This document shows positions 1 to 64,000 of a stretch of 64,000 bases of DNA, in pieces. This DNA comes from Streptomyces sp. NBC_00483 (GTDB lineage: Bacteria > Actinomycetota > Actinomycetes > Streptomycetales > Streptomycetaceae): the NCBI RefSeq assembly GCF_036013745.1, contig NZ_CP107880.1:9114001-9178000 (forward strand), written 5' to 3'. A model generated the notes under the pieces. It was not told where the DNA came from, made no database searches, and worked only from the letters and a program-made list of their open reading frames with translations. Every line of letters begins with the position of its first letter. Position 1 is the stretch's first letter. The translations under genes and the position numbers were made by a program.

Positions 1-90
1 GCCGAGGTCGACCGGGTGCGCGGGAAGATCTCCGTGCTGGCCAACCGCAGGCTCGGGCGCGACGACGCGGTGATCACCTACCCGAAGTGA
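1..90 (+). CDS. 3' end of a gene of unknown function (partial)
   Basis: Frame 1 is open from the window edge to a TGA at 88-90 and gives 29 residues ending in AVITYPK. Codon use is ordinary for this genome, so this is very probably the C-terminus of a real protein that begins outside the window. The fragment is rich in Arg and Asp and has no motif I can assign. It converges on the GntR-family gene downstream, with a GC-rich inverted repeat between them. Confidence 0.6.
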   Translation, partial: AEVDRVRGKISVLANRRLGRDDAVITYPK

Positions 91-97
91 TGCGGGT

Positions 98-127
98 GGG
101 CCGGCTCAGGGACACCCGGGCCGGCCC
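98..127. terminator. Possible bidirectional terminator hairpin
   Basis: GGGCCGG (98-104) can pair with CCGGCCC (121-127) between two convergent genes. There is no T-tract, which is usual for Streptomyces terminators. The stem is short and part of the loop is itself GC-rich, so the call is tentative. Confidence 0.35.
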
Positions 128-149
128 GGATCACCCAGTCCGGCTCATA

Positions 150-779
150 TCACCCCGCCAGAAGTACCTTCAGCGTCGACTCCAAGTGGCTGTCGATCGC
201 CGCGCCCACCGCGTCCGTGTCACCCGCGGCGAGCGCGTCCAGGATCACCTTGTGCTCGTCGATGACCGACTTCTGCCGACCGCTCTGGTTGTACAACGCC
301 ACGACACCCGCGCGCACTTGGCGGCTGCGCAGCCCGTCGTAGTGGCGGTCCAGCAGGCCGTTGCCCACGGCCTGGACGATCGTCGCGTGGAAGCGGTGGT
401 CGATGGCGATGAACTCCTTGGCGTCGTCGGGCCCGCTCAACCCGCGCTGCCGCTCAAGGAGTTCGCCCAGTTCCTCCAGCGGCACCCGGTCCGCCTTGAT
501 GACTTGCTCCGCCGCGTACCGTTCCACCATGCCGCGCAGTTCCATCAGCTCCGTGATCTGCCGCCCGGTCAGCCGGGAGACGCGCGCGCCGCGCCGGGGC
601 ACCATCTCGACCAGATCCTCGGCGGCGAGCAGCAGCAGGGCCTCGCGGATGGGGGTGCGGGAGACGCCGATGCGGTCGGCGATCTCCTGCTCGGACAGGA
701 ACTCGCCCTGCATCTCCGGATCGGTGAGCACCGTCCCCTTGAGGTAGGCGTACGCCTTCTCCCGACCGGACGTCGCCAT
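150..779 (-). CDS. GntR-family (FadR/FCD) transcriptional regulator
   Basis: Predicted ligand-responsive DNA-binding repressor, 209 residues. Residues 1-75 form a winged helix with the recognition segment ADRIGVSRTPIREAL. The rest is an FCD all-helical domain carrying the usual metal-site pattern: Asp and His in IDHRFHATI, His in DEHKVI and His in DSHLES. I chose the ATG at 777-779 because a GGGAG sits 6 bases upstream; an in-frame start 25 residues earlier reaches into the operator. A perfect palindrome ATACAA-C-TTGTAT lies 33-45 bp upstream and looks like its own operator, so autoregulation is inferred. The regulated pathway is not visible; the adjacent convergent gene is cut by the window edge. 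Confidence 0.9.
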   Translation of the reverse strand: MATSGREKAYAYLKGTVLTDPEMQGEFLSEQEIADRIGVSRTPIREALLLLAAEDLVEMVPRRGARVSRLTGRQITELMELRGMVERYAAEQVIKADRVPLEELGELLERQRGLSGPDDAKEFIAIDHRFHATIVQAVGNGLLDRHYDGLRSRQVRAGVVALYNQSGRQKSVIDEHKVILDALAAGDTDAVGAAIDSHLESTLKVLLAG

Positions 780-811
780 GTGAGCTCCCGTGGACCGTGG
801 TTCTGAATCGC

Positions 812-824
812 ATACAACTTGTAT
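812..824. promoter_or_regulatory. Palindromic operator for the GntR regulator
   Basis: ATACAACTTGTAT is a perfect 6-1-6 palindrome just upstream of the GntR start. FadR-subfamily proteins typically bind short palindromes rich in GT/AC of this kind. Binding by the neighbouring regulator is inference. Confidence 0.55.
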
Positions 825-830
825 ACGGAA

Positions 831-862
831 GTTACCACGGGGTGGAGTTACCACGGGGTGGA
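831..862. repeat. Perfect 16-bp tandem duplication
   Basis: GTTACCACGGGGTGGA occurs at 831-846 and again, base for base, at 847-862. It lies between the GntR operator and the end of the CGNR gene. It may be a recent slippage duplication or a pair of binding sites one and a half helical turns apart. Confidence 0.8.
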
Positions 863-879
863 GGAGGAGTGCCCGATCG

Positions 880-1392
880 CTACTCGGCGACCCCGTCGCG
901 GGTGCGCTGGTAGTGGCGCCTCGCCTTCATCCGGTTTCCGCAGACGGCCATGGAGCACCAGCGGGCCCGGTTGGTCTTGCTGCGGTCGAGGAGGAACAGG
1001 CGGCACTCCGGGTTGGCGCACGGACGCAGCCGACCGGGCTTCGCCTTCTGTAGCGCACTCCATGCCAGGACCGCTTCCACAGCCGGTCGGCGCTCCGCGG
1101 GGACGTCGAGCTCCCAGGTCACGCCGTCGGGGGAGAGGTGCGGCCGGGAGCGCACGCCCTCAAGGATCGGGGCCAGTGACGTGGTCGGCCGGGCGCCGCG
1201 CACCACCTCCTGCAAGGCGTCGCGCGCCTGCACCAGGTGAGCGAGTTCCCGGGTGCTGCCGCTGCCGCCGTGCGCCTTCTGCCACGCCTTGGCCGCTTCA
1301 CGGTCGGCCAACTCGTCCGTAGGCGTTCCGTTGGTCACCGGTGTGGTGTTGAGGAGTTCCAGCAGTGTGTCCTGCTGCCCGGGGTCGATCAC
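880..1392 (-). CDS. CGNR zinc-finger (ABATE-type) regulator
   Basis: A 170-residue protein with an N-terminal ABATE-like helical domain (about 1-115) that probably senses a small molecule. The C-terminal CGNR zinc finger uses Cys125, Cys130, Cys146 and Cys151, and the signature CGNRMKARRHYQR follows Cys146. Such proteins are predicted DNA-binding regulators. The GTG start is supported by AGGAGGT six bases upstream. It is transcribed away from the alpha/beta hydrolase at 1568, and the 175-bp gap is a shared control region, so that hydrolase and the enolase-superfamily gene behind it are the likely targets (inference). Confidence 0.88.
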   Translation of the reverse strand: MIDPGQQDTLLELLNTTPVTNGTPTDELADREAAKAWQKAHGGSGSTRELAHLVQARDALQEVVRGARPTTSLAPILEGVRSRPHLSPDGVTWELDVPAERRPAVEAVLAWSALQKAKPGRLRPCANPECRLFLLDRSKTNRARWCSMAVCGNRMKARRHYQRTRDGVAE

Positions 1393-1567
1393 TGCAGTAC
1401 CTCCTGTCCTGCGTTTCCTGCGTCGAGTTCGCCAGCAGGTTACTTGCCGCGAAGGTGCGGCAACCGCCGCCTACTCAACACTAACCCTTTAAAGCGCATT
1501 GACCGGTTATCCCGACTGTGCTCCACTGGGCCTGTAACTGGTAAATCGCGAATGAGGGGTTAGGGTC

Positions 1568-2437
1568 ATGTCTTCCACGGTCCACCACCGCACCGCCACC
1601 ATCAACGGTCTCGACGTCTTCTACCGGGAGGCCGGTGATCCGAAGGCGCCCGCCGTCGTGCTCCTGCACGGCTTCCCGACCAGTTCGCACATGTTCCGCA
1701 ACCTGATCCCGGCGCTCGCCGACCGCTATCACGTGATCGCACCCGACCACATCGGGTTCGGGCAGTCCGCGATGCCCGCGCTGCGGGACTTCCCGTACAC
1801 CTTCGGGGCGCTCGCCGACGTCACGTCCGGGCTGCTCCAGCACTTGGGTATCGACAGGTTCGCGATCTACGTGCAGGACTACGGCGCCCCGATCGGCTGG
1901 CGGCTCGCCCTGAAGGACCCGGAGCGGATCACCGCGGTCATCACGCAGAACGGCAACGCCTACGAGGAGGGCTTCGTCCGGCCGTTCTGGGACGGTCTTT
2001 TCGCCTACGCCGCGGCGCCGGGGCCGGACACCGAAGCGCCGGTGCGTGCCGCCCTGACGTCGGAGGCCGTCCGCTGGCAGTACGTGACCGGGGTGGCGGA
2101 TCCGAGCGTGGTCAGCCCCGACAACTGGGTCCACGACCAAGCACTCCTGGACCGCCCCGGCAACGCCGAGATCCAGCTCAAGCTCTTTCGCGAGTACCCC
2201 ACCAACGTGGACCTCTATCCGGCCGTCCACCAGTACTTCCGCGACTCCCAGGTCCCGCTGCTCGCGGTCTGGGGCGCGGGCGACGAGATCTTCGGGCCCG
2301 ACGGCGCCAGGGCGTTCGGCCGTGACCTGCCGGACGCCGAGATCCATCTGCTCGACGCCGGACACTTCGCCCTGGAGAGCCACATCGAGGAAGTCACGGA
2401 GCACATCCGTGAGTTCCTCGCCCGGGTCCTGGCCTGA
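1568..2437 (+). CDS. Alpha/beta hydrolase, haloalkane dehalogenase/epoxide hydrolase-like
   Basis: A 289-residue cytoplasmic alpha/beta-fold hydrolase. The oxyanion-hole loop HGFPTSS is at 34-40. The nucleophile elbow reads VQDYGAPIG with Asp104 rather than Ser, as in haloalkane dehalogenases and epoxide hydrolases. The late acid may be Asp239 (WGAGDE) and the base His266 (DAGHFALE). The substrate cannot be read from sequence; C-halogen and epoxide hydrolysis are both possible. It is followed 58 bp later by an enolase-superfamily gene on the same strand, suggesting one catabolic unit controlled by the divergent CGNR regulator. Confidence 0.88.
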   Translation: MSSTVHHRTATINGLDVFYREAGDPKAPAVVLLHGFPTSSHMFRNLIPALADRYHVIAPDHIGFGQSAMPALRDFPYTFGALADVTSGLLQHLGIDRFAIYVQDYGAPIGWRLALKDPERITAVITQNGNAYEEGFVRPFWDGLFAYAAAPGPDTEAPVRAALTSEAVRWQYVTGVADPSVVSPDNWVHDQALLDRPGNAEIQLKLFREYPTNVDLYPAVHQYFRDSQVPLLAVWGAGDEIFGPDGARAFGRDLPDAEIHLLDAGHFALESHIEEVTEHIREFLARVLA

Positions 2438-2495
2438 CGTCCGCGAGCGGCGGCCGGGCCTTGGTCCGCACGGCCCGTGCAGTAGAAAGAAGCCC

Positions 2496-3608
2496 ATGAA
2501 GATCACCGACATCACGCTCGATCACCTGCGGCTCGAACTCGACCCGCCGTTCCGCGCGGCCTGGGACCCGGACCCGCGGCGGCACTTCGACGCGACCATC
2601 GTGCGGGTGCACACCGACGAGGGTGTGACCGGGATCGGCTCGGGTGACACCATGGACGGCTTCGACGCCTTCCGGCACCTCTTCATCGGCCAGGACCCGC
2701 TGCACATCTCCCGGCACGTGAAGGCGATCGAGACGGCGAACTTCCACGGCGGCCACTACTGGCCGCTCGAAGCCGCCCTGTGGGACATCGTCGGCAAGGT
2801 GCACGGCCGGCCCGTGTCCGAGCTGTTCGGCAATGCCACCAAGCGCCTGCCCGCCTATGCCTCGTCGGGGGAGCTGAAGTCTCCGGAGGAGCGCGTGGCC
2901 ACCGCCCTGAAGGTGCGTGAGGCCGGCTTCAAGGCGATGAAGATACGGATCGACCGCAACCGGGTCGGCGAGGGCATCGCGGCCGTACGCGCGGTGCGCG
3001 AGGAGCTGGGCGAGGACTTCGGCATCATGGTCGACCTCAACCAGTCCTGGCGAATGGCCGGCGACACGGCGGACGCGACCGACCTCGCACGCACCCGCAA
3101 GACCGTCGCGCGCCTCGCCGAGCTGGACGTGTTCTGGGTCGAGGAACCGCTGCCGTACGCGGATCTCGAAGGCTTCAAGCGGCTGCGTGCGGAGAACCCG
3201 GGCGTGCGCATCGCGGCGGGGGAGATGCACCACTCGACCACCGAACTGCTCCGCTACCTCGAAGAGGACGCGCTGGACATCTACCAGATGGACGTCGTCC
3301 TGGCCGTCGGCATGCACCGCGCACGCACTCTGGCCGAGGTGGCCCAGCTCAAGCACCGCCACTTCACCCCGCACAGCTGGACCAACGGCATCGGTGTCCT
3401 GGCGAACGTGCATGTCTCGGCAGGTGTCGGCGGCGGCCCCTACTTCGAGTTCCCCTTCGACCCGCCGGGCTGGACCCCCGAGCGCCGCGACTTCATGCTC
3501 GCCGAGCCGGTGCGGGTGGACGCGGACGGGTGTGTGCGGGTGCCGGATGCGCCCGGGCTCGGTGTCGAGCTGGACGAGGACGCGGTGGAGCGGTGGCGGG
3601 TCGGCTAA
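2496..3608 (+). CDS. Enolase-superfamily dehydratase/racemase (mandelate racemase group)
   Basis: A 370-residue TIM-barrel enzyme that would abstract the proton alpha to a carboxylate using Mg2+. The N-terminal capping domain spans about 1-125. Barrel motifs are KIR at 149-151, metal ligands Asp180, Glu206 and Glu233, and the general acid/base His283 in HFTPHSW, which places it with the mandelate racemase/acid-sugar dehydratase group rather than true enolases. The ATG at 2496 is chosen because the capping domain begins there and an AGAAAGAAG lies upstream; longer frames read through the preceding gene. The substrate is unknown. Its neighbour is the alpha/beta hydrolase. Confidence 0.9.
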   Translation: MKITDITLDHLRLELDPPFRAAWDPDPRRHFDATIVRVHTDEGVTGIGSGDTMDGFDAFRHLFIGQDPLHISRHVKAIETANFHGGHYWPLEAALWDIVGKVHGRPVSELFGNATKRLPAYASSGELKSPEERVATALKVREAGFKAMKIRIDRNRVGEGIAAVRAVREELGEDFGIMVDLNQSWRMAGDTADATDLARTRKTVARLAELDVFWVEEPLPYADLEGFKRLRAENPGVRIAAGEMHHSTTELLRYLEEDALDIYQMDVVLAVGMHRARTLAEVAQLKHRHFTPHSWTNGIGVLANVHVSAGVGGGPYFEFPFDPPGWTPERRDFMLAEPVRVDADGCVRVPDAPGLGVELDEDAVERWRVG

Positions 3609-3627
3609 GTGCGTCACCACTGGAGCT

Positions 3628-5067
3628 CTAGGCGTGCGGAATCGTGAGGCGGAACTGGGCGCCGCCACCGGGCGCGGGTTCGGCGACGAGGTCGGCGTGG
3701 TGGGCGTGCGCGATCTGGCGGGCCATGGCGAGGCCGAGGCCGGACCCGGGCAGGGCGCGGGCGCTGCGGGCGCGGTAGAAGCGGTCGAAGACGTAGGGCA
3801 GATCCTGTTCGGAGATGCCGGGGCCGTGGTCGCGGACGGTCAGCTCCAGGGTGTCCGACACGGAGGTGAGCGTGACCTCGACGGGGCGGCCCGGCGGGCT
3901 GAACTTGGCCGCGTTGTCCAGCAGGCTCGACAGCAGCCGTGAGAGCCGAGCCGGCACACCTGCGACGGTGGCGGTGCGCGCCTCGGGGGCGATCGACAGG
4001 GTGAGCGGGGTGGCCGGCCAATGGCCGCGTGCCGTCTCGACGGTGTGCGTCACGATGTCCGCGAGACGGATCTCCTCGATCAGCGGGTCCGGTTCCTCGT
4101 TCCGGGCCAGCTCGACCAGGTCGTTGACGAGGAGGGTGACCTCGCGCAGCTGGCGGCTCAGTGCGCCGGCCGCGCGCTCGCGCTGGGCGTCGCTGAGGCG
4201 GGAACTCCGGGTGAGCAGCTCGGCGTTGGTGCGCAGCGCGGTCAGCGGGGTGCGCAGTTCGTGGGAGGCGTCGGCGACCAGGCGTCGTTGCGCGCCGATG
4301 GACTTCTCCAGCTCGTCGAGCATGGTGTTGAAGGAGGCGGCGAGACGGGTGATCTCGTCGTCCTGGCCGGCGCGTTCCGGCGGCAGTTCGATGCGGTGCC
4401 GGGCATCGCGCGTGGCGGCGATGCGTTCGGCCGTGGCGGTGAGCCTGCTGACGGGCGCGAGTCCCGTGCGCGATACCCAGGCACCGAGGGCGCCGGCCAG
4501 CAGCACACCGGCCACTCCCATGCCGCCGAGCAGCACCGCGGCCTGACGCACACCCCGGTCCACGGTGTCCGCCCGCACGGCGACTTGGAGGGCGCGTCCC
4601 TCGGGCAGCGGTGTCGTGAGCATCCTGGCCCGGTGACCGGACAGCCTCAACTCGCTGTAGTACGGCCCCCGTTCGCCGGAGGCCACCTCGCGCGTGGAGT
4701 CGGTGACCGGCAGGAGGTACGGCTGCGTCGGGTCGTCGTCCGGCTGCGCGGGGACCAGCTGCGCGCAGGCCGGGGCGGCGAGGTAGCGGCACTGGCCCTG
4801 CACCACACCCGAGGGCTCGTGGCCGTACTGCTGGGTGGCCAGCCGGGCGGACTGCGTCAGGTGCAGGTCGAGCTGGTGCAGCAGCTGATGACGGATCACC
4901 ACGAAGCTGCCGGCGCACAGGCCGACGGCCACGGCGGCCACGGCCGCGGCGGCGGCGAGGGTCAGCCGGGTGCGCAGGGGACGGCGGCGCATCCAGCGGG
5001 CATGTCTGCGCCCGCCCTTCGGCAGCGGCCGGGACTGCGGTTCCGTGCTCTGCGGTTCAGTGCTCAC
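3628..5067 (-). CDS. Sensor histidine kinase (HAMP, HisKA, HATPase)
   Basis: A 479-residue membrane kinase. A short cytoplasmic start is followed by a membrane helix (LTLAAAAAVAAVAV), an extracytoplasmic sensor segment of about 130 residues with three Cys, a second helix (LLGGMGVAGVLLAGALGAWV), a HAMP linker, the phosphoacceptor box ASHELRTPLTAL, the N box LLDNAAKFSPPG, the G1 box DHGPGI, FDRFYRA, and the G2 box GSGLGLAMARQI. All catalytic boxes are intact. The GTG start at 5065-5067 overlaps the stop of the response regulator by 4 bp, so the two are translationally coupled. Its signal is unknown. The divergent MurG-like and sugar-dehydratase genes suggest a cell-envelope stimulus (inference). 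Confidence 0.95.
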   Translation of the reverse strand: MSTEPQSTEPQSRPLPKGGRRHARWMRRRPLRTRLTLAAAAAVAAVAVGLCAGSFVVIRHQLLHQLDLHLTQSARLATQQYGHEPSGVVQGQCRYLAAPACAQLVPAQPDDDPTQPYLLPVTDSTREVASGERGPYYSELRLSGHRARMLTTPLPEGRALQVAVRADTVDRGVRQAAVLLGGMGVAGVLLAGALGAWVSRTGLAPVSRLTATAERIAATRDARHRIELPPERAGQDDEITRLAASFNTMLDELEKSIGAQRRLVADASHELRTPLTALRTNAELLTRSSRLSDAQRERAAGALSRQLREVTLLVNDLVELARNEEPDPLIEEIRLADIVTHTVETARGHWPATPLTLSIAPEARTATVAGVPARLSRLLSSLLDNAAKFSPPGRPVEVTLTSVSDTLELTVRDHGPGISEQDLPYVFDRFYRARSARALPGSGLGLAMARQIAHAHHADLVAEPAPGGGAQFRLTIPHA

Positions 5068-5771
5068 GCCAGGTCCAGCCGGTAGCCGACGCCATGTGCC
5101 GTGTGGACGAGCCGTGGCTCGCCGTCGGCCTCCAGTTTGCGGCGCAGATACCCGACGTAGACGGCGAGGGAGTTGGAGTCGGGACCGAAGTCGCGGCCCC
5201 ACACCCGCTCCATGATCGTCTCGCGGGGGAGTACCTGCCCGGGGTGGCGCAGCAGCAGCTCGAGGAGGGAGAACTCGGTGCGGCTGAACTCGATGACACG
5301 TGTGCCGCGCCGCCCGCTCCGGCTGGCCGGGTCGACGACGAGGTCGGCGAAGCCCAGCGTCGTCGACGACTCCTCGGGCGCGGCGCTGCGACGCAGCAGG
5401 GCCCGGATCCGTGCCACCAGCTCGTCAAGGGCGAACGGTTTGACCAGGTAGTCGTCGGCCCCCGCCTCCAGGCCGTCCACCCGCTCGCTCACCGAGCCCA
5501 GCGCCGTGAGCACCAGGACCGGCGTGCGATCGCCGAGCGCCCGCAGGCGGCGGCAGACCGCGAGGCCGTCCACGCCAGGGAGCATGACGTCGAGCACCAT
5601 GGCGTCCGGCTCCCAGGCGGCGAGGGCGGAAAGCGCCGCGAGGCCGTCCTCCGCCCCGCGCACCTCATAGCCTTCGACCGCGAGTCCGTCCTCGACGGCG
5701 TACCGCACCTCCGGCTCGTCGTCCACCACCAGAACCTTCGGTGCGTTCGTGCACCCGTCGGCCGCGTTCAT
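5064..5771 (-). CDS. OmpR-family response regulator
   Basis: A 235-residue response regulator. The receiver domain (about 11-125) has the acidic pair in VVDDEP, the phosphorylatable Asp in MVLDVMLPG, and the Lys in VKPFALDEL. The C-terminal winged helix ends in LVHTAHGVGYRL. It is the first gene of the kinase operon and lies 63 bp from the divergently transcribed MurG-like gene. A TCTTAGA direct repeat with 11-bp periodicity in that gap is a good candidate for its own binding box, so it may control both directions. Confidence 0.95.
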   Translation of the reverse strand: MNAADGCTNAPKVLVVDDEPEVRYAVEDGLAVEGYEVRGAEDGLAALSALAAWEPDAMVLDVMLPGVDGLAVCRRLRALGDRTPVLVLTALGSVSERVDGLEAGADDYLVKPFALDELVARIRALLRRSAAPEESSTTLGFADLVVDPASRSGRRGTRVIEFSRTEFSLLELLLRHPGQVLPRETIMERVWGRDFGPDSNSLAVYVGYLRRKLEADGEPRLVHTAHGVGYRLDLA

Positions 5772-5794
5772 GGGGACAGCCTGCCAAAACCTGG

Positions 5795-5812
5795 TCTTAG
5801 AAAGTTCTTAGA
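5795..5812. promoter_or_regulatory. OmpR-type direct-repeat box
   Basis: TCTTAGA at 5795-5801 is repeated exactly at 5806-5812, 11 bp start to start, in the 63-bp divergent gap between the response regulator and the MurG-like gene. OmpR-family dimers bind head-to-tail repeats with this spacing. Binding by the adjacent regulator is inferred. Confidence 0.65.
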
Positions 5813-5834
5813 GCGCGCCAGCAGTGTGTCGGCC

Positions 5835-7025
5835 ATGAGGACACAGCGAACATCCCATGGCCGGCTGTCGGTGGTGATCGGCGCGGGCGGCACGGGTGGA
5901 CACATCTATCCGGGGCTCGCGCTGGCGGACACGCTGCGGCGCGCCGTGCCCGACGCCGAGATCTCCTTCGTCGGCACCGAGCGCGGCCTGGAGACCCGGC
6001 TCATCCCGGAGGCCGGGTACCGCCTGCACACCGTCGACATGATCCCCTTCGACCCGTCGCTGGGTGCCCGGCGGTTCCTGCTGCCCGCCGCGCTGGTCAA
6101 GTCCGGCGCCCAGGCCAAGTCGGTGCTGCGTGCGCAGCGGGCACAGGTCGCCGTCGGCATGGGCGGGTACCCGAGCGCCCCGGTGATCGTCGGAGCGCGG
6201 ATGGCCGGGCTGCCCAGCGTCATCCACGAATCCAACGCGGTGCCCGGGCGGGCCAACCGGTTCGCCGCGCTGCTCACCGACCAGATCACGCTGGCCTTCG
6301 AGGAGAGCCGGGCACATCTCGCCGGCAGCCGGCACGCCGACGTCGTGGGCATGCCGATCGCCTCGGAACTCGCCGCGCTGGACCGGCCCCGGCTGCGCGA
6401 CGACGCCCGGCGGGCCCTGGGGGTCCCTGCCCAGGGACGGCTCCTGCTGGTCAACGGCGGCAGCCTCGGCGCCGCCCGGCTCACCGCGGCCGCCGCCGAC
6501 CTCGCCCGGCGCTGGCAGGACCGCACCGGCGTCCACCTGCTGATCAAGACCGGCCCCGCCGCTCTGGAGGACATCCGCCGGCGACTCGTCGAGACCGGCG
6601 CCGACCGCGTGGCGACCGCCGTGCCCTACCTCGACCGCATGGACCTGGCGTACGCGGCCGCCGACCTGGCCGTGTGCCGCGCCGGGTCCGCGACCGTCGC
6701 CGAACTCGCGACCACCCGCACCCCCGCCGTCCTGGTGCCCTACCCCTACGCGCCGGGCGACCACCAGACGCACAACGCGCGGGTCCTCACCGACGTCGGC
6801 GCGGGACTCCTGCTGCCCGACGCGGACACGGACGCCGCCAGCCTGGCCGCTCTCGTCGAGCCACTGCTGGCCGAACCGTCCCGGCTTGCCGCCATGTCGG
6901 CCGCCGCGCACCCCGGCCGACACGGGCGGGCGGCCGACCTGCTGGCCGCGCACGTCCTGCGCCTCGCCGGTCGCCCCAGCACCCACCCCACCCTTCCCAC
7001 ACCTCACACGGAGATCGCCATATGA
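5835..7025 (+). CDS. MurG-like UDP-GlcNAc:undecaprenyl glycosyltransferase paralogue
   Basis: A 396-residue GT-B glycosyltransferase of family 28. The Gly-rich lipid/pyrophosphate loop GAGGTGGHIYPGLALAD is at about 16-32. Other MurG landmarks are MGGYPSAP, HESNAVPGRANRFA, a NGGSLGAARL loop, and the nucleotide-sugar site CRAGSATVAELA followed by a proline-rich motif and DHQTHNA. MurG adds GlcNAc to lipid I at the inner membrane face. This copy is outside a division and cell wall cluster and is coupled to a sugar dehydratase, so it is probably a second, specialised MurG. A role in altered or protected lipid II is a hypothesis. The start at 5835 sits 23 bp after the response-regulator box, and its stop overlaps the next ATG. 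Confidence 0.88.
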   Translation: MRTQRTSHGRLSVVIGAGGTGGHIYPGLALADTLRRAVPDAEISFVGTERGLETRLIPEAGYRLHTVDMIPFDPSLGARRFLLPAALVKSGAQAKSVLRAQRAQVAVGMGGYPSAPVIVGARMAGLPSVIHESNAVPGRANRFAALLTDQITLAFEESRAHLAGSRHADVVGMPIASELAALDRPRLRDDARRALGVPAQGRLLLVNGGSLGAARLTAAAADLARRWQDRTGVHLLIKTGPAALEDIRRRLVETGADRVATAVPYLDRMDLAYAAADLAVCRAGSATVAELATTRTPAVLVPYPYAPGDHQTHNARVLTDVGAGLLLPDADTDAASLAALVEPLLAEPSRLAAMSAAAHPGRHGRAADLLAAHVLRLAGRPSTHPTLPTPHTEIAI

Positions 7026-8047
7026 CCACCAACGCCCACGCCGCTGCCGCCGATTTCGACTGGACCGGCCGCACCGTGCTCGTCACGGGAGCCGAAGGCT
7101 TCATCGGCTCCACCCTCGTCGACCTCCTCGTCGCCCGCGGGGCGAAGGTCCGCGCCTTCGTCCACTACAAGCCGTACGGCGAAAAGGGCAACCTCGCCCC
7201 CTACCTCGGCGCCGCCCACGGCCCCGTCGAGATGATCGCCGGTGACGTCCGGGACGCGGGCCGGGTCATGGACGCCGTCGAGGGCTGCGACACCGTCTTC
7301 CACCTCGCCGCGCTCATCGGCATCCCCTACAGCTACGACGTGCCCGGCGCGTACGTGCAGACGAACGTCGTCGGCACCGAGAACGTGGCCGAGGCCTGCC
7401 GCAGGCACCAGGTGCGCCGCCTGATCCACACCTCCACGAGCGAGGTCTACGGCACCGCGCTCACCGCTCCGATCAGCGAGGCGCACCCGCTCCAGCCGCA
7501 GTCCCCGTACTCCGCCTCGAAGATCGGCGCGGACATGATGGCCCTGTCGCACTGGCACGCCTTCGAGCTGCCGGTGACGGTGGTGCGCCCGTTCAACACG
7601 TACGGCCCCCGGCAGTCGGCGCGCGCCGTCATCCCCACCATCCTCGCCCAACTGCACGCCGGCCGACGCCAGATCAAGCTCGGCTCCCTCACCCCCACGC
7701 GCGACTTCACCTACGTCACCGACACCGCCCGCGGCTTCCTGGCCATGGCCGCCTGCGACGCGGCCCTGGGCCACAGCGTCAACCTCGGCACCGGCCAGGA
7801 GATCGCCATCGGGGACCTCGCCAAGGCGCTGATCAACGCCTCTGGCCGGGACGCCGAGGTCGTCGTCGACCGGAGCCGGCTGCGCCCGTCGGGCAGCGAG
7901 GTGCACCGGCTGCTGTCCGACAACGCCCGAGCCCGGGATTGGGCGGGGTGGGAGGCTGAGGTCCCGCTGGACGAGGGTCTGCGCCGCACCTCCGACTGGG
8001 TCGCGGAGAACCTGCACCTGTTCGCTGCCGACCGCTACCAGGTCTGA
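7022..8047 (+). CDS. NAD-dependent 4,6-dehydratase/epimerase, LegB-like
   Basis: A 341-residue extended short-chain dehydrogenase. The Rossmann motif TGAEGFIGS is at 22-30, the active-site segment is STSEVYG, and the catalytic pair Tyr163 and Lys167 lies in YSASK. The stretch IPYSYDVPGAYVQTN and the later RPFNTYGPRQSARAVIPTI resemble LegB-type UDP-GlcNAc 4,6-dehydratases, which open routes to legionaminic and other 6-deoxy sugars. The ATG overlaps the stop of the MurG-like gene (ATGA), so the pair is coupled. The expected product is a modified nucleotide sugar or undecaprenyl-linked sugar; exact chemistry is not established. Confidence 0.88.
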   Translation: MTTNAHAAAADFDWTGRTVLVTGAEGFIGSTLVDLLVARGAKVRAFVHYKPYGEKGNLAPYLGAAHGPVEMIAGDVRDAGRVMDAVEGCDTVFHLAALIGIPYSYDVPGAYVQTNVVGTENVAEACRRHQVRRLIHTSTSEVYGTALTAPISEAHPLQPQSPYSASKIGADMMALSHWHAFELPVTVVRPFNTYGPRQSARAVIPTILAQLHAGRRQIKLGSLTPTRDFTYVTDTARGFLAMAACDAALGHSVNLGTGQEIAIGDLAKALINASGRDAEVVVDRSRLRPSGSEVHRLLSDNARARDWAGWEAEVPLDEGLRRTSDWVAENLHLFAADRYQV

Positions 8048-8055
8048 CCGACGGA

Positions 8056-8436
8056 TCAGGAGGCGGCCGACGTTGAAGTGTCGGGGGCCGGGACGACGCT
8101 GAGGCCACGGTGGCGGATCCGGTCACGGCCCCACTCTCCGAGCGGCAGCAGCGCCTCGTTGAGTGCCGCGCCCGACTCGGTCAGCGAGTACTCCACCTTC
8201 GGCGGCACCTCCGCGTAGACCGTACGGAGCACGAGGCCGTCCTCCTCCATCTGGCGCAGATGCTGGGTCAGCATCTTCTCGCTCACGCCCGTCAGCGCGC
8301 GGCGCAGTTCGGCGAAGCGCCGGACGCCGTGCGCGTGCAGCTCCCAGAGGACGAGGCCCTTCCACTTTCCGCTGACGACGTCGAGTGCGGCGTCGATACC
8401 GCAGATGTAAGGGCCGTTGCGGGGCGCCTTCGCCAT
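8056..8436 (-). CDS. HxlR-family transcriptional regulator
   Basis: A 126-residue winged-helix regulator. The HxlR pattern is clear: CGIDAALDVVSGKWKGLVLW, FAELRRAL, VSEKMLTQHLRQMEEDGLV and a wing ending in VEYSLTESG. Cys16, near the N-terminus, is at the position many redox- or electrophile-sensing HxlR proteins use. The ATG at 8434-8436 has GGAGG 10 bases upstream; an in-frame start 11 codons earlier lies inside the operator region and is less likely. It faces two imine-reductase-like genes, which are its probable targets. Confidence 0.9.
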   Translation of the reverse strand: MAKAPRNGPYICGIDAALDVVSGKWKGLVLWELHAHGVRRFAELRRALTGVSEKMLTQHLRQMEEDGLVLRTVYAEVPPKVEYSLTESGAALNEALLPLGEWGRDRIRHRGLSVVPAPDTSTSAAS

Positions 8437-8457
8437 GTCCTGCAGCCTCCGGTCTCT

Positions 8458-8515
8458 GCTTGCATACAAAGCTTGCTTACAAAAAGGTAAGTACCGCAGT
8501 AAATAGTGGGTACTT
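8458..8515. promoter_or_regulatory. Divergent control region with tandem 13-mer and inverted repeat
   Basis: GCTTGCATACAAA (8458-8470) is followed directly by GCTTGCTTACAAA (8471-8483), one mismatch. Then AAGTACC (8489-8495) faces GGTACTT (8509-8515). HxlR dimers often bind spaced GTAC-type inverted repeats, so the second element is the better operator candidate for the adjacent regulator. Confidence 0.6.
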
Positions 8516-8540
8516 CCGCGACGATACCGCCTTGCGCAGC

Positions 8541-9497
8541 ATGGTCGTCGTGTCCGAACCCACTAGAAACCCAGTCCAGTTGACCGACGTCAGCATGCTC
8601 GGCCTCGGCGCGATGGGCAGCGCGCTGGCGGCCGCGCTGCTCGACGCCGGACGCTCCGTGACCGTCTGGAACCGAACCCCCGGCCGTGCCGCAGAGTTGA
8701 TGACCCGCGGAGCCCGCGGCGCGGACTCGGTCCGCGAGGCCGTGACGGCGAGCCCGGTCGTCATCGCCTGCCTGCTCAAGTACGACTCGGTCCGGGACAC
8801 CCTCGCCCCGGTCGCCGACGAGCTGCGCGGTCGAACCCTGCTCAACGTCACGACCACCACACCGAACGAGTCCCGCCAACTCGCCACTTGGGCCGCCGAA
8901 TTCGGTGTGACCTACCTCGACGGCGCCATCATGGCCGTACCCGCCATGATCGGAACCCGCGAGGGTCAGATCTTCTATAGCGGCTCGCGGACCGCGTACG
9001 ACACCCTCCTGCCGACCCTCGACGTCTGGGCCACGAGCGAGTTCCACGGCGAGGATGCCGGCCGGGCGTCGCTGGTGGACCTGGCGATGCTGTCGGGGAT
9101 GTACCAGATGTTCGCGGGCTTCATCCACGGTGCCGCGATGGTCGCCCCCATGGGGACGAGCGCGTCCGACTTCGCCGCCCGGCAGGCCCCGTTCCTGGCC
9201 GCCATGACCCACGGACTCGCCGGCTTCGCGGAGGTCGTCGACGGCGGCGACTACTCCGTCCCCGGCCAGCAGAGCCTGGACTTCTCCGACCTGTCGCACA
9301 TCGTGCGGGCCAGCGAGGAGCAGGGCGTCGACGCCGCCCCGATCGCCGGGGTACAGGCGCTGATCAGCCGACAGATCGACGCGGGTCACGGCCGGGAGGG
9401 CTTCGCGCGGATCTACGAGAGCCTGCGCGCTGCCCGTCCCACGACCCTTCCCGCCACCCGCCCCACCGCCCGCCCCGAGGAAGGAACCGCAGCATGA
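8541..9497 (+). CDS. NAD(P)-dependent imine-reductase-like oxidoreductase (copy 1)
   Basis: A 318-residue member of the 6-phosphogluconate/3-hydroxyisobutyrate dehydrogenase superfamily. The N-terminal Rossmann fold has LGLGAMGSALAAALL and VTVWNRTPGR, the latter typical of NADPH binding. The segment LDGAIMAVPAMIGT and the helix LVDLAMLSGMYQMFAGF match the imine reductase/reductive aminase branch. The start is uncertain: the ATG at 8541 has no clear ribosome site, and a TTG at 8580 would give the usual family N-terminus. It is coupled to a paralogue by a 4-bp overlap and faces an HxlR regulator. The substrate is unknown. Confidence 0.85.
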   Translation: MVVVSEPTRNPVQLTDVSMLGLGAMGSALAAALLDAGRSVTVWNRTPGRAAELMTRGARGADSVREAVTASPVVIACLLKYDSVRDTLAPVADELRGRTLLNVTTTTPNESRQLATWAAEFGVTYLDGAIMAVPAMIGTREGQIFYSGSRTAYDTLLPTLDVWATSEFHGEDAGRASLVDLAMLSGMYQMFAGFIHGAAMVAPMGTSASDFAARQAPFLAAMTHGLAGFAEVVDGGDYSVPGQQSLDFSDLSHIVRASEEQGVDAAPIAGVQALISRQIDAGHGREGFARIYESLRAARPTTLPATRPTARPEEGTAA

Positions 9498-10381
9498 ATA
9501 CCACCCCCGTCACCCTGATCGGTCTCGGCCCGATGGGCCGGGCCATGGTCCGGGCGCTGCTCGCGGCCGGCCACCCCGTCACCGTCTGGAACCGCACTGC
9601 CGCCCGCGCCGACGGCCTCGTGTCCGACGGCGCCACCCTGGCCGCCTCGCCCGCCGACGCGGTCGCCGCGAGTGAACTGGTCATCCTCAGCCTCACCGAC
9701 TACCAGGCGATGTACGACATCCTCGGCGGCGCGACCGCGGAGCTGGCCGGCCGCACGATCGTCAACCTGAGCTCGGACACCCCCGACCGTGCCCGCGAGG
9801 CCGCGGCCTGGGCGGCGTCGCACGGGGCGAAGTTCCTGACCGGCGGCGTGATGGTGCCCGCGGAGATGGTGGGGACCGAGGCGGCGTACGTGTACTACAG
9901 CGGACCGCCCGAGGTCCTCGAGGCGCACCGCCCGGCGCTGGCCCGCATCGGGGCGCCGCGCCATCTCGGCGAGGACGCGGGCCTGGCGCAGCTGATGTAC
10001 CTGGCACACCTCGACGTATTCCTGACGAGTCTGTCGGCGCTGCTGCACGGCACCGCGCTGCTGGGCTCGGCCGGGATGTCCGCGGCGGAGGCGGTCCCGG
10101 AGCTGATGTCGACGCTGACCGGCATCCCGGCCATGATCGAGGCCGGTGGGGACATCGGCGCACAGATCGACGCCGGTGAGCATCCGGGACACCTGAGCAC
10201 GGTGACCATGATGGGCGCGACCGCGGACCACATCGCCGCCACCAGCGCCACCGCCGGGGTCGACCTCGCCCTTCCCCGCGCTGTCCAGGCGCACTACCGC
10301 CGCGCGATCGCCGACGGCCACGGGAAGGACAACTGGACCCGCATCGTCGACGGGATCCGGGACCCGCGAGGGAAGGTGTAG
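9494..10381 (+). CDS. NAD(P)-dependent imine-reductase-like oxidoreductase (copy 2)
   Basis: A 295-residue paralogue of the preceding gene, with IGLGPMGRAMVRALL as the dinucleotide loop, VTVWNRTAAR as the NADPH-preferring segment, LTGGVMVPAEMVGT, and a C-terminal helical dimerisation domain. The ATG overlaps the upstream stop (ATGA), so both proteins are made together. Imine reductases form domain-swapped dimers, so the adjacent paralogues could make a heterodimer (inference). The 57 bases after its stop hold no obvious terminator before the convergent hydrolase gene. Confidence 0.87.
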   Translation: MNTTPVTLIGLGPMGRAMVRALLAAGHPVTVWNRTAARADGLVSDGATLAASPADAVAASELVILSLTDYQAMYDILGGATAELAGRTIVNLSSDTPDRAREAAAWAASHGAKFLTGGVMVPAEMVGTEAAYVYYSGPPEVLEAHRPALARIGAPRHLGEDAGLAQLMYLAHLDVFLTSLSALLHGTALLGSAGMSAAEAVPELMSTLTGIPAMIEAGGDIGAQIDAGEHPGHLSTVTMMGATADHIAATSATAGVDLALPRAVQAHYRRAIADGHGKDNWTRIVDGIRDPRGKV

Positions 10382-10438
10382 GTGGGGCAACGGGGCGTGG
10401 CAAAAGGCGAGTTCGGCCGCGGCAGCGTGTCGATTGGT

Positions 10439-11293
10439 TCAGGCGCTTCCAGCCGAATCCTCACCGGCCAGGAACGGACGCAGCAGAGCCAGCAGGGCGT
10501 CTGGCCGGTGCAGCGGGATGATGTGGCCGCAGTCCTCGATGAGGTGCCCGGTGAGATCGTCGGTGACCGGGCGGAGTTGGTGTTCCAGGGCCGAGCCGAC
10601 GGGCTGCGCGCCCAGCGCCATCGTCGGCACCGTCAGGCGGGCCGCGGCGACCGCGTCCTCGATCTGCGCCGCGCTCTCGGGCATGGCCCGGTAGTACGAG
10701 AACGCGCAGGTCAACGCCTGACGGCCGGTGTATGCGCGGACGAAGGCGTCCCGGACGGCGGGGCGCACGCCGTCGCCACCCGTGCCGGCGTGGAGGAACC
10801 AGTCGACGTACTCGGCTTCGTGGCCCTCCAGCACGGTCTCGGCCAGTCCGGGCGCGGCGGAGTGGAAGCCGAACCACCACGGCGGACCGCCGGCGAGGAA
10901 CTCCTCGGCGCCGGGCAGCCGGCCCAGCAGTGACTCCATGACGACCAGGCGGCGGACGAGACCGGGGCGGCGCATGGCGAGGAGGAACGCCGGCGGGGCG
11001 CCGGCGTCGATGCCCACCACCGCGGCCGAGGACACACCGAGCGCACCGAGAAGCGCGGCGGCGTCCTCGGCCAGGGTGCCTGCGTCGTACCCGGACTCGG
11101 CCCTGCTGCTCGCGCCGAACCCGCGCAGGTCCGGGGCGATGACGCGGTAACGGTCGGACAGGTCGGCCATGGCGTCAGTCCACAGCTCCCAGGTGTGCGG
11201 GAAGCCGTGCAGCAGCAGGACGGCAGGTCCCGAACCGGCGAGGGCGACGTTGAGTTCGACACCGTTGACGGAGATGCGTCGGAGCTCGGGCAC
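10439..11293 (-). CDS. Alpha/beta hydrolase (epoxide hydrolase/dehalogenase-like, Asp nucleophile)
   Basis: A 284-residue cytoplasmic alpha/beta hydrolase. The oxyanion loop HGFPHTWELW and the segment APDLRGFGASS are typical. The nucleophile elbow VGIDAGAPPAF carries Asp in place of Ser, and His in EDCGHIIPLHRPDALL is the base. The GTG start has a GGAG upstream. It is divergent from an HxlR-family gene 131 bp away, which is the likely regulator. Several epoxide-hydrolase-annotated proteins share this layout, but the actual substrate is not determinable here. Confidence 0.87.
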   Translation of the reverse strand: MPELRRISVNGVELNVALAGSGPAVLLLHGFPHTWELWTDAMADLSDRYRVIAPDLRGFGASSRAESGYDAGTLAEDAAALLGALGVSSAAVVGIDAGAPPAFLLAMRRPGLVRRLVVMESLLGRLPGAEEFLAGGPPWWFGFHSAAPGLAETVLEGHEAEYVDWFLHAGTGGDGVRPAVRDAFVRAYTGRQALTCAFSYYRAMPESAAQIEDAVAAARLTVPTMALGAQPVGSALEHQLRPVTDDLTGHLIEDCGHIIPLHRPDALLALLRPFLAGEDSAGSA

Positions 11294-11340
11294 GGAGGGA
11301 CTCCAAGGGCGGTGAGGGAGGCGTGGATGGGAGAGGGACG

Positions 11341-11363
11341 GTGAGGAATAGTGACAACCTCAC
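11341..11363. promoter_or_regulatory. Inverted repeat between hydrolase and HxlR gene
   Basis: GTGAGG (11341-11346) faces CCTCAC (11358-11363) with an 11-bp spacer in the divergent gap. It is a possible HxlR operator, but short inverted repeats are frequent in GC-rich DNA. Confidence 0.35.
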
Positions 11364-11423
11364 GGTAGGGAACTAGCCTGATCCGCCCAAGACGGCACTT
11401 TCCCTTCAGGTGGTGAACCCCAG

Positions 11424-11846
11424 GTGACCACGTCGAGATCCGGCGGACGTGAGCAGCGACGCGGTGAGCGTGGTGAGCGCGGTGACCTGCTGGATCCGCT
11501 CTGCCCGACCCGCCGGTTGCTCGACCGCATCGGCACCAAGTGGACGTCGATGGTGGTCAAGGTGCTGGCCGAGCGGGCTCCGGGCGAGATCCGCTTCGCT
11601 GAACTGCGGCGCCTCGCCCCCGGCATCTCGCAGAAGATGCTCTCCGTCACCCTGCAGAACCTGGCCCGCGACGGCCTGGTCGCGCGTCGCGTGGAACCCA
11701 CCGTCCCGCCCGCAGTCCACTACCGGCTCACCGAGCTCGGCCTGTCCCTCGAAGGGCCGCTCTCCGCGCTGCGGGTCTGGGCCGAGACACACATGCCGGA
11801 GATCGACCGCAACAACCAGCTCGCCGACGAGTCGTCGCCCGACTAG
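11424..11846 (+). CDS. HxlR-family transcriptional regulator
   Basis: A 140-residue winged-helix regulator. After a basic leader of about 25 residues come DPLCPTRRLLDRIGTKWTSM, IRFAELRRLAPGISQKML, and the wing PPAVHYRLTELG, with a single Cys at the sensing position. The GTG start at 11424 is weakly supported by an AGG upstream. It is divergent from the alpha/beta hydrolase and is followed by a hypothetical gene and a quinone-oxidoreductase-like gene on the same strand, so it may control both directions. Confidence 0.88.
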   Translation: MTTSRSGGREQRRGERGERGDLLDPLCPTRRLLDRIGTKWTSMVVKVLAERAPGEIRFAELRRLAPGISQKMLSVTLQNLARDGLVARRVEPTVPPAVHYRLTELGLSLEGPLSALRVWAETHMPEIDRNNQLADESSPD

Positions 11847-11877
11847 CCACTGGCACCCATGAGGCATGATCGGGGCC

Positions 11878-12345
11878 ATGAGACATCCGCATCTGGCGAG
11901 TACCGAGGCCGCTGTGGTGGCGGTTCGTGAGGTTGCTCGGGAGTACCACCTCGAGGTGTCCGTCACCGACGACATCGGCGCCGACCAGACGTCCCGCCGG
12001 ACCTCGGCCGGGGTCTTCACCGTCCTCGACCCGGACGGCACGCTGCCGCACGAGGCACACATCGACCTCGGCGGCTCTCCCGCGGTGTCCGTCCGGATCT
12101 TCCCGGACGACGACGCGAAAATCACGGTCGAGAACGTCGACTTCGACGACATCCCCCGAGACGCCGTCCCGGCGTTCCTGCGGTCCGTCTACGGAGGCCT
12201 GGCCCACGTAAAGCGAAGGCGGTTCCCTCCCGCCCTGTGGCTGATCGTGCCGCTGCCCGGTGACGACACCTACAAAGAGCTGATCCTGCCCAGTGCGCTC
12301 AGCCCTTGGCTCGCCCGCAACGTTCAGGAACGGAACACCCCATGA
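11878..12345 (+). CDS. Conserved hypothetical protein, about 155 residues
   Basis: No family recognised. The protein is acidic, has no signal peptide or membrane helix, and reads like a compact alpha/beta domain: an N-terminal helix (EAAVVAVREVAREYHLE), beta-rich middle (HIDLGGSPAVSVRIFP), and a basic patch VKRRRFPP before the last strands. Starts at 11866 and 11878 are both possible; neither has a well-spaced ribosome site. Its stop overlaps the start of the next gene by 4 bp, so it is made together with the quinone-oxidoreductase-like enzyme. Confidence 0.72.
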   Translation: MRHPHLASTEAAVVAVREVAREYHLEVSVTDDIGADQTSRRTSAGVFTVLDPDGTLPHEAHIDLGGSPAVSVRIFPDDDAKITVENVDFDDIPRDAVPAFLRSVYGGLAHVKRRRFPPALWLIVPLPGDDTYKELILPSALSPWLARNVQERNTP

Positions 12346-13241
12346 AGGCAGCGCAGTTCAGTCGGTTCGGTGGTCCCGAGGTGCTGGAGATCGTCGAGCT
12401 CCCCGATCCGCATCCGGGAGCCGGGGAGATCCGGATCGCGGTGCGCGCCGCCGGTGTGAACGCCAGCGACTGGAAGAAGCGACAGGGGCTGATGGACCAG
12501 GAGTTGCCCCAGACGATGGGCTACGAAGCCGCGGGGGTCGTCGACGAAATCGGGGACGGGGTCGAGGAAGTCGCCGTCGGGGACCGGGTGTTCGGGTTCG
12601 GCGGTGACGGCGCCGCGCAGGCGGAGCGGGCCGTGTTGTCCGCATGGGCGGCCATCCCCGCGTCGCTGGACTTCGCCGGCGCCGCGGCCCTGCCCTCCTC
12701 GGTCGAGACGGCGGCGAGAGCCCTCGACCAGCTCGGCGTCCGCAGCGGCGGCACGCTCCTCATCAGCGGGGCGTCGGGCACCGTCGGCAGCGCCGCCCTC
12801 CAACTCGCCGTCGCCCGCGGTGCGCAGGTGATCGGCACCGGCAGCCCGGCCACCCATGACCGCCTCCGTGAACTCGGCGCGGAACCCGTCGCGTACGGCG
12901 ACGGCATGACCGACCGGGTCCTGGCCCTCGCGCCGAACGGGGTCGACCTGGCGCTGGACGTCGCCGGCAGCGGGATCCTGCCCGAGCTGATCGACCTCGC
13001 CGGCGGTGCGGACCATGTCATCACCGTCGCCGACTTCGAGGGGGCGCAGCGGCACGGTGTGCGCTTCAGCCGCGGAGACACCGGCCGCGCCGTCTACGCG
13101 CTGGGTCAGGTGGCCGAGCTGATCGCCGCGGGCCGGTTCACGCTCCCCGTCGGCCGGACCTTCCCGTTGGCCGACGTCGCCGAGGCGCACCGGGTCGGGG
13201 AATCCGGCCAGGTACGCGGAAAGCTTGTCCTCCTGGTCTGA
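12342..13241 (+). CDS. Zinc-independent MDR: NADPH quinone-oxidoreductase-like
   Basis: A 299-residue medium-chain dehydrogenase/reductase of the quinone oxidoreductase group. It has the GroES-like catalytic fold (VRAAGVNASDWKKRQG, MGYEAAGVVDEIGDGV) and the cofactor loop SGASGTVGSAALQLA. The Cys/His zinc ligands of alcohol dehydrogenases are absent. It probably reduces quinones or enones with NADPH. The ATG overlaps the preceding stop, and AGGAA lies upstream. The HxlR-type regulator two genes upstream suits an electrophile-responsive enzyme (inference). Confidence 0.9.
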   Translation: MKAAQFSRFGGPEVLEIVELPDPHPGAGEIRIAVRAAGVNASDWKKRQGLMDQELPQTMGYEAAGVVDEIGDGVEEVAVGDRVFGFGGDGAAQAERAVLSAWAAIPASLDFAGAAALPSSVETAARALDQLGVRSGGTLLISGASGTVGSAALQLAVARGAQVIGTGSPATHDRLRELGAEPVAYGDGMTDRVLALAPNGVDLALDVAGSGILPELIDLAGGADHVITVADFEGAQRHGVRFSRGDTGRAVYALGQVAELIAAGRFTLPVGRTFPLADVAEAHRVGESGQVRGKLVLLV

Positions 13242-13333
13242 GGTTGCCCGCTGAGGCGATGAGGTTTCCTCCCGGGCGGAGTCCTCCCTACGTCACCGCG
13301 ATCGCGGGACGACCGCCCAGGGAAGGACGACCC

Positions 13334-14146
13334 GTGACCACCACCCACACCCTCGACGTCGCCGGTGCACGCCTGCACTACGAAGTCCGCGGCTCAGGAC
13401 CGCTGTTGCTCGTCATGGGATCGCCGATGGACGCGGAGGCGTTCGGGCCGCTGGCCGACGCGCTCGCGAGCGACCACACGGTCGTCACCCACGACCCGCG
13501 GGGCATCTCCGGCAGCCCCCTCGACGACCCCGAGCAGGACTCCACCCCTGAACTGCGGGCGGACGACGTCGCCGCGCTCCTGGACGCCCTCGGCGCGGAC
13601 TCCGCCGACGTGTTCGGCAGCAGTGGCGGGGCGGTCACCGGGCTCGCCCTCGTCGCACGGCATCCCGGGCGGGTGCGCACGCTCGTCGCGCACGAGCCCC
13701 CGCTGCTGGAGCTGCTCCCCGACGCCGCGGAGCAGCTCGCGGAGGCGGACGACATCGTCGAGACCTTCCACCGGGAGGGGGTGGGCGCGGCGTGGATGAA
13801 GTTCATGGCCAACGCCGGGTTCGACGTCGGCGACGGCGAGGACGTCGCCCCCACGCCGCCTGGGGAGCCCACGGACCAGGACCTCGCCAACAGCGCCCAC
13901 TTCTTCGGCCACGAACTGCGGGACACCATCCGCCACGTACCCGACATCGTGGCACTGACGGCCCCTCCGACCCGCGTCGTGGTCGGTATCGGCGTCGGCT
14001 CGGCGGGCCTGATCACGGCCCGTACCTCCAGGGCACTGGCCGAACGCCTCGAAACCGCTCCGGTCGAATTCCCCGGCGACCACGGCGGCTTCATCGAACA
14101 GCCCAAGGAGTTCGCCGAGCGGCTGCGGGAGGTGCTGAAGAGCTAG
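13334..14146 (+). CDS. Alpha/beta hydrolase (Ser nucleophile)
   Basis: A 270-residue alpha/beta hydrolase. The first strand is LLLVMGSPMDAEAF, followed by THDPRGISGSP and the classical elbow FGSSGGAVTGLA with a Ser nucleophile, unlike the Asp-type hydrolases elsewhere in this window. A late His is in PGDHGGFIEQP. The GTG at 13334 is chosen because GGAAGGA lies 7 bases upstream. A role in ester or lactone cleavage is plausible but not shown. It converges on a flavin/F420 oxidoreductase gene. Confidence 0.86.
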   Translation: MTTTHTLDVAGARLHYEVRGSGPLLLVMGSPMDAEAFGPLADALASDHTVVTHDPRGISGSPLDDPEQDSTPELRADDVAALLDALGADSADVFGSSGGAVTGLALVARHPGRVRTLVAHEPPLLELLPDAAEQLAEADDIVETFHREGVGAAWMKFMANAGFDVGDGEDVAPTPPGEPTDQDLANSAHFFGHELRDTIRHVPDIVALTAPPTRVVVGIGVGSAGLITARTSRALAERLETAPVEFPGDHGGFIEQPKEFAERLREVLKS

Positions 14147-14212
14147 CCGACGAACGGACGGCGGGTGGCGGGCGACAGGCCACAGACGGCGGGGCCCGTC
14201 GACCGATCCCGG

Positions 14213-14611
14213 CTAGAAGGTGATCTCGAGCCCGATGACGGGATGCCTACGGTGGCGTCCCGAGATCGCGGAGTACCAGTCGCCGATGCGCGCCATCACG
14301 TACTTCTGGCGCAGCAGAGCACCCGCCTTCTTCGTCTCCGCCTCGTCCAGCACCCGACCGGTGCCCGTGGCCCGTACGGCGTCCGGGGCGACGCGGCCGC
14401 GGACGTCGCAGACGGCGACCTCGGCCCGGGAGTCGCGGCGCAGCCGCTTGACCTTCCAGGCGTCGGCCGCGCTGCGCACGTAGAGCCGGTCACCGTCCAT
14501 GGCGTGCCAGACCGCGGTGGCTCTCGGTGTGCCGTCCTTGCGGTACGTGGTGAGGCTGACGTAGCGGGCGCGCTGGAGCGCGGCGAGTGTGGCGGGGTCG
14601 AGTGAGGTCAC
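14213..14611 (-). CDS. PPOX-class (FMN/F420-dependent) oxidoreductase
   Basis: A 132-residue split beta-barrel protein of the pyridoxamine-phosphate-oxidase-like group: RARYVSLTTYRKDGTPRATA, VWHAMDGDRLYVRS, WKVKRLRRDSRAEVAVCDVR and a C-terminal IGLEITF strand. Actinobacterial proteins of this size and pattern often use F420. The GTG start lacks a strong ribosome site. It is followed 43 bp upstream on the map by a phosphotriesterase-like gene on the same strand but seems a separate unit. Confidence 0.85.
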   Translation of the reverse strand: MTSLDPATLAALQRARYVSLTTYRKDGTPRATAVWHAMDGDRLYVRSAADAWKVKRLRRDSRAEVAVCDVRGRVAPDAVRATGTGRVLDEAETKKAGALLRQKYVMARIGDWYSAISGRHRRHPVIGLEITF

Positions 14612-14653
14612 AGGGGGACGGTACCGGGAGGTGGGCCCGGGGTCTCCTCGGAG

Positions 14654-15709
14654 TCAGCAACCGGTGAGCATCCGGGCCGGGTTGTCGTGGGTGAGGCCGG
14701 CGACCAGGTCGTGGCCGAGGCCCCGGGCGGTGAGCATTTCGGCGAAGACCGTGGGCACGAAGGTGAGGCCGTTGCCGCCGTGCCGGGTCCACATCTGCTT
14801 GAGGAACAGGTCGTGGCTGAGCAGGAGTTGGCCGGCATGGCCGCGGGAGGCGAGCCGCGCGACCGCGTCGGCGGTGAGCTCCGCCCGCGGGGCGGCGCCC
14901 TCGTGGGGGAAGGTGATGTCCATCCCGATCATGTCGAACTCCAGCCAGGCACCGCGTGCCGCGATGGAGTCCTGGTAGGCGGTGTCGCCGCTGGACGGGT
15001 CCATGTGGGCCAGGACGACCCGCCCGGGTGCCACGCCCATCTCGTCGAGCACGATGTCGAGGACTTCGTGTGCCCGTCGTTGCCATCCCGGGAGGTGGAT
15101 CATCAACGGGACGTCCGGGTGGTTGAGTTGAGCGAGCGCGGCGGCGCGGACGGAGAGATGTTCCGCGGGGGTGAAGTCGGGGGAGACGCCGATCTCGCCG
15201 ATCAGGCCGGGACGGATGTGGTGGTCCGGGGTGCCGTGGGCGAGTTCGTCGTCGATGGCCCCTGCCTGGGCCTCGATGTCGGCCGCGGAGATGCGGGGGC
15301 CCTCGAACTTCTCGAGGTAGGCGCCGCAGCCCATGACGACGTTGACGCCGCTCCGCAGGGACGCCTCGCGCAGCCGCTCGGGCGCACGGCCGATCGCGGC
15401 GCTGGACGTCGCGTCGACGACGGTGCCGCCTCCGACGGCCCGAAATGCCGCGATCTCGGGTAGGACGTCGGTCATCGGCTTGGCGGCGAGGTTGTCCGGG
15501 CAGCAGTACGGATCGTGCCGCAGGGCCGACGCCGCGGAGGCGCTCACCGGCTGGTCGGCCAGGAACCCGGTGAACGAGTAGCTGGGCTTGTCGAGTACGC
15601 CGGAGAGGTCGTTGAACAGGTGCTCGTGCGGCAGGACGAGGCCGAGGTCGGCAGCGGGGACGGGGCCGGTGACCGTCCGGGCGTGCGGCTGGTGGTGTGT
15701 CGGTGTCAT
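14654..15709 (-). CDS. Phosphotriesterase-family metallohydrolase (lactonase/amidase-like)
   Basis: A 351-residue amidohydrolase-fold protein with a binuclear metal site: HxH at His28 and His30 (LPHEHLF), Glu172 (LIGEIGVSP) as the bridging ligand where classical phosphotriesterase has a carboxylated Lys, His205 (MIHLPGW), His235 (VLAHMDP) and Asp300 (LLSHD). The Glu bridge is known in family members related to E. coli PHP, so a lactone or amide substrate is likelier than a phosphotriester. The ATG at 15707-15709 overlaps the stop of the upstream transporter by 4 bp. A longer frame beyond this start reads through the transporter gene and is spurious. Confidence 0.9.
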   Translation of the reverse strand: MTPTHHQPHARTVTGPVPAADLGLVLPHEHLFNDLSGVLDKPSYSFTGFLADQPVSASAASALRHDPYCCPDNLAAKPMTDVLPEIAAFRAVGGGTVVDATSSAAIGRAPERLREASLRSGVNVVMGCGAYLEKFEGPRISAADIEAQAGAIDDELAHGTPDHHIRPGLIGEIGVSPDFTPAEHLSVRAAALAQLNHPDVPLMIHLPGWQRRAHEVLDIVLDEMGVAPGRVVLAHMDPSSGDTAYQDSIAARGAWLEFDMIGMDITFPHEGAAPRAELTADAVARLASRGHAGQLLLSHDLFLKQMWTRHGGNGLTFVPTVFAEMLTARGLGHDLVAGLTHDNPARMLTGC

Positions 15710-16725
15710 GGCCGGTCCGCGGCTTCCTGCGTACGGGAGGGGATCATCGCGATGCCCGCGGCGACGATGCCCAGCACCGTGCCGACCACGGTCACCACAT
15801 GCACGGTGTGGCCGAGGGACGGGTTGATGGTGTCGAGGACGAGCGACCCGAGCAACTGGCCGGCGACGGACGAGAGTCCGAGGAGAAGCAGACCGAGGCC
15901 GCGGACGAGCAGGGCCATGAACGCGATGGAGAGCAGACCGAGGATTCCGCCGGTGTACATCCACCACGTGGAGGGCAGGGCGAACTCCACCGATCCGGCG
16001 GCCATCCGGACCAGCAGTCCCACCAGCAGGACGGTGAAGCCGACGAGGAAGTTGAAGCCGATCGAGACGAGCACGGAACCCGTCGAGCGGGCGACGGCGG
16101 AGTTGCCCGCGGGCTGCCAGCCCGCCAGTAGACCTGCGGCGAAGGGCAGGAGGGCGAACGCGATCGTGCCCGGCACGTGGAAGGAGGGCAGGATCGCCAG
16201 GACCGTGGCGGCGATGGCCAGGACGGCGCCCAGCAGTCGCGTCGGGGACAGCGGCTGCTTCACCTCCGAGGTGACACCGACGCGGTCGCAGATCACTCCG
16301 GAGACGATCATTCCGGAGACCAGTGCGATCTGGAAGACCGCGACTCCGAGCGCGCCGACCGACACACCTTCGGAGAGCACGACGGCGCCGCCGCACAGGC
16401 CCGCCAGACAGTTCCACCAGGGGAGATTGCCGGTACGGATCTGGCGGGGCAGCCCCAGCGCCTGCCGGCGGGTGGTGGGTCGGGCGAACACGATGATCGC
16501 CATGAGCAGCAGGCCGCTGCCGAAGGAGATGACCGCCGCGGCGTTGCCGTCGTCGATGGTGTCTCCGAGGGCGCCGTTCACGGTGGACTGCAGAGGGCTG
16601 AGCATCCCGGCCAGGATGGTGGCCACGACCAGGAGCGCCGTGGCGGTGTTCCGGCCGGTGCGTCCGGCGCCTGTCGACGGACCGGTCCGCACGAGCGACG
16701 GATCAGGGGGCGAAACGGATGTCAT
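15706..16725 (-). CDS. DMT-superfamily transporter, duplicated YdcZ/DUF606 type
   Basis: A 339-residue integral membrane protein of about ten helices built from two similar halves. Each half starts with a small-residue helix such as VVATILAGMLSPLQSTVNGALG or its counterpart LLAGWQPAGNSAVA. That pattern is the YdcZ (DUF606) unit of the drug/metabolite transporters, present here as a fused pair. It is translationally coupled to the phosphotriesterase-like enzyme, so it probably exports or imports that enzyme's substrate. It lies downstream of the ThuA-like gene, separated by 140 bp with a hairpin. Confidence 0.88.
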   Translation of the reverse strand: MTSVSPPDPSLVRTGPSTGAGRTGRNTATALLVVATILAGMLSPLQSTVNGALGDTIDDGNAAAVISFGSGLLLMAIIVFARPTTRRQALGLPRQIRTGNLPWWNCLAGLCGGAVVLSEGVSVGALGVAVFQIALVSGMIVSGVICDRVGVTSEVKQPLSPTRLLGAVLAIAATVLAILPSFHVPGTIAFALLPFAAGLLAGWQPAGNSAVARSTGSVLVSIGFNFLVGFTVLLVGLLVRMAAGSVEFALPSTWWMYTGGILGLLSIAFMALLVRGLGLLLLGLSSVAGQLLGSLVLDTINPSLGHTVHVVTVVGTVLGIVAAGIAMIPSRTQEAADRP

Positions 16726-16770
16726 CGTGAAGCCACCAATTCTCTGAGCGTTCCGGGCAGGGCCGGACCG

Positions 16771-16807
16771 GCAGTTTCACCGTGGCCCGGAGGCTCCGTG
16801 AAACTGC
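16771..16807. promoter_or_regulatory. 10-bp inverted repeat between two minus-strand genes
   Basis: GCAGTTTCAC (16771-16780) is perfectly complementary to GTGAAACTGC (16798-16807) around a 17-base loop. It lies between the ThuA-like stop and the transporter start. The A/T content in the stem argues for an operator or attenuator more than a simple terminator; I cannot decide which. Confidence 0.55.
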
Positions 16808-16865
16808 ACGTTAGGTCCGGTTCGGGAGGGGCGTCGACCGTGATCGGTGAGGTGTGCGTCACGGC

Positions 16866-17618
16866 TCACTCCGCGGAGGCGGCGAGCCATGCCACGGCCT
16901 GGTGGAACAGCCGCTGGTAGCCCTTCCACTCGAGGAACTCGGTCGGGGCCCAGTGCGGCGAGATGTCCGAGGCGAACGCCAGGGTGCGGCCGGCGCCGAC
17001 GGTGCGTACGGCGAGCAGCGGACGCGATTCGACGGTGGCGAGCACGGTGGCGTCGGGCCGGGCGACGAGGCGCTGGTAGCCGAGCAGGATCGGCCACTGG
17101 GCGTCGAGTCCTGCGGTGACCTCGTGGTCGGCGTCGGTGAGCTCGCCGTTGACACCTTCCGGGCACTCGACCCGGTCGTCGTAGGGGTAGATCTCGACCG
17201 GCAGGACCTCCTCGACGGCGGTGCCGTGGAAGTTGGCCTTGCCCTGGAAGCCCTGGAAGCTGAGGTAGCCACCGGCCATGGCCAGGCCGCCGCCCTTGCC
17301 GACCCACTCGGCGAGCAGCTTGAGGCGGTTGGGGAAGGGCCGGCCCTGGGCGAAGACCTGCGGAGGCAGCAGCAGCGAGTTCGCCCCGATGTCGGACAGG
17401 ATCACGACGTCGTAGGCGGCGAGCTTCTCCAGGGCCTCGGGAAAGTCGGTGGCCACGGCGTGGGAGGGCAGGTGGGTGACCGTGTGCCCCTCGGCCTCAA
17501 GGGCCTCGATGAGGGCGGTCGCGCCCGTCTCGTACTGAGCGTGCGGGAAGGCGTCGTAGCCCTTGAAATCGGTCGAGGCGTTGATCCAGGACTCGCCGGC
17601 GATGAGAACGCGCGCCAT
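16866..17618 (-). CDS. ThuA/glutamine-amidotransferase-like protein
   Basis: A 250-residue cytoplasmic protein of the class I glutamine-amidotransferase-like fold: VLIAGESWINASTDFKGYD at the start, YDVVILSDIGANSLLL, then the GKGGGLAMAGGYLSFQG turn where true amidotransferases carry the catalytic Cys; here the position is Ala-Gly-Gly, so classical glutaminase activity is unlikely. The ATG at 17616-17618 has AAGGAG five bases upstream; the longer frame reads into the LacI gene. Two LacI operators sit immediately upstream, so it is the first target of the divergent regulator. Confidence 0.83.
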   Translation of the reverse strand: MARVLIAGESWINASTDFKGYDAFPHAQYETGATALIEALEAEGHTVTHLPSHAVATDFPEALEKLAAYDVVILSDIGANSLLLPPQVFAQGRPFPNRLKLLAEWVGKGGGLAMAGGYLSFQGFQGKANFHGTAVEEVLPVEIYPYDDRVECPEGVNGELTDADHEVTAGLDAQWPILLGYQRLVARPDATVLATVESRPLLAVRTVGAGRTLAFASDISPHWAPTEFLEWKGYQRLFHQAVAWLAASAE

Positions 17619-17632
17619 GAGGGCTCCTTGCT

Positions 17633-17663
17633 TTGCGCAATGTTGTGCTTGTTGTTGCGCAAC
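17633..17663. promoter_or_regulatory. Two LacI-family operators (TTGCGCAA)
   Basis: TTGCGCAA at 17633-17640 and GTTGCGCAAC at 17654-17663 are palindromes with centres 22 bp apart, two helical turns. They sit 15-45 bp upstream of the ThuA-like gene and in the gap shared with lacI. The central CG is typical for LacI-family operators. Confidence 0.75.
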
Positions 17664-17748
17664 GCTAGGGACGGGTTTTCGTGAAGTCAATGGGGTAGCG
17701 GCAGGGAGTTGTGGATAGACTGGCGGGACGTGCAGAGAGGAAACCCGG

Positions 17749-18759
17749 GTGACTTTGACGAGCGTTGCGCAACATGCGCAAGTGTCGGTATCCACGGCGT
17801 CGCGCTATCTGCGCGGCCAGCTGAAGGTGAATCCCGAGACGGCCGCCAGAATCGACTCCGCCGTCCGCGAGCTCCGCTACGAGGTGCCCGCAGCCTCGTC
17901 CGAGGCCCCGAGCCCCCGGCGGAACCCGGTCATCGCGCTCGTCGTACCGGACCTGCTCAACCCGTTCTTCGCCGAGCTCGCCGAGGAGATCGCCGACAGG
18001 GCGGCCGCCAGTGACGTGGAACTGGTCGTCGGTGTCACCGGTCAGCAGGCGCGGCGCGAGGCGAGCGTCAGCGACCTCGTGGCCAAGTCCGACGCGATCG
18101 ACGGGATGATCTACGTCGGCATCCACCGCAGTAATCCCCGGCTGATCGCCGCGATCGACGCGGGGCTGCCGGTGGTCGTCCTCGACGAGGAGATCGCGGG
18201 CAGTTCCCAGGCCGACGCCATCTCCGTCGACAACTACAGCGGCGCCTACCAGGCGACGGCCTACCTCGCCCAGCTGGGCCACCGGCACATCGCCCACGTC
18301 GCCGGGCCCCCGGAGCTGTCCACCAGCCGCGACCGGTACCGCGGCTACCGGGACGCCATGGAGCACGCCGGACTGAGCGTCAGTGACGACCTCGTCCTGC
18401 ACGGCCCGTACACCGAACGCTTCGGGGCCAGTACGTTCCCCTACCTCGCCCGTGCCGACCAGTCGCCGACCGCGGTCTTCGTCGGCAGTGACATCGTCGC
18501 GGTCGGCATGCTCGCCAGCGCCGAACTCCACGGCCTGCGCATCCCCGAGGACCTCTCCGTGGTCGGCTGCGACGGGATCCGCGTCGGCGAATGGCTCCGC
18601 CCCAAACTCACCACCGTGCAGCAGCCCGTCGCGGAGCTGGCACGGACCGCGCTGGAAGTCGTCCAAGCGCGCATCGACAAGCCCGACAGTGAACGAGTGC
18701 AGCAGGTCCTCCCGCTGCACCTCGTCATCCGGGGATCGGCCGTACCGCCCCGAACCTGA
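17749..18759 (+). CDS. LacI-family transcriptional repressor
   Basis: A 336-residue repressor. The N-terminal helix-turn-helix reads SVAQHAQVSVSTASRYLRG, then a hinge, then a periplasmic-binding-protein-like sensor domain (about 60-330) with PDLLNPFFAELAEEI and the family motif VVGCDGIRVGEWLRPKLTTV. The GTG start follows AGAGGAAA. A third GTTGCGCAAC operator lies inside codons 6-9 of this gene, so autorepression is probable. Targets are inferred to be the divergent ThuA/transporter/phosphotriesterase genes and the M20 peptidase gene 13 bp downstream. Confidence 0.94.
   Translation: MTLTSVAQHAQVSVSTASRYLRGQLKVNPETAARIDSAVRELRYEVPAASSEAPSPRRNPVIALVVPDLLNPFFAELAEEIADRAAASDVELVVGVTGQQARREASVSDLVAKSDAIDGMIYVGIHRSNPRLIAAIDAGLPVVVLDEEIAGSSQADAISVDNYSGAYQATAYLAQLGHRHIAHVAGPPELSTSRDRYRGYRDAMEHAGLSVSDDLVLHGPYTERFGASTFPYLARADQSPTAVFVGSDIVAVGMLASAELHGLRIPEDLSVVGCDGIRVGEWLRPKLTTVQQPVAELARTALEVVQARIDKPDSERVQQVLPLHLVIRGSAVPPRT
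17764..17773. promoter_or_regulatory. Intragenic LacI operator
   Basis: GTTGCGCAAC occurs a third time within the 5' coding end of lacI, encoding Val-Ala-Gln of the recognition region, and is followed by the half-like ATGCGCAA. Its centre is 110 bp from the nearest upstream operator, a distance compatible with looping. Confidence 0.65.
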
Positions 18760-18772
18760 CAGGAGAAACCGC

Positions 18773-19885
18773 GTGCTCGACCCCGTGGCCCTCACCCAAC
18801 AGCTCGTCAGGCTGGACACCCGCGCGGGAAACGAGAAGCCCGCCGCGCAACTCCTCGCCCCACTCCTGCGCGAGGCGGGCTTCACGGTCCGCATCGAGGA
18901 GGGGGAGGAGGAACCGGAGCGGGCCAATCTCGTGGCCCGCACGGGAACCGGCACCCCCATCACCCTGACCGGTCACCTCGACACCGTCCCCGCCGACGCC
19001 TCGGGCTGGTCCTTCGACCCGCTGAGCGGAGACATCCGCGACGACCGGCTGCTCGGGCGCGGCAGCAGCGACATGAAGGCCGGTGTCGCCTGCATCCTCG
19101 CCGCCGCCATCGAGCACTCCGCCCGGCACGCGGACGCGAACGTGCAAGTGGTGCTCACCTTCGGTGAGGAGACCGGCTGCGACGGCGCGGCCCAACTCGA
19201 CGACCTGGCACCCAGCCCCGTCGTGCTCGTCGCCGAACCCACCGGAAACCAGGTCGTCCTGGGCCACAAGGGAGCGCTGTGGCTGCGCCTGACCGCGCAC
19301 GGCCGCAGCGCCCACGGCTCGCGGCCCGAACTCGGCGTCAACGCCCTCGCGGCCCTCGCCGGCGCGGCCACCCGCATCTATGACCACGACGGCTGGCCCA
19401 GCAGCGAGACGCACGGCGCGGCCACCGTCAACGTCGGCACATTCCACGCCGGTGTCCAGCCCAACCTCGTGCCCGATCACGCCGAGTTGATGCTGGACAT
19501 CAGGACGGTCCCGGGCTTCGCCTCCGGTGATGCGGTCTCGGCGATCCGCCAACTGGCGGGCCCGGACACGGACATCGACGCGGTCCTCGACCTCCCGAGC
19601 ATCGCCACCGACCCGGGCGACGGCCTGGTGAAGACCCTGACGGCCGCCCTGCACCCGACCGACACGGCCGAGACGACCGGGACGGATCGGGGCCCTCAAT
19701 ACGCCACGTACTTCACCGATGCGTCGGTCCTCACGGACAAACTGAGCTCACCGGTGGTGATCCTGTACGGGCCGGGCGACCCGGACCAGGCCCACGTCAC
19801 GGACGAGACCTGTTCCGTCTCCAACATCACGAGCGCCACCGAGGCGATGCTGAGGCTCTTGGAGACCTGGCGGGGTCTCGCCTGA
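18773..19885 (+). CDS. M20-family metallopeptidase/deacylase (ArgE/DapE-like)
   Basis: A 370-residue cytoplasmic amidohydrolase that cleaves N-acyl amino acids or small peptides using two zinc ions. Metal and catalytic motifs are GHLDTVP (His68, Asp70), RGSSDMKAG (Asp100) and TFGEETG (catalytic Glu pair 132/133), followed by the dimerisation lid domain (about 175-285) beginning GHKGALWLRL. The GTG start follows AGGAGA. It is 13 bp downstream of lacI and probably cotranscribed. Together with the lactonase/amidase-like enzyme and transporter it suggests uptake and deacylation of an acyl compound (inference). Confidence 0.92.
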   Translation: MLDPVALTQQLVRLDTRAGNEKPAAQLLAPLLREAGFTVRIEEGEEEPERANLVARTGTGTPITLTGHLDTVPADASGWSFDPLSGDIRDDRLLGRGSSDMKAGVACILAAAIEHSARHADANVQVVLTFGEETGCDGAAQLDDLAPSPVVLVAEPTGNQVVLGHKGALWLRLTAHGRSAHGSRPELGVNALAALAGAATRIYDHDGWPSSETHGAATVNVGTFHAGVQPNLVPDHAELMLDIRTVPGFASGDAVSAIRQLAGPDTDIDAVLDLPSIATDPGDGLVKTLTAALHPTDTAETTGTDRGPQYATYFTDASVLTDKLSSPVVILYGPGDPDQAHVTDETCSVSNITSATEAMLRLLETWRGLA

Positions 19886-19953
19886 CGCGCCGGCTCGGGA
19901 GCCCTCAGAGGTCTGGGGGCCGTCAGAGGTTGGGGGTCTCAGGTTCGGAGACC

Positions 19954-21048
19954 TCAGCTCTCCCGCGCCCTGGACGGCTCCTGTCCCGCCTTGTCGACGA
20001 CCGCGAAGTCCAGGATGGCCTCGCTCGACATGAGCGTGCCCTTCTTCCCGTACTGGGTGTCCTTGACGAGGTAGCTGCGCGAACCCAGGAACGTGAGGTC
20101 CTGGCGGTCGAAGACCCACTCGGTGCGGGTGTGGAACGTGGTGTCCTCGCGGGCGATGCCGACGCCGTGCCGGCCGATGGCGTCGTGGGCGGCGGGGGCC
20201 TTGGTGACGCCGGGGATCTTGGCGGCGGCCCGGTAGAGAGCGGCGGCGGCCTTCGGTGGAGTCACCCCGCCGAGAAGGCCTCCGATGCGTTCGAACACCG
20301 CCTGGTCGCGTTCCTGGTCGTCGGACTCGGGTGTCTTGGCGTACAGGAAGTGCAGCAGCTTGTCGGGGTCGGTGGGCAGGGACGCCAGCCAGTGGTAGGT
20401 GGGGCGGCCGAAGCCTTCCGGTGTGCCCTCGGTGTCGCCCAGTTGGGCATTGATGGGCAGGGTCTCGCCGTCCTCCTTGACGATCCCGAGCTTGCGCAGC
20501 GGCCCGGGGTCCTGGGCGACCCAGCTCTCGGACTCCTTCAGCGGCTCCATCACCGCCTTGCCACTGGTCAGGTCCGCACCCTGGTCCTTCTGTCGGGTGT
20601 AGGCGAACTGGTCGTCGCGGACGGTGAGTTCCTCGTTCTTCCCCGCGGCGTCGGAGATCTGGTCGAGGAGCGCGGCCGCGGGGCGTACGTCCCTGTTCGC
20701 CGTGGTGGTCGTCGTGGTGTCGTCGCCCGTGGTGAGGACGATGCTCGTGGTGAGGATTCCGGCGAGGGCGAGCGCCGTCACCGGTAGCAGGATGGCGGGG
20801 CGCAGCAGGCGTCGGGCGGAGAAGGCGGTACGGGCAGGCTGGGCGGGGGTGTCCGTGCGGTCGAGTTCGCGGTCGATGTGCTGCATCAGCTGTTCCTTGT
20901 GGTGAAGGTGCTGCGCATGGGGGAGGGGGTGACGGTCCGGGGCCGGCAGCAGCCGGGCGATCTCCGCGACGTCGGCGTCGGCACGTGCGTCTGCGCGTGT
21001 GTCGCCGGCGGTGCGCCGGTCCGCTCGTACGTCCTTGTTGGGGGTCAT
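19954..21048 (-). CDS. CU044_5270-family membrane protein, ECF sigma partner
   Basis: A 364-residue protein: cytoplasmic N-terminus of about 85 residues (EIARLLPAPDRHPLP, HHKEQLMQHIDREL), one membrane helix LLPVTALALAGILTTSIVL, a Thr-rich linker, and an extracytoplasmic domain of about 240 residues. This layout is the actinobacterial CU044_5270 family, usually encoded right after an ECF sigma gene. It is coupled to the sigma gene by a 4-bp overlap and is the likely membrane anti-sigma or signal receiver, although a zinc anti-sigma motif is not present. Confidence 0.88.
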   Translation of the reverse strand: MTPNKDVRADRRTAGDTRADARADADVAEIARLLPAPDRHPLPHAQHLHHKEQLMQHIDRELDRTDTPAQPARTAFSARRLLRPAILLPVTALALAGILTTSIVLTTGDDTTTTTTANRDVRPAAALLDQISDAAGKNEELTVRDDQFAYTRQKDQGADLTSGKAVMEPLKESESWVAQDPGPLRKLGIVKEDGETLPINAQLGDTEGTPEGFGRPTYHWLASLPTDPDKLLHFLYAKTPESDDQERDQAVFERIGGLLGGVTPPKAAAALYRAAAKIPGVTKAPAAHDAIGRHGVGIAREDTTFHTRTEWVFDRQDLTFLGSRSYLVKDTQYGKKGTLMSSEAILDFAVVDKAGQEPSRARES

Positions 21049-21680
21049 GCCGTCTCCTCCCGCACGGGCAGGGCCGCGAGTGCGGCTTCACCCTTCATCT
21101 CTCCGCGGTCCGCGCGCGGTTCCGGATTTTCCTGCGCCTCGTCCGTGAACCGGGCGAGCTTGGCGCGGGCCCGCGAAAGCCGGGAGCGCACGGTGCCGAC
21201 GGGGATGTCGAGCGCCTCCGCGGCCTGCTTGTAGTCGAGGCCGGACCACACGCACAGCGTGAGCACTTCCCGCTCCGGGCGCCGGAGTCGGTCGAGTGCG
21301 ACGTGTACGGCGGCCAGGCGCCGGGCATCGTCGACGCGCCCCGCGACCTCGGGAGCGAAGTCCTCGACCACGGGTGTCCGCCGCTGCCGGGCCAGGAACG
21401 CGACGCGGCGGCGCAGGCCCCGACGGGCGTTCTCCGCCTTGTGGGTGGCGATGCCCAGGAGCCAGGGGCGCAGTGATCCCCCCTCCTCGTGCAGCCGTTC
21501 CCGTACCCGCCAGGCGGTCAGGAACGTCTCCGACATGATGTCCTCGGCGCTCGTCCGGTCGCCGGTGAGCCACAGCGCGTGCTGGTGCACGGCGGCGGCC
21601 CACTGCTCGTACATCTCGGCGAACGCGTCGCGCTCACCGGCCCGTACGCGTCTGCGCAGATCGTTTTCTGAGTCCCTCAC
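21045..21680 (-). CDS. ECF-type RNA polymerase sigma factor
   Basis: A 211-residue sigma factor. Region 2 spans about 25-95 (FAEMYEQWAAAVHQHAL, SAEDIMSETFLTAWR), and region 4 spans about 125-180 (LDRLRRPEREVLTLCVWSGL, YKQAAEALDIPVGTVRSRL). The GTG start at 21678-21680 lies only 30 bp from a GGAAC (21710-21714 on this strand), a classical ECF -35 element, which would make the transcript nearly leaderless and self-activated (tentative). The coupled downstream membrane protein is the probable signal partner. Confidence 0.93.
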   Translation of the reverse strand: MRDSENDLRRRVRAGERDAFAEMYEQWAAAVHQHALWLTGDRTSAEDIMSETFLTAWRVRERLHEEGGSLRPWLLGIATHKAENARRGLRRRVAFLARQRRTPVVEDFAPEVAGRVDDARRLAAVHVALDRLRRPEREVLTLCVWSGLDYKQAAEALDIPVGTVRSRLSRARAKLARFTDEAQENPEPRADRGEMKGEAALAALPVREETA

Positions 21681-21709
21681 ACCGACTGTCTCTCCGCGGT
21701 CCCGGTGGA

Positions 21710-21714
21710 GTTCC
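21710..21714 (-). promoter_or_regulatory. Possible ECF -35 element (GGAAC)
   Basis: GGAAC on the minus strand, followed about 17 bases later by GAGAC, precedes the sigma gene start. This fits an autoregulated ECF promoter, but the spacing leaves almost no 5' leader, so confidence is low. Confidence 0.3.
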
Positions 21715-21987
21715 TGTGACCTGCGCCATGTCGACCTCCCCGTCCAGGGGGGGGGCGAGGAACAAGGCTAGCCCTGCGGCGGAAGCCAGCCGGAGGCCGG
21801 TGACCCGGGAGCGGAGTTCACCAAGTGACGACTGTCATGTCACGAACGTGTCCTGAACACGATCATGAAGCAACTGGGGCAACCGCACCGCTGTCTGAGG
21901 GGATAGAAAGCAACACGGGCGAACACCCGCCCCGTTCACTCGCCCGTCGCTCACCAGGAGCGACGGCCCCACGCGGAGGACACAAGA

Positions 21988-22473
21988 ATGCGCACTCGGA
22001 AGATCTCGGCACTGACGCTGACCGCAGTGGCCCTCGGACTGTCGCTGACGGCCTGCAACGGCAGCGGCGGCGCCGACAACTCCTCCTCCAGCGCGCCCTC
22101 CAGTGCGTCTTCCAGCGCATCTTCCAGTGCGTCTTCCTCCGTGAGCAGTTCGGCGGAGACCGCGAGCACCCCGCAGCCCGATGCGACGCAGGGCCAGTCG
22201 TCGGGGGCTCCCGCCGCCAAGTCCGACGCGAAGTGCACGGACCAGATCAACTACGCGGGTGACCCGCGCTCCAATGCCGAGATCAACTCCATCGGCGCGG
22301 ACACGGGTACGTGCCCCGAGCCCCAGAAGTCCGACAAGCCGTCGGGTACGCCGAAGGACCCCGACACGAAGTGCACGGACCAGATCAACTATGCCGGTGA
22401 CTCGCGCCCCAACGCGGAGATCAACTCCATCGGCGAGGAGACGGGCTACTGCCCGCCGGTCAAGCAGAACTGA
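21988..22473 (+). CDS. Secreted lipoprotein with an internal repeat
   Basis: A 161-residue lipoprotein. Signal peptide with lipobox LTAC (Cys23), then a Ser/Ala-rich tether (about 30-60) and two nearly identical 29-residue units, 82-110 and 128-156, each starting KCTDQINYAGD and containing NAEINSIG and a second Cys before Pro. Each unit has two Cys and could form one disulfide. No family is recognised. It would be anchored on the outer face of the membrane. It stands alone, 157 bp upstream of a secreted subtilase on the same strand. Confidence 0.85.
   Translation: MRTRKISALTLTAVALGLSLTACNGSGGADNSSSSAPSSASSSASSSASSSVSSSAETASTPQPDATQGQSSGAPAAKSDAKCTDQINYAGDPRSNAEINSIGADTGTCPEPQKSDKPSGTPKDPDTKCTDQINYAGDSRPNAEINSIGEETGYCPPVKQN
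22231..22455 (+). repeat. Duplicated 87-bp coding unit in the lipoprotein gene
   Basis: The DNA at 22231-22317 and 22369-22455 shares long identical runs such as AAGTGCACGGACCAGATCAA and GAGATCAACTCCATCGGCG, with mainly third-position differences. Protein identity stays high, so the duplication has been kept under selection. Confidence 0.85.
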
Positions 22474-22629
22474 ACGGCCTGAACGGACACGGTGAGCCGA
22501 GTGGCGGATAGGCGCCGTGGCGCCAACCCGCCACCGTAAAGCAAGTACCGCACGACGCACAGTAGTTGACACTCTTCCCAGCTCTCGGAGCGCACCCCGC
22601 ACCCGATGGTTCCAGGAGAAGAGGCAACT

Positions 22630-25600
22630 ATGGCAAGAGGTACCGCGCGACGCGGCGCGGCCCTGCTGTCGGCCGGGTTGGCGTTCGCGCTGCTGCCCGC
22701 CGTCGGTGCGCACGCCGAGCCGGACCACGTGAGACCCCAGTCCACGAAGGCCGCCCGCGCCGCTCACACCGTGACGCTGGTGACCGGGGACAAGGTGACC
22801 GTGACGGACATCGGCGGCGGGCAGCGGACCGTCGATGTCAAGAGGCCCCAGGGAGCCACCGGCCTCGTCCGTACGCAGGTCACCGACGGCAAGATACGTG
22901 TCGTGCCGGACGAGGCCGCCCCCTACCTCGCCTCGGGGAAGCTCGACACCCGGCTGTTCGACGTGAGCGGCCTCATCGAGCAGGGCCTCGCGGACACCAA
23001 GGCCGACGCCACCCCGCTGATCGTCACCTACGGCGGCAAGAGCGCGCGCGGCACCGCCGCCACGCCCAAGGGCGCCGACCGCACCCGCAAACTCGGCAGC
23101 ATCGGCGGCGCGGCCCTCGACGCCGACAAGGGGCGCACCTTCTGGAACGACCTGACCAGCAAGGGAAGTTACACCGACGGCATCGGCAAGGTGTGGCTCG
23201 ACGGCCTCGTCGAGGGCGACATGGAGGAGTCCAACGCCCAGATCGGCACCCCGAAGGCGTGGGAGGCGGGGCTCACCGGCAAGGGGGTGAAGGTCGCCGT
23301 CCTGGACACCGGGTACGACACCACGCACCCCGACCTCGCCTCCCGCGTGAGCGAGTCGAAGTCCTTCATCGAGGGGCAGGAGGTCGCCGACCGGGCGGGG
23401 CATGGCACGCATGTCACGTCGACCGTCGGTGGATCCGGCGCCGCGTCCGACGGCAAGGAGAAGGGCGTCGCGCCCGATGCCACGCTCGCCGTCGGCAAGG
23501 TGCTCAGCGACGAGGGCTATGGCACCGAGTCCGAGATCATCGCCGGTATGGAGTGGGCCGCCAAGGACATCAAGGCCAAGGTCGTCTCCATGAGCCTCGG
23601 CTCCGACACCGGCAGCGACGGCACCGACCCGATGGCCCAGGCCGTCAACTCCCTCACCACCGACACCGGCACGCTCTTCGTCATCGCCGCGGGCAACGCC
23701 TACAGCCCCGGCACCATCGGCGCGGTCGACGCGGACGACGAGCGGGCCTCGTTCTCCAGCCAGGGCCCGCGCCTCGGCGACGACGCCCTCAAGCCCGACC
23801 TCTCGGCCCCCGGCGTGGACATCCTCGCGGCCCGCTCCTCGCTGGTGGACGGCTCCGGCAGCTACACCACCATGAGCGGTACGTCGATGGCGACACCGCA
23901 CGTCGCCGGTGTCGCCGCCCTCCTCGCGCAGGCCCACCCCGACTGGACGGCCGCGCAGCTCAAGAACGCGCTGATGTCGTCGTCGAAGCAGCTCTCCGAC
24001 TCCGCGTACGCCATCGGCTCCGGCCGGGTCTCCGTCCCCGACGCGATCGCCGCGAAGGTCACCGCGACGGGCAGCGCCGACCTCGGTTCCTACCGCTGGC
24101 CGTACGACAGCAACAAGCCGGTCACCAAGACCCTCACCTACTCCAACTCCTCAGACCGTGCGGTGGAGTTGGAGCTCGCGGTACAAGGGGATCCCGACGG
24201 CGTTGCGACGCTCGCCGACTCAAAGCTGACCGTGCCCGCGCACGGCGCCGCCTCCACCACCGTCACCGGCGACGGCTCGAAGGCCGCCGTCGGCACCAAC
24301 AGTGGTCGGATCGTGGCCAGTTCGGGTGGCGTGGCCGTCGCGCACACCGCCTTCGGGCTGGTCAAGGAAGAGGAGCGGTACACGCTCACCGTCCACGTGA
24401 AGGACCGGGACGGCAAGCCGGCCGCGGCCGACATCATGTACCAGCGGCTCGCCAAGGACACACTGCCGCAGCCGGCCACGGTCGATGAGTCCGGCACGGT
24501 CAAGCTGCGGCTCCAGCCGGGGACGTACTATCTGGACTCGTTCCTTGACGTCCGCGGAGCCCACGGCAAGGACTCCCTCGGCGCGGCCTATCTGTCCGAC
24601 CCCGAGGTGAAGGTCGACGGAGACCGCGAGATCACGCTTGACGGCACCAAGCTGCGTGAGGTCGACACACGTGTCCCGAAGGACACCGACCCGCACCAGA
24701 CACTCGTGCAGTACGACCGCAAGGCGGGCGGCACCGACGTGTTCGGCATGGTGCTGCTGCCCATCAAGTACGACACGCTGTACGCACTGCCCACCCGCCC
24801 GGTGAGCGACGGCAGTTACGCGTATCGCACCACCTGGCGCGAGGCCCAGCCGCGCGTCACCGTTGACGGCGTCGACGAGGTGTGGGAGCAGCCCGGCTCC
24901 ACGCTCGTCGAGGGTGACAGCAGGCTCACGCTGGTGAACGCGGGTGCCGGTGCCCCCGCGGACTACACGGGCAAGAACGTGACCGGCAAGGGCGTCCTCG
25001 TGCACATCGACGGCACCCGCACCCCGGCGCAGATCGCGCAGGCCGCCCAGGACGCGGGAGCCAAGGCGCTGTTCCTCACGGACGACAACCCCGGCCGGCT
25101 GAACACCCTCTTCTACAACGACGACAACACGGACCGGCCGCTGCAGATCGCGAGTGTCACCAACGCCGACTTCGCGCGGCTGCTCACCAAGCAGAAGCAC
25201 GGTGAGCGCATCAGGATGACGGGCGTCGCCAACTCCACGTACTCCTACGACCTGTCGAAGGGCTACAAGGGCGCGATCCCGGACCGGAGCCTGCTCTTCG
25301 CGCCGGGCTCCAAGGACCTCGCCACCGTCGACACCACCTTCTACGGTGCGAAGAAGACCGCGGGCAGCGAGTTCCGCCACTCGGTCGACCCGTCCTTCGC
25401 GGTCGCGGGCGGGTTCCAGGAGCGGTACGACTTCCCGGGGCACCGCACCGACTACGTGTCGGTCGAGCCGGGCCAGAAGTGGCACGAGTCCGTGAACCTC
25501 GGTCCCCTGGAGGAGCGCAGCGGCCTGGTGTCCTACCGGCCGGGCAGGCACACCGAGTTGAACTGGTTCAAGCCCGTCTGGCACCCCTACGGTGGCAGCG

Positions 25601-26253
25601 GTCTCGGTTGGGGCCAGCAGCGGAACGGTGACATGCTGCGCTTCAACATCCCCGGCTGGGGCGACTCGGGCCCTGACCACACCGGCTTCGGCGACCCGTA
25701 CAGCCCGGAAGCCGGCATGACGCAGTCCACCGAGGCCTTCGTGAACGGTGAGAGCGCGGGCCGACGCACGGGCAGCACCGCCCAGTTCAGTGTCAACGAC
25801 GGTTCCGAGCAGCCGTTCAAGCTGGTCACCGACACGGAACTCGACCCGGCCGTGTGGGGCATCCGCAGCACCTCGCACAGCGAGTGGACGTTCCGCTCGG
25901 GCACCACGCCGGACGACGCGTACACGTTCCTGCCGCTGATCAACCTCAACTACGACATCTACACGGACCTTGCCGGAAAGGTCCGTTCGGGCAAGCGCCT
26001 GCCCATCGGCCTGTCCGCCGAGTACGTCAAGGACGCGGCCGGCACGGGCACCATCGGCGGCGGCACCCTGAAGGTGTCGTACGACGACGGCAAGACGTGG
26101 AAGTCCGTTTCACTCACCGGCAGCGGCGCTTCCTGGAAGGGCACGCTGAACGTGCCGCGCGATGCCACCTCACTGTCGCTGCGGGCGACGGCGAAGGACG
26201 ACAAGGGTGGCTCGGTTTCGCAGGAGCTCGTCCGGGCGGCGGCCGTGAAGTAG
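22630..26253 (+). CDS. Secreted S8 subtilisin-like serine protease, 1,207 residues
   Basis: The signal peptide ends near AVGAHA (residue 29). A propeptide-like region with the strand HTVTLVTGDKVTVTD follows. The S8 catalytic domain spans about 210-470 with Asp226 (AVLDTGYD), His258 (RAGHGTHV), oxyanion Asn356 (IAAGNAYSP) and Ser419 (MSGTSMATPHV). The long C-terminal part (about 470-1207) is beta-rich and probably substrate- or surface-binding, with a PA-like insert around VLVHIDGTRTPAQIAQ. The ATG at 22630 is preferred over one at 22606 because AGGAGAAGAGG precedes it and it gives a clean signal peptide. Secreted to the medium or cell surface; nutritional or morphogenetic role unknown. Confidence 0.94.
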   Translation: MARGTARRGAALLSAGLAFALLPAVGAHAEPDHVRPQSTKAARAAHTVTLVTGDKVTVTDIGGGQRTVDVKRPQGATGLVRTQVTDGKIRVVPDEAAPYLASGKLDTRLFDVSGLIEQGLADTKADATPLIVTYGGKSARGTAATPKGADRTRKLGSIGGAALDADKGRTFWNDLTSKGSYTDGIGKVWLDGLVEGDMEESNAQIGTPKAWEAGLTGKGVKVAVLDTGYDTTHPDLASRVSESKSFIEGQEVADRAGHGTHVTSTVGGSGAASDGKEKGVAPDATLAVGKVLSDEGYGTESEIIAGMEWAAKDIKAKVVSMSLGSDTGSDGTDPMAQAVNSLTTDTGTLFVIAAGNAYSPGTIGAVDADDERASFSSQGPRLGDDALKPDLSAPGVDILAARSSLVDGSGSYTTMSGTSMATPHVAGVAALLAQAHPDWTAAQLKNALMSSSKQLSDSAYAIGSGRVSVPDAIAAKVTATGSADLGSYRWPYDSNKPVTKTLTYSNSSDRAVELELAVQGDPDGVATLADSKLTVPAHGAASTTVTGDGSKAAVGTNSGRIVASSGGVAVAHTAFGLVKEEERYTLTVHVKDRDGKPAAADIMYQRLAKDTLPQPATVDESGTVKLRLQPGTYYLDSFLDVRGAHGKDSLGAAYLSDPEVKVDGDREITLDGTKLREVDTRVPKDTDPHQTLVQYDRKAGGTDVFGMVLLPIKYDTLYALPTRPVSDGSYAYRTTWREAQPRVTVDGVDEVWEQPGSTLVEGDSRLTLVNAGAGAPADYTGKNVTGKGVLVHIDGTRTPAQIAQAAQDAGAKALFLTDDNPGRLNTLFYNDDNTDRPLQIASVTNADFARLLTKQKHGERIRMTGVANSTYSYDLSKGYKGAIPDRSLLFAPGSKDLATVDTTFYGAKKTAGSEFRHSVDPSFAVAGGFQERYDFPGHRTDYVSVEPGQKWHESVNLGPLEERSGLVSYRPGRHTELNWFKPVWHPYGGSGLGWGQQRNGDMLRFNIPGWGDSGPDHTGFGDPYSPEAGMTQSTEAFVNGESAGRRTGSTAQFSVNDGSEQPFKLVTDTELDPAVWGIRSTSHSEWTFRSGTTPDDAYTFLPLINLNYDIYTDLAGKVRSGKRLPIGLSAEYVKDAAGTGTIGGGTLKVSYDDGKTWKSVSLTGSGASWKGTLNVPRDATSLSLRATAKDDKGGSVSQELVRAAAVK

Positions 26254-26278
26254 CCGTCCAGGACGATTGGAAGAAGGT

Positions 26279-26315
26279 CGGGGCCCGGCGCGGAGTAATG
26301 CCGCGCCGGGCCCCG
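26279..26315. terminator. Strong bidirectional terminator hairpin
   Basis: CGGGGCCCGGCGCGG (26279-26293) pairs perfectly with CCGCGCCGGGCCCCG (26301-26315) around the 7-base loop AGTAATG. It lies between the convergent subtilase and beta-propeller-like genes and can serve both. Confidence 0.9.
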
Positions 26316-26333
26316 CTCGATCCCGACGGCGCG

Positions 26334-27335
26334 TCAAAGTGCGCTGCCCCGGCGGCCGTTGGACCTCTTGCGCAGCCACACCATGCGGCCGCCCCCGAGC
26401 AGCAGGGCCACGCCGGCGGCGACACCGATCACGACGCCGGTGACCCGCATCCCGCTGAGGCCGTCGGCCTCATCGACGATCGCCGCGCCCGCCTTCGCCG
26501 GCCGTGCCACCACGCCACTGTTCCTGCCCTCGCTCCCGTACAGCAGTGTCCTGCCGTCCGTCGTGAACGTGATCGCCTCGCCCTGTTTCTGCTTCGGCAC
26601 GTCCAGGGCCCGCGGGTGCGACGGCTTCCCATTCTTCCAGGTGTACATGATGCCGTCGTCGCCGCGGACGGCCAGCCGGGTGCCGTCGGGGGAGAAGGCC
26701 GCGTCCGTCACCCACAGGTCGATGTCGGCGACCTTGCCGAGGGTGTTGTCGCCGTCGGGGCTCGGCTCTTCGGGCGCCTCGTACAGCGCGCCGCCGTCCT
26801 TGTCCTTCGTGATGACGTAGATGCGCCCGGTCCCCGGGTGCACGGCGAGTGACTCGGCGTTGTGCGCCCCGTCCTCGTACGCCACGTGGTACTCGGTGGC
26901 CGCCACCGTCCGGTCGGAGAGGTCCGACGGCTCCTTGAGGCGGTAGATCCAGACGTGGTCCTCGTCCTCGTCGTTGTCGCCGATGGCGCCGACGTAGAGG
27001 TGGCCGTCCGGTCCGACCGAGACGGCCTCGACGTCATGCGGCTTGCCGACGCCGGTGTACGTGATCCTGGCGACCGTCTCGCCGGTCCTGCCGTCGACCG
27101 CGTACAGGTACGTGCCGTCGTCGCCGTCGTTGTGCGTCCAGTAGATGCCCGGGTGTGCCCGGGAGGCCGCGAGGCCGCTCGACTCGGTGATCCGCGGGTC
27201 CTTGATGGTGAATCCGTCGTCACCCGGGACCGAGGCGGACGCCGCGCCCGCGCCCACACCTGCCCCTGCTCCCGCTCCTGCAAGGAGCAGGACGGAGACC
27301 GGCAGTGCCGTTGCGTAACCCAAGATCCTGCGCAT
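26334..27335 (-). CDS. Secreted, membrane-anchored beta-propeller-like protein
   Basis: A 333-residue protein with a signal peptide ending near GAASASV, a luminal domain of repeated beta blades (YLYAVDGRTGETVARI, HLYVGAIGDND, RIYVITKDKDGGALYEA, AAFSPDGTRLAVRGDDG) and a C-terminal membrane helix VTGVVIGVAAGVALLL followed by basic residues. The blades resemble TolB/WD-type propellers. Several Asp-rich loops may bind calcium. It faces outward, anchored at the C-terminus. Function unknown. It is divergent from the polyphosphate polymerase operon by 156 bp. Confidence 0.82.
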   Translation of the reverse strand: MRRILGYATALPVSVLLLAGAGAGAGVGAGAASASVPGDDGFTIKDPRITESSGLAASRAHPGIYWTHNDGDDGTYLYAVDGRTGETVARITYTGVGKPHDVEAVSVGPDGHLYVGAIGDNDEDEDHVWIYRLKEPSDLSDRTVAATEYHVAYEDGAHNAESLAVHPGTGRIYVITKDKDGGALYEAPEEPSPDGDNTLGKVADIDLWVTDAAFSPDGTRLAVRGDDGIMYTWKNGKPSHPRALDVPKQKQGEAITFTTDGRTLLYGSEGRNSGVVARPAKAGAAIVDEADGLSGMRVTGVVIGVAAGVALLLGGGRMVWLRKRSNGRRGSAL

Positions 27336-27491
27336 GGCGCCAGCCTGTCACGGCTTCCGGGCGGTCTCCCGTTCATGTTGCCGTAGCCCTGAAGACTCCT
27401 GAAATACACCCGAGATTCTCATGGGCCCCTCATGTGCCGTTGGTTGCGTGTGCCTGGCCGGTCGGTCCGCAACGTATGAGCAAGGAGACGC

Positions 27492-28388
27492 ATGGTGTTC
27501 CTGTCGAAGGCAGCCGGCGAGCAGGAGAGCGAGGAGCCACTGCATGTGGCCAGTCGGCTGCACGCGTTCAACCGGTTCGAGCTGAAGTACCTGGTCCCCG
27601 TCGACCAAGCGGCCGAGATCCGCGACGAGTTGGCCGAGCGGATGGACACCGATCCGCACAGCCCGGTCGGCGGGTACGGGGTCTGGAGCCTGTACTACGA
27701 CAGCCCCCAACTCCGGTTCTACTGGGAGAAGATCGAGGGCCTCAAGTTCCGGCGCAAGCTGCGCATCCGGCACTACGGGAACCTCGACGGTGTCACCGAC
27801 GACTCGATGGTCTGCGTGGAGATCAAGCAGCGCGTCAACCGGGTCACGCAGAAGCGGCGCATCATGCTCCCCTACGGCGTGGCACGGCAGTTGTGCGACG
27901 ACCGTGAGATGCCGGAGCACTCGCCGAAGGAGAGCGCCTTCATCCAGGAGGTCCTCGCCCTCGTCGTCGAGGCGAACCTGCGGCCCACCGCCATCACCGG
28001 CTACCAGCGCGAGGCGCTGGTCGGGCGGGAGGCGGACACCGGCCTCCGTGTCACCTTCGACCGGCGCATCCGCGGCCGGGACCGGGACTTCCACTTCGGC
28101 ACCCCCACGCCCGAGAACCGGTTCACGATCCCGCCGCACCTGTCGGTCATGGAGATCAAGGTGAACGAGCGCACACCGACCTGGATCACCGACCTGGCCG
28201 CGCGGCGCAACCTCAACCTCGTACGGATCTCCAAGTACGTGCAGTCCATCGAGGCGTTCGGGCTCGCCCCGCGGTCGGTCTTCCACGTCAACGAGGCGGA
28301 CTGCCCGCCTCCAACCCCCTCTGAAGAACTGCCGCTCGAGCAGCGGCCGGCGCAGCACGATGCGTCGTTGAAGGTAGGAGCACAGTGA
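27492..28388 (+). CDS. VTC-domain polyphosphate polymerase
   Basis: A 298-residue cytoplasmic protein with the triphosphate-tunnel fold of VTC4-type polyphosphate polymerases, which build polyP from ATP. The tunnel residues are present: RFELKY (28-33), SLYYDSP, KFRRKLRIRHYG, VEIKQRVNRVTQKRR, FDRRI, VMEIKV and the closing SKYVQSIEAFG. All basic and acidic positions I can check are intact, so it should be active. The start has AAGGAG upstream. Its stop overlaps the next start (GTGA). First gene of a VTC/DUF4956/CotH operon. Confidence 0.9.
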   Translation: MVFLSKAAGEQESEEPLHVASRLHAFNRFELKYLVPVDQAAEIRDELAERMDTDPHSPVGGYGVWSLYYDSPQLRFYWEKIEGLKFRRKLRIRHYGNLDGVTDDSMVCVEIKQRVNRVTQKRRIMLPYGVARQLCDDREMPEHSPKESAFIQEVLALVVEANLRPTAITGYQREALVGREADTGLRVTFDRRIRGRDRDFHFGTPTPENRFTIPPHLSVMEIKVNERTPTWITDLAARRNLNLVRISKYVQSIEAFGLAPRSVFHVNEADCPPPTPSEELPLEQRPAQHDASLKVGAQ

Positions 28389-29062
28389 ATTTCGATCTGC
28401 AGGAACTCAGCGGCACGTTCAGCGTGGCCGATGTCGTGGCGGCGATGGCGCTGTCGTTCATCCTGTCCACGGTGATCGGTTACACGTACCGGTACACGCA
28501 CCGGAACGTGTCCTACAGCCAGTCGTACGTGCAGACGCTGGTCATCGTCGGCATGATCGTCGCGCTCATCATGCTGGTCGTCGGCTCGAACCTGGCGCGG
28601 GCCTTCTCGCTGGTCGGCGCCCTGTCCGTGGTCCGCTTCCGCAACGCGGTCAAGGAGACCAGGGACGTCGGCTTCATCTTCCTGGCCATGGCCATCGGCA
28701 TGGCCTGCGGTGCCCGCTTCTACACGCTGGCCGCGGTCGGCGCCGTCGTGATCTGCGCCGTCATCCTCGTGATGCACAAGTTCAACTGGTTCGCCCTCAA
28801 CGTGCAGCGCCAGGTCGTCAAGGTCCAGGTCCCGGCAGGCGAGGACTACACCCCGCAGCTGCGTGACGTGCTCATCAAGTACACCAGCGAGTTCGAGCTG
28901 GTCAGCACCGAGACCATCCGCGGTGGCGCGCTGAACGAGATCTTCTACACCGTGCGTCTGAAGAAGGGCGCCGAGCCCAGCGACCTGGTCGGCGCGCTGC
29001 AGGAACGCACCTCCGGCCAGCGGGTCACCGTGCTGACCGGTTACGACACGACGGACCTGTGA
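28385..29062 (+). CDS. DUF4956 integral membrane protein
   Basis: A 225-residue protein. Four hydrophobic helices occupy about residues 15-135 (VVAAMALSFILSTVIGY, TLVIVGMIVALIMLVVGS, DVGFIFLAMAIGMACG, TLAAVGAVVICAVILVM), with the DUF4956 signature SLVGALSVVRFRNAVKETRD between helices 2 and 3. A cytoplasmic C-terminal ferredoxin-like domain follows. The GTG overlaps the polymerase stop and its own stop overlaps the CotH start. It could be the membrane path or anchor for the polymer made by its neighbour (hypothesis). Confidence 0.9.
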   Translation: MNFDLQELSGTFSVADVVAAMALSFILSTVIGYTYRYTHRNVSYSQSYVQTLVIVGMIVALIMLVVGSNLARAFSLVGALSVVRFRNAVKETRDVGFIFLAMAIGMACGARFYTLAAVGAVVICAVILVMHKFNWFALNVQRQVVKVQVPAGEDYTPQLRDVLIKYTSEFELVSTETIRGGALNEIFYTVRLKKGAEPSDLVGALQERTSGQRVTVLTGYDTTDL

Positions 29063-30612
29063 TGCCCTCCGCCAGGGCGGGGCGGCGGCTGCGGGACCGG
29101 CTGCCCGTGCGACTGCGCCACCACTGGAAGCCGGTCACGGCGCTGGGTGTCGGGCTCGCCGCGATGGTCTGTTTCCTGGGTGACGCGCGGATCTCCCCGT
29201 ACGTGACCTCGTCCTCGCGCGTCGAGGCGGACGCCATCACCGACAACGTCCAGGGGACGGTGGACCTGTACGACACCTCGGTGTCGCACTCGATCCAACT
29301 CGCTTACCAGCAGACCGACTTCGACAAGATGATGAAGGAGTTCAAGGACGACGGCACCAAGGACTACATCGAGGCCGACCTCACGATCGACGGTGTCTAC
29401 CTCAACGACGTCGGGATCCGTCTGAAGGGGAACTCCACCCTGTCGTCCCTGCGCGGCGCCAAGGGCATGCCCGGTGGCGGCCGGGACATGCCTCAGGGCG
29501 GGCAGGGAGCTCCGGCCGGTGGCCAAGGTCAGAAGGCCGGAGGCAAGGGCGGAATGGGCGGCATGATGCAGTTCAATCTGTCCGCCAAGAAGCCCGAGGA
29601 ACTGCCCTGGCTCGTCAAGGTCGACGAGTACGTCGAGGGCCGCGCCTACCAGGGCGAGCGGGAGATTTCGCTGCGCCCCGGCAGCGACGGCCAGGTCCCG
29701 GCCAACGAGGCACTGTCGCTGTCCCTGACCGACGAGAGCGGCCAGAAGGCCGAGCGGTACGCGTTCACCAAGCTGAAGGTGAACAACCGGCCCACCGCCG
29801 CCCGCCTCATGGTCGAGGCCCCCGACACCGACTACGCCGACGACGTGTCCGGCGGCAACGCCGTGCTCTACAAGGCCCGGGCGAGCGGCAGCTTCGAGTA
29901 CAAGGGCGACGACCCCAGCGACTACGAGACGTCCTTCAAGCAGCTCAACAAGAAGGGCAGCCAGGACCTCGAACCGGTCATGAAGCTGATCAAGTGGGCC
30001 GGCAAGGCCTCGGACAAGGAGTTCGCGCGCGACCTCGACACCTACGTCGACGTCGACTCGTTCGCCAAGTACGTCGCCTCGCAGAACCTGCTGCTGAACT
30101 TCGACGACATGGCGGGCCCGGGCAAGAACTACCTGCTCTCGTACGACCTGGACACCAAGAAGTTCTCCGTCCTGGGCTGGGACTACAACCTGACCTTCAG
30201 CGGCGACGCCACCACCGGTCCCGACGACTCGGTCGGCATGGGCGGCGGCATGCCCGAGGGGATGCCGGAAGGCGCGCCCGGCGGCGCAGCGCCAGGAAAG
30301 CAAGGTGGCGGGGGCTCGGACGCGGACGCCAAGGGTGGAATGGGTGGCATGGGCGGGCGCATGCAGCACGTCCTGAAGTCCAAGTTCCTCGACTCCGACG
30401 CGTTCGACGGTGTCTACCAGAAGGCGTATAGCGAGCTGTACCAGAAGTTCTACGGCTCGGGTACGGCGACGAAGACCCTCCAGGAGATCGCGGACCAGGC
30501 CCGCAAGGCGGGCGCCGACTCCAAGGAGTTCGACACCGCCGTCACCAAGCTCCAGAAGACCGTCACCGACCGGCGCGCGGCGCTGGCCAAGGACAAGAAG
30601 GTGACCGGCTGA
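29062..30612 (+). CDS. CotH-family protein kinase-like, membrane-anchored
   Basis: A 516-residue protein with one N-terminal membrane helix (VTALGVGLAAMVCFLG) and an extracytoplasmic CotH domain. Landmarks are IRLKGNSTLS, FTKLKVNNRPT, YVASQNLLLNFDDMAGPGKN and VLGWDYNLTFSG; the last two carry the Asp positions expected for catalysis. Two Gly/Met-rich low-complexity inserts (about 135-170 and 393-433) interrupt the fold. Either GTG 29059 or ATG 29062 could start it; both overlap the DUF4956 stop. CotH in Bacillus phosphorylates spore-coat proteins; the target here is unknown. A strong terminator follows. Confidence 0.9.
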   Translation: MPSARAGRRLRDRLPVRLRHHWKPVTALGVGLAAMVCFLGDARISPYVTSSSRVEADAITDNVQGTVDLYDTSVSHSIQLAYQQTDFDKMMKEFKDDGTKDYIEADLTIDGVYLNDVGIRLKGNSTLSSLRGAKGMPGGGRDMPQGGQGAPAGGQGQKAGGKGGMGGMMQFNLSAKKPEELPWLVKVDEYVEGRAYQGEREISLRPGSDGQVPANEALSLSLTDESGQKAERYAFTKLKVNNRPTAARLMVEAPDTDYADDVSGGNAVLYKARASGSFEYKGDDPSDYETSFKQLNKKGSQDLEPVMKLIKWAGKASDKEFARDLDTYVDVDSFAKYVASQNLLLNFDDMAGPGKNYLLSYDLDTKKFSVLGWDYNLTFSGDATTGPDDSVGMGGGMPEGMPEGAPGGAAPGKQGGGGSDADAKGGMGGMGGRMQHVLKSKFLDSDAFDGVYQKAYSELYQKFYGSGTATKTLQEIADQARKAGADSKEFDTAVTKLQKTVTDRRAALAKDKKVTG

Positions 30613-30642
30613 CCGGCCTACCGGCTGATCGGCTGAGAAGGT

Positions 30643-30695
30643 CTCCGGCACCCCGGGCCGTCGCTGCGCGGAGCAAGCGGCCCGGGATGCCGGAG
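30643..30695 (+). terminator. Terminator of the VTC/DUF4956/CotH operon
   Basis: An 18-bp stem (30643-30660 with 30678-30695) with a single mismatch encloses a 17-base loop. It begins 31 bp after the CotH stop. Confidence 0.85.
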
Positions 30696-30813
30696 ATATT
30701 CGGCCACGTCCCTATATGTGCCCATCACGCACAGGAACCCTGCCTAGCATCGCGCCGCACGACCAGGACCCGCCCCGGCGGCTCCACCTGTCCGTATCCC
30801 GAGGTGTCGGAGC

Positions 30814-31569
30814 ATGAACATCCAGCAGCAGCCACCCGCGCGCACATCCAACGCCGCACACACCGTCCTGGTCGTGGAGGACGACGCCAGCATCCGTACC
30901 CTGCTCACCTCCGCGCTCAGCGCGGCCGGCTACGCCGTGGCGAGCGCGGCCGGCGGGCAGGAGGCCATGTTCGAGGCGGGCAGCCGCCGGCCCGACCTGA
31001 TCGTCCTCGACGTGATGCTGCCCGACACCGACGGCTTCGAGGTCACCCGAGCCCTGCGCGCCCAGGGCGTCTACACACCCGTGCTGTTCCTCACCGCACG
31101 GACCGGGGTCGAGGACCGCATCATCGGCCTGAGCTCGGGCGGCGACGACTATGTCACCAAGCCGTTCCACGTCCAGGAGGTGCTGCTGCGCATCCGCGCC
31201 ATCCTGCGCCGCACGGGGATCTCCGCCTCCGCCACCGGTGCCCGGCCACCTTTGCGGTACACCGACCTCACCTTGGACGAGGACACCCACGAAGTGCGTC
31301 GCGCGGGCCGCCTGCTGAAACTGTCACCCACCGAATTCCGGCTCCTGGCCTGCCTGTTGTCCCATCCCGAACGCGTCATGGAGAAGGCCGAGATCCTCCA
31401 GCAGGTGTGGCGCTACGACTTCTCCGGTGACACCCGGATCGTCGACACCTACGTCAAGAACCTGCGCCGCAAGATCGACCAGGACGGTCCCGCGCTGATA
31501 CACACCGTGCGCGGCGTCGGCTACTGCCTGCGGCTGCCGCGTGGCGAGTCCGACGCGGTGACACGGTGA
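30814..31569 (+). CDS. OmpR-family response regulator
   Basis: A 251-residue regulator. The receiver domain (about 20-135) has VVEDDAS, the phospho-Asp in IVLDVMLPD, and the Lys in VTKPFHVQEV. The winged helix ends in LIHTVRGVGYCL. The N-terminal 17 residues form an extra polar leader. It is coupled to the following sensor kinase by a GTGA overlap. The 118-bp gap after the CotH terminator should hold its promoter; no repeat stands out there. Confidence 0.94.
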   Translation: MNIQQQPPARTSNAAHTVLVVEDDASIRTLLTSALSAAGYAVASAAGGQEAMFEAGSRRPDLIVLDVMLPDTDGFEVTRALRAQGVYTPVLFLTARTGVEDRIIGLSSGGDDYVTKPFHVQEVLLRIRAILRRTGISASATGARPPLRYTDLTLDEDTHEVRRAGRLLKLSPTEFRLLACLLSHPERVMEKAEILQQVWRYDFSGDTRIVDTYVKNLRRKIDQDGPALIHTVRGVGYCLRLPRGESDAVTR

Positions 31570-33242
31570 CGCGCCCGCGCCTACGACGCCTGCGTAAACG
31601 GCTGCGGCTACGGCTCCGGTTGCCGCGTTCCCTGCGCAGCCGTCTCGTGCTGATTGCGGGCCTGCTGGCCACCAGCGCCGTCCTGCTGTGCCAGCTGGCC
31701 GCCCTGACCGTGCTGCGCGGCTGGCTCACCGACCAGGTGGACAACCAGCTCTTCCACTTCCGTCCCCCGGGCCGGGTCTACGAAGACATCAAGACCGACG
31801 GCACACTGCGAGGACCGCCGAGGTCCGACAACACGCTGCCCTCCGACTACCGCGTCCACTTCTACGACGAGAACGGCCGGCTGCTCGGCGACTCCCTGGG
31901 CAGCAGCGACGCACCGGGCCCACAACTCCCGCAGCGCGCCGCCGACTTGCACCTGACCGCCCGGCAGCCGAGCACGGTCCCGGCCGAGGACGGCGCGGGG
32001 TCCGACTGGCGAGCGATCTCCTACTCCGGGCCCGACCACATGCGCGCCGTCGTCACCCTGCCCCTGGACACCGTGGACGGCGCCACCACCAAACTCCTGT
32101 GGGTCAGCCTCGGCCTCGGTGTCGCCGTCGCGGTCGGGGTGGTCGTCCTCGGCAACGGCGCCGTCCGCCTGGGACTTCGCCCGCTCACCCGCGTCGAGCA
32201 CACCGCCCAGCACATCACCGAGGGCGCCCTCGAACTCAACGTCCCCGGAACGGACCCGGACACCGAGGTCGGCCGCCTCGGCCTGGCCCTCAACACCATG
32301 CTCGACCGACTGCGCACGGCGCTGCACCGCACAGAGGCCTCGGAACAGCAGCTACGCCGCTTCCTCGCGGACGCGGGGCACGAACTGCGCACCCCGCTCA
32401 CGGCCGTCCAGGGATTCGCCGAACTCCTCCTCGACGCACCCGACATGGCGGACCGGCGCCGTCACGAGGCACACACCCTGATCGCCCACAACGCCGACCG
32501 GATGAGCCGCCTCGTCGACGACCTGTTCCTCCTCGCCAAGCTCGGTGAGGGCGGCGACACCCACCCGCCCACCACGCACCGCGAACCCGTCGACCTCCTC
32601 TCCCTGGCGGCCGACGCCATCGCCACCACCGCGATACGCCACCCCCGCCGAGCCATCACCCTGGAACCCCTCGGCGGCCGCACAGGCGACTGCGGTGTCG
32701 GCTCCACCCCTGACCCCAACCCCGACCCCGACGGCCCCGATCCTGAACACGACCTCGACATCGTCGAGGCCCCCGGCGACCCCCACCAACTCGCCCAGGT
32801 CCTGGGCAACCTGCTCTCCAACGCCTGCGCGCACACCCCCGCCGACACCCGCATCCGCGTCCGCGTGGGCGCCGCTCGCACCCCGGCCGAGCAGGGGCCG
32901 GGCAGCGGGGTGACACTGCCACCCGGCACACCCGTGTCTGTCGTCGAGGTCGCGGACAGCGGCCCGGGCATCGAACCCGCAGAGGCGCCCCACGTCTTCG
33001 ACCGCTTCTACCGGGCCACCCCGCCCACATCGTGCGACGAACCGGCGGATCCGGACCCCGAGGCCGCACCCGAACCGGGCTCCGGCCTCGGCCTGGCCAT
33101 CGCCTCCGCCATCGCGGCCGCACACGGCGGACGCCTCGAACTGGACAACCACCCGGGCGCGGGCTGCACCTTCCGGCTGCTCCTGCCGAACTCGGCCACC
33201 GCACCCAACTCGGCCACCACGCCGAAGGTCGACCAAGGTTGA
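31566..33242 (+). CDS. Sensor histidine kinase with Pro/Asp-rich insertions
   Basis: A 558-residue kinase. A very basic start (RPRLRRLRKRLRLRLRLP) leads into helix 1 (LVLIAGLLATSAVLLCQLAAL), an extracytoplasmic domain (about 58-175), helix 2 (LLWVSLGLGVAVAVGVVVL), HAMP, the phosphoacceptor box DAGHELRTPLTAV (Gly replaces the usual Ser), N box NLLSNACAHTP, G1 DSGPGI and G2 GSGLGLAIA. Two unusual inserts interrupt the ATPase domain: a Pro/Asp run at about 380-394 and another before the G2 box (about 488-503). The pair resembles Streptomyces TcrA/PrrB-like systems; the signal is unknown. Confidence 0.93.
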   Translation: MTRPRLRRLRKRLRLRLRLPRSLRSRLVLIAGLLATSAVLLCQLAALTVLRGWLTDQVDNQLFHFRPPGRVYEDIKTDGTLRGPPRSDNTLPSDYRVHFYDENGRLLGDSLGSSDAPGPQLPQRAADLHLTARQPSTVPAEDGAGSDWRAISYSGPDHMRAVVTLPLDTVDGATTKLLWVSLGLGVAVAVGVVVLGNGAVRLGLRPLTRVEHTAQHITEGALELNVPGTDPDTEVGRLGLALNTMLDRLRTALHRTEASEQQLRRFLADAGHELRTPLTAVQGFAELLLDAPDMADRRRHEAHTLIAHNADRMSRLVDDLFLLAKLGEGGDTHPPTTHREPVDLLSLAADAIATTAIRHPRRAITLEPLGGRTGDCGVGSTPDPNPDPDGPDPEHDLDIVEAPGDPHQLAQVLGNLLSNACAHTPADTRIRVRVGAARTPAEQGPGSGVTLPPGTPVSVVEVADSGPGIEPAEAPHVFDRFYRATPPTSCDEPADPDPEAAPEPGSGLGLAIASAIAAAHGGRLELDNHPGAGCTFRLLLPNSATAPNSATTPKVDQG

Positions 33243-33358
33243 CCACCACGCCGAAGAACGACACGTTCCTGCACCGTGAGAATCCGCCATTGCCAAGATC
33301 CGTTCACCGGGCAAGCATTCCCCGCGCGCCCGCCCGTTGACCTGAGGACCAGGCCTTC

Positions 33359-33387
33359 CGGACGGGGCCCTGCCCATGGCCCGTCCG
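33359..33387 (+). promoter_or_regulatory. Leader hairpin before the DUF3311/symporter operon
   Basis: CGGACGGG (33359-33366) can pair with CCCGTCCG (33380-33387). It lies 20 bp upstream of the DUF3311 start, immediately before the GGAGGGA ribosome site, so it could affect translation; it may equally be chance. Confidence 0.35.
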
Positions 33388-33406
33388 CCCGGAGGGAGCA
33401 CGTTTC

Positions 33407-33670
33407 GTGTCACGCCGCTGGATCCTCTATCTGCTCAGCGCCGTCCCGGTCGCCGGGTCGTTGATCGTCGTCAATACCGAGCGGCCCTACGTCCTGGGCC
33501 TGCCGATGGTGGTGTTCTGGGCCGCCCTGTGGGTGGTGCTCACCACCGTCGTCATGACGGTCGTCTACTTCCTCGACCCCGCGAACCGCGAACCCGACGA
33601 ACCAGGTGAACCGTCCGACGAGCGCGGCGAGTTCGCCGATGAGGCAGCCTCCGAAGGAGTCGCCCGATGA
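33407..33670 (+). CDS. DUF3311 small membrane protein
   Basis: An 87-residue protein with two membrane helices (WILYLLSAVPVAGSLIVV and VVFWAALWVVLTTVVMTVVYFL) and an acidic cytoplasmic tail. Small DUF3311 proteins almost always sit directly before a sodium:solute symporter, as here (4-bp overlap), and probably help its assembly or activity, like YhdT-type partners. The GTG start has GGAGGGA upstream. Confidence 0.9.
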   Translation: MSRRWILYLLSAVPVAGSLIVVNTERPYVLGLPMVVFWAALWVVLTTVVMTVVYFLDPANREPDEPGEPSDERGEFADEAASEGVAR

Positions 33671-35163
33671 ACACCGCCCTCGCCATCCTCGGCAGCGCAT
33701 TCGTCCTCGTACTCGTCCTCGGACTGCTCGCCCGGCGCGGTCGCACCATGGACCTCGAACAGTGGTCCGTCGGCGGTCGCGGGCTCGGCAGTCTGCTCGT
33801 GTTCCTCCTCGCCGCCGGCGAGAACTTCACCACGTACACCTTCCTCGGTGGCAGTGGCGGCGCCTACTCGATGGGCGGGCCGATGATCTACATGTTCTCG
33901 TCGATCTGCTACGTCGTCTTCTACTGGCTGGCCCCGCCGATCTGGGCGTACGCCCGCCGCCACAAGCTGCTCACCGCCCCGGACCTGTACGCGCACAAGT
34001 ACCGCTCGAAGGGGTTCGGTGTGCTCACCGCCGTCGTCGGCGTGGTGTCCCTCGTGCCGTATCTGGTGCTGCAGCTCAAGGGGCTCGGCATCATCGTCCA
34101 CGAGTGCTCGTACGGGCGGATCTCGCAGGGCGCCGCCGTGTGGATCGGGGTCGCCGTCATCGCCGTGTACGTCACGGTGTCCGGGCTGCGCGGCACCGCT
34201 TGGAACGCCATCATCAAGGACACGTTGATGCTCGTCCTCGTCGTGGGGCTCGGTCTTTATCTGCCGATCCACTACTACGGCGGGCTCGGCGACATGTTCC
34301 ACGCGCTGTCCGCCGCCCACCCGCACTTCCTGACACTCCCCGACCACGGGTACAGCGTGTGGTGGTACATCTCCACCAGCCTGCTGTTCGCCCTCGGCAT
34401 CTGTACGTGGCCGCACATGATGCCCGGCATCCTGGCGGCCCGTAGTGCCAAGGCGCTGCGCCGCAATGCCGTGATCACACCCGCGTACCAGATCGTCCTG
34501 GTCATGGTCCTCGTCATCGGGTTCACCGCCGTGCTCAAGGTGCCGGGTCTCAAGGACGGGGACCTCGCGCTGCTGTCACTCGCCAAGGACGCGCTGCCGC
34601 CGTGGCTGGTCGGCCTCGTCGGGGTCGCGGGCATGCTCGCCGCGCTCGTCCCGGGTGCCATGCTGCTTCAGTCCGCCGCGATGCTGGTCGCGAAGAACAT
34701 CTACCAGACGGCCCGCCCCGCCACGAGCGAGCGGACCGTCGGACGGCTCAGCCGCCTGCTGGTACCGGTGCTCGCGCTCGTCGCCGCCGTGCTCACCTTC
34801 CGCGGCGGCGAGGCCATCGCGATGCTGCTGATCATGGCGTACGGGTTCGTGGTCCAGCTCTTCCCGGTACTCGTCGCGTCGATGTGGCGGCGCAATCCGG
34901 TCACCACCGCCGGTGCCTGGGCCGGTGTGTGCACCGGTGTCGCCATCGTCAGCTGGACCACGCTCACCGATGCCACCAGTGCGAGCCTGCTGCCATGGGC
35001 GCCGCGGCCGGTGCAGGACCTCGACGTAGGTGTCGTCGCCATGGTCGCCAACATTCTCGTACTCGCCGTCGTCAGCGCGGCCACCCGGCACCGCGCCGGA
35101 CACCCGGACGACACCCGCCCCGCCACCGCCGCTGCCACCGTCCCGGAAGGAGCCGCCCTGTGA
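33667..35163 (+). CDS. Sodium:solute symporter (SSS family)
   Basis: A 498-residue transporter of about thirteen helices. SSS features include LLVFLLAAGENFTTYTFLGGSG, YVTVSGLRGTAWNAIIKDTLML and CTWPHMMPGILAARSAKALRRN, which resembles the PanF/YidK/MctP type. It would import a small organic anion or amino acid with Na+. It is coupled to DUF3311 upstream and to an aromatic amino acid ammonia-lyase downstream, so an amino acid or its carboxylate derivative is the likely cargo (inference). Confidence 0.92.
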   Translation: MNTALAILGSAFVLVLVLGLLARRGRTMDLEQWSVGGRGLGSLLVFLLAAGENFTTYTFLGGSGGAYSMGGPMIYMFSSICYVVFYWLAPPIWAYARRHKLLTAPDLYAHKYRSKGFGVLTAVVGVVSLVPYLVLQLKGLGIIVHECSYGRISQGAAVWIGVAVIAVYVTVSGLRGTAWNAIIKDTLMLVLVVGLGLYLPIHYYGGLGDMFHALSAAHPHFLTLPDHGYSVWWYISTSLLFALGICTWPHMMPGILAARSAKALRRNAVITPAYQIVLVMVLVIGFTAVLKVPGLKDGDLALLSLAKDALPPWLVGLVGVAGMLAALVPGAMLLQSAAMLVAKNIYQTARPATSERTVGRLSRLLVPVLALVAAVLTFRGGEAIAMLLIMAYGFVVQLFPVLVASMWRRNPVTTAGAWAGVCTGVAIVSWTTLTDATSASLLPWAPRPVQDLDVGVVAMVANILVLAVVSAATRHRAGHPDDTRPATAAATVPEGAAL

Positions 35164-36824
35164 CCACCGCAGACACCACGGCCACCGCACCCCTCGTCCT
35201 CGGCGACCGGCCGCTCACCCTCGACGGCCTCGTCGCCGTCGCCCGCCACCACCGCCCCGTAGCGCTCGGCGCGGCGGCCGAGAAGGCCATGGCGCCGAGC
35301 GCCGCATGGATCTCCCGGCTCACCGACGACATGGCCGAGGGCGCGGCCGCACGCCCCGTCTACAGCGTCAACACCGGATTCGGTTCGCTCGCCGGACGGC
35401 AGGCCTTCGAGACCGCGGCGGACGCCGTCGAACTGTCCCGTCGGCTCATCGTCTCCAACGCCTGTGGCGTCGGCCGGTATTGCGGCGAGGACGTCGTGCG
35501 CGCCACCATGCTGATCCGCGCCTCCAGCCTGGCGCGCGGCTACTCAGGCGTGCGCCCCGATGTCGTGCACACGCTGCTCGCCATGCTCAACTCCGGTGTC
35601 CATCCGGCGATCCCCGAGTACGGATCGCTCGGCGCCAGCGGCGACCTCATCCCGCTCGCCCACCTCGCCCTCGTCCTCAGCCGCCCCGCCGGTGACACCG
35701 ACCCGGAAGAGGACAGCGGACTCGCCCACTACGAGGGCGAGTTGGTGAGCGGTCGCGCGGCCATGGCCGCCGCGGGTATCGACCGGCTCGCCCTCGGCGC
35801 CAAGGAGGGCCTCGCCCTCACCAACGGCACCTCGTACTCCACCGCGCTGTGCGCCCTCGCCCTGGCCGACGCGGAGAACCTCCTCGCCACCGCCGAGGTG
35901 ACCGCCGCGATGAGCATCGAGGCGCTGCTCGGCTTCGGCGACGCCTTCCTGCCGCAGCTGCACGAGGCCCGCGGACACCCCGGGCAGATCGCGACGGCGG
36001 CCCGGCTGCGCGAACTCCTCGACGGCAGCGCCTTCGTCGACGGCGCCGCCGACACCGATCCCGTACGTCAGCCGCCCCAGGACGCGTACTCGCTGCGGTG
36101 TGTGCCGCAGGTGCTCGGGCCGGTGCGGGACACCCTTGGGTTCGTCCACGGCATCGTCGAGACGGAACTCAACGCCGCCACCGACAACCCGCTCGTCGTG
36201 CCAGATCTGCCGCGCGACCTCAAGGCCGTCTCCGGCGGCAACTTTCATGCCCAGTACCTGGCGTTCGCCTCCGACTTTCTCTCCATCGCGGTCACCGAGA
36301 TCGGGTCGATCGCCGAGCGCCGCCTGTTCCGGCTCAACGACGGCACACTCAATCGCGGGCTGCCCGACATGCTCGTCGACGGCGAGAAGGTGGGCATGGA
36401 CTGCGGCTACATGCTGCCGCAGTATCTGGCCGCCGCCCTGGTGTCCGACTGCAAGACACTCGCGCACCCGGACAGTGTCGACTCCATCCCCACCTGTTCC
36501 AACCAGGAGGACCATGTCTCGATGGCGTCCAACGCGGGGCGTCACGCCCGCCAGGTCGTCGCCAATATCGAGGCGGTCGTCGCCACGGAACTGTTGATGG
36601 CCGGCCAGGCGATGGAGCTGCGGCTCGCCGAGCAGGGGAGGGGCCCGGAGGCCCTCGCCCCGGCCACCCGCGCCGCCCTCGACCGGCTCCGCGCCACACC
36701 GGCCACCGACGGGCGGCCGATCGACCACCTGACCCGTGATGTCGTGATGTACCCGAGGGTGCACGCGGCGCTCGACCTTGCCCGGTCCGGGGCGGTCGTG
36801 GACGCGGTGTCCCAAGTGGGTTGA
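35160..36824 (+). CDS. MIO-type aromatic amino acid/histidine ammonia-lyase
   Basis: A 554-residue lyase that would eliminate ammonia from His, Phe or Tyr. The MIO cofactor forms from Ala159-Ser160-Gly161 in GSLGASGDLIPLAH, and Tyr68 is in YSVNTGFGSLAG. The selectivity pair after LIV is Ser99-Asn100, whereas HAL usually has Ser-His, TAL His-Leu and PAL Phe-Leu, so the substrate is uncertain. It is longer than HutH (about 510). The GTG overlaps the symporter stop. The nearby VanB-type reductase and P450 make an aromatic catabolic context possible. Confidence 0.92.
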   Translation: MTTADTTATAPLVLGDRPLTLDGLVAVARHHRPVALGAAAEKAMAPSAAWISRLTDDMAEGAAARPVYSVNTGFGSLAGRQAFETAADAVELSRRLIVSNACGVGRYCGEDVVRATMLIRASSLARGYSGVRPDVVHTLLAMLNSGVHPAIPEYGSLGASGDLIPLAHLALVLSRPAGDTDPEEDSGLAHYEGELVSGRAAMAAAGIDRLALGAKEGLALTNGTSYSTALCALALADAENLLATAEVTAAMSIEALLGFGDAFLPQLHEARGHPGQIATAARLRELLDGSAFVDGAADTDPVRQPPQDAYSLRCVPQVLGPVRDTLGFVHGIVETELNAATDNPLVVPDLPRDLKAVSGGNFHAQYLAFASDFLSIAVTEIGSIAERRLFRLNDGTLNRGLPDMLVDGEKVGMDCGYMLPQYLAAALVSDCKTLAHPDSVDSIPTCSNQEDHVSMASNAGRHARQVVANIEAVVATELLMAGQAMELRLAEQGRGPEALAPATRAALDRLRATPATDGRPIDHLTRDVVMYPRVHAALDLARSGAVVDAVSQVG

Positions 36825-36832
36825 TCTGTACG

Positions 36833-36869
36833 GGGGGTTGCCCGGGCGGTACGTGCCCGGGCAACCCCC
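36833..36869. terminator. Strong bidirectional terminator hairpin
   Basis: GGGGGTTGCCCGGGC (36833-36847) pairs perfectly with 36855-36869 around the loop GGTACGT. It separates the convergent ammonia-lyase and ferredoxin-reductase genes. Confidence 0.9.
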
Positions 36870-36873
36870 GGCG

Positions 36874-37833
36874 TCACACATCGAGGACCAGACGGTCCCC
36901 CTGGCAGCGCGAGACGCAGATCATCATGACGTCGCCCGCGGCCCGCTCCTCCTCGCTCAGGAGCTGGTCGCGGTGGTCGGGGGTGCCGCCGAGCACCGGT
37001 GTCTCGCACGTCCCGCACACACCCTCCCGGCACGAGGTGAGCGTGCGCACCCCGGCCTGCGTCAGGGCGTCGACGATGGACTGGTCGGCGCCCACCTCGA
37101 CCTCCTGCCCGCCGGCGGTCTCCACCGTGAACGGCCGGTCGCCGTCCCGTGCGTGGCCCTCCGGCGCCGCGGCGAAGCGTTCGAGTGTGAGGCGGGACGT
37201 CGGGTGCGCGTCGGCGTACTCCTGCACCGCCGCGAGCAGCCCGGCCGGGCCGCACGCGTACACATGCGCGTGCGCCGCGCCCATGCCGTCGAGCTCCGCG
37301 GCGAGGTCCGCGACACCCGAGACATCATCGCGGTGCAGGCGCACCCGGTCGCCGTACCGGGCGAGCTCCTCGGTGAACGCCATACTCTCCGCGCCGCGTC
37401 CCAGGTACAGCAACTGCCAACCCGCACCCGCCCGTTCGGCCGCCGCCAGCATCGGCAGGATCGGCGTGATGCCGATGCCGCCGGCGACGAACACCAGCCG
37501 TGGTGTGTCCAGGTCCAGGTTCAGCGCGAAGTTGTTGCGGGGCGTGCTCACCAGCAGGGTGTCGCCCGCCACGACCCGGTCGTGCAGATACGCCGAACCA
37601 CCCCGCCCATCGGGCTCCCGCAGCACGGCGATCCGCCAGCCGGCCTCCTCCGTCCCCGAGGACAGTGAGTACTGCCGGACCAGGTCCCGGGACAGGACCA
37701 CATCGATATGCGCTCCGGGTGTCCACGGCGGAAGCGACCCGCCCTCACGCGCGGCCAGCACCAAGGAGCGCACCCCCGCGGCCTCGGAGCGCGTCTCCTT
37801 CACGGTCACGGTCAGGTGCTCCTGCGTAGGCAT
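36874..37833 (-). CDS. VanB/PDR-type oxidoreductase (FMN, NAD, C-terminal 2Fe-2S)
   Basis: A 319-residue reductase. The flavin domain comes first (about 1-105, RQYSLSSG), followed by the NAD domain (FVAGGIGITPILPML, VYACGPAGLL) and a plant-type 2Fe-2S ferredoxin domain (about 235-319, SCREGVCGTCETPV plus a fourth Cys in MMICVSRC). It passes electrons from NAD(P)H to an oxygenase. The ATG at 37831-37833 has GGAGGAAG upstream. It faces a CYP199-like P450 across 175 bp; a single-protein redox partner for that P450 is a reasonable inference. Confidence 0.92.
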   Translation of the reverse strand: MPTQEHLTVTVKETRSEAAGVRSLVLAAREGGSLPPWTPGAHIDVVLSRDLVRQYSLSSGTEEAGWRIAVLREPDGRGGSAYLHDRVVAGDTLLVSTPRNNFALNLDLDTPRLVFVAGGIGITPILPMLAAAERAGAGWQLLYLGRGAESMAFTEELARYGDRVRLHRDDVSGVADLAAELDGMGAAHAHVYACGPAGLLAAVQEYADAHPTSRLTLERFAAAPEGHARDGDRPFTVETAGGQEVEVGADQSIVDALTQAGVRTLTSCREGVCGTCETPVLGGTPDHRDQLLSEEERAAGDVMMICVSRCQGDRLVLDV

Positions 37834-38008
37834 GCTTCCTCCATGTCGTCCTCCGAGTCGCGTCAGCCGCAAACTCGCCTGAGCCGCATCGTCAAAAACC
37901 CGGCCGCACGCGGCAACAGCGGTTCTCAGCAGGTGATAACGCCCGTGTCCCGGGCGCGGCCCACCGGTCTACGGTGCCTGCGACCACCGAGCCGCAACAG
38001 GAGGCCAG

Positions 38009-39214
38009 ATGTCCGCCCCGGCCGACACCCCCGTCGCACACCTCGCCGACGACCCCTACGACGACGCCCACCTCACCGACCCGTACCCGCTCTTCACGCG
38101 GATGCGCGACGCGGGGCCCGCGGTGTGGCTCGAGCGCTACGGGGTGCATGCCTTCACGCGGTTCGCGGAGTGCCGGGAGATCCTCACCGACCACGGGACG
38201 TTCCTCTCGGGCGCCGGGGTCGGGCCGCGCAACTACCACCAGGAACCTCCGTGGAAGCCGGCCGGCATCCTGGACTCCGACCCACCGACGCACACGCCGC
38301 TGCGTACCGCCATGTCCGGGGTCATCTCCCCGCGCAACGTGCGTGCGCTGCGCCCCGCGTTCCGTGCCTACGCCGAGCAACTCGTCGACGAACTCCTCGA
38401 CAAGCGGGAGTTCGACGCGGTGACCGAGATGGCGGAGCTGTTCCCCATCGAGGTCTTCGGCAACGCCGTGGGCATCCCCCGCGAGGGCCGCGCCGAGAAC
38501 CTGCTTCCGCACGGAGCCATGAACTTCTCCGCCTTCGGCCCCGAAGACGCCCGCTACGCCGAGTACTTCGCCGCCGGCGAGCACACCGTCGGCTGGGTCA
38601 TGGAGAACTGCGCCCGCGAGAACCTGACGCCCGAAGGACTCGGCGCGAAGATCTGGGAGTACGCCGACCAGGGCATGATCACCGGCGACGAGGCGACCCG
38701 CCTGGTGCGCGCGCTGCTTTCGGCGGGGCTCGACACCACCGTGCTCACCCTCGGCAACACCATGAAGTGCCTGTCCGCCAACCCCGGCCAGTGGGAACTG
38801 CTGCACGCCGACCCGAAGTTGACCCGGTTCGCGGTGGACGAGGCGCTGCGCCACGAGTCACCGTTCCAGTCCTTCTTCCGCACCACCGCGCGCGACGTCG
38901 ACTTCCACGGTGTCCGCATCCCCGAGGACACCAAGGTCGCCCTGTTCACCGGAGCCGCCAACCGTGACCCGCGTCGCTTCGGCGACGACGCCGACACCTA
39001 CCGGATCGAGCGGGACGCCTCCGGGCACCTGGCGTTCGGCTTCGGCATCCATCAGTGCGTGGGCCAGCCCATCTCGCGCCTGGAGGCGGAGGTCCTGATC
39101 AGCGAACTGGCCCGCCGAGTGCGGACGGTGGAGCCTGCCGGTGATCCGGTGCCCTTCCTGCACAACACGCTGCGTGGCTGGAAGCACCTGCCGGTGCGCA
39201 TCACTCCGGCGTGA
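38009..39214 (+). CDS. Cytochrome P450, CYP199-like
   Basis: A 401-residue soluble P450. The I-helix oxygen-activation motif is LLSAGLDTTVLT, the ExxR motif is EALR, and the heme Cys is Cys350 in FGFGIHQCVGQPISRLEAE. The segment SDPPTHTPLRTAMSGVIS and overall spacing resemble CYP199-type enzymes that O-demethylate para-substituted benzoates. AGGAGG lies 4 bases before the ATG. The last 14 bp overlap the convergent IclR gene. Likely role: demethylation or hydroxylation of an aromatic acid (inference). Confidence 0.92.
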   Translation: MSAPADTPVAHLADDPYDDAHLTDPYPLFTRMRDAGPAVWLERYGVHAFTRFAECREILTDHGTFLSGAGVGPRNYHQEPPWKPAGILDSDPPTHTPLRTAMSGVISPRNVRALRPAFRAYAEQLVDELLDKREFDAVTEMAELFPIEVFGNAVGIPREGRAENLLPHGAMNFSAFGPEDARYAEYFAAGEHTVGWVMENCARENLTPEGLGAKIWEYADQGMITGDEATRLVRALLSAGLDTTVLTLGNTMKCLSANPGQWELLHADPKLTRFAVDEALRHESPFQSFFRTTARDVDFHGVRIPEDTKVALFTGAANRDPRRFGDDADTYRIERDASGHLAFGFGIHQCVGQPISRLEAEVLISELARRVRTVEPAGDPVPFLHNTLRGWKHLPVRITPA

Positions 39215-40019
39215 GGGCGCCCGCCCCGCGCTCCAGGATCTCCGCGAGGCGCGCGCCCGCCGCTCGTAGCTGGGCGCGGGCCTGACGTCGCCAGGTCGGA
39301 CCGCACCGCGGTTCGGGCCCGGCCACGGTCAGCGCGCACACCACCTCGCCCATCGCGGTCACCGGCACCGCGACGGCGACCGCGCCCTCGTTCAGCTCGC
39401 CCTGCGAGATCAGGAAGCTGCTCGACCGGATTCCCTCCATCTCCCGTGCCAGGCGGGCCCGGTCGGGCGTGCGGTCCGTGATCGTACGCATCGGCCGGCC
39501 AAGCACCCGGTCGATCACCGGGGGCGGCGCGTGGGCCAGCAGGATGCGCTGGCCCGCCCCCGCGTACAGCGGCAGCAGCTGGTTGATCCGGAACGCCATC
39601 CGCATCTCGTGCGGTGACTGGGTCTGGCGCAGACACATCGCCTGCGACCCGACCCGTACGGTCAGTACGGCTGTCTCCCCGGTCCCATCCGTCAGCTCCT
39701 GCAGCAACGGGTGCCCGAGCTCCACGAGCCGGGTGTGCGTCAGATGCTGCCCCGACAGTTCCAGCAGCCGCCAGCCGGGTGCGTACGTGCCCGAACGCTC
39801 CTCCACCAGGTCCAACTCCCGCAGCGTACGCAGATATCGGTACACCGTGCTCACCGGTATCCCCGCGTCGACCGCGATCTGCTCGACGCGGGTCTCCCCG
39901 GACTCGGCGACGCTCATGAGCACCTTCAGCCCACGCTGGAACGACACACCCGCACCGGACGCCGCGGGGCGCGCGGCCGGCGTCGTCGCGTCGGAATCGT
40001 GCGGAACAGCCCTGGTCAA
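39201..40019 (-). CDS. IclR-family transcriptional regulator
   Basis: A 272-residue regulator. After a flexible start, the winged helix (about 28-85) reads GLKVLMSVAESGETRVEQIA and IPVSTVYRYLRTLRELDLV. The IclR effector domain follows, with VGSQAMCLRQTQSPHE and MGEVVCALTVAGP. The TTG start at 40017-40019 is supported by GAGGAGAGAAGG upstream. It overlaps the P450 3' end by 14 bp and faces a small membrane protein gene. IclR regulators commonly govern aromatic catabolism, which suits the P450/reductase pair. Confidence 0.9.
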   Translation of the reverse strand: MTRAVPHDSDATTPAARPAASGAGVSFQRGLKVLMSVAESGETRVEQIAVDAGIPVSTVYRYLRTLRELDLVEERSGTYAPGWRLLELSGQHLTHTRLVELGHPLLQELTDGTGETAVLTVRVGSQAMCLRQTQSPHEMRMAFRINQLLPLYAGAGQRILLAHAPPPVIDRVLGRPMRTITDRTPDRARLAREMEGIRSSSFLISQGELNEGAVAVAVPVTAMGEVVCALTVAGPEPRCGPTWRRQARAQLRAAGARLAEILERGAGALTPE

Positions 40020-40124
40020 CAGCCTTCTCTCCTCGGACCGGTGTGCCGGTCGGTGGACCCGGTCGGCGGCGTCGCCAGCGTAGATCAGGCAGCCCGTTCG
40101 AACCAGGCTCCGTCCATATCGACC

Positions 40125-40190
40125 CTAGCGACGCTAGACAAGCGAGCGGCAGCAGCGCTAGCGTTGGCCCATCATCTAGCGGCGCTAGAT
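40125..40190. promoter_or_regulatory. Set of three CGCTAG palindromic operators
   Basis: CTAGCGACGCTAG (40125-40137), CGCTAGCG (40156-40163) and ATCTAGCGGCGCTAGAT (40174-40190) lie in the gap between the IclR gene and the small membrane protein. The first and third are perfect palindromes around a central base; the third reaches 17 bp. They are 62-127 bp upstream of the plus-strand gene. The binding protein is not identified; the geometry would also suit a TetR-family regulator. Confidence 0.8.
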
Positions 40191-40251
40191 TTTGATGGGG
40201 GTCTGCGCCGGCTGCTTCCCCGTCCCAGACCGAACGTCAAGGAGAGGAACC

Positions 40252-40677
40252 ATGTCACTGAAGCGCGTCAATACCATCCTGACCACCGTCATCACGCTGT
40301 TCGTTCTCTACCTCGGGCTGTCCTTCATGCTGACCCCCGAGACGTCCACTCCAGGCGTCGGCCTGCCGACCTGGCCCTCCGGCGACGGCGGCGGTTTCCT
40401 CGTCATGAAGGGCCTCCGCGAGTTCGCGATGGGCCTGGTCATAGGCGTCCTGCTGCTGACTGGCCACCGCCGCGCCCTCGGCTGGGTCCTGCTGGCGGAG
40501 GCCGTCGCCCCGTTCGGCGACATGATCAACGTCCTGACCCACCACGGCTCCGTGGCCGCCGCGTTCGGCATCCACGGCCTGACCGCGGCATTCATCGCGG
40601 TCACCGGTCTGCTGATCCTGCGCGAGACCCGCAAGACCCACAACGTCCCCACCTCGGTGCCCGCCGCGGCGAGGTAG
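40252..40677 (+). CDS. DUF4267-like small membrane protein
   Basis: A 141-residue protein with four predicted helices: VNTILTTVITLFVLYLGLSFML, GLREFAMGLVIGVLLLTG, LGWVLLAEAVAPFGDMI and GLTAAFIAVTGLLIL. The pattern fits the DUF4267 family of small membrane proteins. The ATG at 40252 has AAGGAGAGGAACC upstream; a start 60 bp earlier lies in the operator-proximal leader and lacks a ribosome site. It follows an unusually dense operator region, so its expression is probably tightly inducible. Confidence 0.85.
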   Translation: MSLKRVNTILTTVITLFVLYLGLSFMLTPETSTPGVGLPTWPSGDGGGFLVMKGLREFAMGLVIGVLLLTGHRRALGWVLLAEAVAPFGDMINVLTHHGSVAAAFGIHGLTAAFIAVTGLLILRETRKTHNVPTSVPAAAR

Positions 40678-40680
40678 GTG

Positions 40681-42171
40681 TCAGGAGACGGGCGTGGACG
40701 CGGTCGGCTCCGTGGACGTGGGCCGGTCGGACGGGGTCGGGCTGTTGCGGGCGATGCCGATGCCGGTGTAGCCGCAGATCACCGCGAACACCGCGCCCAG
40801 GTAGCAGAGGAAGGCGTAGGGCGCGTACGAGATCGTCGCCACGCCCAGCGTCGTCGACATGTACATCGCGGCCTCGCTCCAGGGGATCAGCGGGACCATG
40901 ACCGTGCCGGAGTCCTCCAGGGTGCGGGAGAGGTTCTTGGGGGCGAGGCCCTTGTCGGCGTAGACCTGCTTGAAGCCCTCGCCGGGGATGAGGATCGTCA
41001 GGTACGAGGTGCCGGTGGCCAGCGCGACGCCGATGGACGACCCCACCGTCGCCAGGACGATGCCTCCGGTGCGCCGGACGCGCTGCAGCAGGCGCGTGAT
41101 CAGCACGTCCATGAAGCCCGCCTCGGTGATGATGCCGGCGAACGCGAAGCCGGCGAGGCCGATGAGGACGACGCTCGTCATGGAGGAGAGTCCACCGCGG
41201 TCGAGGAGGGTCCGGGCCGTCTCCGGGATGGCCTGCGCGTCCCACCCGTGCGCGGCGAGCATGTCGGAGTTGAAGCCCTCGGACGCGGCGGTGCTCAGCT
41301 CGGACAGGGAGAAGCCCTGCACCACGCCGCCCAGGACCGCGGCCACCACCGACGACAGAATGATCGTCGGCAGCGGCGGCTTGCGCAGCACCGCTCCCAC
41401 CAGGACCACGAGAGGCGGCAGCAGGAGCAGCGGACTGAAGGTGAACGCCTTGTCCAGGAAGCCGAGAAGCTCCTCCGTCTGCTTGCCCGTGCCCTGCGAC
41501 GCATGCGTGTCCATGCTCAGGCCGAGGAAGAAGTAGGCGATCAGCGACACGACCGCGGCGGGCACCGTGGTGTACAGGAGGTGGCGGATGTGCTCGAAGA
41601 GGTTGGCGCCCGCGACGACCGGGGCCAGGTTGGTCGTGTCCGACAGCGGTGACATCTTGTCGCCGAAGTAGGCACCCGCGACGATCGCACCGGCCGTCAT
41701 GGGCAGCGAGGCACCAAGACCGCCCGCCACGCTGATGAGCGCGACGCCGACCGTGCCGACCGAGCCCCACGACGTTCCCGTGAGCGTGGAGACGACCACG
41801 GTAACCAGGAACGACACGGGGAGTATCCAGTGGGGTTCGATCACTTGGAGCCCGTAGTCCACGACCATCGGGATCGTTCCGCTGATCATCCAGGTGCCGG
41901 TGAGCATGCCGATCGAGATCAGGATCAACAGCGCGGGCATGGTCGAGTCGATCTTGCGGCGGATGCCGATGAGCATCTGCTCCCAGCTCAGGCCGAACCA
42001 CAGCGCGTACACCCCGGCGAAGCTCGAGGCGACGATGAGCAGGATCACGGGATCGAGGCCGAGCCAGACCGTGCCGACCACCAGCAGCGCGATCATCACG
42101 GCGATCGGGGCGAGGGCCTGGAGGAAGGTGGGGGTCCGGCGCGGCGCCGCGACCGGAGCGGTTTCGGGCAT
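40681..42171 (-). CDS. Na+/H+ antiporter, NhaC family
   Basis: A 496-residue membrane protein of about eleven to twelve helices. The NhaC signature is present: LTGTSWGSVGTVGVALISVAGG followed by GAIVAGAYFGDKMSPLSDTTNLAP, and a second inverted half with ATGTSYLTILIPGEGF. It exchanges Na+ or an organic anion pair (malate/lactate in some members) for H+. It lies downstream of a P1 peptidase gene on the same strand, separated by a 24-bp palindrome, and stops 3 bp from the convergent DUF4267-like gene. Confidence 0.93.
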   Translation of the reverse strand: MPETAPVAAPRRTPTFLQALAPIAVMIALLVVGTVWLGLDPVILLIVASSFAGVYALWFGLSWEQMLIGIRRKIDSTMPALLILISIGMLTGTWMISGTIPMVVDYGLQVIEPHWILPVSFLVTVVVSTLTGTSWGSVGTVGVALISVAGGLGASLPMTAGAIVAGAYFGDKMSPLSDTTNLAPVVAGANLFEHIRHLLYTTVPAAVVSLIAYFFLGLSMDTHASQGTGKQTEELLGFLDKAFTFSPLLLLPPLVVLVGAVLRKPPLPTIILSSVVAAVLGGVVQGFSLSELSTAASEGFNSDMLAAHGWDAQAIPETARTLLDRGGLSSMTSVVLIGLAGFAFAGIITEAGFMDVLITRLLQRVRRTGGIVLATVGSSIGVALATGTSYLTILIPGEGFKQVYADKGLAPKNLSRTLEDSGTVMVPLIPWSEAAMYMSTTLGVATISYAPYAFLCYLGAVFAVICGYTGIGIARNSPTPSDRPTSTEPTASTPVS

Positions 42172-42211
42172 GGTTCGCTCTTTCCGGGGTGGTTGAGGAC
42201 AGGTCGGGCCG

Positions 42212-42235
42212 GGCCGCCGGGCATGCCCGGCGGCC
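42212..42235. promoter_or_regulatory. 24-bp perfect palindrome between peptidase and antiporter
   Basis: The sequence is self-complementary around GCATGC, with GGCCGCCGG arms, and flanking AGGTC/GACCT-like bases extend the stem. It lies between the P1 peptidase stop and the NhaC start on the minus strand, so it may terminate or attenuate readthrough into the antiporter gene. Confidence 0.6.
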
Positions 42236-42295
42236 GGAGACCTGCTCCGATGTCTGGGGGTGTGGGGCGTGGGTCGTGTTCGAGGTGCGGAGCTC

Positions 42296-43432
42296 TTACG
42301 GGGTGGGCTCCGGCGGCGCGCCCGGGTGGGCCAACGGCTCGGGGTGGCGCAGCAGTTGGGTCACGCGGTCCGTGGGCAGCGCGGGTGCGTGGTGGCCCCG
42401 GATGCCGGTCACCGGGTGCGCGGCGAACAGGGAGCCGAGGACGGCCTCCTCCGTCGCCTCGGCGACGGCCCGGAACATCAGGTCCATCAGGGGGCCGTCC
42501 TCCGCCAGGGCCGAGGAGGTGCGGACGGGCCCGGACGGTACGTGGGGTGTGCGGTTCGTCGTGGACCAGGCCAGGGCGTACTCACCGCTGCCGTGCTGGA
42601 TGATGCCGCCGGTGCGGGCCAGACCGACCGAGGCGCGCTTGGCGATGCGCCGCAGCTGGCGGGCGTCCGCCGGGGCGTCCGTGGCGACGAGCACGACACA
42701 GGATCCGGCGCCACGGGCGAACTCGGCCTGCTCCGCCGCCTGTTTGGGCGTGAGGTGGCGGCCGACCGGGGCGCCGAGCACCGTCAGGTCTGACGCCCGC
42801 CCGAAGTTGGCGAGGACGAGGACGCCCACGGTGAAGCGGCCGCCATCCTCGGCGTCTACGAGCCGCGAACTCGAACCGATGCCGGCCTTCCACCCGAAGG
42901 ACACCATGCCGGTGCCCGCCCCGACGGCCCCTTCCACAACGGGCCCTTCGGACGCCGAGGCCAGCGCGTCGAGGACATGACGCGGGCGTACGAGAAGCCC
43001 GCGGATGTCGTTGAGCCAGCCGTCGTTGCACTCCAGGACCACGGGGTTGACGGTGCCCGTCGAGACACCGATCTCCGGGTGGTCGCCCAGCGCGTGCCGG
43101 GTCAGGCCCTCGAAGGCGGCCCCGACGCCGAGCGTGTTCGTCAGCGCCAACGGCGTTTCCAGCACGCCGAGTTCGACGACCTGGCTGAGTCCTGCGGCCT
43201 TGCCGAACCCGTTGACGACGTCCAGGCCGGCAGCCGGCTTGTGGCGGAACACGGAGCCGGTGGCGGGGACGACGACGGTCACGCCCGTCCGCGCCGGCTG
43301 CGCCTCGTCGTCGTGGTGGAGGGTGAGGTGCCCCACGCGGACACCTCGTACGTCGGTCAGGGAGTTCGAGGGGCCGGGCGGCAGCGTGCCCGGGGCGATC
43401 CCCAGGGCGCGGGGACGGGGCCGGGGTGTCAC
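42296..43432 (-). CDS. P1-family (DmpA/S58) aminopeptidase
   Basis: A 378-residue member of the self-processing DmpA family, which removes N-terminal residues including D- or beta-amino acids. Features are SLTDVRGVRVGH, ALTNTLGVGAAFEGL, GAGTGMVSFGWKAGIGSSSR and the cleavage/nucleophile region GAGSCVVLVATDAP; autocleavage before that Ser would give alpha and beta chains. The GTG at 43430-43432 overlaps the stop of the GntR regulator (GTGA), so it is coupled to its regulator. The neighbouring asparaginase suggests amide or peptide nitrogen use. Confidence 0.9.
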   Translation of the reverse strand: MTPRPRPRALGIAPGTLPPGPSNSLTDVRGVRVGHLTLHHDDEAQPARTGVTVVVPATGSVFRHKPAAGLDVVNGFGKAAGLSQVVELGVLETPLALTNTLGVGAAFEGLTRHALGDHPEIGVSTGTVNPVVLECNDGWLNDIRGLLVRPRHVLDALASASEGPVVEGAVGAGTGMVSFGWKAGIGSSSRLVDAEDGGRFTVGVLVLANFGRASDLTVLGAPVGRHLTPKQAAEQAEFARGAGSCVVLVATDAPADARQLRRIAKRASVGLARTGGIIQHGSGEYALAWSTTNRTPHVPSGPVRTSSALAEDGPLMDLMFRAVAEATEEAVLGSLFAAHPVTGIRGHHAPALPTDRVTQLLRHPEPLAHPGAPPEPTP

Positions 43433-44148
43433 GTCGCCTCCGCTCGGCCGGCGCGGCGGCGCGCGGGCGTGGCCCCCTCGCCGTGGTCCGCGTGCCGCGT
43501 GTCCGACTGCAGGGAGTGCAGCAACTCGGTCTCCACCAGGGAGAGATGGGCCTCCATCAGGCTCGCGGCGAGCTCGGCGTCGCCGTCCGCGACCGCCTCG
43601 GCCATCGCCTCGTGGTCGGTCAGCGAGGCCTCCGTGTGGGCGGGCCGCGACACGAGCCCGCTGCGCAGCACGATCACCTGCTGCTGCACCAGCCACACCT
43701 GCTCGGCGATACGGGGGCTGTGCGCGGCCTCCATCAGCAAACGGTGGAAGTCGAGGTCAAGGTTGTACGGGAGTTTGCGCCCCGTCTCGCGCGCCGTGCG
43801 GGAGCGCACGCACACCTTGCGCAGGCGGGCCACCTCCTTGGGCTGCCTGCGGAGCGCGGCCAGGCGTGCCGCCCGGCATTCGAGCGCCGAGCGCAGCTCG
43901 AAGAGTGCCGCTACGTCCTCGGGGCCCGCCGTCAGGACGGCGGCGCCCTTGTTGGGCACGTGCACCAGCAGCCCGTCGCTCACCAGCTGACCGATGGCCT
44001 CGCGCAGCGGGCTGCGGCTGATGCCCAGATCGCGGGCGATCTCCACCTCGTTCAGGCGGGAGCCGGACGGCAGCACACCGGTGAGGATCTGCTCGCGCAG
44101 CATCTCGACCACCTGTCCCGCCAGACGACGGTGGATCAGTCCGGTCAC
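43429..44148 (-). CDS. GntR-family (FadR/FCD) transcriptional regulator
   Basis: A 239-residue regulator. The winged helix (about 5-72) contains LNEVEIARDLGISRSPLREAI, and the FCD domain (about 78-215) contains LDFHRLLMEAAHSP, TDHEAMAEAVADGD and EAHLSLVETEL with the expected His/Asp metal ligands. The GTG start has GGAGG six bases upstream. It leads the peptidase gene and is divergent from the asparaginase gene. Three TGTCGACA boxes lie in the 251-bp gap and are its probable operators for both directions. Confidence 0.92.
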   Translation of the reverse strand: MTGLIHRRLAGQVVEMLREQILTGVLPSGSRLNEVEIARDLGISRSPLREAIGQLVSDGLLVHVPNKGAAVLTAGPEDVAALFELRSALECRAARLAALRRQPKEVARLRKVCVRSRTARETGRKLPYNLDLDFHRLLMEAAHSPRIAEQVWLVQQQVIVLRSGLVSRPAHTEASLTDHEAMAEAVADGDAELAASLMEAHLSLVETELLHSLQSDTRHADHGEGATPARRRAGRAEAT

Positions 44149-44220
44149 GGGAACCTCCGAAGGACAAAGAGCGCGTGGTGTCGGCAGCGGGTGGCGTTGA
44201 TCTGCCGAAACACGCTGTCG

Positions 44221-44341
44221 AAGTGTCGACAGACGTCAGTGGACAGCCGTCCCGAACCCCGTGTCAAGGCTTCTCCGGAACCGTCTTTCATGGCGGACAA
44301 CTGTCGACACTTGCCCCTGAAACTGATAACTGTCGACACTT
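44221..44341. promoter_or_regulatory. Three 12-bp operators centred on TGTCGACA
   Basis: AAGTGTCGACAG (44221-44232) appears once in reverse and CTGTCGACACTT twice (44301-44312 and 44330-44341). The two downstream copies are 29 bp apart and the last lies 58 bp before the asparaginase ATG. The FadR-type regulator encoded next to them is the likely ligand. Confidence 0.8.
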
Positions 44342-44399
44342 GAAAAGCTGTGAGGGCCTCCAGCCGGGGCCCCGCACCATCGACCGTCGAAGGACACTC

Positions 44400-45422
44400 A
44401 TGACTGCCGCAGCCCCCAGCACGTCCACGCCCGAGTCACCGGTTTCACGGCCGGAGTGGCCCGTGCTCGCCGAGGTGTGGCGCGGTGACTTCCTCGAGTC
44501 CGTGCACCACGGCTCCGTCGTGGTGCTCGACGCGGACGGCGCCGCCGTACTGGCGGCCGGCCCCGTCGACAGCCCCATGTACCCCCGGTCGTCCAACAAG
44601 CCGCTCCAGGCCGTCGGCATGCTCCGTGCGGGCCTCGACCTCGACGGCGAACTCCTCGCCCTTGCCTGTGCCAGCCACTCGGGCGAGGCCTTCCACCTCG
44701 ACGGGGTGCGCCGGATCCTCGCGGGAGCGGGACTGACCGAGGACGCCCTGCGGTGCACCGAGGCCCTGCCCATCGGCGTCGACGCGCAGCCCGCGCACCT
44801 CGCCGCGGGTCTCGGCCCCAGCCGGATCACGATGAACTGCTCGGGCAAGCACGCGGCGATGCTCGCCACCTGCGTGGCGGCGGGGTGGACCGTCGACGAC
44901 TACCTCGACCCCGGCCACCCCCTGCAGCTCGCCCTGCGCGACACGTTGGAGGACCTCGCGGGGGAGAAGTCGACCGCGGTCGGCATCGACGGCTGCGGCG
45001 CCCCGCTGTTCGCGCTCACCCTCACCGGCCTGGCGCGCGCCTTCGCGAAGATAGCGGCCGCTGACGACGGCACCCACGAGAAGCGGGTGGCGAAGGCGAT
45101 GAACACGCACCCCGAGTACGTGGGCGGCACCGGCCGCGACGTCACCACCCTCATGGCGGCGCTCCCCGGCGTCGTAGCCAAGGACGGGGCGGAAGGCGTC
45201 TACGCCCTCGCCCGCCCGGACGGCTCCGCCGTCGCCCTCAAGATCGCGGACGGTGCGCAGCGGCCCCGCCCCGTGGTGATGACCGCCGCGCTGCGCCACC
45301 TCGGAGTGGACGTCGACTCCGATCCCCGACTGGCGGCGCTGACCGAGACACCCGTCCTCGGGCACGGTGAACCCGTCGGGGCGGTGCGTCCGTCGGCGGC
45401 GCTCGGGACCGCCCCGCAGTAG
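44400..45422 (+). CDS. L-asparaginase, thermolabile/Rhizobium etli type
   Basis: A 340-residue enzyme of the asparaginase family distinct from the type I/II bacterial enzymes and from the Ntn-hydrolase plant type. Motifs are RSSNKPLQAVGML, LACASHSGEAFH, MNCSGKHAAMLATCVAAGW, VGIDGCGAPLFAL and HPEYVGGTGRDVT. The two catalytic-site Ser/Lys clusters (SSNK, CSGK) are intact. It would release ammonia from asparagine in the cytoplasm. The ATG at 44400 follows a GAAGGA. Its last eight codons including the stop are the first unit of a triplicated 24-bp repeat. Confidence 0.92.
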   Translation: MTAAAPSTSTPESPVSRPEWPVLAEVWRGDFLESVHHGSVVVLDADGAAVLAAGPVDSPMYPRSSNKPLQAVGMLRAGLDLDGELLALACASHSGEAFHLDGVRRILAGAGLTEDALRCTEALPIGVDAQPAHLAAGLGPSRITMNCSGKHAAMLATCVAAGWTVDDYLDPGHPLQLALRDTLEDLAGEKSTAVGIDGCGAPLFALTLTGLARAFAKIAAADDGTHEKRVAKAMNTHPEYVGGTGRDVTTLMAALPGVVAKDGAEGVYALARPDGSAVALKIADGAQRPRPVVMTAALRHLGVDVDSDPRLAALTETPVLGHGEPVGAVRPSAALGTAPQ

Positions 45423-45469
45423 GCGCTCGGGACCGTTCCCCAATAGGCGCCCGGGACCGCTCCGCAATA
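45398..45469 (+). repeat. Three tandem 24-bp units spanning the asparaginase stop codon
   Basis: Units at 45398-45421, 45422-45445 and 45446-45469 share GGCGCTCGGGACCG or one change from it, followed by variable pyrimidine bases and CARTA. Read in the asparaginase frame, they encode ALGTAPQ-stop, ALGTVPQ-stop, APGTAPQ-stop, so every unit ends with an in-frame stop (TAG, TAG, TAA). Confidence 0.9.
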
Positions 45470-45511
45470 AGCGTGAACCGCCTGGCCAGGTGCCCCGTAG
45501 AGCCCGGTGTG

Positions 45512-45529
45512 CGCGGATCACCATCCGCG
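45512..45529 (+). terminator. Small hairpin after the asparaginase gene
   Basis: CGCGGAT (45512-45518) pairs with ATCCGCG (45523-45529) around CACC. It could end asparaginase transcription, or act as a leader hairpin just before the WXG100-like gene 31 bp away. Confidence 0.45.
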
Positions 45530-45559
45530 GGGTGATGTGGAGACGAGAGAAGGGGGCCC

Positions 45560-45850
45560 ATGTCGCGTATTCACATTCCGGTGGATGACCTCGCCGACAC
45601 CATGGACGCGCTGCGGGACATCCGCGAACGCATCGCGAAGACCGCGAAGTTGGGCAACGTCGGTTCGGACGACGACGTGGGCGACTCCGGCCTGACCGGA
45701 GCCGTCAACGGCTTCGACGCGGCATGGACGGCCGGACACGAGCGGGTCCAGGACAACGTGGACACGTTCAAGGAAGCCGCGCAGGGCATCGTCGACAACT
45801 TCACCGACACCGACAACGACGCTACGAAGGCACTGGATGACACCGCTTGA
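45560..45850 (+). CDS. WXG100-like small secreted protein
   Basis: A 96-residue, acidic, Cys-free helical protein of the ESAT-6/WXG100 size class. Helix 1 spans about 8-33 (DLADTMDALRDIRERIAKTA), the turn includes Gly-rich GLTGAVNGFDAAWTAGH, and helix 2 spans about 56-80 (ERVQDNVDTFKEAAQGIVDN). The exact WxG turn is not present; Trp at AAW-T-AG is close. No signal peptide. AAGGGGG precedes the ATG. It is followed by an unknown gene (14-bp overlap) and by a T7SS-signal protein, so secretion by a type VII system is inferred. Confidence 0.78.
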   Translation: MSRIHIPVDDLADTMDALRDIRERIAKTAKLGNVGSDDDVGDSGLTGAVNGFDAAWTAGHERVQDNVDTFKEAAQGIVDNFTDTDNDATKALDDTA

Positions 45851-46583
45851 GACGCAGGACGGGGACGGGGGAGGGCGGCCGGGGCTGCTGCCTGTGGGTG
45901 AGCGGCCGGAGGGCGCCCCTGCGCGCTACACCCTGAAGTACCCGTCCAGTTGGTCGCACCTCGACCTCGACCCGAACATCCGGGACGTGGCGATCCGGCG
46001 CCGTATCGAGGAGCAGGCGAAGGGCATCGAGGTCGACCGCGAGCTGGTGGACAGCCTGATCCGGGACACCCGCAAGAGCGCCCGCGAGGCCTATACCCAA
46101 GGCGCCCTGCAGGTCGGCTACATGCTCGGGTTCCTCCGGGACGGCAGCACGCTGAACGCCACGGCGATGGTGCTGCGGGCCCGGATCCCCGACGGCGAGA
46201 CCACCGAGTTGACGGAGATGATGCTCGCCGCGGGCATGCGCAACAGCCGTACCTCGGTCGGCCGGCACTCCGAACTGAACCGTGTCGAGATCATGGAGTT
46301 GCCCGAGGTGGGCAGCGTGGGGCGGATGACCTCGATCGAGGACTTCGACTACTTCGGGCAGGCCACGGTCCGTACGGCCGTGCACCAGGTCGTGATCCCC
46401 GTGCCGTCGAGCCGGGAGCTGATGATCCTCGCCGGCACGACGCCCAACATCAGCCTGGCGGCAAAGTTCTTCGAGGTCTTCGACGCCATCGCCGAGACCT
46501 TCCGGTTCCACGACTCGGAGGAACCCGAGGACTCGGAGGAACCCGAGGAAGCCGAAGCCGCCGACACCGAGAACGGGAAGTGA
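45837..46583 (+). CDS. Unknown acidic protein in T7SS-like cassette
   Basis: A 248-residue protein without signal peptide or membrane helix. No family recognised. The N-terminal half is beta/helical (YTLKYPSSWSHLDLDP, a charged helix RRRIEEQAKGIEVDREL), the middle is amphipathic (VGYMLGFLRDGSTLNATAMVLRAR), and the C-terminal strand-helix pair (IPVPSSRELMILAGTTPN, FFEVFDAIAETFRF) suggests an alpha/beta sandwich. The acidic tail contains a doubled DSEEPE. The start overlaps the WXG100-like gene by 14 bp and the next gene begins 9 bp after its stop, so it is translated with both. A chaperone or immunity role is only a guess from position. Confidence 0.75.
   Translation: MTPLETQDGDGGGRPGLLPVGERPEGAPARYTLKYPSSWSHLDLDPNIRDVAIRRRIEEQAKGIEVDRELVDSLIRDTRKSAREAYTQGALQVGYMLGFLRDGSTLNATAMVLRARIPDGETTELTEMMLAAGMRNSRTSVGRHSELNRVEIMELPEVGSVGRMTSIEDFDYFGQATVRTAVHQVVIPVPSSRELMILAGTTPNISLAAKFFEVFDAIAETFRFHDSEEPEDSEEPEEAEAADTENGK
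46512..46547 (+). repeat. 18-bp perfect tandem coding repeat
   Basis: GACTCGGAGGAACCCGAG occurs twice without change and encodes DSEEPE twice in the acidic tail of the cassette's second protein. It could vary in copy number by slippage. Confidence 0.85.
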
Positions 46584-46592
46584 GGTTCCGCC

Positions 46593-47774
46593 ATGGCACG
46601 GCCACCGCTGGCCGACTGGGAATCGGTGTTCGGCTTCTCGGACGACCCGACACCCGGCGACCCCGAGATCCTCGAAAAGCTCGCCGCGGAGTACCGGTCC
46701 ATCTCCCACGACGCCCAGTCCGCCCACTCCGTCGTCGCCCGCCTGGACTCCGACGAGCTCGGTGAGGGCAAGTCCATGGAGAAGCTGCGGACCCAACTCG
46801 GCGAACTGCCCAAGCAGGTGGGCAAACTCCACTCGTCCTACGAGGCGGCCGCCGACGCGGTCGCCACGTACGCCGAGCAGCTCAAGGAGTCACAGCACCA
46901 GGCGGACCGGGCGCTGGACAAGGGCCGCGACGCGAAGGAACGGCTCGACTCGGCCACCGACGTGGCGGCCGCGGCGAGCGCCCATGTGAAGCGCCTCGAC
47001 AGCGCGGAGGCCCCGCCGCCCGACGACCAGGAGGCCCGCAGCAGCGCCCGGCGCGCGCTGGCCGACGCGCGGGAGGCGGAGGGTGACGCCGCGCGGTCCG
47101 TCGAGTCGGCGGAGGCGGACCTGGAAGCCGCCCGCATGCTGGCCGTGGACGCGCAGGAGCTGCGCACGTCCGACGCGGGCGTCGCCAAGCGCGCGCTGGA
47201 GGACGCCGAGGGCGAGGCGGTCGAGGGCAAGAGTTTCTGGGACCGGATCGGCGATCTCCTGAACACGATCTTCTCCGTCATCGGGACCGTCCTCGGTGTC
47301 ATCGCCATGTTCATCAGCGGCCCGATCGGCGTCGCGCTCGCGATCGGCTCGGTCGCCTTCGGGACGGCCTCGCTTGGCCTGACGATCGGGAAGGGATTCG
47401 ACACCGGGAAGTGGGACATCCCGAGTCTCGTCCTGGGAACGGTGGGGCTCGCCGCGGGCGGGATCTCCATCCTCAAGGGATTCACGGGCGTCGGCAGCCT
47501 GGGGAAGGCGACGGTCGGATTCGGGGACTGGATCAAGAACCTCTTCACGTGGAAGCCCACAGCGGTCTTCGTGAACGCGCCGCAGATCGAGCTGGACGTC
47601 CTCGCGGGGGCGGCCAGGGTCATCGGCACCGAGACCAGGCTCGCCGCCCCCGCGCCCGCGATCGGTGTCCTGGAAGGCATCCTGGACGGCCTCGGTCTCG
47701 CCACCGGGATCGGCGGCCTCATCTGGGGTCTCGGTCTTTCGCCACGGGTACAGGGGGGAGTCGTGCAGACGTGA
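46593..47774 (+). CDS. T7SS-signal protein with coiled coil and hydrophobic core (candidate effector)
   Basis: A 393-residue protein. The N-terminal 95 residues (WESVFGFSDDPTPGDPEIL, then two helices) match the putative T7SS secretion-signal domain common in Streptomyces effectors. A long coiled coil with many Asp/Glu/Ala/Arg heptads follows (about 85-205). Then come a Trp-containing linker and three hydrophobic stretches (IGDLLNTIFSVIGTVLGVIAMFI, GVALAIGSVAFGTASLGLTIG, LVLGTVGLAAGGISILKG), and a C-terminal hydrophobic helix. No toxin domain is recognised; the hydrophobic core suggests membrane insertion. Its 3' end overlaps the convergent ferredoxin reductase gene by 56 bp. Confidence 0.83.
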   Translation: MARPPLADWESVFGFSDDPTPGDPEILEKLAAEYRSISHDAQSAHSVVARLDSDELGEGKSMEKLRTQLGELPKQVGKLHSSYEAAADAVATYAEQLKESQHQADRALDKGRDAKERLDSATDVAAAASAHVKRLDSAEAPPPDDQEARSSARRALADAREAEGDAARSVESAEADLEAARMLAVDAQELRTSDAGVAKRALEDAEGEAVEGKSFWDRIGDLLNTIFSVIGTVLGVIAMFISGPIGVALAIGSVAFGTASLGLTIGKGFDTGKWDIPSLVLGTVGLAAGGISILKGFTGVGSLGKATVGFGDWIKNLFTWKPTAVFVNAPQIELDVLAGAARVIGTETRLAAPAPAIGVLEGILDGLGLATGIGGLIWGLGLSPRVQGGVVQT

Positions 47775-48966
47775 GGGCGTGCCAGTCGGCCCTGGCGCCG
47801 ATGGCCGTGCGCCAGCGGCGCAGTTCCTTGGGCGGCATGCCGATGGCCAGGACCCCGGTCAGGGTCGTGCCGCTGCGGTAGGCGACGAGGAAGCGGCCCT
47901 CCGACAGGGCCCCTTCCACGACGCGCGCCTCGTCGTGCCCCCGGAGGTGGCCGTACGCCTGGATCTTGAGCCCGTGCTGATCGGACCAGAAGTAGGGGAT
48001 CGGCGCGAACGGCTTGGGCTGCTCCGGGCGGAGCAGGTTGCGGGCGGCGGCCATGCCCTGTTCGGCGGCGTTGGTGCGGTGCTCGATGCGCATGCTCGTG
48101 CCGAACAGCGGGTTGTGCCAGCGGGCGACGTCCCCGGCCGCGTACACGCCGGGGGCGGCGGCCGTGTACTGGTCGCACACCACACCGTCCTCCAGGCGCA
48201 GTCCGCTGTCGGCGAGCCATTCGGTGTTGGGTTCGGAGCCGATGGCCACGAGGACGTCGTCGGCCGGAACCAGGGTTCCGTCCGACAGCCGTACCGCGGT
48301 GACGCGGGCCGCTTCGGTCACGAACTCGTCGACCTTGGTGCCCGTACGCAGGTCCACGCCGTGCTCACGGTGCACCTGCGCCAGGTGGGCGCCCACGTCG
48401 TGGCCGACCGCGTGGGCGAGGGGGAGCGGGGCGGGCTCGACGAGGGTGACCCGTGCGCCCAACGCCCGTGCAGATGAGGCCACTTCGGCGCCCAGGAACC
48501 CGGCTCCCACCACGACCAGGCGCCGCCCCGCGGCCAGCCGGTCCCGCAGGGCGACGGCATCCTCCAGGTCGCGCAGCACGTGCACGCCAGGCAGTCCGCA
48601 CTGTGGCAGCTTCCGAGGGCGTACACCGGTCGCGATGACCAGGCCGTCGTAGGGGAGTTCGGTGCCGTCGGACAGGGTGACCGTCCGGGTCCCGGTGGAG
48701 AGCGCGGCGGCCGAGGTGCCCAGCCGCAGGTCCAGGTCGAGCGCGGCCAGATCGGCGGCGGGCCGCAGCGTCGCCCGCTCGGCGTCCCAGTCGCCGGAGA
48801 GGATCTGCTTGGACAACGGCGGCCGGTCGTACGGCGGGTGGAGCTCCCGCCCTACGAGGTGGATCGAGCCGTCGTAGCCTTCGCGACGCAGGGTCTCGGC
48901 GGCGGCGAGGCCGGCCGCCGAGGCTCCCGCGATCACGATCCGGCGCAGTGGGCGACCGGTTGTCAC
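47719..48966 (-). CDS. FAD-dependent ferredoxin reductase (P450 redox chain)
   Basis: A 415-residue reductase of the putidaredoxin-reductase type. The FAD motif is IVIAGASAAGLAAAETL, then DRPPLSKQIL, the NAD motif VVVGAGFLGAEVASSA, the second FAD motif GVYAAGDVARW, and the C-terminal domain with PYFWSDQHGLKIQAYGHL. It moves electrons from NADH to a small ferredoxin. The GTG overlaps the ferredoxin stop (GTGA). With the ferredoxin and P450 upstream it forms a complete class I P450 chain. Its 3' end overlaps the T7SS-type gene on the other strand. Confidence 0.94.
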   Translation of the reverse strand: MTTGRPLRRIVIAGASAAGLAAAETLRREGYDGSIHLVGRELHPPYDRPPLSKQILSGDWDAERATLRPAADLAALDLDLRLGTSAAALSTGTRTVTLSDGTELPYDGLVIATGVRPRKLPQCGLPGVHVLRDLEDAVALRDRLAAGRRLVVVGAGFLGAEVASSARALGARVTLVEPAPLPLAHAVGHDVGAHLAQVHREHGVDLRTGTKVDEFVTEAARVTAVRLSDGTLVPADDVLVAIGSEPNTEWLADSGLRLEDGVVCDQYTAAAPGVYAAGDVARWHNPLFGTSMRIEHRTNAAEQGMAAARNLLRPEQPKPFAPIPYFWSDQHGLKIQAYGHLRGHDEARVVEGALSEGRFLVAYRSGTTLTGVLAIGMPPKELRRWRTAIGARADWHALTSARLPPVPVAKDRDPR

Positions 48967-49157
48967 TTCTCCGCCAGGTGGATGGCCGCGGCCGGGCAGA
49001 CGGCGGCCGACTCCTTGACGTCTTCGTGGTGTGCGGTGTCAGGGGTGTCGGTGAGCAGCTCGACGATGCCGTCGTCGTCCTGGTCGAAGACCTCGGGGGC
49101 GAGCATGACGCACTGGCCGGAGGCGACGCATTTGGGCTGGTCCACGGTGACGCGCAT
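48963..49157 (-). CDS. 3Fe-4S ferredoxin
   Basis: A 64-residue ferredoxin. Three Cys (Cys10, Cys16, Cys54) fit a single 3Fe-4S cluster; the position between Cys10 and Cys16 that would carry the fourth ligand is Ser/Gly (CVASGQC). This is the type used by CYP105-like P450s. The start at 49155-49157 follows CGAGAG, and an 11-G run lies just upstream. It couples P450 and reductase in one operon. Confidence 0.93.
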   Translation of the reverse strand: MRVTVDQPKCVASGQCVMLAPEVFDQDDDGIVELLTDTPDTAHHEDVKESAAVCPAAAIHLAEK

Positions 49158-49175
49158 GGTGGCTCTCGTTTCTCT

Positions 49176-49186
49176 GGGGGGGGGGG
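49176..49186 (+). repeat. Run of 11 G in the ferredoxin leader
   Basis: The G11 tract lies in the 52-bp gap between P450 stop and ferredoxin start on the minus strand (C11 in the mRNA). It sits directly upstream of the ferredoxin ribosome site, where slippage could change spacing. It may also be a sequencing error hotspot. Confidence 0.7.
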
Positions 49187-49209
49187 CGTACGCAGTAGGG
49201 GGCGAGGGG

Positions 49210-50442
49210 CTACCAGGTGACCGGGAGTTCGTAGACGCCGTACACCAACCCGTCGTGCTTGAACTCCAGTTGGTCGATGCCGGTGGCCAGGGCCAGGGTG
49301 GGGATGCGCCGGTAGAGGGTGCTGTAGACGACCTGGAGTTCGACGCGGGCCAGCGGCTGGCCCAGGCACTGGTGCACGCCGAAGCCGAAGGCGACGTGCC
49401 GGCGGGAGTCGCGGGTGATGTCGAGTTCGTCCGGGTTGCCGGCGAAGGCCTCCGGGTCACGGTTGGCGATCTCGCCCGCGAGGATGATGCCCTCTCCCGC
49501 GCGGATGACCTGCCCGTCGATCTCGATGTCCTCCAGCGCCAGACGGCGGCGCCCGGAGTGCGTGATGTTGAGGTAGCGCAGCAGTTCCTCGACCGCCGCG
49601 GATACCGTCTTGGGGTCCTCCGTCCCGCGCAGCGTGGCCAGTTGGTCTGGGTGCTCCAGCAGGGCGAGGGTGCCCAGGGCGATCATGTTGGCAGTGGTCT
49701 CGTGTCCTGCGGCGAGCAGCAGGACACCCATGTGCGCGGCCTCGCGCCGTGTCATCTCCCCGGTGGCCACCCGCTTGATGGCGAGTTCGGAGAGCAGGTC
49801 GTCCTCGGGCCGGGACTGCTTGGTCGCGAGCAGCTCCTCCAGGTAGTCCGCGAGGGCGGTGGTGGCGGCGACGGTCTCCTCGGGTGCGGAGTCGCGCTTG
49901 ACGATGACCTTGGTGTGGCGCTGGAACAGGTCGTGGTCCTCGTAGGGCACGCCGAGCAGTGCGCAGATGACGAGGCTGGGAATCGGCAGGGCGAACGCCT
50001 GGACCAGGTCGACCGGTTTCGGTCCTGCGAGCATCTCGTCGATCAGGTCGTCGACGATCTTCTGGATCGAGGGGCGCAGTGCCTCGACCTTCTTGATGGC
50101 GAAGGGGGCGGTCACCATGCGCCGGATCCGGGCGTGCTCGGGGTCGTCCATGTTCAGGAACGTGCGGCGGCTCTGGGAGCCGGCCTTCTGCCCGGCCGAA
50201 CGGTGGGGATAGCCGGGCCCGTTGACGTCCGCACTCACACGCGGGTCGCCGAGCAGCGCGCGCAGTTGGTCGTAGCGGGTGACCAGCCAGGGGCTGCTGC
50301 CGTCCCAGATTCGTACCCGGGACAGCGACGGGGTGGACTGCAGGGCGTGCAGGGCCGGGGGCGGGTCGAAGGGACAGCCGGTCGCACGCGGGCTCGGGTG
50401 CTGGGGAAGGTCGACCGCAGTGTCGGTGGTGGTCTCGGTCAT
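49210..50442 (-). CDS. Cytochrome P450, CYP105-like
   Basis: A 410-residue soluble P450. I-helix LLLAAGHETTANMIALG, ExxR in VEELLRYLNI, and the heme loop FGFGVHQCLGQPLARVEL with Cys359. The overall pattern is CYP105, a Streptomyces family that oxidises many xenobiotics and macrolides. The ATG at 50440-50442 has GGAGG eight bases upstream and lies 40 bp downstream of a perfect 17-bp palindrome. It is the first gene of the P450/ferredoxin/reductase operon. The TetR gene 145 bp upstream is the likely repressor. Confidence 0.94.
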   Translation of the reverse strand: MTETTTDTAVDLPQHPSPRATGCPFDPPPALHALQSTPSLSRVRIWDGSSPWLVTRYDQLRALLGDPRVSADVNGPGYPHRSAGQKAGSQSRRTFLNMDDPEHARIRRMVTAPFAIKKVEALRPSIQKIVDDLIDEMLAGPKPVDLVQAFALPIPSLVICALLGVPYEDHDLFQRHTKVIVKRDSAPEETVAATTALADYLEELLATKQSRPEDDLLSELAIKRVATGEMTRREAAHMGVLLLAAGHETTANMIALGTLALLEHPDQLATLRGTEDPKTVSAAVEELLRYLNITHSGRRRLALEDIEIDGQVIRAGEGIILAGEIANRDPEAFAGNPDELDITRDSRRHVAFGFGVHQCLGQPLARVELQVVYSTLYRRIPTLALATGIDQLEFKHDGLVYGVYELPVTW

Positions 50443-50481
50443 GGGAGTGCCTCCGTGGGGAGAGGGGGTGCTTCCCCACAT

Positions 50482-50498
50482 ACCTAACAGCGTTAGGT
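50482..50498. promoter_or_regulatory. TetR-type operator before the P450 operon
   Basis: ACCTAACAGCGTTAGGT is a perfect palindrome (7-3-7) 40 bp upstream of the P450 ATG. Its form and place fit repression by the adjacent TetR-family protein. Confidence 0.75.
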
Positions 50499-50586
50499 GC
50501 CTTGGGCAACCATGTGATCAAGTTCGCCCGGTTGAAACGTCGCTATTCGGCCGACTCTTACCAAGGACCTTCTGGCGGTACGGACT

Positions 50587-51204
50587 TCAGGTCCCGGAGG
50601 GAAGCAGCCCGAGCAGGTCGTCCGCCCTCGACAGCACCGACTGCCGGTCGGTGGGGAAGGGCAGCGCCACGGCCATGGACACGATGCCGTGCAGCGAGGC
50701 CCACAGCAGCACGGCCAACTGCTCGTCGCCCGGGCCCTCTTCGCCACGCCGCAGGGGCGACACCGCGTCGCGCCACACCTGGAGCACCTCGCGCATCGGG
50801 CTCGAATCCGACTCCTCCCGAGGTACCTGGATCCGCTCGATGCCGAACATCAGCTGGTACACGCGCGGGTTGTCCAGGGCGTAACAGCAGTAGTGCCGCG
50901 CCATCGCCCGCAGCGCGGCACGCGGCTCCTCCTCCGCGGCGGCGTCCCTGGCCGTACGCAGTTCCACGGCCAGCCTCTGGTAGGCCCGCTGCGTGAGCGT
51001 GGCCATCAACTCCGCCCGGTTCCTGAAGTGCAGATAGATGCTGGGCGCGGAGATGCCCACCGCGCGGGCCACCGCCCGCAGCGACAGATCCCCTTCCCTG
51101 CCCGACTCCATCAGCATCCGTGCCGCGGTCCTCAGGATCTCGTCCTTGAGAGCGGCCCCCTCGCCCCACTGGCTCGGCTCACGCCGCTTGAACCCTTCGC
51201 CCAT
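50587..51204 (-). CDS. TetR-family transcriptional regulator
   Basis: A 205-residue regulator. The N-terminal helix-turn-helix (about 20-68) reads LRAVARAVGISAPSIYLHF, followed by the all-helical ligand domain with HYCCYALDNPRVYQLMFG and the C-terminal helix WASLHGIVSMAVALPFP, characteristic of the TetR C-terminal WHG-type domain. GGAGGGGG lies upstream of the ATG. It is transcribed toward the P450 operon and is its probable repressor. A second Cys pair (CC) in the ligand domain is unusual and might sense thiol-reactive compounds. Confidence 0.92.
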   Translation of the reverse strand: MGEGFKRREPSQWGEGAALKDEILRTAARMLMESGREGDLSLRAVARAVGISAPSIYLHFRNRAELMATLTQRAYQRLAVELRTARDAAAEEEPRAALRAMARHYCCYALDNPRVYQLMFGIERIQVPREESDSSPMREVLQVWRDAVSPLRRGEEGPGDEQLAVLLWASLHGIVSMAVALPFPTDRQSVLSRADDLLGLLPSGT

Positions 51205-51224
51205 CCCGCGCCCCCCTCCACCAC

Positions 51225-51262
51225 CGGTGGCGTCGACCGGACGGATCCCGTCGACGCCACCG
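51225..51262 (-). terminator. Terminator hairpin after the aldehyde dehydrogenase gene
   Basis: CGGTGGCGTCGAC (51225-51237) pairs with GTCGACGCCACCG (51250-51262) around a 12-base loop. It lies between the dehydrogenase stop and the TetR start on the same strand. Confidence 0.75.
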
Positions 51263-51294
51263 CCGTCTGCCTGGCTCCGCGCTGACGCTTACGC

Positions 51295-52629
51295 TTACGC
51301 GACCGTGCGGATGAGCTTCTTGTTCACGAACTCCTCGATGCCGGGACGGCCCAGCTCGCGGCCGAAGCCGGAGCGCTTGACGCCACCGAAGGAGAGCTCC
51401 GCACCCTCGGCGCCGACGCCGTTGATGAAGACCATGCCGGCCTCGATACGGTCCGCGACCCGCTGCGCCTGGTCGGCGTCGGTGGTGAAGACGTACGAAC
51501 CGAGGCCGTACGGGGTGTCGTTGGCGATCCGCAGGGCGTCGTCCTCGTCGTTGGCCTTGAAGACCATGGCGACGGGGCCGAACAGCTCCTGGCGGGCCGT
51601 GGCGTGCTCGGTGGTCAGGCCGGTGAGGACGCCGGCCGGGTAGTGGGCGCCGTCGCGCTTGCCCTCGGTGTGCAGCGTGGCGCCCTCGGCGACGGCCGCC
51701 GCCACCTGGCGCTCCAGGTTGTCGGCCGCGGCCACGGAGGACAGCGGGGCGCCGGACTGGCGCGCGAGGAGCTGGGCGGCGAACTTCTCCACGAACGAGT
51801 CGTACAGGTCGGAGACCACGACGAAGCGCTTGGCGGCGTTGCAGGCCTGGCCGGTGTTGTCGAGGCGGGCGGCGACCGCGGACTCCACGACCGCGTCGAG
51901 GTCGTCGGCGGACAGCACGACGAACGGGTCGGAGCCGCCCAGCTCGAGGACGACCTTCTTCAGGTTCCGCCCGGCGATCTCGGCGACCGCGGCCCCTGCC
52001 CGCTCGGAACCGGTGAGCGAGACACCCTGGACGCGCGGGTCGGCGATGACATCGGCGATCTGCTCGTTGGTGGCGTAGACGTTGACGTACGCGCCGGCCG
52101 GGAGGCCCGCCTCGCCGCACAGCTTCTCCAGGAGCGCCGCCGTGGCGGGACACTGAGGGGCGTGCTTGAGGACGATGGTGTTGCCGAGGGCGAGGTTCGG
52201 GGCGGCGAACCGGGCGACCTGGTAGGCGGGGAAGTTCCACGGCATGATGCCGAGGAGCACGCCGACCGGGCTGCGGCGGACGACCGCGCGGCCGGGACCG
52301 GAGGTGACGTTCACCGCCTCGTCGGCGAGGTACTCCTCGGCGTGGTCGGCGTAGTAGTGGTAGATGTCCACACAGAAGTCGACCTCACCCTCCGCCTCGT
52401 CGCGCGGCTTGCCCATCTCCCGCACGATGCTGTCCGCCAGCTCGTTACGGTGCTCGGCGTGCAGATCGCCGAGGCGACGCAGCAGCGCGGCACGCTCGGC
52501 CACGGTGCTGGTGCGCCCCCACGCGGTGGCCTGGTGCGCGGCGTCGACGGCCGCGGCCACCTCGGCGTCGGTGGCGGTGGGGTAGGTCTCGACGAGCTCG
52601 CCGGTGGCCGGGTCGGTGACTGCGTACAT
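51295..52629 (-). CDS. NAD(P)-dependent succinate-semialdehyde-type dehydrogenase
   Basis: A 444-residue aldehyde dehydrogenase of the Sad/GabD group. Landmarks are GIMPWNFPAYQVAR, LKHAPQCPATA, VSLTGSERAGAAVAEIAG, the general base in LELGGSDPFVVL and the catalytic Cys in NTGQACNAAKR. It oxidises semialdehydes to acids; exact substrate and cofactor are not readable. The start has GGAG eight bases upstream. It is followed by a strong hairpin, so it appears monocistronic. The divergent gene is an alpha-hydroxy-acid oxidase. Confidence 0.94.
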   Translation of the reverse strand: MYAVTDPATGELVETYPTATDAEVAAAVDAAHQATAWGRTSTVAERAALLRRLGDLHAEHRNELADSIVREMGKPRDEAEGEVDFCVDIYHYYADHAEEYLADEAVNVTSGPGRAVVRRSPVGVLLGIMPWNFPAYQVARFAAPNLALGNTIVLKHAPQCPATAALLEKLCGEAGLPAGAYVNVYATNEQIADVIADPRVQGVSLTGSERAGAAVAEIAGRNLKKVVLELGGSDPFVVLSADDLDAVVESAVAARLDNTGQACNAAKRFVVVSDLYDSFVEKFAAQLLARQSGAPLSSVAAADNLERQVAAAVAEGATLHTEGKRDGAHYPAGVLTGLTTEHATARQELFGPVAMVFKANDEDDALRIANDTPYGLGSYVFTTDADQAQRVADRIEAGMVFINGVGAEGAELSFGGVKRSGFGRELGRPGIEEFVNKKLIRTVA

Positions 52630-52918
52630 CGGATCTCCAGAAGAGTGCGAGGGGGCAGGAAACCAGGGCCTGTCGTTCGGACCAGGTCCTGGGTCGGCAC
52701 GCGGTCCTCACATGCCGCGAGGCCGACTGGTGAGAACCCTACGGCTCCGCGGCGGTGCGCACTCCAGCGGGCGACTCGATGTCACCCACCACGGCCGCCG
52801 TCGCGCCGTCCGGCGGGGGCCACGGATCATGGCCCTGTAATTTGCCGTCCACGGGCGCATCGTCCGTCGCCACGGCCGCCCGCAGGACCGCATTCGTCAC
52901 GCACCGCAGGAGGAACCC

Positions 52919-54136
52919 ATGAAACACCGACTGCCCCAGATCTCCGAGCTGCGCCCCCTGCTGAAGTTCGACGGGTTCAACCCCGACAGGCGCGCCGCCC
53001 GGCTCGGGAAGGCCGCCGACGTGTGGGATCTGCGCACGATAGCCAGGCGCCGTACACCCCGCCCGGCGTTCGACTACGTGGACGGCGCGGCGCAGCGGGA
53101 GTTGACGGTGCGGCGGGCGCGCAGGGCATTTGATGACGTCGTGCTTCTGCCGCGCATCCTGCACGGGACCGAGAAGGTGGACCTGAGCACGAGGATCGCG
53201 GGCGCGTCGTCCGAGCTGCCGTTCGGGATCGCGCCCACCGGGTTCACGCGCTTCATGCACGCGGAGGGTGAGGACGCCGGAGCCACCGCGGCCGCCAAGG
53301 CCGGCATTCCGTTCTCGCTGTCGACCATGGGCACTCGCTCGCTCGAACACGTCGCCGCCGCGGCACCGGACGGGCGCCGCTGGTTCCAGCTGTACCTCTG
53401 GAAGGACCGGCAGAAGTCGCTCGACCTCCTCCAGCGGGCCACGGCGAGCGGCTTCGACACGCTGCTTGTCACCGTGGACACCCCGGTGGCGGGGCAGCGG
53501 CTGCGTGACGCCCGCAACGGCATGGTGATCCCGCCGAGGCTCACCCTCAAGACCGTGCTCGACGCCTCGTACCGGCCCGAGTGGTGGTTCAACTTCCTCA
53601 CCACCGACCCGCTCAGCTTCGCCTCGCTGTCCGGTACGAGCCAGGACCTGCCGTCGCTCATCAACTCGATGTTCGACCCGACCCTGTCGATCGAGGACCT
53701 GGAATGGATCCGGTCCCAGTGGCCGGGGAAGCTGTTCGTCAAGGGTGTCCTCACGGCCGAGGACACCCGCCGCTCGCTCGACGCAGGCGCCGACGGCCTC
53801 GTCGTGTCCAACCACGGCGGACGCCAACTCGACCGCGCACCCGTCTCGTTCCACGCCCTGCCCGAGGTACGGGCCGAGGCCGGCGACGACGTGGAGATCA
53901 TCCTCGACTCCGGCATCATGTCCGGCGCCGACATCGTCGCCGCCCTCTGCGCCGGCGCCGACTTCACCCTCATCGGGCGTGCCTACCTGTACGGGCTGAT
54001 GGCCGGCGGCCGCGAAGGTGTGTCACGAGCCGTCGAACTGCTCGCCAGGGAGATCGAGGTGACCATGCAGCTCATCGGGGCGGCGACGATCGCCGACCTC
54101 GGACCGCATCTGCTGCGCACGCGGCACACGGGCTGA
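52919..54136 (+). CDS. FMN-dependent alpha-hydroxy-acid oxidase/dehydrogenase (LldD-like)
   Basis: A 405-residue FMN TIM-barrel enzyme oxidising L-2-hydroxy acids such as lactate. The flavin-binding and catalytic segments are GIAPTGFTRFMHAEGE, QLYLWKDRQ, VDTPVAGQRLRDARNG, FVKGVLTAEDTRRSLDAGAD, and the catalytic His/Arg loop SNHGGRQLD, then DSGIMSGADIV and IGRAYLYGLMAGG. GGAGGAA precedes the ATG. It is divergent from the semialdehyde dehydrogenase across 289 bp in which I see no clear operator. Confidence 0.94.
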   Translation: MKHRLPQISELRPLLKFDGFNPDRRAARLGKAADVWDLRTIARRRTPRPAFDYVDGAAQRELTVRRARRAFDDVVLLPRILHGTEKVDLSTRIAGASSELPFGIAPTGFTRFMHAEGEDAGATAAAKAGIPFSLSTMGTRSLEHVAAAAPDGRRWFQLYLWKDRQKSLDLLQRATASGFDTLLVTVDTPVAGQRLRDARNGMVIPPRLTLKTVLDASYRPEWWFNFLTTDPLSFASLSGTSQDLPSLINSMFDPTLSIEDLEWIRSQWPGKLFVKGVLTAEDTRRSLDAGADGLVVSNHGGRQLDRAPVSFHALPEVRAEAGDDVEIILDSGIMSGADIVAALCAGADFTLIGRAYLYGLMAGGREGVSRAVELLAREIEVTMQLIGAATIADLGPHLLRTRHTG

Positions 54137-54241
54137 TGCGGGTGCCCGCCGACGGTGACAGGGACGGGTGGACATCATCACCGGTCACCGTCGGACGGGG
54201 CAGACTCGGAAGCGGCGTACAGGGCAACCTCGGAAGGCGGC

Positions 54242-55786
54242 TCAGACGCCCGGCTTGGGCTCCGGCTCCGGCCGCGTGGTGAGGAGTTCGGTGATCTCCT
54301 GGGCGAGGTCCGTGCCGAGTTCGCCCCAGCCGGCCTTGTAGCCGTAGACGCTCGCCAGCGTACGGGCGTCGTAGTCGCCGTTCATGATGTCGATGTCATC
54401 GGGCGTGATGAGCGACGGGTGGGCGACGCCGACCGCGCCCGACACCTTCAGCAACTCCTTGCGCAGGGTGCGCAGATACATGGCGGCGCGGGTGGCCTTC
54501 GAGGGCGCGTCGAGGCCGCGCACCAGCCAAGGGTCCTGGGTGGCGATGCCGGTGGGGCACTTGTCGGTGTGGCACTTCTGCGCCTGGATGCACCCTATGG
54601 ACAACATCGCCTCGCGGGCTACGTTGATCATGTCGACGCCCAGGGCGAAGGCGACCGCGGCGTTCTCGGGCAGGCCGAGCTTGCCGGAGCCGATGAAGGT
54701 GAGCCGGTCGGTCAGGCCACGCTCGGCGAACGTGCTGTACACGCGCGAGAAGCCCATCCGGAACGGCAGCGACACCGAGTCGCTGAAGATCAGGGGAGCG
54801 GCGCCGGTGCCACCCTCCCCGCCGTCGATGGTCACGAAGTCGACGCCGCGGTCACCGCGCGCCATCAGGGTGGCGAGCTCCTCCCAGAAGCTCATCTCGC
54901 CGACCGCGCTCTTGATGCCGACCGGGAGCCCGGTCTCCGTGGCGAGCAGCTCCACGAAGTCCAGCAGGGAGTCCACGTCGTGGAACGCGGTGTGCCGCGA
55001 GGGCGAGGCGCAGTCCTTGCCGGCGGGGATGCCGCGGATCCCGGCGATCTCGGAGGTCACCTTCGCGCCCGGCAGCATTCCGCCGAGCCCCGGCTTGGCG
55101 CCCTGCGAGAGCTTGATCTCCAGCGCCTTTACGGGAGCGCTGTCGACGACGGCCTTGAGCTTGTCGAGGTTGAACGTGCCGTCCTCGTTGCGGCAACCGA
55201 AGTACGACGTGCCGATCTGGAGGATCAGGTCACCGCCGCTGCGGTGGTACGAGGAGAGGCCGCCTTCACCGGTGTTGTGCATCGTCCCGGCCAGCGCCGC
55301 GCCCTTGTTGAGCGCCGTGATCGCCGCGCCGGACAGCGAACCGAAGCTCATCGCCGAGATGTTCACGACGCTCGCGGGCCGGAACGCCTTGGCGCGCCCA
55401 CGCGGTCCGCCGAGCACCTTCGCCGAGGGCAGCGGGGCCTGCGGGTCGTGCAGGTCGGGGAGCGCCCCGGCGAACGTGCGCTGCTTGACGTACGCGTGGC
55501 CCTGCACGTGCTCGACGTCGTTGTCGGTGCCGAAGCCGAAGTAGTTGTTCTCCTCCTTCGCCGACGCGTAGATCCAGCTGCGCTGGTCGCGGCTGAAGGG
55601 ACGCTCCTCGTCGTTGGACGTGACGACGTACTGGCGCAGCTCCGGGCCGATCGTCTCCAGCAGGTACCGGGCGTGCCCGATCACGGGGAAGTTCCGCAGC
55701 AGTGCGTGCTTCTTCTGCACGAGGTCGCGGGCAGCGACCACCGCCAACGCGGTGGCGGCCGCCGCACCGATGTTCCGAGCACGCAT
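54242..55786 (-). CDS. FMN-binding glutamate-synthase-like protein (GltB C-domain family)
   Basis: A 514-residue protein of the stand-alone glutamate synthase FMN domain family. A hydrophobic N-terminus (IGAAAATALAVVAA) suggests membrane association. The core includes NISAMSFGSLSGAAITALN, GTMHNTGEGGLSSYH, LEIKLSQGAKPGLGGMLPG, VTIDGGEGGTGAAP and a 3Fe-4S type Cys cluster C-x5-C-x4-C in IGCIQAQKCHTDKCPTG. The glutaminase domain of full GltB is missing, so glutamate synthesis is not assured; physiological role unknown. The ATG has GAGGAGAGGAA upstream. It converges on the hydroxy-acid oxidase gene. Confidence 0.92.
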   Translation of the reverse strand: MRARNIGAAAATALAVVAARDLVQKKHALLRNFPVIGHARYLLETIGPELRQYVVTSNDEERPFSRDQRSWIYASAKEENNYFGFGTDNDVEHVQGHAYVKQRTFAGALPDLHDPQAPLPSAKVLGGPRGRAKAFRPASVVNISAMSFGSLSGAAITALNKGAALAGTMHNTGEGGLSSYHRSGGDLILQIGTSYFGCRNEDGTFNLDKLKAVVDSAPVKALEIKLSQGAKPGLGGMLPGAKVTSEIAGIRGIPAGKDCASPSRHTAFHDVDSLLDFVELLATETGLPVGIKSAVGEMSFWEELATLMARGDRGVDFVTIDGGEGGTGAAPLIFSDSVSLPFRMGFSRVYSTFAERGLTDRLTFIGSGKLGLPENAAVAFALGVDMINVAREAMLSIGCIQAQKCHTDKCPTGIATQDPWLVRGLDAPSKATRAAMYLRTLRKELLKVSGAVGVAHPSLITPDDIDIMNGDYDARTLASVYGYKAGWGELGTDLAQEITELLTTRPEPEPKPGV

Positions 55787-56165
55787 GATGTTCCTCTCCT
55801 CGACTGCTCGATACCCGACGTCACCGCTGGGCGGCGGACGACGTGGACGCCCGACGTCGAACTCGGCCGGTCAGGCTCGGGCGTTCGACGGCGAAGCGCC
55901 ACCTGATCGTAGAGGTCGGGGGTCGGGGAGGGCGTGACCGGGGGCGGGCGGGCACTCCCTCCCGCCAACAGCCATGGGGCGCGGAGCACTTCGCTTGTCA
56001 CAGCTCTTGTATTGCTTGAACCTGCAACCTACTTTGAAGGCGCTCCGGTGATGTATCGCTTCACAGCATGAAGACGTGGCCCTCCGCTGCCGCCGCCCGT
56101 CAAACGGCGAATCGGCTGCAGGAGGCCTTGTACGCGCTCAAGTGGACCTCGATGGAGAGGAACGC
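55787..56165. other. 379-bp divergent intergenic region
   Basis: No gene that I can support. It holds the divergent starts of the glutamate-synthase-like and GH3 genes. An AT-richer patch at about 56000-56030 (CTTGTATTGCTTGAAC) may be part of the GH3 promoter. A frame that begins at 56068 and a longer GH3 start at 56076 lack ribosome sites and typical codon use. Confidence 0.5.
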
Positions 56166-58154
56166 ATGCGTTCACGCAATCACCCCACGGGCGGCCGGCG
56201 AAGACTGGCCCTCGGGGCCGCCATCACCACCGTCGCCGCCCTCGTCGCCCAGCCGGGCATGCTCACCGCACCGGCCGGCGCCCACGGGAAACCGTCCGCC
56301 CCGCCCCGCCTGGAATCACGCGACGTACCGATCCTGGCCAAGGACGGCATCCGCTTCCGCGACCTGAACCGCGACGGCCGCCTCACGCCCTACGAGGACT
56401 GGCGCCTGAGCGCCACCGCACGCGCCCGTGACCTGCTGTCCCGGATGACCCTGGAGGAGAAGGCAGGGCTCCTCGTCCACGGCAACCTCCCCACATCGGG
56501 CGACGGATACGACGCGGCCGCGACGGCCCAACTGGTCGGCGAACGCCACGTCACCACCGCCATCACCCGCCTGTCGAAGTCGCCGGAGAAGGTCGCCGCG
56601 GCCAACAACAGCGTGCAGGCGATCGCCGAGAAGCAACGCCTCGGCATCCCCGCCGTGATCTCCACCGACCCGCGCAACGGGTTCTCCGTGGTCGAGGGCC
56701 AGACCGTCGCCGGCGCGGGCACGACGGCCATGCCCGACGCCATCGGCATCGCCGCCGCCCACAACACGCGCCTCACCGAGCGGCTCGGTGACATCGTCCG
56801 CCGCGAGTACCGGGCCGTGGGCATCACCGAAGGCCTGTCGCCGCAGGCGGACATCGCCACCGAGCCCCGATGGACCCGCATCGACGGCACCTTCGGCTCG
56901 GACCCGGAGACCGCGGGCCGCCAAGTGAACGCCTACGTCAAGGGAATGCAGCACGGCGCCGACGGCCTCGGCCCGGACAGCGCGGCCACCGTCACGAAAC
57001 ACTGGGTGGGCTACGGCGCCCAGGCGAACGGCTACGACAGCCACTACTACTACGGCCGCTACGCCACGTTCCCCGGCAAGAACTTCGCCGACCACATCAC
57101 GCCGTTCAAGGGCGCGTTCGCCGCGCACACCTCCGGCATCATGCCCACGTACTCGATCCTCAAGGACCTCACGTACAAGGGCCACAAACTGGACCAGGTG
57201 GGCGCGGGCTTCAACTCGTACCTCCTGAAGGACCTTCTCCGAGGCACCTACAAGTTCGACGGAGTCATCGTCTCGGACTGGGGCATCACCGGCGACTGCC
57301 CGCAGCAGTGCCTCGACAACCGGCCCCCGGCGTCCTTCATCGGGCCGTGGGGCGTCGGCATGCCCTGGGGCGTCGAGAACCAATCGATCCTCCAACGCAC
57401 GGCGCTCACCCTGAACGCGGGCGTCGACCAGATCGGCGGCAGCGACCAACCCTCGTACGTCGTCCAGGCCGTACGGCAGAAGCTGGTCGGCGAGCAGCGG
57501 GTGAACGAGGCGGCGCGGCGCGTGCTGGAGCAGAAGGTCCGCCTCGGCCTGTTCGAGAACCCGTACGTGGACGAGGACGCGGCCGGGCGCCTGGTCGGCA
57601 ACGTCGCGTTCCAGGCGGTGGGCGACAAGGCGCAGTCCGACTCCCTCACCCTCCTCAAGAACAGCGACCGAACCCTGCCCGCGCGTGGCGGCAAGGTCCG
57701 CACCGTCTACCTGTACGGCGTCTCCGTCGACGAGGCGAAGGCGCGCGGCCTGAAGGTGGTGGACGACCCGGCCGACGCCGATCTGGCGGTGGTACGACTC
57801 GCGGACCCCAGGGCCGGCTCCGACCTCACGGGCCTGGAGTTCCCCGACTCCGACCCCGCGTACCAGGCCCTGCGCAAGGCCGCGTCCACCGGCACCCCGA
57901 CGGTCGCCGTCCCCAAACTGACCCGCCCACTGATCCTGACAAACGTCACCCGCGCCGCCGACGCGGTCATGGCCAACTTCGGTGTCTCCGACGCCGTCCT
58001 GCTCGACACGATCTTCGGCAAACGCAGCCCGGACGGCAGGCTCCCCTTCGAGCTGCCGTCCTCGATGAAGGAGGTGGAGGCGCAGCGGGGCGACGTACCC
58101 GACGACACGGCGCATCCGCTGTACGAGCGGGGGTTCGGCCTCAACTACCGGTGA
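56166..58154 (+). CDS. Secreted glycoside hydrolase family 3 (beta-glucosidase-like)
   Basis: A 662-residue exported glycosidase. The twin-arginine-type signal RRRLALGAAITTVAALVAQ ends near AGAHG (about 41). A short calcium-loop-like DLNRDGRLTPYEDW follows at 66-79. The GH3 barrel includes MTLEEKAGLLVHG, TKHWVGYGAQ and the nucleophile Asp371 in VIVSDWG; the second domain has LLKNSDRTLPA and a C-terminal LFERGFGLNY-like end. The ATG at 56166 has GAGAGGAA upstream and begins the signal peptide cleanly. It probably releases sugars from plant or microbial beta-glucosides outside the cell. Confidence 0.94.
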   Translation: MRSRNHPTGGRRRLALGAAITTVAALVAQPGMLTAPAGAHGKPSAPPRLESRDVPILAKDGIRFRDLNRDGRLTPYEDWRLSATARARDLLSRMTLEEKAGLLVHGNLPTSGDGYDAAATAQLVGERHVTTAITRLSKSPEKVAAANNSVQAIAEKQRLGIPAVISTDPRNGFSVVEGQTVAGAGTTAMPDAIGIAAAHNTRLTERLGDIVRREYRAVGITEGLSPQADIATEPRWTRIDGTFGSDPETAGRQVNAYVKGMQHGADGLGPDSAATVTKHWVGYGAQANGYDSHYYYGRYATFPGKNFADHITPFKGAFAAHTSGIMPTYSILKDLTYKGHKLDQVGAGFNSYLLKDLLRGTYKFDGVIVSDWGITGDCPQQCLDNRPPASFIGPWGVGMPWGVENQSILQRTALTLNAGVDQIGGSDQPSYVVQAVRQKLVGEQRVNEAARRVLEQKVRLGLFENPYVDEDAAGRLVGNVAFQAVGDKAQSDSLTLLKNSDRTLPARGGKVRTVYLYGVSVDEAKARGLKVVDDPADADLAVVRLADPRAGSDLTGLEFPDSDPAYQALRKAASTGTPTVAVPKLTRPLILTNVTRAADAVMANFGVSDAVLLDTIFGKRSPDGRLPFELPSSMKEVEAQRGDVPDDTAHPLYERGFGLNYR

Positions 58155-58181
58155 CCGGGCTCGCCCATCCGCAGCGAGTTA

Positions 58182-58850
58182 TCAGCGGCTGACGGCCAGG
58201 CCGTCCACCAGGGCTCGGAGACCGTCCTTGTAAGTGTCCTTCGCGGTCAGTGGAGCCCAGCGGTCCGAGGCCTGTGCCAAGCGCGGCAGCTCGCTCGGAT
58301 CGAGATCGGCGAAGACCTGTTCCCGGTAGGTCGTACGGTCACCGTCGGCGCGCCGCCGGGCCGCCGTTGTCCTGACCACGATTTCGCCCGCGGTGTAGTA
58401 CCAGATCGCGCGGTAGCCGTGCACGGCCTGGTCGAGGGAGAGCCCGCACTCGACCAGGCCGTCGACGATCTGCTCGACGAACCACAGCGCGGACGTGGAC
58501 ATCAAGTCGTCGGCGGTCAGCACCTCCACGATCCAGGGGCAGGCGGCGAGCGCCTCGTGGATCGCCGCGGCGGCGACAACGACCCGCTCGCGAGGGCCGG
58601 CGGGAAGCTCGGGGCGGGTCAGCTCCCGCGCCGCGTAGTCGTCCAGCAGCAGGACGAGCAGTTCTTCCTTGTCGCGCACGTGGTGGTAGAGCGCCATCGG
58701 CGTACTGCCGATCTCGGCGGCCAGCCGACGCATGGTCAGCTTGTGCACGCCCTCCTCGGTCACGATCCGGCGAGCTGTCCCGATGATTTCCTCGCGAGAG
58801 ATACGGGGAGGTCGGCCCGGGGTTTTGCGCGGTGTTGACGGCTGCGGCAT
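58182..58850 (-). CDS. TetR/AcrR-family regulator (TetR C-terminal domain type)
   Basis: A 222-residue regulator. The helix-turn-helix (about 15-62) reads IIGTARRIVTEEGVHKLTMR and AAEIGSTPMALYHHVRDKEE, followed by a tetracycline-repressor-like C-terminal domain (LSLDQAVHGYRAIWYYTAGEIV). The ATG at 58848-58850 follows GGGGG; longer frames reach into the cupin leader. It faces a small cupin gene across 156 bp, which is its likely target, and converges on the GH3 gene. Confidence 0.9.
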   Translation of the reverse strand: MPQPSTPRKTPGRPPRISREEIIGTARRIVTEEGVHKLTMRRLAAEIGSTPMALYHHVRDKEELLVLLLDDYAARELTRPELPAGPRERVVVAAAAIHEALAACPWIVEVLTADDLMSTSALWFVEQIVDGLVECGLSLDQAVHGYRAIWYYTAGEIVVRTTAARRRADGDRTTYREQVFADLDPSELPRLAQASDRWAPLTAKDTYKDGLRALVDGLAVSR

Positions 58851-59006
58851 GCCCCCATCATCCCCCAGTAGTCGACACGGGCGACCCTCGGCGCTACATT
58901 TTCTTACACGTACAGAAAACCTCGAGGGCGGCCCGAGGTGGTGCCGACGGCAGCGGCCGCACCTACAACCCACCACCCCCGCACAGAAGTTGAGAGGAAC
59001 ACCGCC

Positions 59007-59399
59007 ATGACAACCACCAGCATTGACCTGTTCGCCTCGGCGCTGCACTTCAGCGCCGACGGTGGTGTCCGAGCCGCCGAACGACAGATGTCCGGCAGCG
59101 ACTCCGACGCCTGGCAGATCGCCACCTTCCACGTCGAGACCGACGCCGATGTGCACGCCGACCACTGGGAGATGCACCCGGAAGCCGAGGAGGCGGTGTG
59201 CTGCCTGACCGGAGGTGTCCGCCTGTACTTCCGTCCCGACGGGTCCGGCTCCGAGGACATGGTTCAGTTGCGGGCGGGCGCCGCTGCGGTCGTTCCTCGC
59301 GGCCGCTGGCACCGCCTCGAACTGGACGCACCCAGCGACCTGATGTCGATCACCCTCCGCAAGGGCACCCTCCTCGAAAGGCGCATCGACGCCCCCTGA
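59007..59399 (+). CDS. Single-domain cupin protein
   Basis: A 130-residue beta-barrel cupin. The first cupin motif lies around VHADHWEMHPEAEEAVCCL, with His and Glu metal-ligand candidates, and the second around AVVPRGRWHRLELD with His. It may bind a metal or a small ligand; two adjacent Cys could be redox-active. The ATG at 59007 has GAGAGGAA upstream. It is divergent from the TetR regulator. Enzymatic role unknown. Confidence 0.87.
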   Translation: MTTTSIDLFASALHFSADGGVRAAERQMSGSDSDAWQIATFHVETDADVHADHWEMHPEAEEAVCCLTGGVRLYFRPDGSGSEDMVQLRAGAAAVVPRGRWHRLELDAPSDLMSITLRKGTLLERRIDAP

Positions 59400-59449
59400 G
59401 TGCCGAATTGGGGGTGCTCACGAGCGTTGGGGGAGCATGCACTGCGTGA

Positions 59450-59857
59450 CTACCCCAGGACCGTGCCCGACGATTCCGTGTTGACCTCGCGCTTTCGGGA
59501 GAAGGTGCCGATGGCGACGTAGAAGCCCGGCAGGGCCGTCTTGTCGTAGATGGGCGTCCAGTCGTCGGCGACGTCGTACACGCCGGCGACGCCCTGGGGC
59601 CGGTTCGGGACGGCGAGGTCGGGGAAGCACCGGGCGGCGCGGGTGACTTGGGCCTCGAAGCGCTCCACGGTGGGGTTCGGGTTCGCGGCGTCCGGATCCT
59701 CGATCCACTCCAGCGGATCGCACTCCGGCTCGGTGCCGCCGATGAGCAGGTTCCCGCCGGTCTCGGGGCGCATGTACGTGCCCAGGTCCATGTCGCTGAT
59801 CACGAAGAAGTCGGCGTCGGGCGCGAGGAGCGGGGCGGGGGCGAGCCACTCATGTGG
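59450..59857 (-). pseudogene. Fragment of a DAO-type FAD-dependent oxidoreductase gene
   Basis: The frame from 59857 down to 59450 gives about 135 residues matching the interior of a sarcosine/D-amino-acid oxidase-like protein: DMDLGTYMRPETGGNLLIGG, EPECDPLEWIEDPD, GVAGVYDVADDWTPIYDKT and PGFYVAIGT. It lacks the N-terminal FAD-binding part; an in-frame stop at 59858-59860 cuts it upstream. After YVAIGT the sequence turns into FSRKREVNTESSG instead of the usual SGNQFKN, so the C-terminus is lost too. No intact partner is nearby. It is a relic of a rearrangement. Confidence 0.82.
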
Positions 59858-60130
59858 TCAAGATCTTCCGGGTCACGAGTCTGTCCCGGTGGGTGTACGA
59901 ATCCGAATGCGGGTTGTCTCGCGGAAGACCTGACGAACTCTGGGTAAGGGTTGTACGTTCGGTTGCGGCGGTCGCGGATGCGTCTCGCCACGGCCCCCTG
60001 TCCCCGGGCTCCTTTGTGCAGACCACAGGCGGCTGGGGCCGCGTCGCCGACCTTCGGCGGTCCCAGCTCACGCCCTGTCATGTGCTGTGCGGAGTGGCCT
60101 CCCGCGCTCTCCGCCCCGTGCAGGGCGTCC
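59858..60130. other. Orphan non-coding stretch beside the oxidase fragment
   Basis: No gene supported on either strand. The base composition is slightly richer in A/T than its neighbours at 59858-59970. It borders the broken edge of the oxidase fragment, so it may be foreign or rearranged DNA. I see no clear insertion-sequence ends. Confidence 0.5.
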
Positions 60131-60202
60131 GCGTGGGGGAGGGAAGGGGAGCTTCCCTCCCCCACGCTCGGCGGCGTCCCGCCGGAGTGTTCCGTCCGGC
60201 GG
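60131..60202 (-). terminator. Double terminator after the flavin monooxygenase
   Basis: A 16-bp perfect stem (GCGTGGGGGAGGGAAG at 60131-60146 with 60152-60167, loop GGGAG) is followed by a second, CCGCCGGA (60179-60186) with TCCGGCGG (60195-60202). They lie 33-104 bp beyond the monooxygenase stop. Confidence 0.85.
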
Positions 60203-60234
60203 AAGTCGCTGCTTCTTGCCTGCCCGAAATGTGT

Positions 60235-61452
60235 TCACGTACGCGCCCGGGGTGTCCCGCCGAACGCCCCCGTCCCGTCCGTCCGTTGCCACCACGCCTC
60301 CAGGCCCGCCTGGTCGAGGGACCGCCAGTCCGGGGTCTCCTGGACCAGGCCACGGCCCAGCCGCCGGCCCAGGTCGACCATGACCCGGCCGGTGGGCGCG
60401 CGGTCGGCGTCGTACGCGGACAGGGCCTCCGGCCAGGTGGAAGCGGAGGTCAGGGCCGACTGGAGGGCCGTGGCGTCCTGCAACGCCTTGACGGCGCCCG
60501 CGCCCGTGTGCGGGCGGGCGACCGTGGCGGCGTCGCCCATCAGCAGCGCCCTGTCCACCGCGTAACGCAGCGCCGTGAAGTCGTAGAGGGGCTGCAGGAA
60601 CAGCTCGTCGTATGTCGTCGCCCGCACCACGTCGCCCCAGAAGGATGGCAACAACTCGGCGGCCACGTACGCGAGATGGGCGCGGAGGCCGTCGCCCGCC
60701 GTGCCCGGATGCAGCGTCGTGGGAGTCTGTAGACCCTGGTCGAGGCCGGACGGCGGGGCCGTGTACAGGACCCAGTTGACCCGGTGGACACCCGGGGCGC
60801 CGTCCGGGATGCGGTACGTGACCAGGTGTCCGCCCGGGAAGACGACGTACACGCACTCGTCCTCGGCCCACAGGTCCGCATCGCGCAGCCGGTCCGACGG
60901 GTAGGCGCCGCGCCAGGCCAGGTATCCGGCGTAACCCGGCTGGACGTCGGGGTACACGGCCGCGCGGACCGCCGACCGGTAGCCGTCCGCGCCGATCACC
61001 ACGTCGTAGCGGTCGGTGTGCCCGTCCGCGTGCACGGCGGCGCCCTCCGGCGTCACCTCGACCGCCTCGACCGTCGAGCCGTGCCGGAAGTCCGCCGCCT
61101 CGGGCACCCGGCCGCGCAACTCGCGCCAGAGCGGCCCCCAGTTGTAGGTGCGGAACGGGAACGGCAGCACCGCGAGCTCGCGCCCCAGCGGGCCGCTCGC
61201 CGCCGCGTCGTCCCGCACGTACCAGCGGCGGCGGGTGACCTGGTGATACGGCATCGACGCGTCGACGAGGCCGGCCAACTCCAGTTCGGCGTAACGGGCG
61301 TTGTGCATGGCGAGGCCGACGCCGCGGTCGGCCAGGCGGCCCGCCGCACGCTCGTACACGGTGACCTCGTCGGCCCCGCCACGCCGCAGCGCGAGCGCCG
61401 CCGCGCACCCCGCGATGCTTCCACCTACGACCGCGACCTTGCCGCCACGCAT
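60235..61452 (-). CDS. FAD-dependent monooxygenase (class A)
   Basis: A 405-residue flavoprotein hydroxylase. The FAD loop is VAVVGGSIAGCAAALALRRG, the DG motif VIGADGYRSAVR binds FAD and NAD(P)H, and the GD motif is LLMGDAATVARPHTGAG. The pattern is like 2,6-dihydroxypyridine or salicylate hydroxylases. The ATG at 61450-61452 is chosen because the FAD loop begins there; longer frames extend through the upstream leader region. Substrate unknown. A double terminator follows. It is divergent from the sulfite-oxidase-like operon. Confidence 0.9.
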   Translation of the reverse strand: MRGGKVAVVGGSIAGCAAALALRRGGADEVTVYERAAGRLADRGVGLAMHNARYAELELAGLVDASMPYHQVTRRRWYVRDDAAASGPLGRELAVLPFPFRTYNWGPLWRELRGRVPEAADFRHGSTVEAVEVTPEGAAVHADGHTDRYDVVIGADGYRSAVRAAVYPDVQPGYAGYLAWRGAYPSDRLRDADLWAEDECVYVVFPGGHLVTYRIPDGAPGVHRVNWVLYTAPPSGLDQGLQTPTTLHPGTAGDGLRAHLAYVAAELLPSFWGDVVRATTYDELFLQPLYDFTALRYAVDRALLMGDAATVARPHTGAGAVKALQDATALQSALTSASTWPEALSAYDADRAPTGRVMVDLGRRLGRGLVQETPDWRSLDQAGLEAWWQRTDGTGAFGGTPRART

Positions 61453-61696
61453 ATCCACGCCCCCGTGGTTCGTCCATTGGCTGTGTACGTCGCCGGATTC
61501 GCGTGACGTACTGGCGTCATGATGCCAGCGGGGCGCGTGCGGGGGCCGGGACGCGCCGATGTCCGTCCTCGATCGGCCGTCGGCGGCCATGGCCATGACC
61601 GTGGTGCCGCGACCCGCGCCCGCTCCACCGAGGCCCCAACCACCTGGAGGCCAGGCGCCGTTGACACCCTCGCGCCCCGCGTGCTTGCATCGCGCC
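61453..61696. other. Divergent control region before the leader peptide
   Basis: No gene. CTGGC (61511-61515) and GCCAG (61524-61528) flank a TCATGA core about 60 bp upstream of the monooxygenase start, a possible operator. Promoters for the monooxygenase and for the leader/sulfite-oxidase unit should be here; GACACC followed by TTGCAT near 61660-61690 could belong to the latter. Confidence 0.4.
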
Positions 61697-61780
61697 ATGC
61701 CACCGCTGGAGCCTCTGACGCGTCGCCGCACCGTGGACCTCGTCCGCGTCGCTGCCGCGCTGTGTCGGTTCCCCGGCTGA
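61697..61780 (+). CDS. Sulfur-type leader peptide (27 aa)
   Basis: The small frame ends RRRTVDLVRVAAALCRFPG, matching the conserved leader-peptide pattern of Streptomyces sulfur genes: R-R-x-V-D-L-x-R-V-x-x-x-x-C-R near the C-terminus. The second such peptide in this window has the same core. It lies 120 bp upstream of the sulfite-oxidase-like gene. Likely job: ribosome stalling or release at the Cys codon depending on cysteine supply (inference from the pattern and context). Confidence 0.75.
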   Translation: MPPLEPLTRRRTVDLVRVAAALCRFPG

Positions 61781-61802
61781 TCACTCGCCGCCTCGGTCCG
61801 GT

Positions 61803-61837
61803 ACCCAACTGCCGTATGCACCCGCTCTGTTGGGTGC
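61803..61837 (+). promoter_or_regulatory. Two mutually exclusive hairpins behind the leader peptide
   Basis: ACCCAAC (61803-61809) can pair with GTTGGGT (61829-61835), while GCACCC (61818-61823) can pair with GGGTGC (61832-61837). Both use 61832-61835, so only one can form. This is what an attenuation or ribosome-coupled switch needs, though the stems are short. Confidence 0.5.
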
Positions 61838-61900
61838 GCTGGTCCGGCCGCCACACGTCCCGCGCGCCGCCGCCTTCCCCGTTGATCACGAGGACCCGCC

Positions 61901-63208
61901 ATGCCTGAGTCCGCCCTGCCCGAATCCGCCGTGCCGGCGCCGCCCCGCCCGGCAGCCCGCCTCGACGAGACCGCCTACGACCGGCGCAGACTGCGCCAGT
62001 GGCTGGCCGGGGACGCCCGCGCGGACGGGGTCAGCCGCCGCCGGCTGCTCACCCTGCTCGCCGCCACGGCCGCCGCCACCGCGCTCCCGGCGCCGCGCCC
62101 GGCCCACGCCGCTGACACCCCCATCGTCAAACCGCTGCCGCCCGAGTGGTTCATCCAGCGCGGCACCAACGCCGAGACCCGCTGGGAGGCGCTGCGAGGG
62201 ACCGGCCATCTCACCCCCAACGAGCGGTTCTTCGTCCGCAATCACACCGCCACCCCCGTCCTGGACGCAGACGACTGGCGGTTGCGGTTGTGGGGCAGCG
62301 GGCTGCGGGGCGCGCACGGCGAGGACAGGCCGGTGGAGTTCGGCTACGACGATCTGCGCGCCCTGCCCGCCGTCACCCGGACCGCGTTCGTCGAGTGCGC
62401 CGGGAACGGGCGCAGCTACTACACGTCCCAGCAGGGCGAGACGGTGACCGGAACCGCGTGGACGCTGGGCGCGGTCGGCGTCGCACGATGGCGCGGGGCG
62501 CGCCTGGGCGACGTACTCCGGAAGGCGGGGCTGTCGTCGGGCGCCGTCGACGTACAACCGCGTGGGCTGGACGCCGAGTACATCAGCGAAGGGGAGAACC
62601 TCGGCCGGGTGCGGCGTCCGCTGCCGCTGGCCAAGGCGCTGGACGACGTCCTGCTCGCGTACGAGATGAACGGCGAGCCGCTGCCGTACGACCATGGCTA
62701 CCCGGTGCGGGTGCTGGTTCCGTCGTGGGTGGGGATCGCCTCGATCAAGTGGGTCGGTGACATCGAGGTGTCCGCGCAGCCGCTGTTCTCACCGTGGAAC
62801 ACCGCCTTCTACCGGCTGTTCGGCCCCGGCTACCCGGAGAACGGCAGCGCGCCGCTGACCCGGCAGACCATCAAGAGCGCCTTCGAGCTGGCGAGCGGCG
62901 CCCGGTTCCCGGTGGGGGAGGGACAGGTGCTGCACGGCCGGTCCTGGTCGGGGGCGGGCGGCGTCGCGCGGGTCGATGTCAGCACCGACGGCGGGGCCAG
63001 CTGGCGGCCCGCCCGGCTGCACGACCGGCCCCGCGCGGGCACATGGACCCGCTGGTCCGTGCCTTGGAGGCCCGACACCTCCGGCGCCACCCATGTCCTG
63101 GCCCGAGCCACCGACACCGCGGGCCGCAGCCAGCCGGACGTCGCGGTGCCCAACACGCAGGGATACCTCTTCGACGCGGTGGTGCGGCATCCGGTGACGG
63201 TGGTGTGA
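61901..63208 (+). CDS. Tat-exported sulfite-oxidase-like molybdoenzyme
   Basis: A 435-residue enzyme of the sulfite oxidase family. A hydrophilic leader of about 44 residues precedes the twin-arginine signal SRRRLLTLLAATAAAT ending near AHAAD. The molybdopterin domain includes WFIQRGTNAETRWE, FFVRNHT and the Mo-ligand Cys166 in AFVECAGNGRSYY. The C-terminal Mo-cofactor dimerisation domain (about 300-430) reads ARVDVSTDGGASWRPA. It has no heme domain and would act outside the membrane. The leader peptide and hairpins upstream suggest control by cysteine or sulfur status. Confidence 0.92.
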   Translation: MPESALPESAVPAPPRPAARLDETAYDRRRLRQWLAGDARADGVSRRRLLTLLAATAAATALPAPRPAHAADTPIVKPLPPEWFIQRGTNAETRWEALRGTGHLTPNERFFVRNHTATPVLDADDWRLRLWGSGLRGAHGEDRPVEFGYDDLRALPAVTRTAFVECAGNGRSYYTSQQGETVTGTAWTLGAVGVARWRGARLGDVLRKAGLSSGAVDVQPRGLDAEYISEGENLGRVRRPLPLAKALDDVLLAYEMNGEPLPYDHGYPVRVLVPSWVGIASIKWVGDIEVSAQPLFSPWNTAFYRLFGPGYPENGSAPLTRQTIKSAFELASGARFPVGEGQVLHGRSWSGAGGVARVDVSTDGGASWRPARLHDRPRAGTWTRWSVPWRPDTSGATHVLARATDTAGRSQPDVAVPNTQGYLFDAVVRHPVTVV

Positions 63209-63290
63209 CGGCGACTTCCGGCTCTCAGAATGTGGAATCGGGTCCGTGCGCTGTTGACCGGCGGGACTTTCCGCTGCTTTGATCGATGAC

Positions 63291-63371
63291 ATGAAGCGAC
63301 AGGACCTCACGCAGCGACGCCACGTCGATCTCGCGCGTGTCTCCAGCTCCTTCTGTCGTTGTCGGGTCTGA
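63291..63371 (+). CDS. Sulfur-type leader peptide (26 aa)
   Basis: The frame MKRQDLTQRRHVDLARVSSS continues FCRCRV. It is a textbook example of the Streptomyces leader peptide family (RRHVDLxRVSSxxCR). Two Cys codons lie four and two codons before the end. It is 256 bp upstream of an SsuE-like FMN reductase gene. Probable cysteine-responsive regulation of a sulfonate or organosulfur operon (inference). Confidence 0.85.
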   Translation: MKRQDLTQRRHVDLARVSSSFCRCRV

Positions 63372-63627
63372 GCGCACCCCGCGAAAAACCCTCGCACACG
63401 CGTCGCTCCCCTTCCCCCCTCGCGGATCCCACCCGCTGACGTCCCCTTTCAGGAACGTCGCTCCCGTGCGCCCCGATTCGGGCCACTGACCCCACTGCTG
63501 CCCCTCGTACGTGAGTTGGAGGCGCAAGCCGTCGACACGGACGCCGCGTCCGTCCCGGCCCACGCCTGACCAACCCGCCTCCGCCCGACCCGTCTTGAGC
63601 GTCCCGAACCCAGAAAGAAGGCCCCCC
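63372..63627 (+). other. 256-bp leader region before the FMN reductase
   Basis: No gene supported. ACGGAC (63537-63542) and GTCCGT (63548-63553) can form a hairpin around GCCGC. One frame here ends with a protein-like stretch LVRELEAQAVDTDAA before a stop near 63570, but it has no start and may be a remnant or chance. Confidence 0.45.
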
Positions 63628-64000
63628 ATGGCCACCGTCCTGTCCGTCTCCGGCAGTCCGTCCCCCACCTCCCGCACCGCCCGTCTCCTGCGCGCGCTCG
63701 ACACCCGGCTGACCGGACAGGGGCACGAGGTGATCCCGCTCGATGTGCGCACGATCCCGGCCGAGGCCCTGCTCCACGCCGACTTCCGGCATCCCGCGAT
63801 CGTCGAGGCCACCGCCCTGTTCGAGCGGGCGGACGGGGTCGTGGTCGGCACACCGGTCTACAAGGCTGCCTACTCGGGGTTGCTGAAGTCGCTCCTCGAC
63901 CTGCTCCCGCAGTACGCGCTGGCCGGAAAGACGGTGCTCCCGCTGGCCACCGGCGGCTCCACCGCCCATGTGCTGGCGATCGACTACGCCCTGCGTCCGG
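63628..64000 (+). CDS. SsuE-like NAD(P)H-dependent FMN reductase (partial)
   Basis: The first 124 residues of a flavodoxin-fold reductase. The FMN-phosphate loop is SGSPSPTSRTARLLRAL (8-24) and the second flavin segment is VVVGTPVYKAAYSGLLKSLL, followed by LAGKTVLPLATGGS, matching SsuE/MsuE proteins that feed reduced FMN to sulfonate monooxygenases. AAGAAGG lies upstream of the ATG. The gene runs off the window edge. The sulfur leader peptide upstream fits a role in organosulfur use. Confidence 0.9.
   Translation, partial: MATVLSVSGSPSPTSRTARLLRALDTRLTGQGHEVIPLDVRTIPAEALLHADFRHPAIVEATALFERADGVVVGTPVYKAAYSGLLKSLLDLLPQYALAGKTVLPLATGGSTAHVLAIDYALRP

Follow-up and report, generated by a model that had tools for sequence, protein, structure and literature searches.

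The locus and its boundaries

What could a putative polyphosphate polymerase of the VTC type, a DUF4956 membrane protein and a CotH-family kinase accomplish together when their genes lie side by side in a Streptomyces genome? The trio has previously been described mainly beside Pel genes and is already in print as Pel accessory genes; the published accounts report the set cotH-PPP-DUF4956(-DUF4832) in streptococci, clostridia and bifidobacteria (PMC7112168) and the same set as SIR_1592-1594 (PMC12345266). In Streptococcus intermedius, deletion of the VTC gene is without reported effect on aggregation and Pel presence, while deletion of the DUF4956 or the CotH gene alters aggregation and the amount of Pel, the former raising and the latter lowering it (PMC12345266).

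The window, the whole stretch analysed here, comprises 64,000 nucleotides of Streptomyces sp. NBC_00483 (GCF_036013745.1, contig NZ_CP107880.1, positions 9,114,001-9,178,000, forward strand). ORF and Pfam scans place the three reading frames at 27492-30612, where a preliminary description had recognized them, among the following features:

27416..27433, + strand: direct repeat TTCTCAT-n4-CCCTCAT, 58 nt upstream of the VTC start (pattern search)
27482..27487, + strand: AAGGAG, ribosome-binding-site-like (read from the sequence)
27492..28388, + strand: VTC-type triphosphate tunnel metalloenzyme, 298 aa, putative polyphosphate polymerase (PF09359, E 3.4e-47)
28385..29062, + strand: DUF4956/MgtC-like membrane protein, 225 aa (PF16316, 6.4e-24)
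29062 (ATG; or GTG 29059)..30612, + strand: CotH-family kinase, 516 aa (PF08757, 4.5e-26)
30641..30697 (core), + strand: terminator-like long G+C-rich hairpin downstream of the CotH stop, lacking a T-run (z -5.3)
30814..31569, + strand: PhoB/OmpR-type response regulator, 251 aa (PF00072 9.4e-27, PF00486 4.2e-27)
31566..33242, + strand: sensor histidine kinase, 558 aa, with HAMP, HisKA and HATPase_c (Pfam, topology, alignment)

The overlaps GTGA and TGATG at the two junctions within the trio can be read directly in the sequence. The claim of a strong terminator stands in part: the hairpin is real (z -6.1 when a slightly different stretch is folded), and 15 of 16 Streptomyces loci, the window counted in, show a strong fold 3' of CotH (z <= -1.8), but the hairpin carries no T-run and goes unlisted in a consensus terminator scan, so that it is a presumptive terminator. 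The claim that the three genes form one closed unit may likewise hold for the transcript, but it is too narrow for the neighbourhood because the response regulator and histidine kinase recur as neighbours; a closed three-gene system was rejected on account of this recurrence across loci.

Spread of the trio and its linked sensor system

VTC and DUF4956 genes occur in the identical 20 of 198 Actinomycetota genomes and lie side by side in all 20 (hypergeometric p 8e-28, a value that includes kinship), with CotH present in 16 of them; the conserved co-occurrence on which the preliminary description had staked its proposal is thus borne out in this phylum. Trio relatives occur in many bacterial phyla. 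Among 80 named loci (the best 80 of at least 586 confirmed, an uneven sample since they were selected by patterns from alignment A3, which contains the window's own protein), VTC adjoins DUF4956 in 75, CotH or Cthe_2159 is present in 68, and neither of the latter two lies within 1.5 kb in 12. G147 was left out of the neighbourhood comparisons, as were HMM matches below the thresholds, and the gene calls were anchored on HMM matches, with some ORF starts placed too far upstream. In loci that lack CotH its place is taken by Cthe_2159 or, in isolated cases, by a different protein that acts on carbohydrate, so that the module most likely has its output at the cell surface or in the matrix. No fusion was seen, since no ORF in 118 sequences (117 loci and the window) matches two of the three profiles above 30 bits. 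Mirror-tree correlations, which include species relatedness, reach r 0.94 for VTC and DUF4956 (113 loci) and 0.95 for CotH and the response regulator (35 loci).

The regulator, with its receiver and Trans_reg_C domains, and the HisKA/HATPase kinase, whose transmembrane segments (27-45 and 177-195) flank about 130 residues, form a two-component system of the OmpR/PhoB type. Response-regulator matches concentrate near the block: 19 in 351.0 kb at up to 2.5 kb from it versus 1 in 499.2 kb farther away for the named loci (best 80 of at least 586), 7 in 98.8 kb versus 1 in 226.1 kb for Actinomycetota, and 12 in 72.7 kb versus 4 in 153.9 kb for Streptomyces, where L125, with a 44-residue VTC remnant, was left out of the counts. 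A two-component system adjoins the block in 20 of the same 80 named loci and in 7 of 20 Actinomycetota loci, found 5' of the block, 3' of it or on the opposite strand.

The direct repeat is a candidate site for binding by the neighbouring response regulator. The pattern TTCTCATNNNNYCCTCAT has one exact match in the 10.24 Mb genome (reversed control, 0) and one observed against 0.07 expected in the window; one mismatch adds a single genomic site, at 2807430 (L207). The repeat was spotted by eye in the same loci later used for its count, in which all 13 Streptomyces loci whose two-component system lies downstream on the same strand keep at least 11 of 14 positions. Streptomyces loci lacking a same-strand system keep 10 (L121, L128) or 11 (L122) positions, those with the system on the opposite strand keep 8 (L123, L124), and two at contig ends keep 12 and 14 (L111 and L118, respectively). 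Outside the Streptomyces set, only 1 of 21 loci reaches 11 positions, though several carry a two-component system. The repeat accompanies same-strand two-component linkage in Streptomyces. A search of the open-access literature for CotH, Streptomyces and two-component systems found nothing relevant.

DUF4956, a possible channel or regulator

The DUF4956 protein scores 85 bits against PF16316 (cut-off 30.6). Judged by sequence, its nearest named family is MgtC: it matches PF02308 at 1.7e-6 with 28.8 bits, 2.6 bits under the cut-off of 31.4, and PRK09977 (MgtC/SapB) at 3.2e-5, far under cut-off. It thus shares with MgtC/SapB a weak sequence match and transmembrane helices, but differs in staying below the Pfam cut-off and in having a VTC gene nearly always adjoining. 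The predicted model, with helices at 14-38, 46-66, 68-85, 92-109 and 113-132, contains four transmembrane helices, in agreement with the four-helix membrane partner proposed earlier, and one further helix bearing an RFR motif (at the end of 68-85). They are followed by a beta-alpha-beta-beta-alpha-beta C-terminal domain of ferredoxin/ACT-like topology; the C-terminal domain of MgtC is ACT-like. Neither the sequence nor the profile of DUF4956 retrieved a meaningful match from the PDB, and the VIA list, which covered residues 139-225 only, contained no MgtC structure. Initially called channel-like, the protein is no less like MgtC than like a channel.

These MgtC matches and the ACT-like domain favour a somewhat unlikely alternative without export, in which DUF4956 would be an MgtC-like regulator, VTC and DUF4956 would sense or adjust internal phosphate or ATP and act on a histidine kinase or a polymer synthase, and CotH would be a separate output. 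The targeting of the PhoR kinase by Salmonella MgtC (PMC6658541) and the opposite shifts in Pel upon DUF4956 and CotH gene deletion (PMC12345266) point the same way; such a regulator leaves unexplained, however, the near-constant VTC-type partner and the 60 of 80 named loci (best 80 of at least 586) without an adjacent two-component system.

Relation to Pel and other exopolysaccharide loci

The published Pel accessory set consists of the same three contiguous families (PMC7112168, PMC12345266) but, as described there, sits in pelDEADAFG loci, whereas the window lacks PelG and instead has a direct repeat before the trio and a two-component system beside it. With PelG as sole Pel probe, a full match was found in none of 35 Actinomycetota genomes and was missing from 48 of 50 named genomes (50 among the best 80 of at least 586 loci, some without a detected VTC or CotH gene, e.g., L190). 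Weak matches were not counted as Pel: those in five of the Actinomycetota genomes scored 25 to 32 bits and lay in the C-terminal part of 1.3-1.5 kaa frames (one of the five, G412, exceeds the family cut-off), and four in named genomes scored 19 to 28.5 bits. In the window's own genome, PelG is represented by a 25-bit partial match about 6.5 Mb from the trio, which is thus not contiguous with Pel. A role as Pel accessory only was rejected on account of these absences of PelG.

A broader version, in which the genes are neighbours merely through common use in exopolysaccharide loci, of Pel or other kind, and polyphosphate and CotH have no direct mechanistic link, is unlikely. It draws on the published Pel linkage (PMC7112168) and on single loci where GT2, GGDEF and HD-domain genes (L083) or glycosyltransferases (L085) adjoin the trio, and has against it the missing PelG and the 17 window genes scanned, direct neighbours of the trio included, among which no glycosyltransferase was found. 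In Clostridium perfringens NELoc-2 (VTC-'tubulin'-CotH-chitin synthase), VTC and CotH genes also lie close together with a glycosyltransferase; the paper presents it simply as a locus, with 'tubulin/FtsZ' named where DUF4956 would stand (PMC2879425).

The VTC enzyme and the CotH kinase

The VTC protein covers positions 1-233 of 235 of PF09359 and thus has a full-length VTC domain; profile A2 matches yeast Vtc4 (3g3q) at 2.1e-23, and all ten of its PDB matches are Vtc subunits. R91, R93 and E221 align with Vtc4 R264, R266 and E426, the residues of a reported triple mutant (PMC9911596), and are kept in 111 of 112 relatives; these three and K112, K121, R173, R186 and K248 align with like residues of Vtc4, each kept in 111 or 112 of the 112, counts that are conserved partly by construction because the proteins were found with profiles and weaker HMM matches below thresholds were dropped. 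The alignment with Vtc4 agrees with the early observation of intact tunnel residues and points to a VTC-like catalytic centre; the protein is probably a polyphosphate polymerase. The same genome also carries Ppk1 and PPK2 family genes.

Three of the four acidic-patch positions of hydrolytic TTMs could be placed. Two are basic as in Vtc4, namely R28 (R in 96 of 112 relatives, with 12 gaps, 3 A and 1 K) and K223 (111 of 112), while E30, unlike Vtc4, is acidic (E or D in 110 of 112) and occupies, by our own placement from the ExExK motif, the position of AtTTM3 Glu-4, which belongs to that patch (PMC4641920). That the protein is instead a triphosphatase or polyphosphatase, the module removing or sensing polyphosphate, would fit E30 but is improbable given the basic R28 and K223 and the exclusively Vtc matches in the PDB.

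With the eukaryotic VTC complex (Vtc1/3/4), as described in PMC9911596, the window has in common a TTM domain of identical catalytic residues and a membrane partner. It differs in that Pfam and topology scans find the VTC domain only, with no SPX domain, fused transmembrane channel domain or other transmembrane segment, in that the partner is DUF4956/MgtC-like, and in that translocation is here hypothetical.

The CotH protein has the fold of CotH kinases and is predicted to face outward, as proposed earlier, from a single N-terminal anchor (about 22-40) preceded by seven K/R and one D/E. A hydrophobic N-terminus is found in 85 of 93 CotH and 11 of 11 Cthe_2159 proteins versus 7 of 113 VTC proteins. 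The expected Asp positions are present: D348 (85 of 92 relatives, 7 gaps) and D374 (84 of 92; 6 gaps, 1 G, 1 N) sit in a motif common to Bacillus cereus CotH and, matched by us through their spacing, correspond to the B. subtilis catalytic pair D228/D251. Compared with the Bacillus spore-coat kinase as described (5jd9; PMC7821199), the window protein is membrane-anchored, has two loops rich in Gly, Met and Pro that are disordered (139-166, 395-432) and has no known coat substrates.

Proposed mechanism

The preferred reading, to which we give about an even chance (roughly 0.5), is that of a conserved surface module which brings its own regulation. The sensor kinase would detect an envelope signal and the response regulator would bind the 7-4-7 repeat at 27416-27433 to activate the three genes. 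The soluble VTC enzyme, docked on DUF4956, would make polyphosphate from ATP at the inner membrane face; DUF4956 would couple this reaction to the envelope, either by giving the polymer a way out or by regulating via its ACT-like domain, and CotH, anchored outside, would phosphorylate a surface protein or matrix material. The original interpretation, which joined polyphosphate synthesis, a membrane partner and an outward-facing kinase-like protein, is partly supported.

A bolder form, which we regard as very unlikely, is a split bacterial VTC machine under its own sensor control, in which VTC and DUF4956 would make polyphosphate and thread it out as phosphate donor for CotH. In the open-access literature, nothing relevant on CotH with polyphosphate as phosphoryl donor appeared among the matches listed. 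If true, such a machine would explain what fuels a bacterial kinase outside the cytoplasm, where ATP has no obvious supply, and, in the Cthe_2159 variants, exported polyphosphate would instead work together with a surface protein that binds carbohydrate.

Significance

What was formerly an appendix of Pel loci becomes a widespread, mostly Pel-independent module built on a near-constant VTC-DUF4956 core. A sensor system recurs beside this core, Streptomyces add a candidate operator, and the secreted partners are exchangeable; this picture is at odds with a published statement. Streptomyces thereby offer harmless, genetically tractable hosts in which to address the purpose of bacterial VTC enzymes, of DUF4956 and of CotH kinases outside spores.

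The Trio and Its Surroundings in the Window

The window corresponds to positions 9114001-9178000 of a single 10,237,418-base contig and holds, in direct succession, genes for a VTC-type enzyme (a putative polyphosphate, polyP, polymerase), a DUF4956 membrane protein and a CotH-family kinase.

Features of the trio and its surroundings
27416-27433, upstream of VTC: candidate operator, a direct repeat shared among Streptomyces loci
27492-30612, + strand, first gene of the trio: VTC, 298 aa
within 27492-30612, + strand, second gene: DUF4956, 225 aa
within 27492-30612, + strand, third gene: CotH, 516 aa
30641-30697 (core), 3' of the CotH stop: long hairpin, z -5.3
30814-31569, downstream of the hairpin: PhoB/OmpR-type response regulator
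31566-33242, after the response regulator: sensor histidine kinase

The preliminary description was right that the three genes overlap in one run, the junctions reading GTGA (VTC/DUF4956) and TGATG (DUF4956/CotH). It had also placed a strong terminator behind them; the hairpin is real and recurs in relatives (z of -1.8 or below in 15 of 16 Streptomyces loci, the window counted, with locus L120 the exception at -1.3), but it lacks a T-run and its role as a terminator is thus putative. The regulator and histidine kinase (30814-33242), left out of that description, are part of the surroundings.

The nearest relatives of the window's proteins mark the DNA as coming from a Streptomyces; CotH, for one, is 98% identical in Streptomyces sp. 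NBC_00006. Residues ~128-182 and ~382-437 of CotH form disordered Gly/Met/Pro-rich loops, one of them following the conserved WD motif, and 64 of the 95 CotH proteins from module loci have comparable stretches. Just upstream of the trio, 22606-26253 encodes a large protease of the S8 family (1215 aa) with subtilase and PA domains.

Conservation and Spread

The co-occurrence across actinobacteria that the preliminary description left to a genome survey is borne out. Among 198 evenly drawn Actinomycetota genomes, own genome included, DUF4956 is present in 20 and VTC in the same 20, the two adjoining in every case by match coordinates. CotH has matches in 17 genomes, and 16 of them belong to these 20; it lies within about 2 kb of VTC/DUF4956 in 14 of the 17, on a separate contig in genomes G108 and G147, and is solitary in G157. 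Within the genus the cluster is patchy, since the window's VTC protein is matched in just 17 of 246 genomes, one match being a 44-residue remnant.

A scan with DUF4956 gathered further loci, of which the best 80 of at least 586 (the named loci) come from Actinomycetota, Chloroflexota, Bacillota, Planctomycetota, Acidobacteriota, Verrucomicrobiota, Myxococcota, Bacteroidota and others, and include two archaeal contigs. In these 80, VTC is next to DUF4956 in 75, CotH lies within 1.5 kb in 63 and Cthe_2159 in 6; 68 have at least one of the two, and one of these has both. The commonest layout is VTC, DUF4956, CotH on one strand and in this order (68/117 loci).

The window's own genome carries a second, divergent VTC-DUF4956 pair (locus L074, G000:C1 ~4.765-4.769 Mb). 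It comes with a gene for a 614-aa Ser/Thr protein kinase and with a divergent two-component system, but no CotH. VTC of this type is matched in 27 of 150 Streptomyces genomes; in 12 short loci, own included, a histidine kinase match lies beside it in 7 and a Ser/Thr protein kinase in the own locus only.

A Recurrent Sensor System and a Candidate Operator

Response regulators like the window's (at least 200 bits) are concentrated within 2.5 kb of the block: 19 in 351.0 kb near versus 1 in 499.2 kb beyond among the named loci (best 80 of at least 586), 7 in 98.8 kb versus 1 in 226.1 kb in Actinomycetota, and 12 in 72.7 kb versus 4 in 153.9 kb in Streptomyces (binomial p 6e-7, 1e-3 and 5e-4, respectively, with kinship not removed). 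Being adjacent in 20/80, 7/20 and 12/16 of these loci, the regulator is recurrent, not constant, and it can precede or follow the block or lie on the opposite strand. In the regulator tree, most block-adjacent Actinomycetota regulators share one part; the adjacent ones of L074 and L079-L082 fall outside it and the non-adjacent ones of L112, L115 and L142 inside.

Another two-component system whose regulator belongs to this family lies ~22 kb from the trio (3628-5771, - strand), so this family is not confined to the trio; the Streptomyces loci L109, L112, L114 and L115 likewise have an additional regulator of this kind near the module.

Upstream of VTC, the Streptomyces loci have in common a pair of seven-base repeats spaced by 11 bases, TTCTCAT-n4-TCCTCAT; such direct repeats are often bound by OmpR-family regulators. 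In the 10.24 Mb genome, TTCTCATNNNNYCCTCAT has exactly one perfect match, the window copy, and one further place with one mismatch, while its reversed control has none. The repeat is kept at 11 or more of 14 positions in all 13 Streptomyces loci with a same-strand downstream two-component system (the window, L109, L110, L112-L117, L119, L120, L126 and L127), and also in L111 and L118, which are at contig ends, and in L122, which has no system; it reaches 10/14 in L121 and L128 (no system) and 8/14 in L123 and L124, whose system is on the opposite strand. The association with a same-strand system gives a Fisher p of 0.0016; this value is not corrected for kinship, and the motif was picked in the very loci that were counted. 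Outside the Streptomyces set, 1 of 21 loci reaches 11/14; the repeat is thus not general.

A Variable Third Partner

In four Actinomycetota loci (L079-L082) a carbohydrate-binding Cthe_2159 protein (PF14262) stands where CotH would, and profile search of the Actinomycetota sample found no CotH match throughout their genomes. Cthe_2159 was assigned by Pfam in L079 and with a profile built from L079-L082 in the others, L167 and L189 being matched by Pfam as well. Nine loci have Cthe_2159 but no CotH; on a VTC tree of 113 loci, which has mixed supports and some long branches, this state requires 6 changes, the count pooling gains with losses. CotH thus seems to have been swapped for Cthe_2159 more than once. 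Both partners look secreted or anchored, given hydrophobic N-termini in 85/93 CotH and 11/11 Cthe_2159 versus 7/113 VTC proteins. Among the loci missing both, the gene beside DUF4956 encodes an arabinofuranosidase in L159, an arylsulfotransferase in L162 (where CotH follows ~5 kb further) and a GH5 cellulase in L165, each in a single locus; L164 has a Cys/Met-metabolism enzyme, and L171 gave no match above cut-off.

Relation to Pel Loci

Genes for CotH, polyP polymerase and DUF4956 are reported to adjoin loci for the biofilm polysaccharide Pel (PMC7112168). According to a study in S. intermedius (PMC12345266), deletion of the DUF4956 gene increased Pel, deletion of the CotH gene decreased it, either deletion removed more than half of aggregation in one medium, and no change is reported there for the VTC deletion.

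Judging Pel presence by PelG alone, we found a full match (PF16933) in none of the 35 Actinomycetota genomes that carry both VTC and DUF4956, many of them incomplete, and five partial matches (25-32 bits) among them. Two of 50 named genomes (a subset of the best 80 of at least 586 loci, many incomplete) have a full match, which shows that the profile works. In neither of the two does PelG adjoin the module: in one (G480), PelG and the L198 module are on different contigs; in the other (G481), PelG is ~0.57 Mb from the module, if C1 is the record of L199.

In genome G088, the trio (L083) adjoins genes for a GT2 chitin-synthase-like protein, a GGDEF protein and an HD-domain response regulator. 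The PF16933 search gave no PelG match in that genome; the locus resembles one for a different kind of polymer under c-di-GMP control.

Conclusions

The preliminary description's observation is correct, and the trio itself is already in print. Within the literature searched, the apparent independence of the module from Pel (by PelG), the recurrent sensor system with its Streptomyces candidate operator and the CotH-for-Cthe_2159 swap are new. The block is best read as a sensor-linked surface module, in which polyP synthesis by the putative VTC polymerase is likely and polyP export possible; polyP-fed surface phosphorylation is a bold but testable idea.
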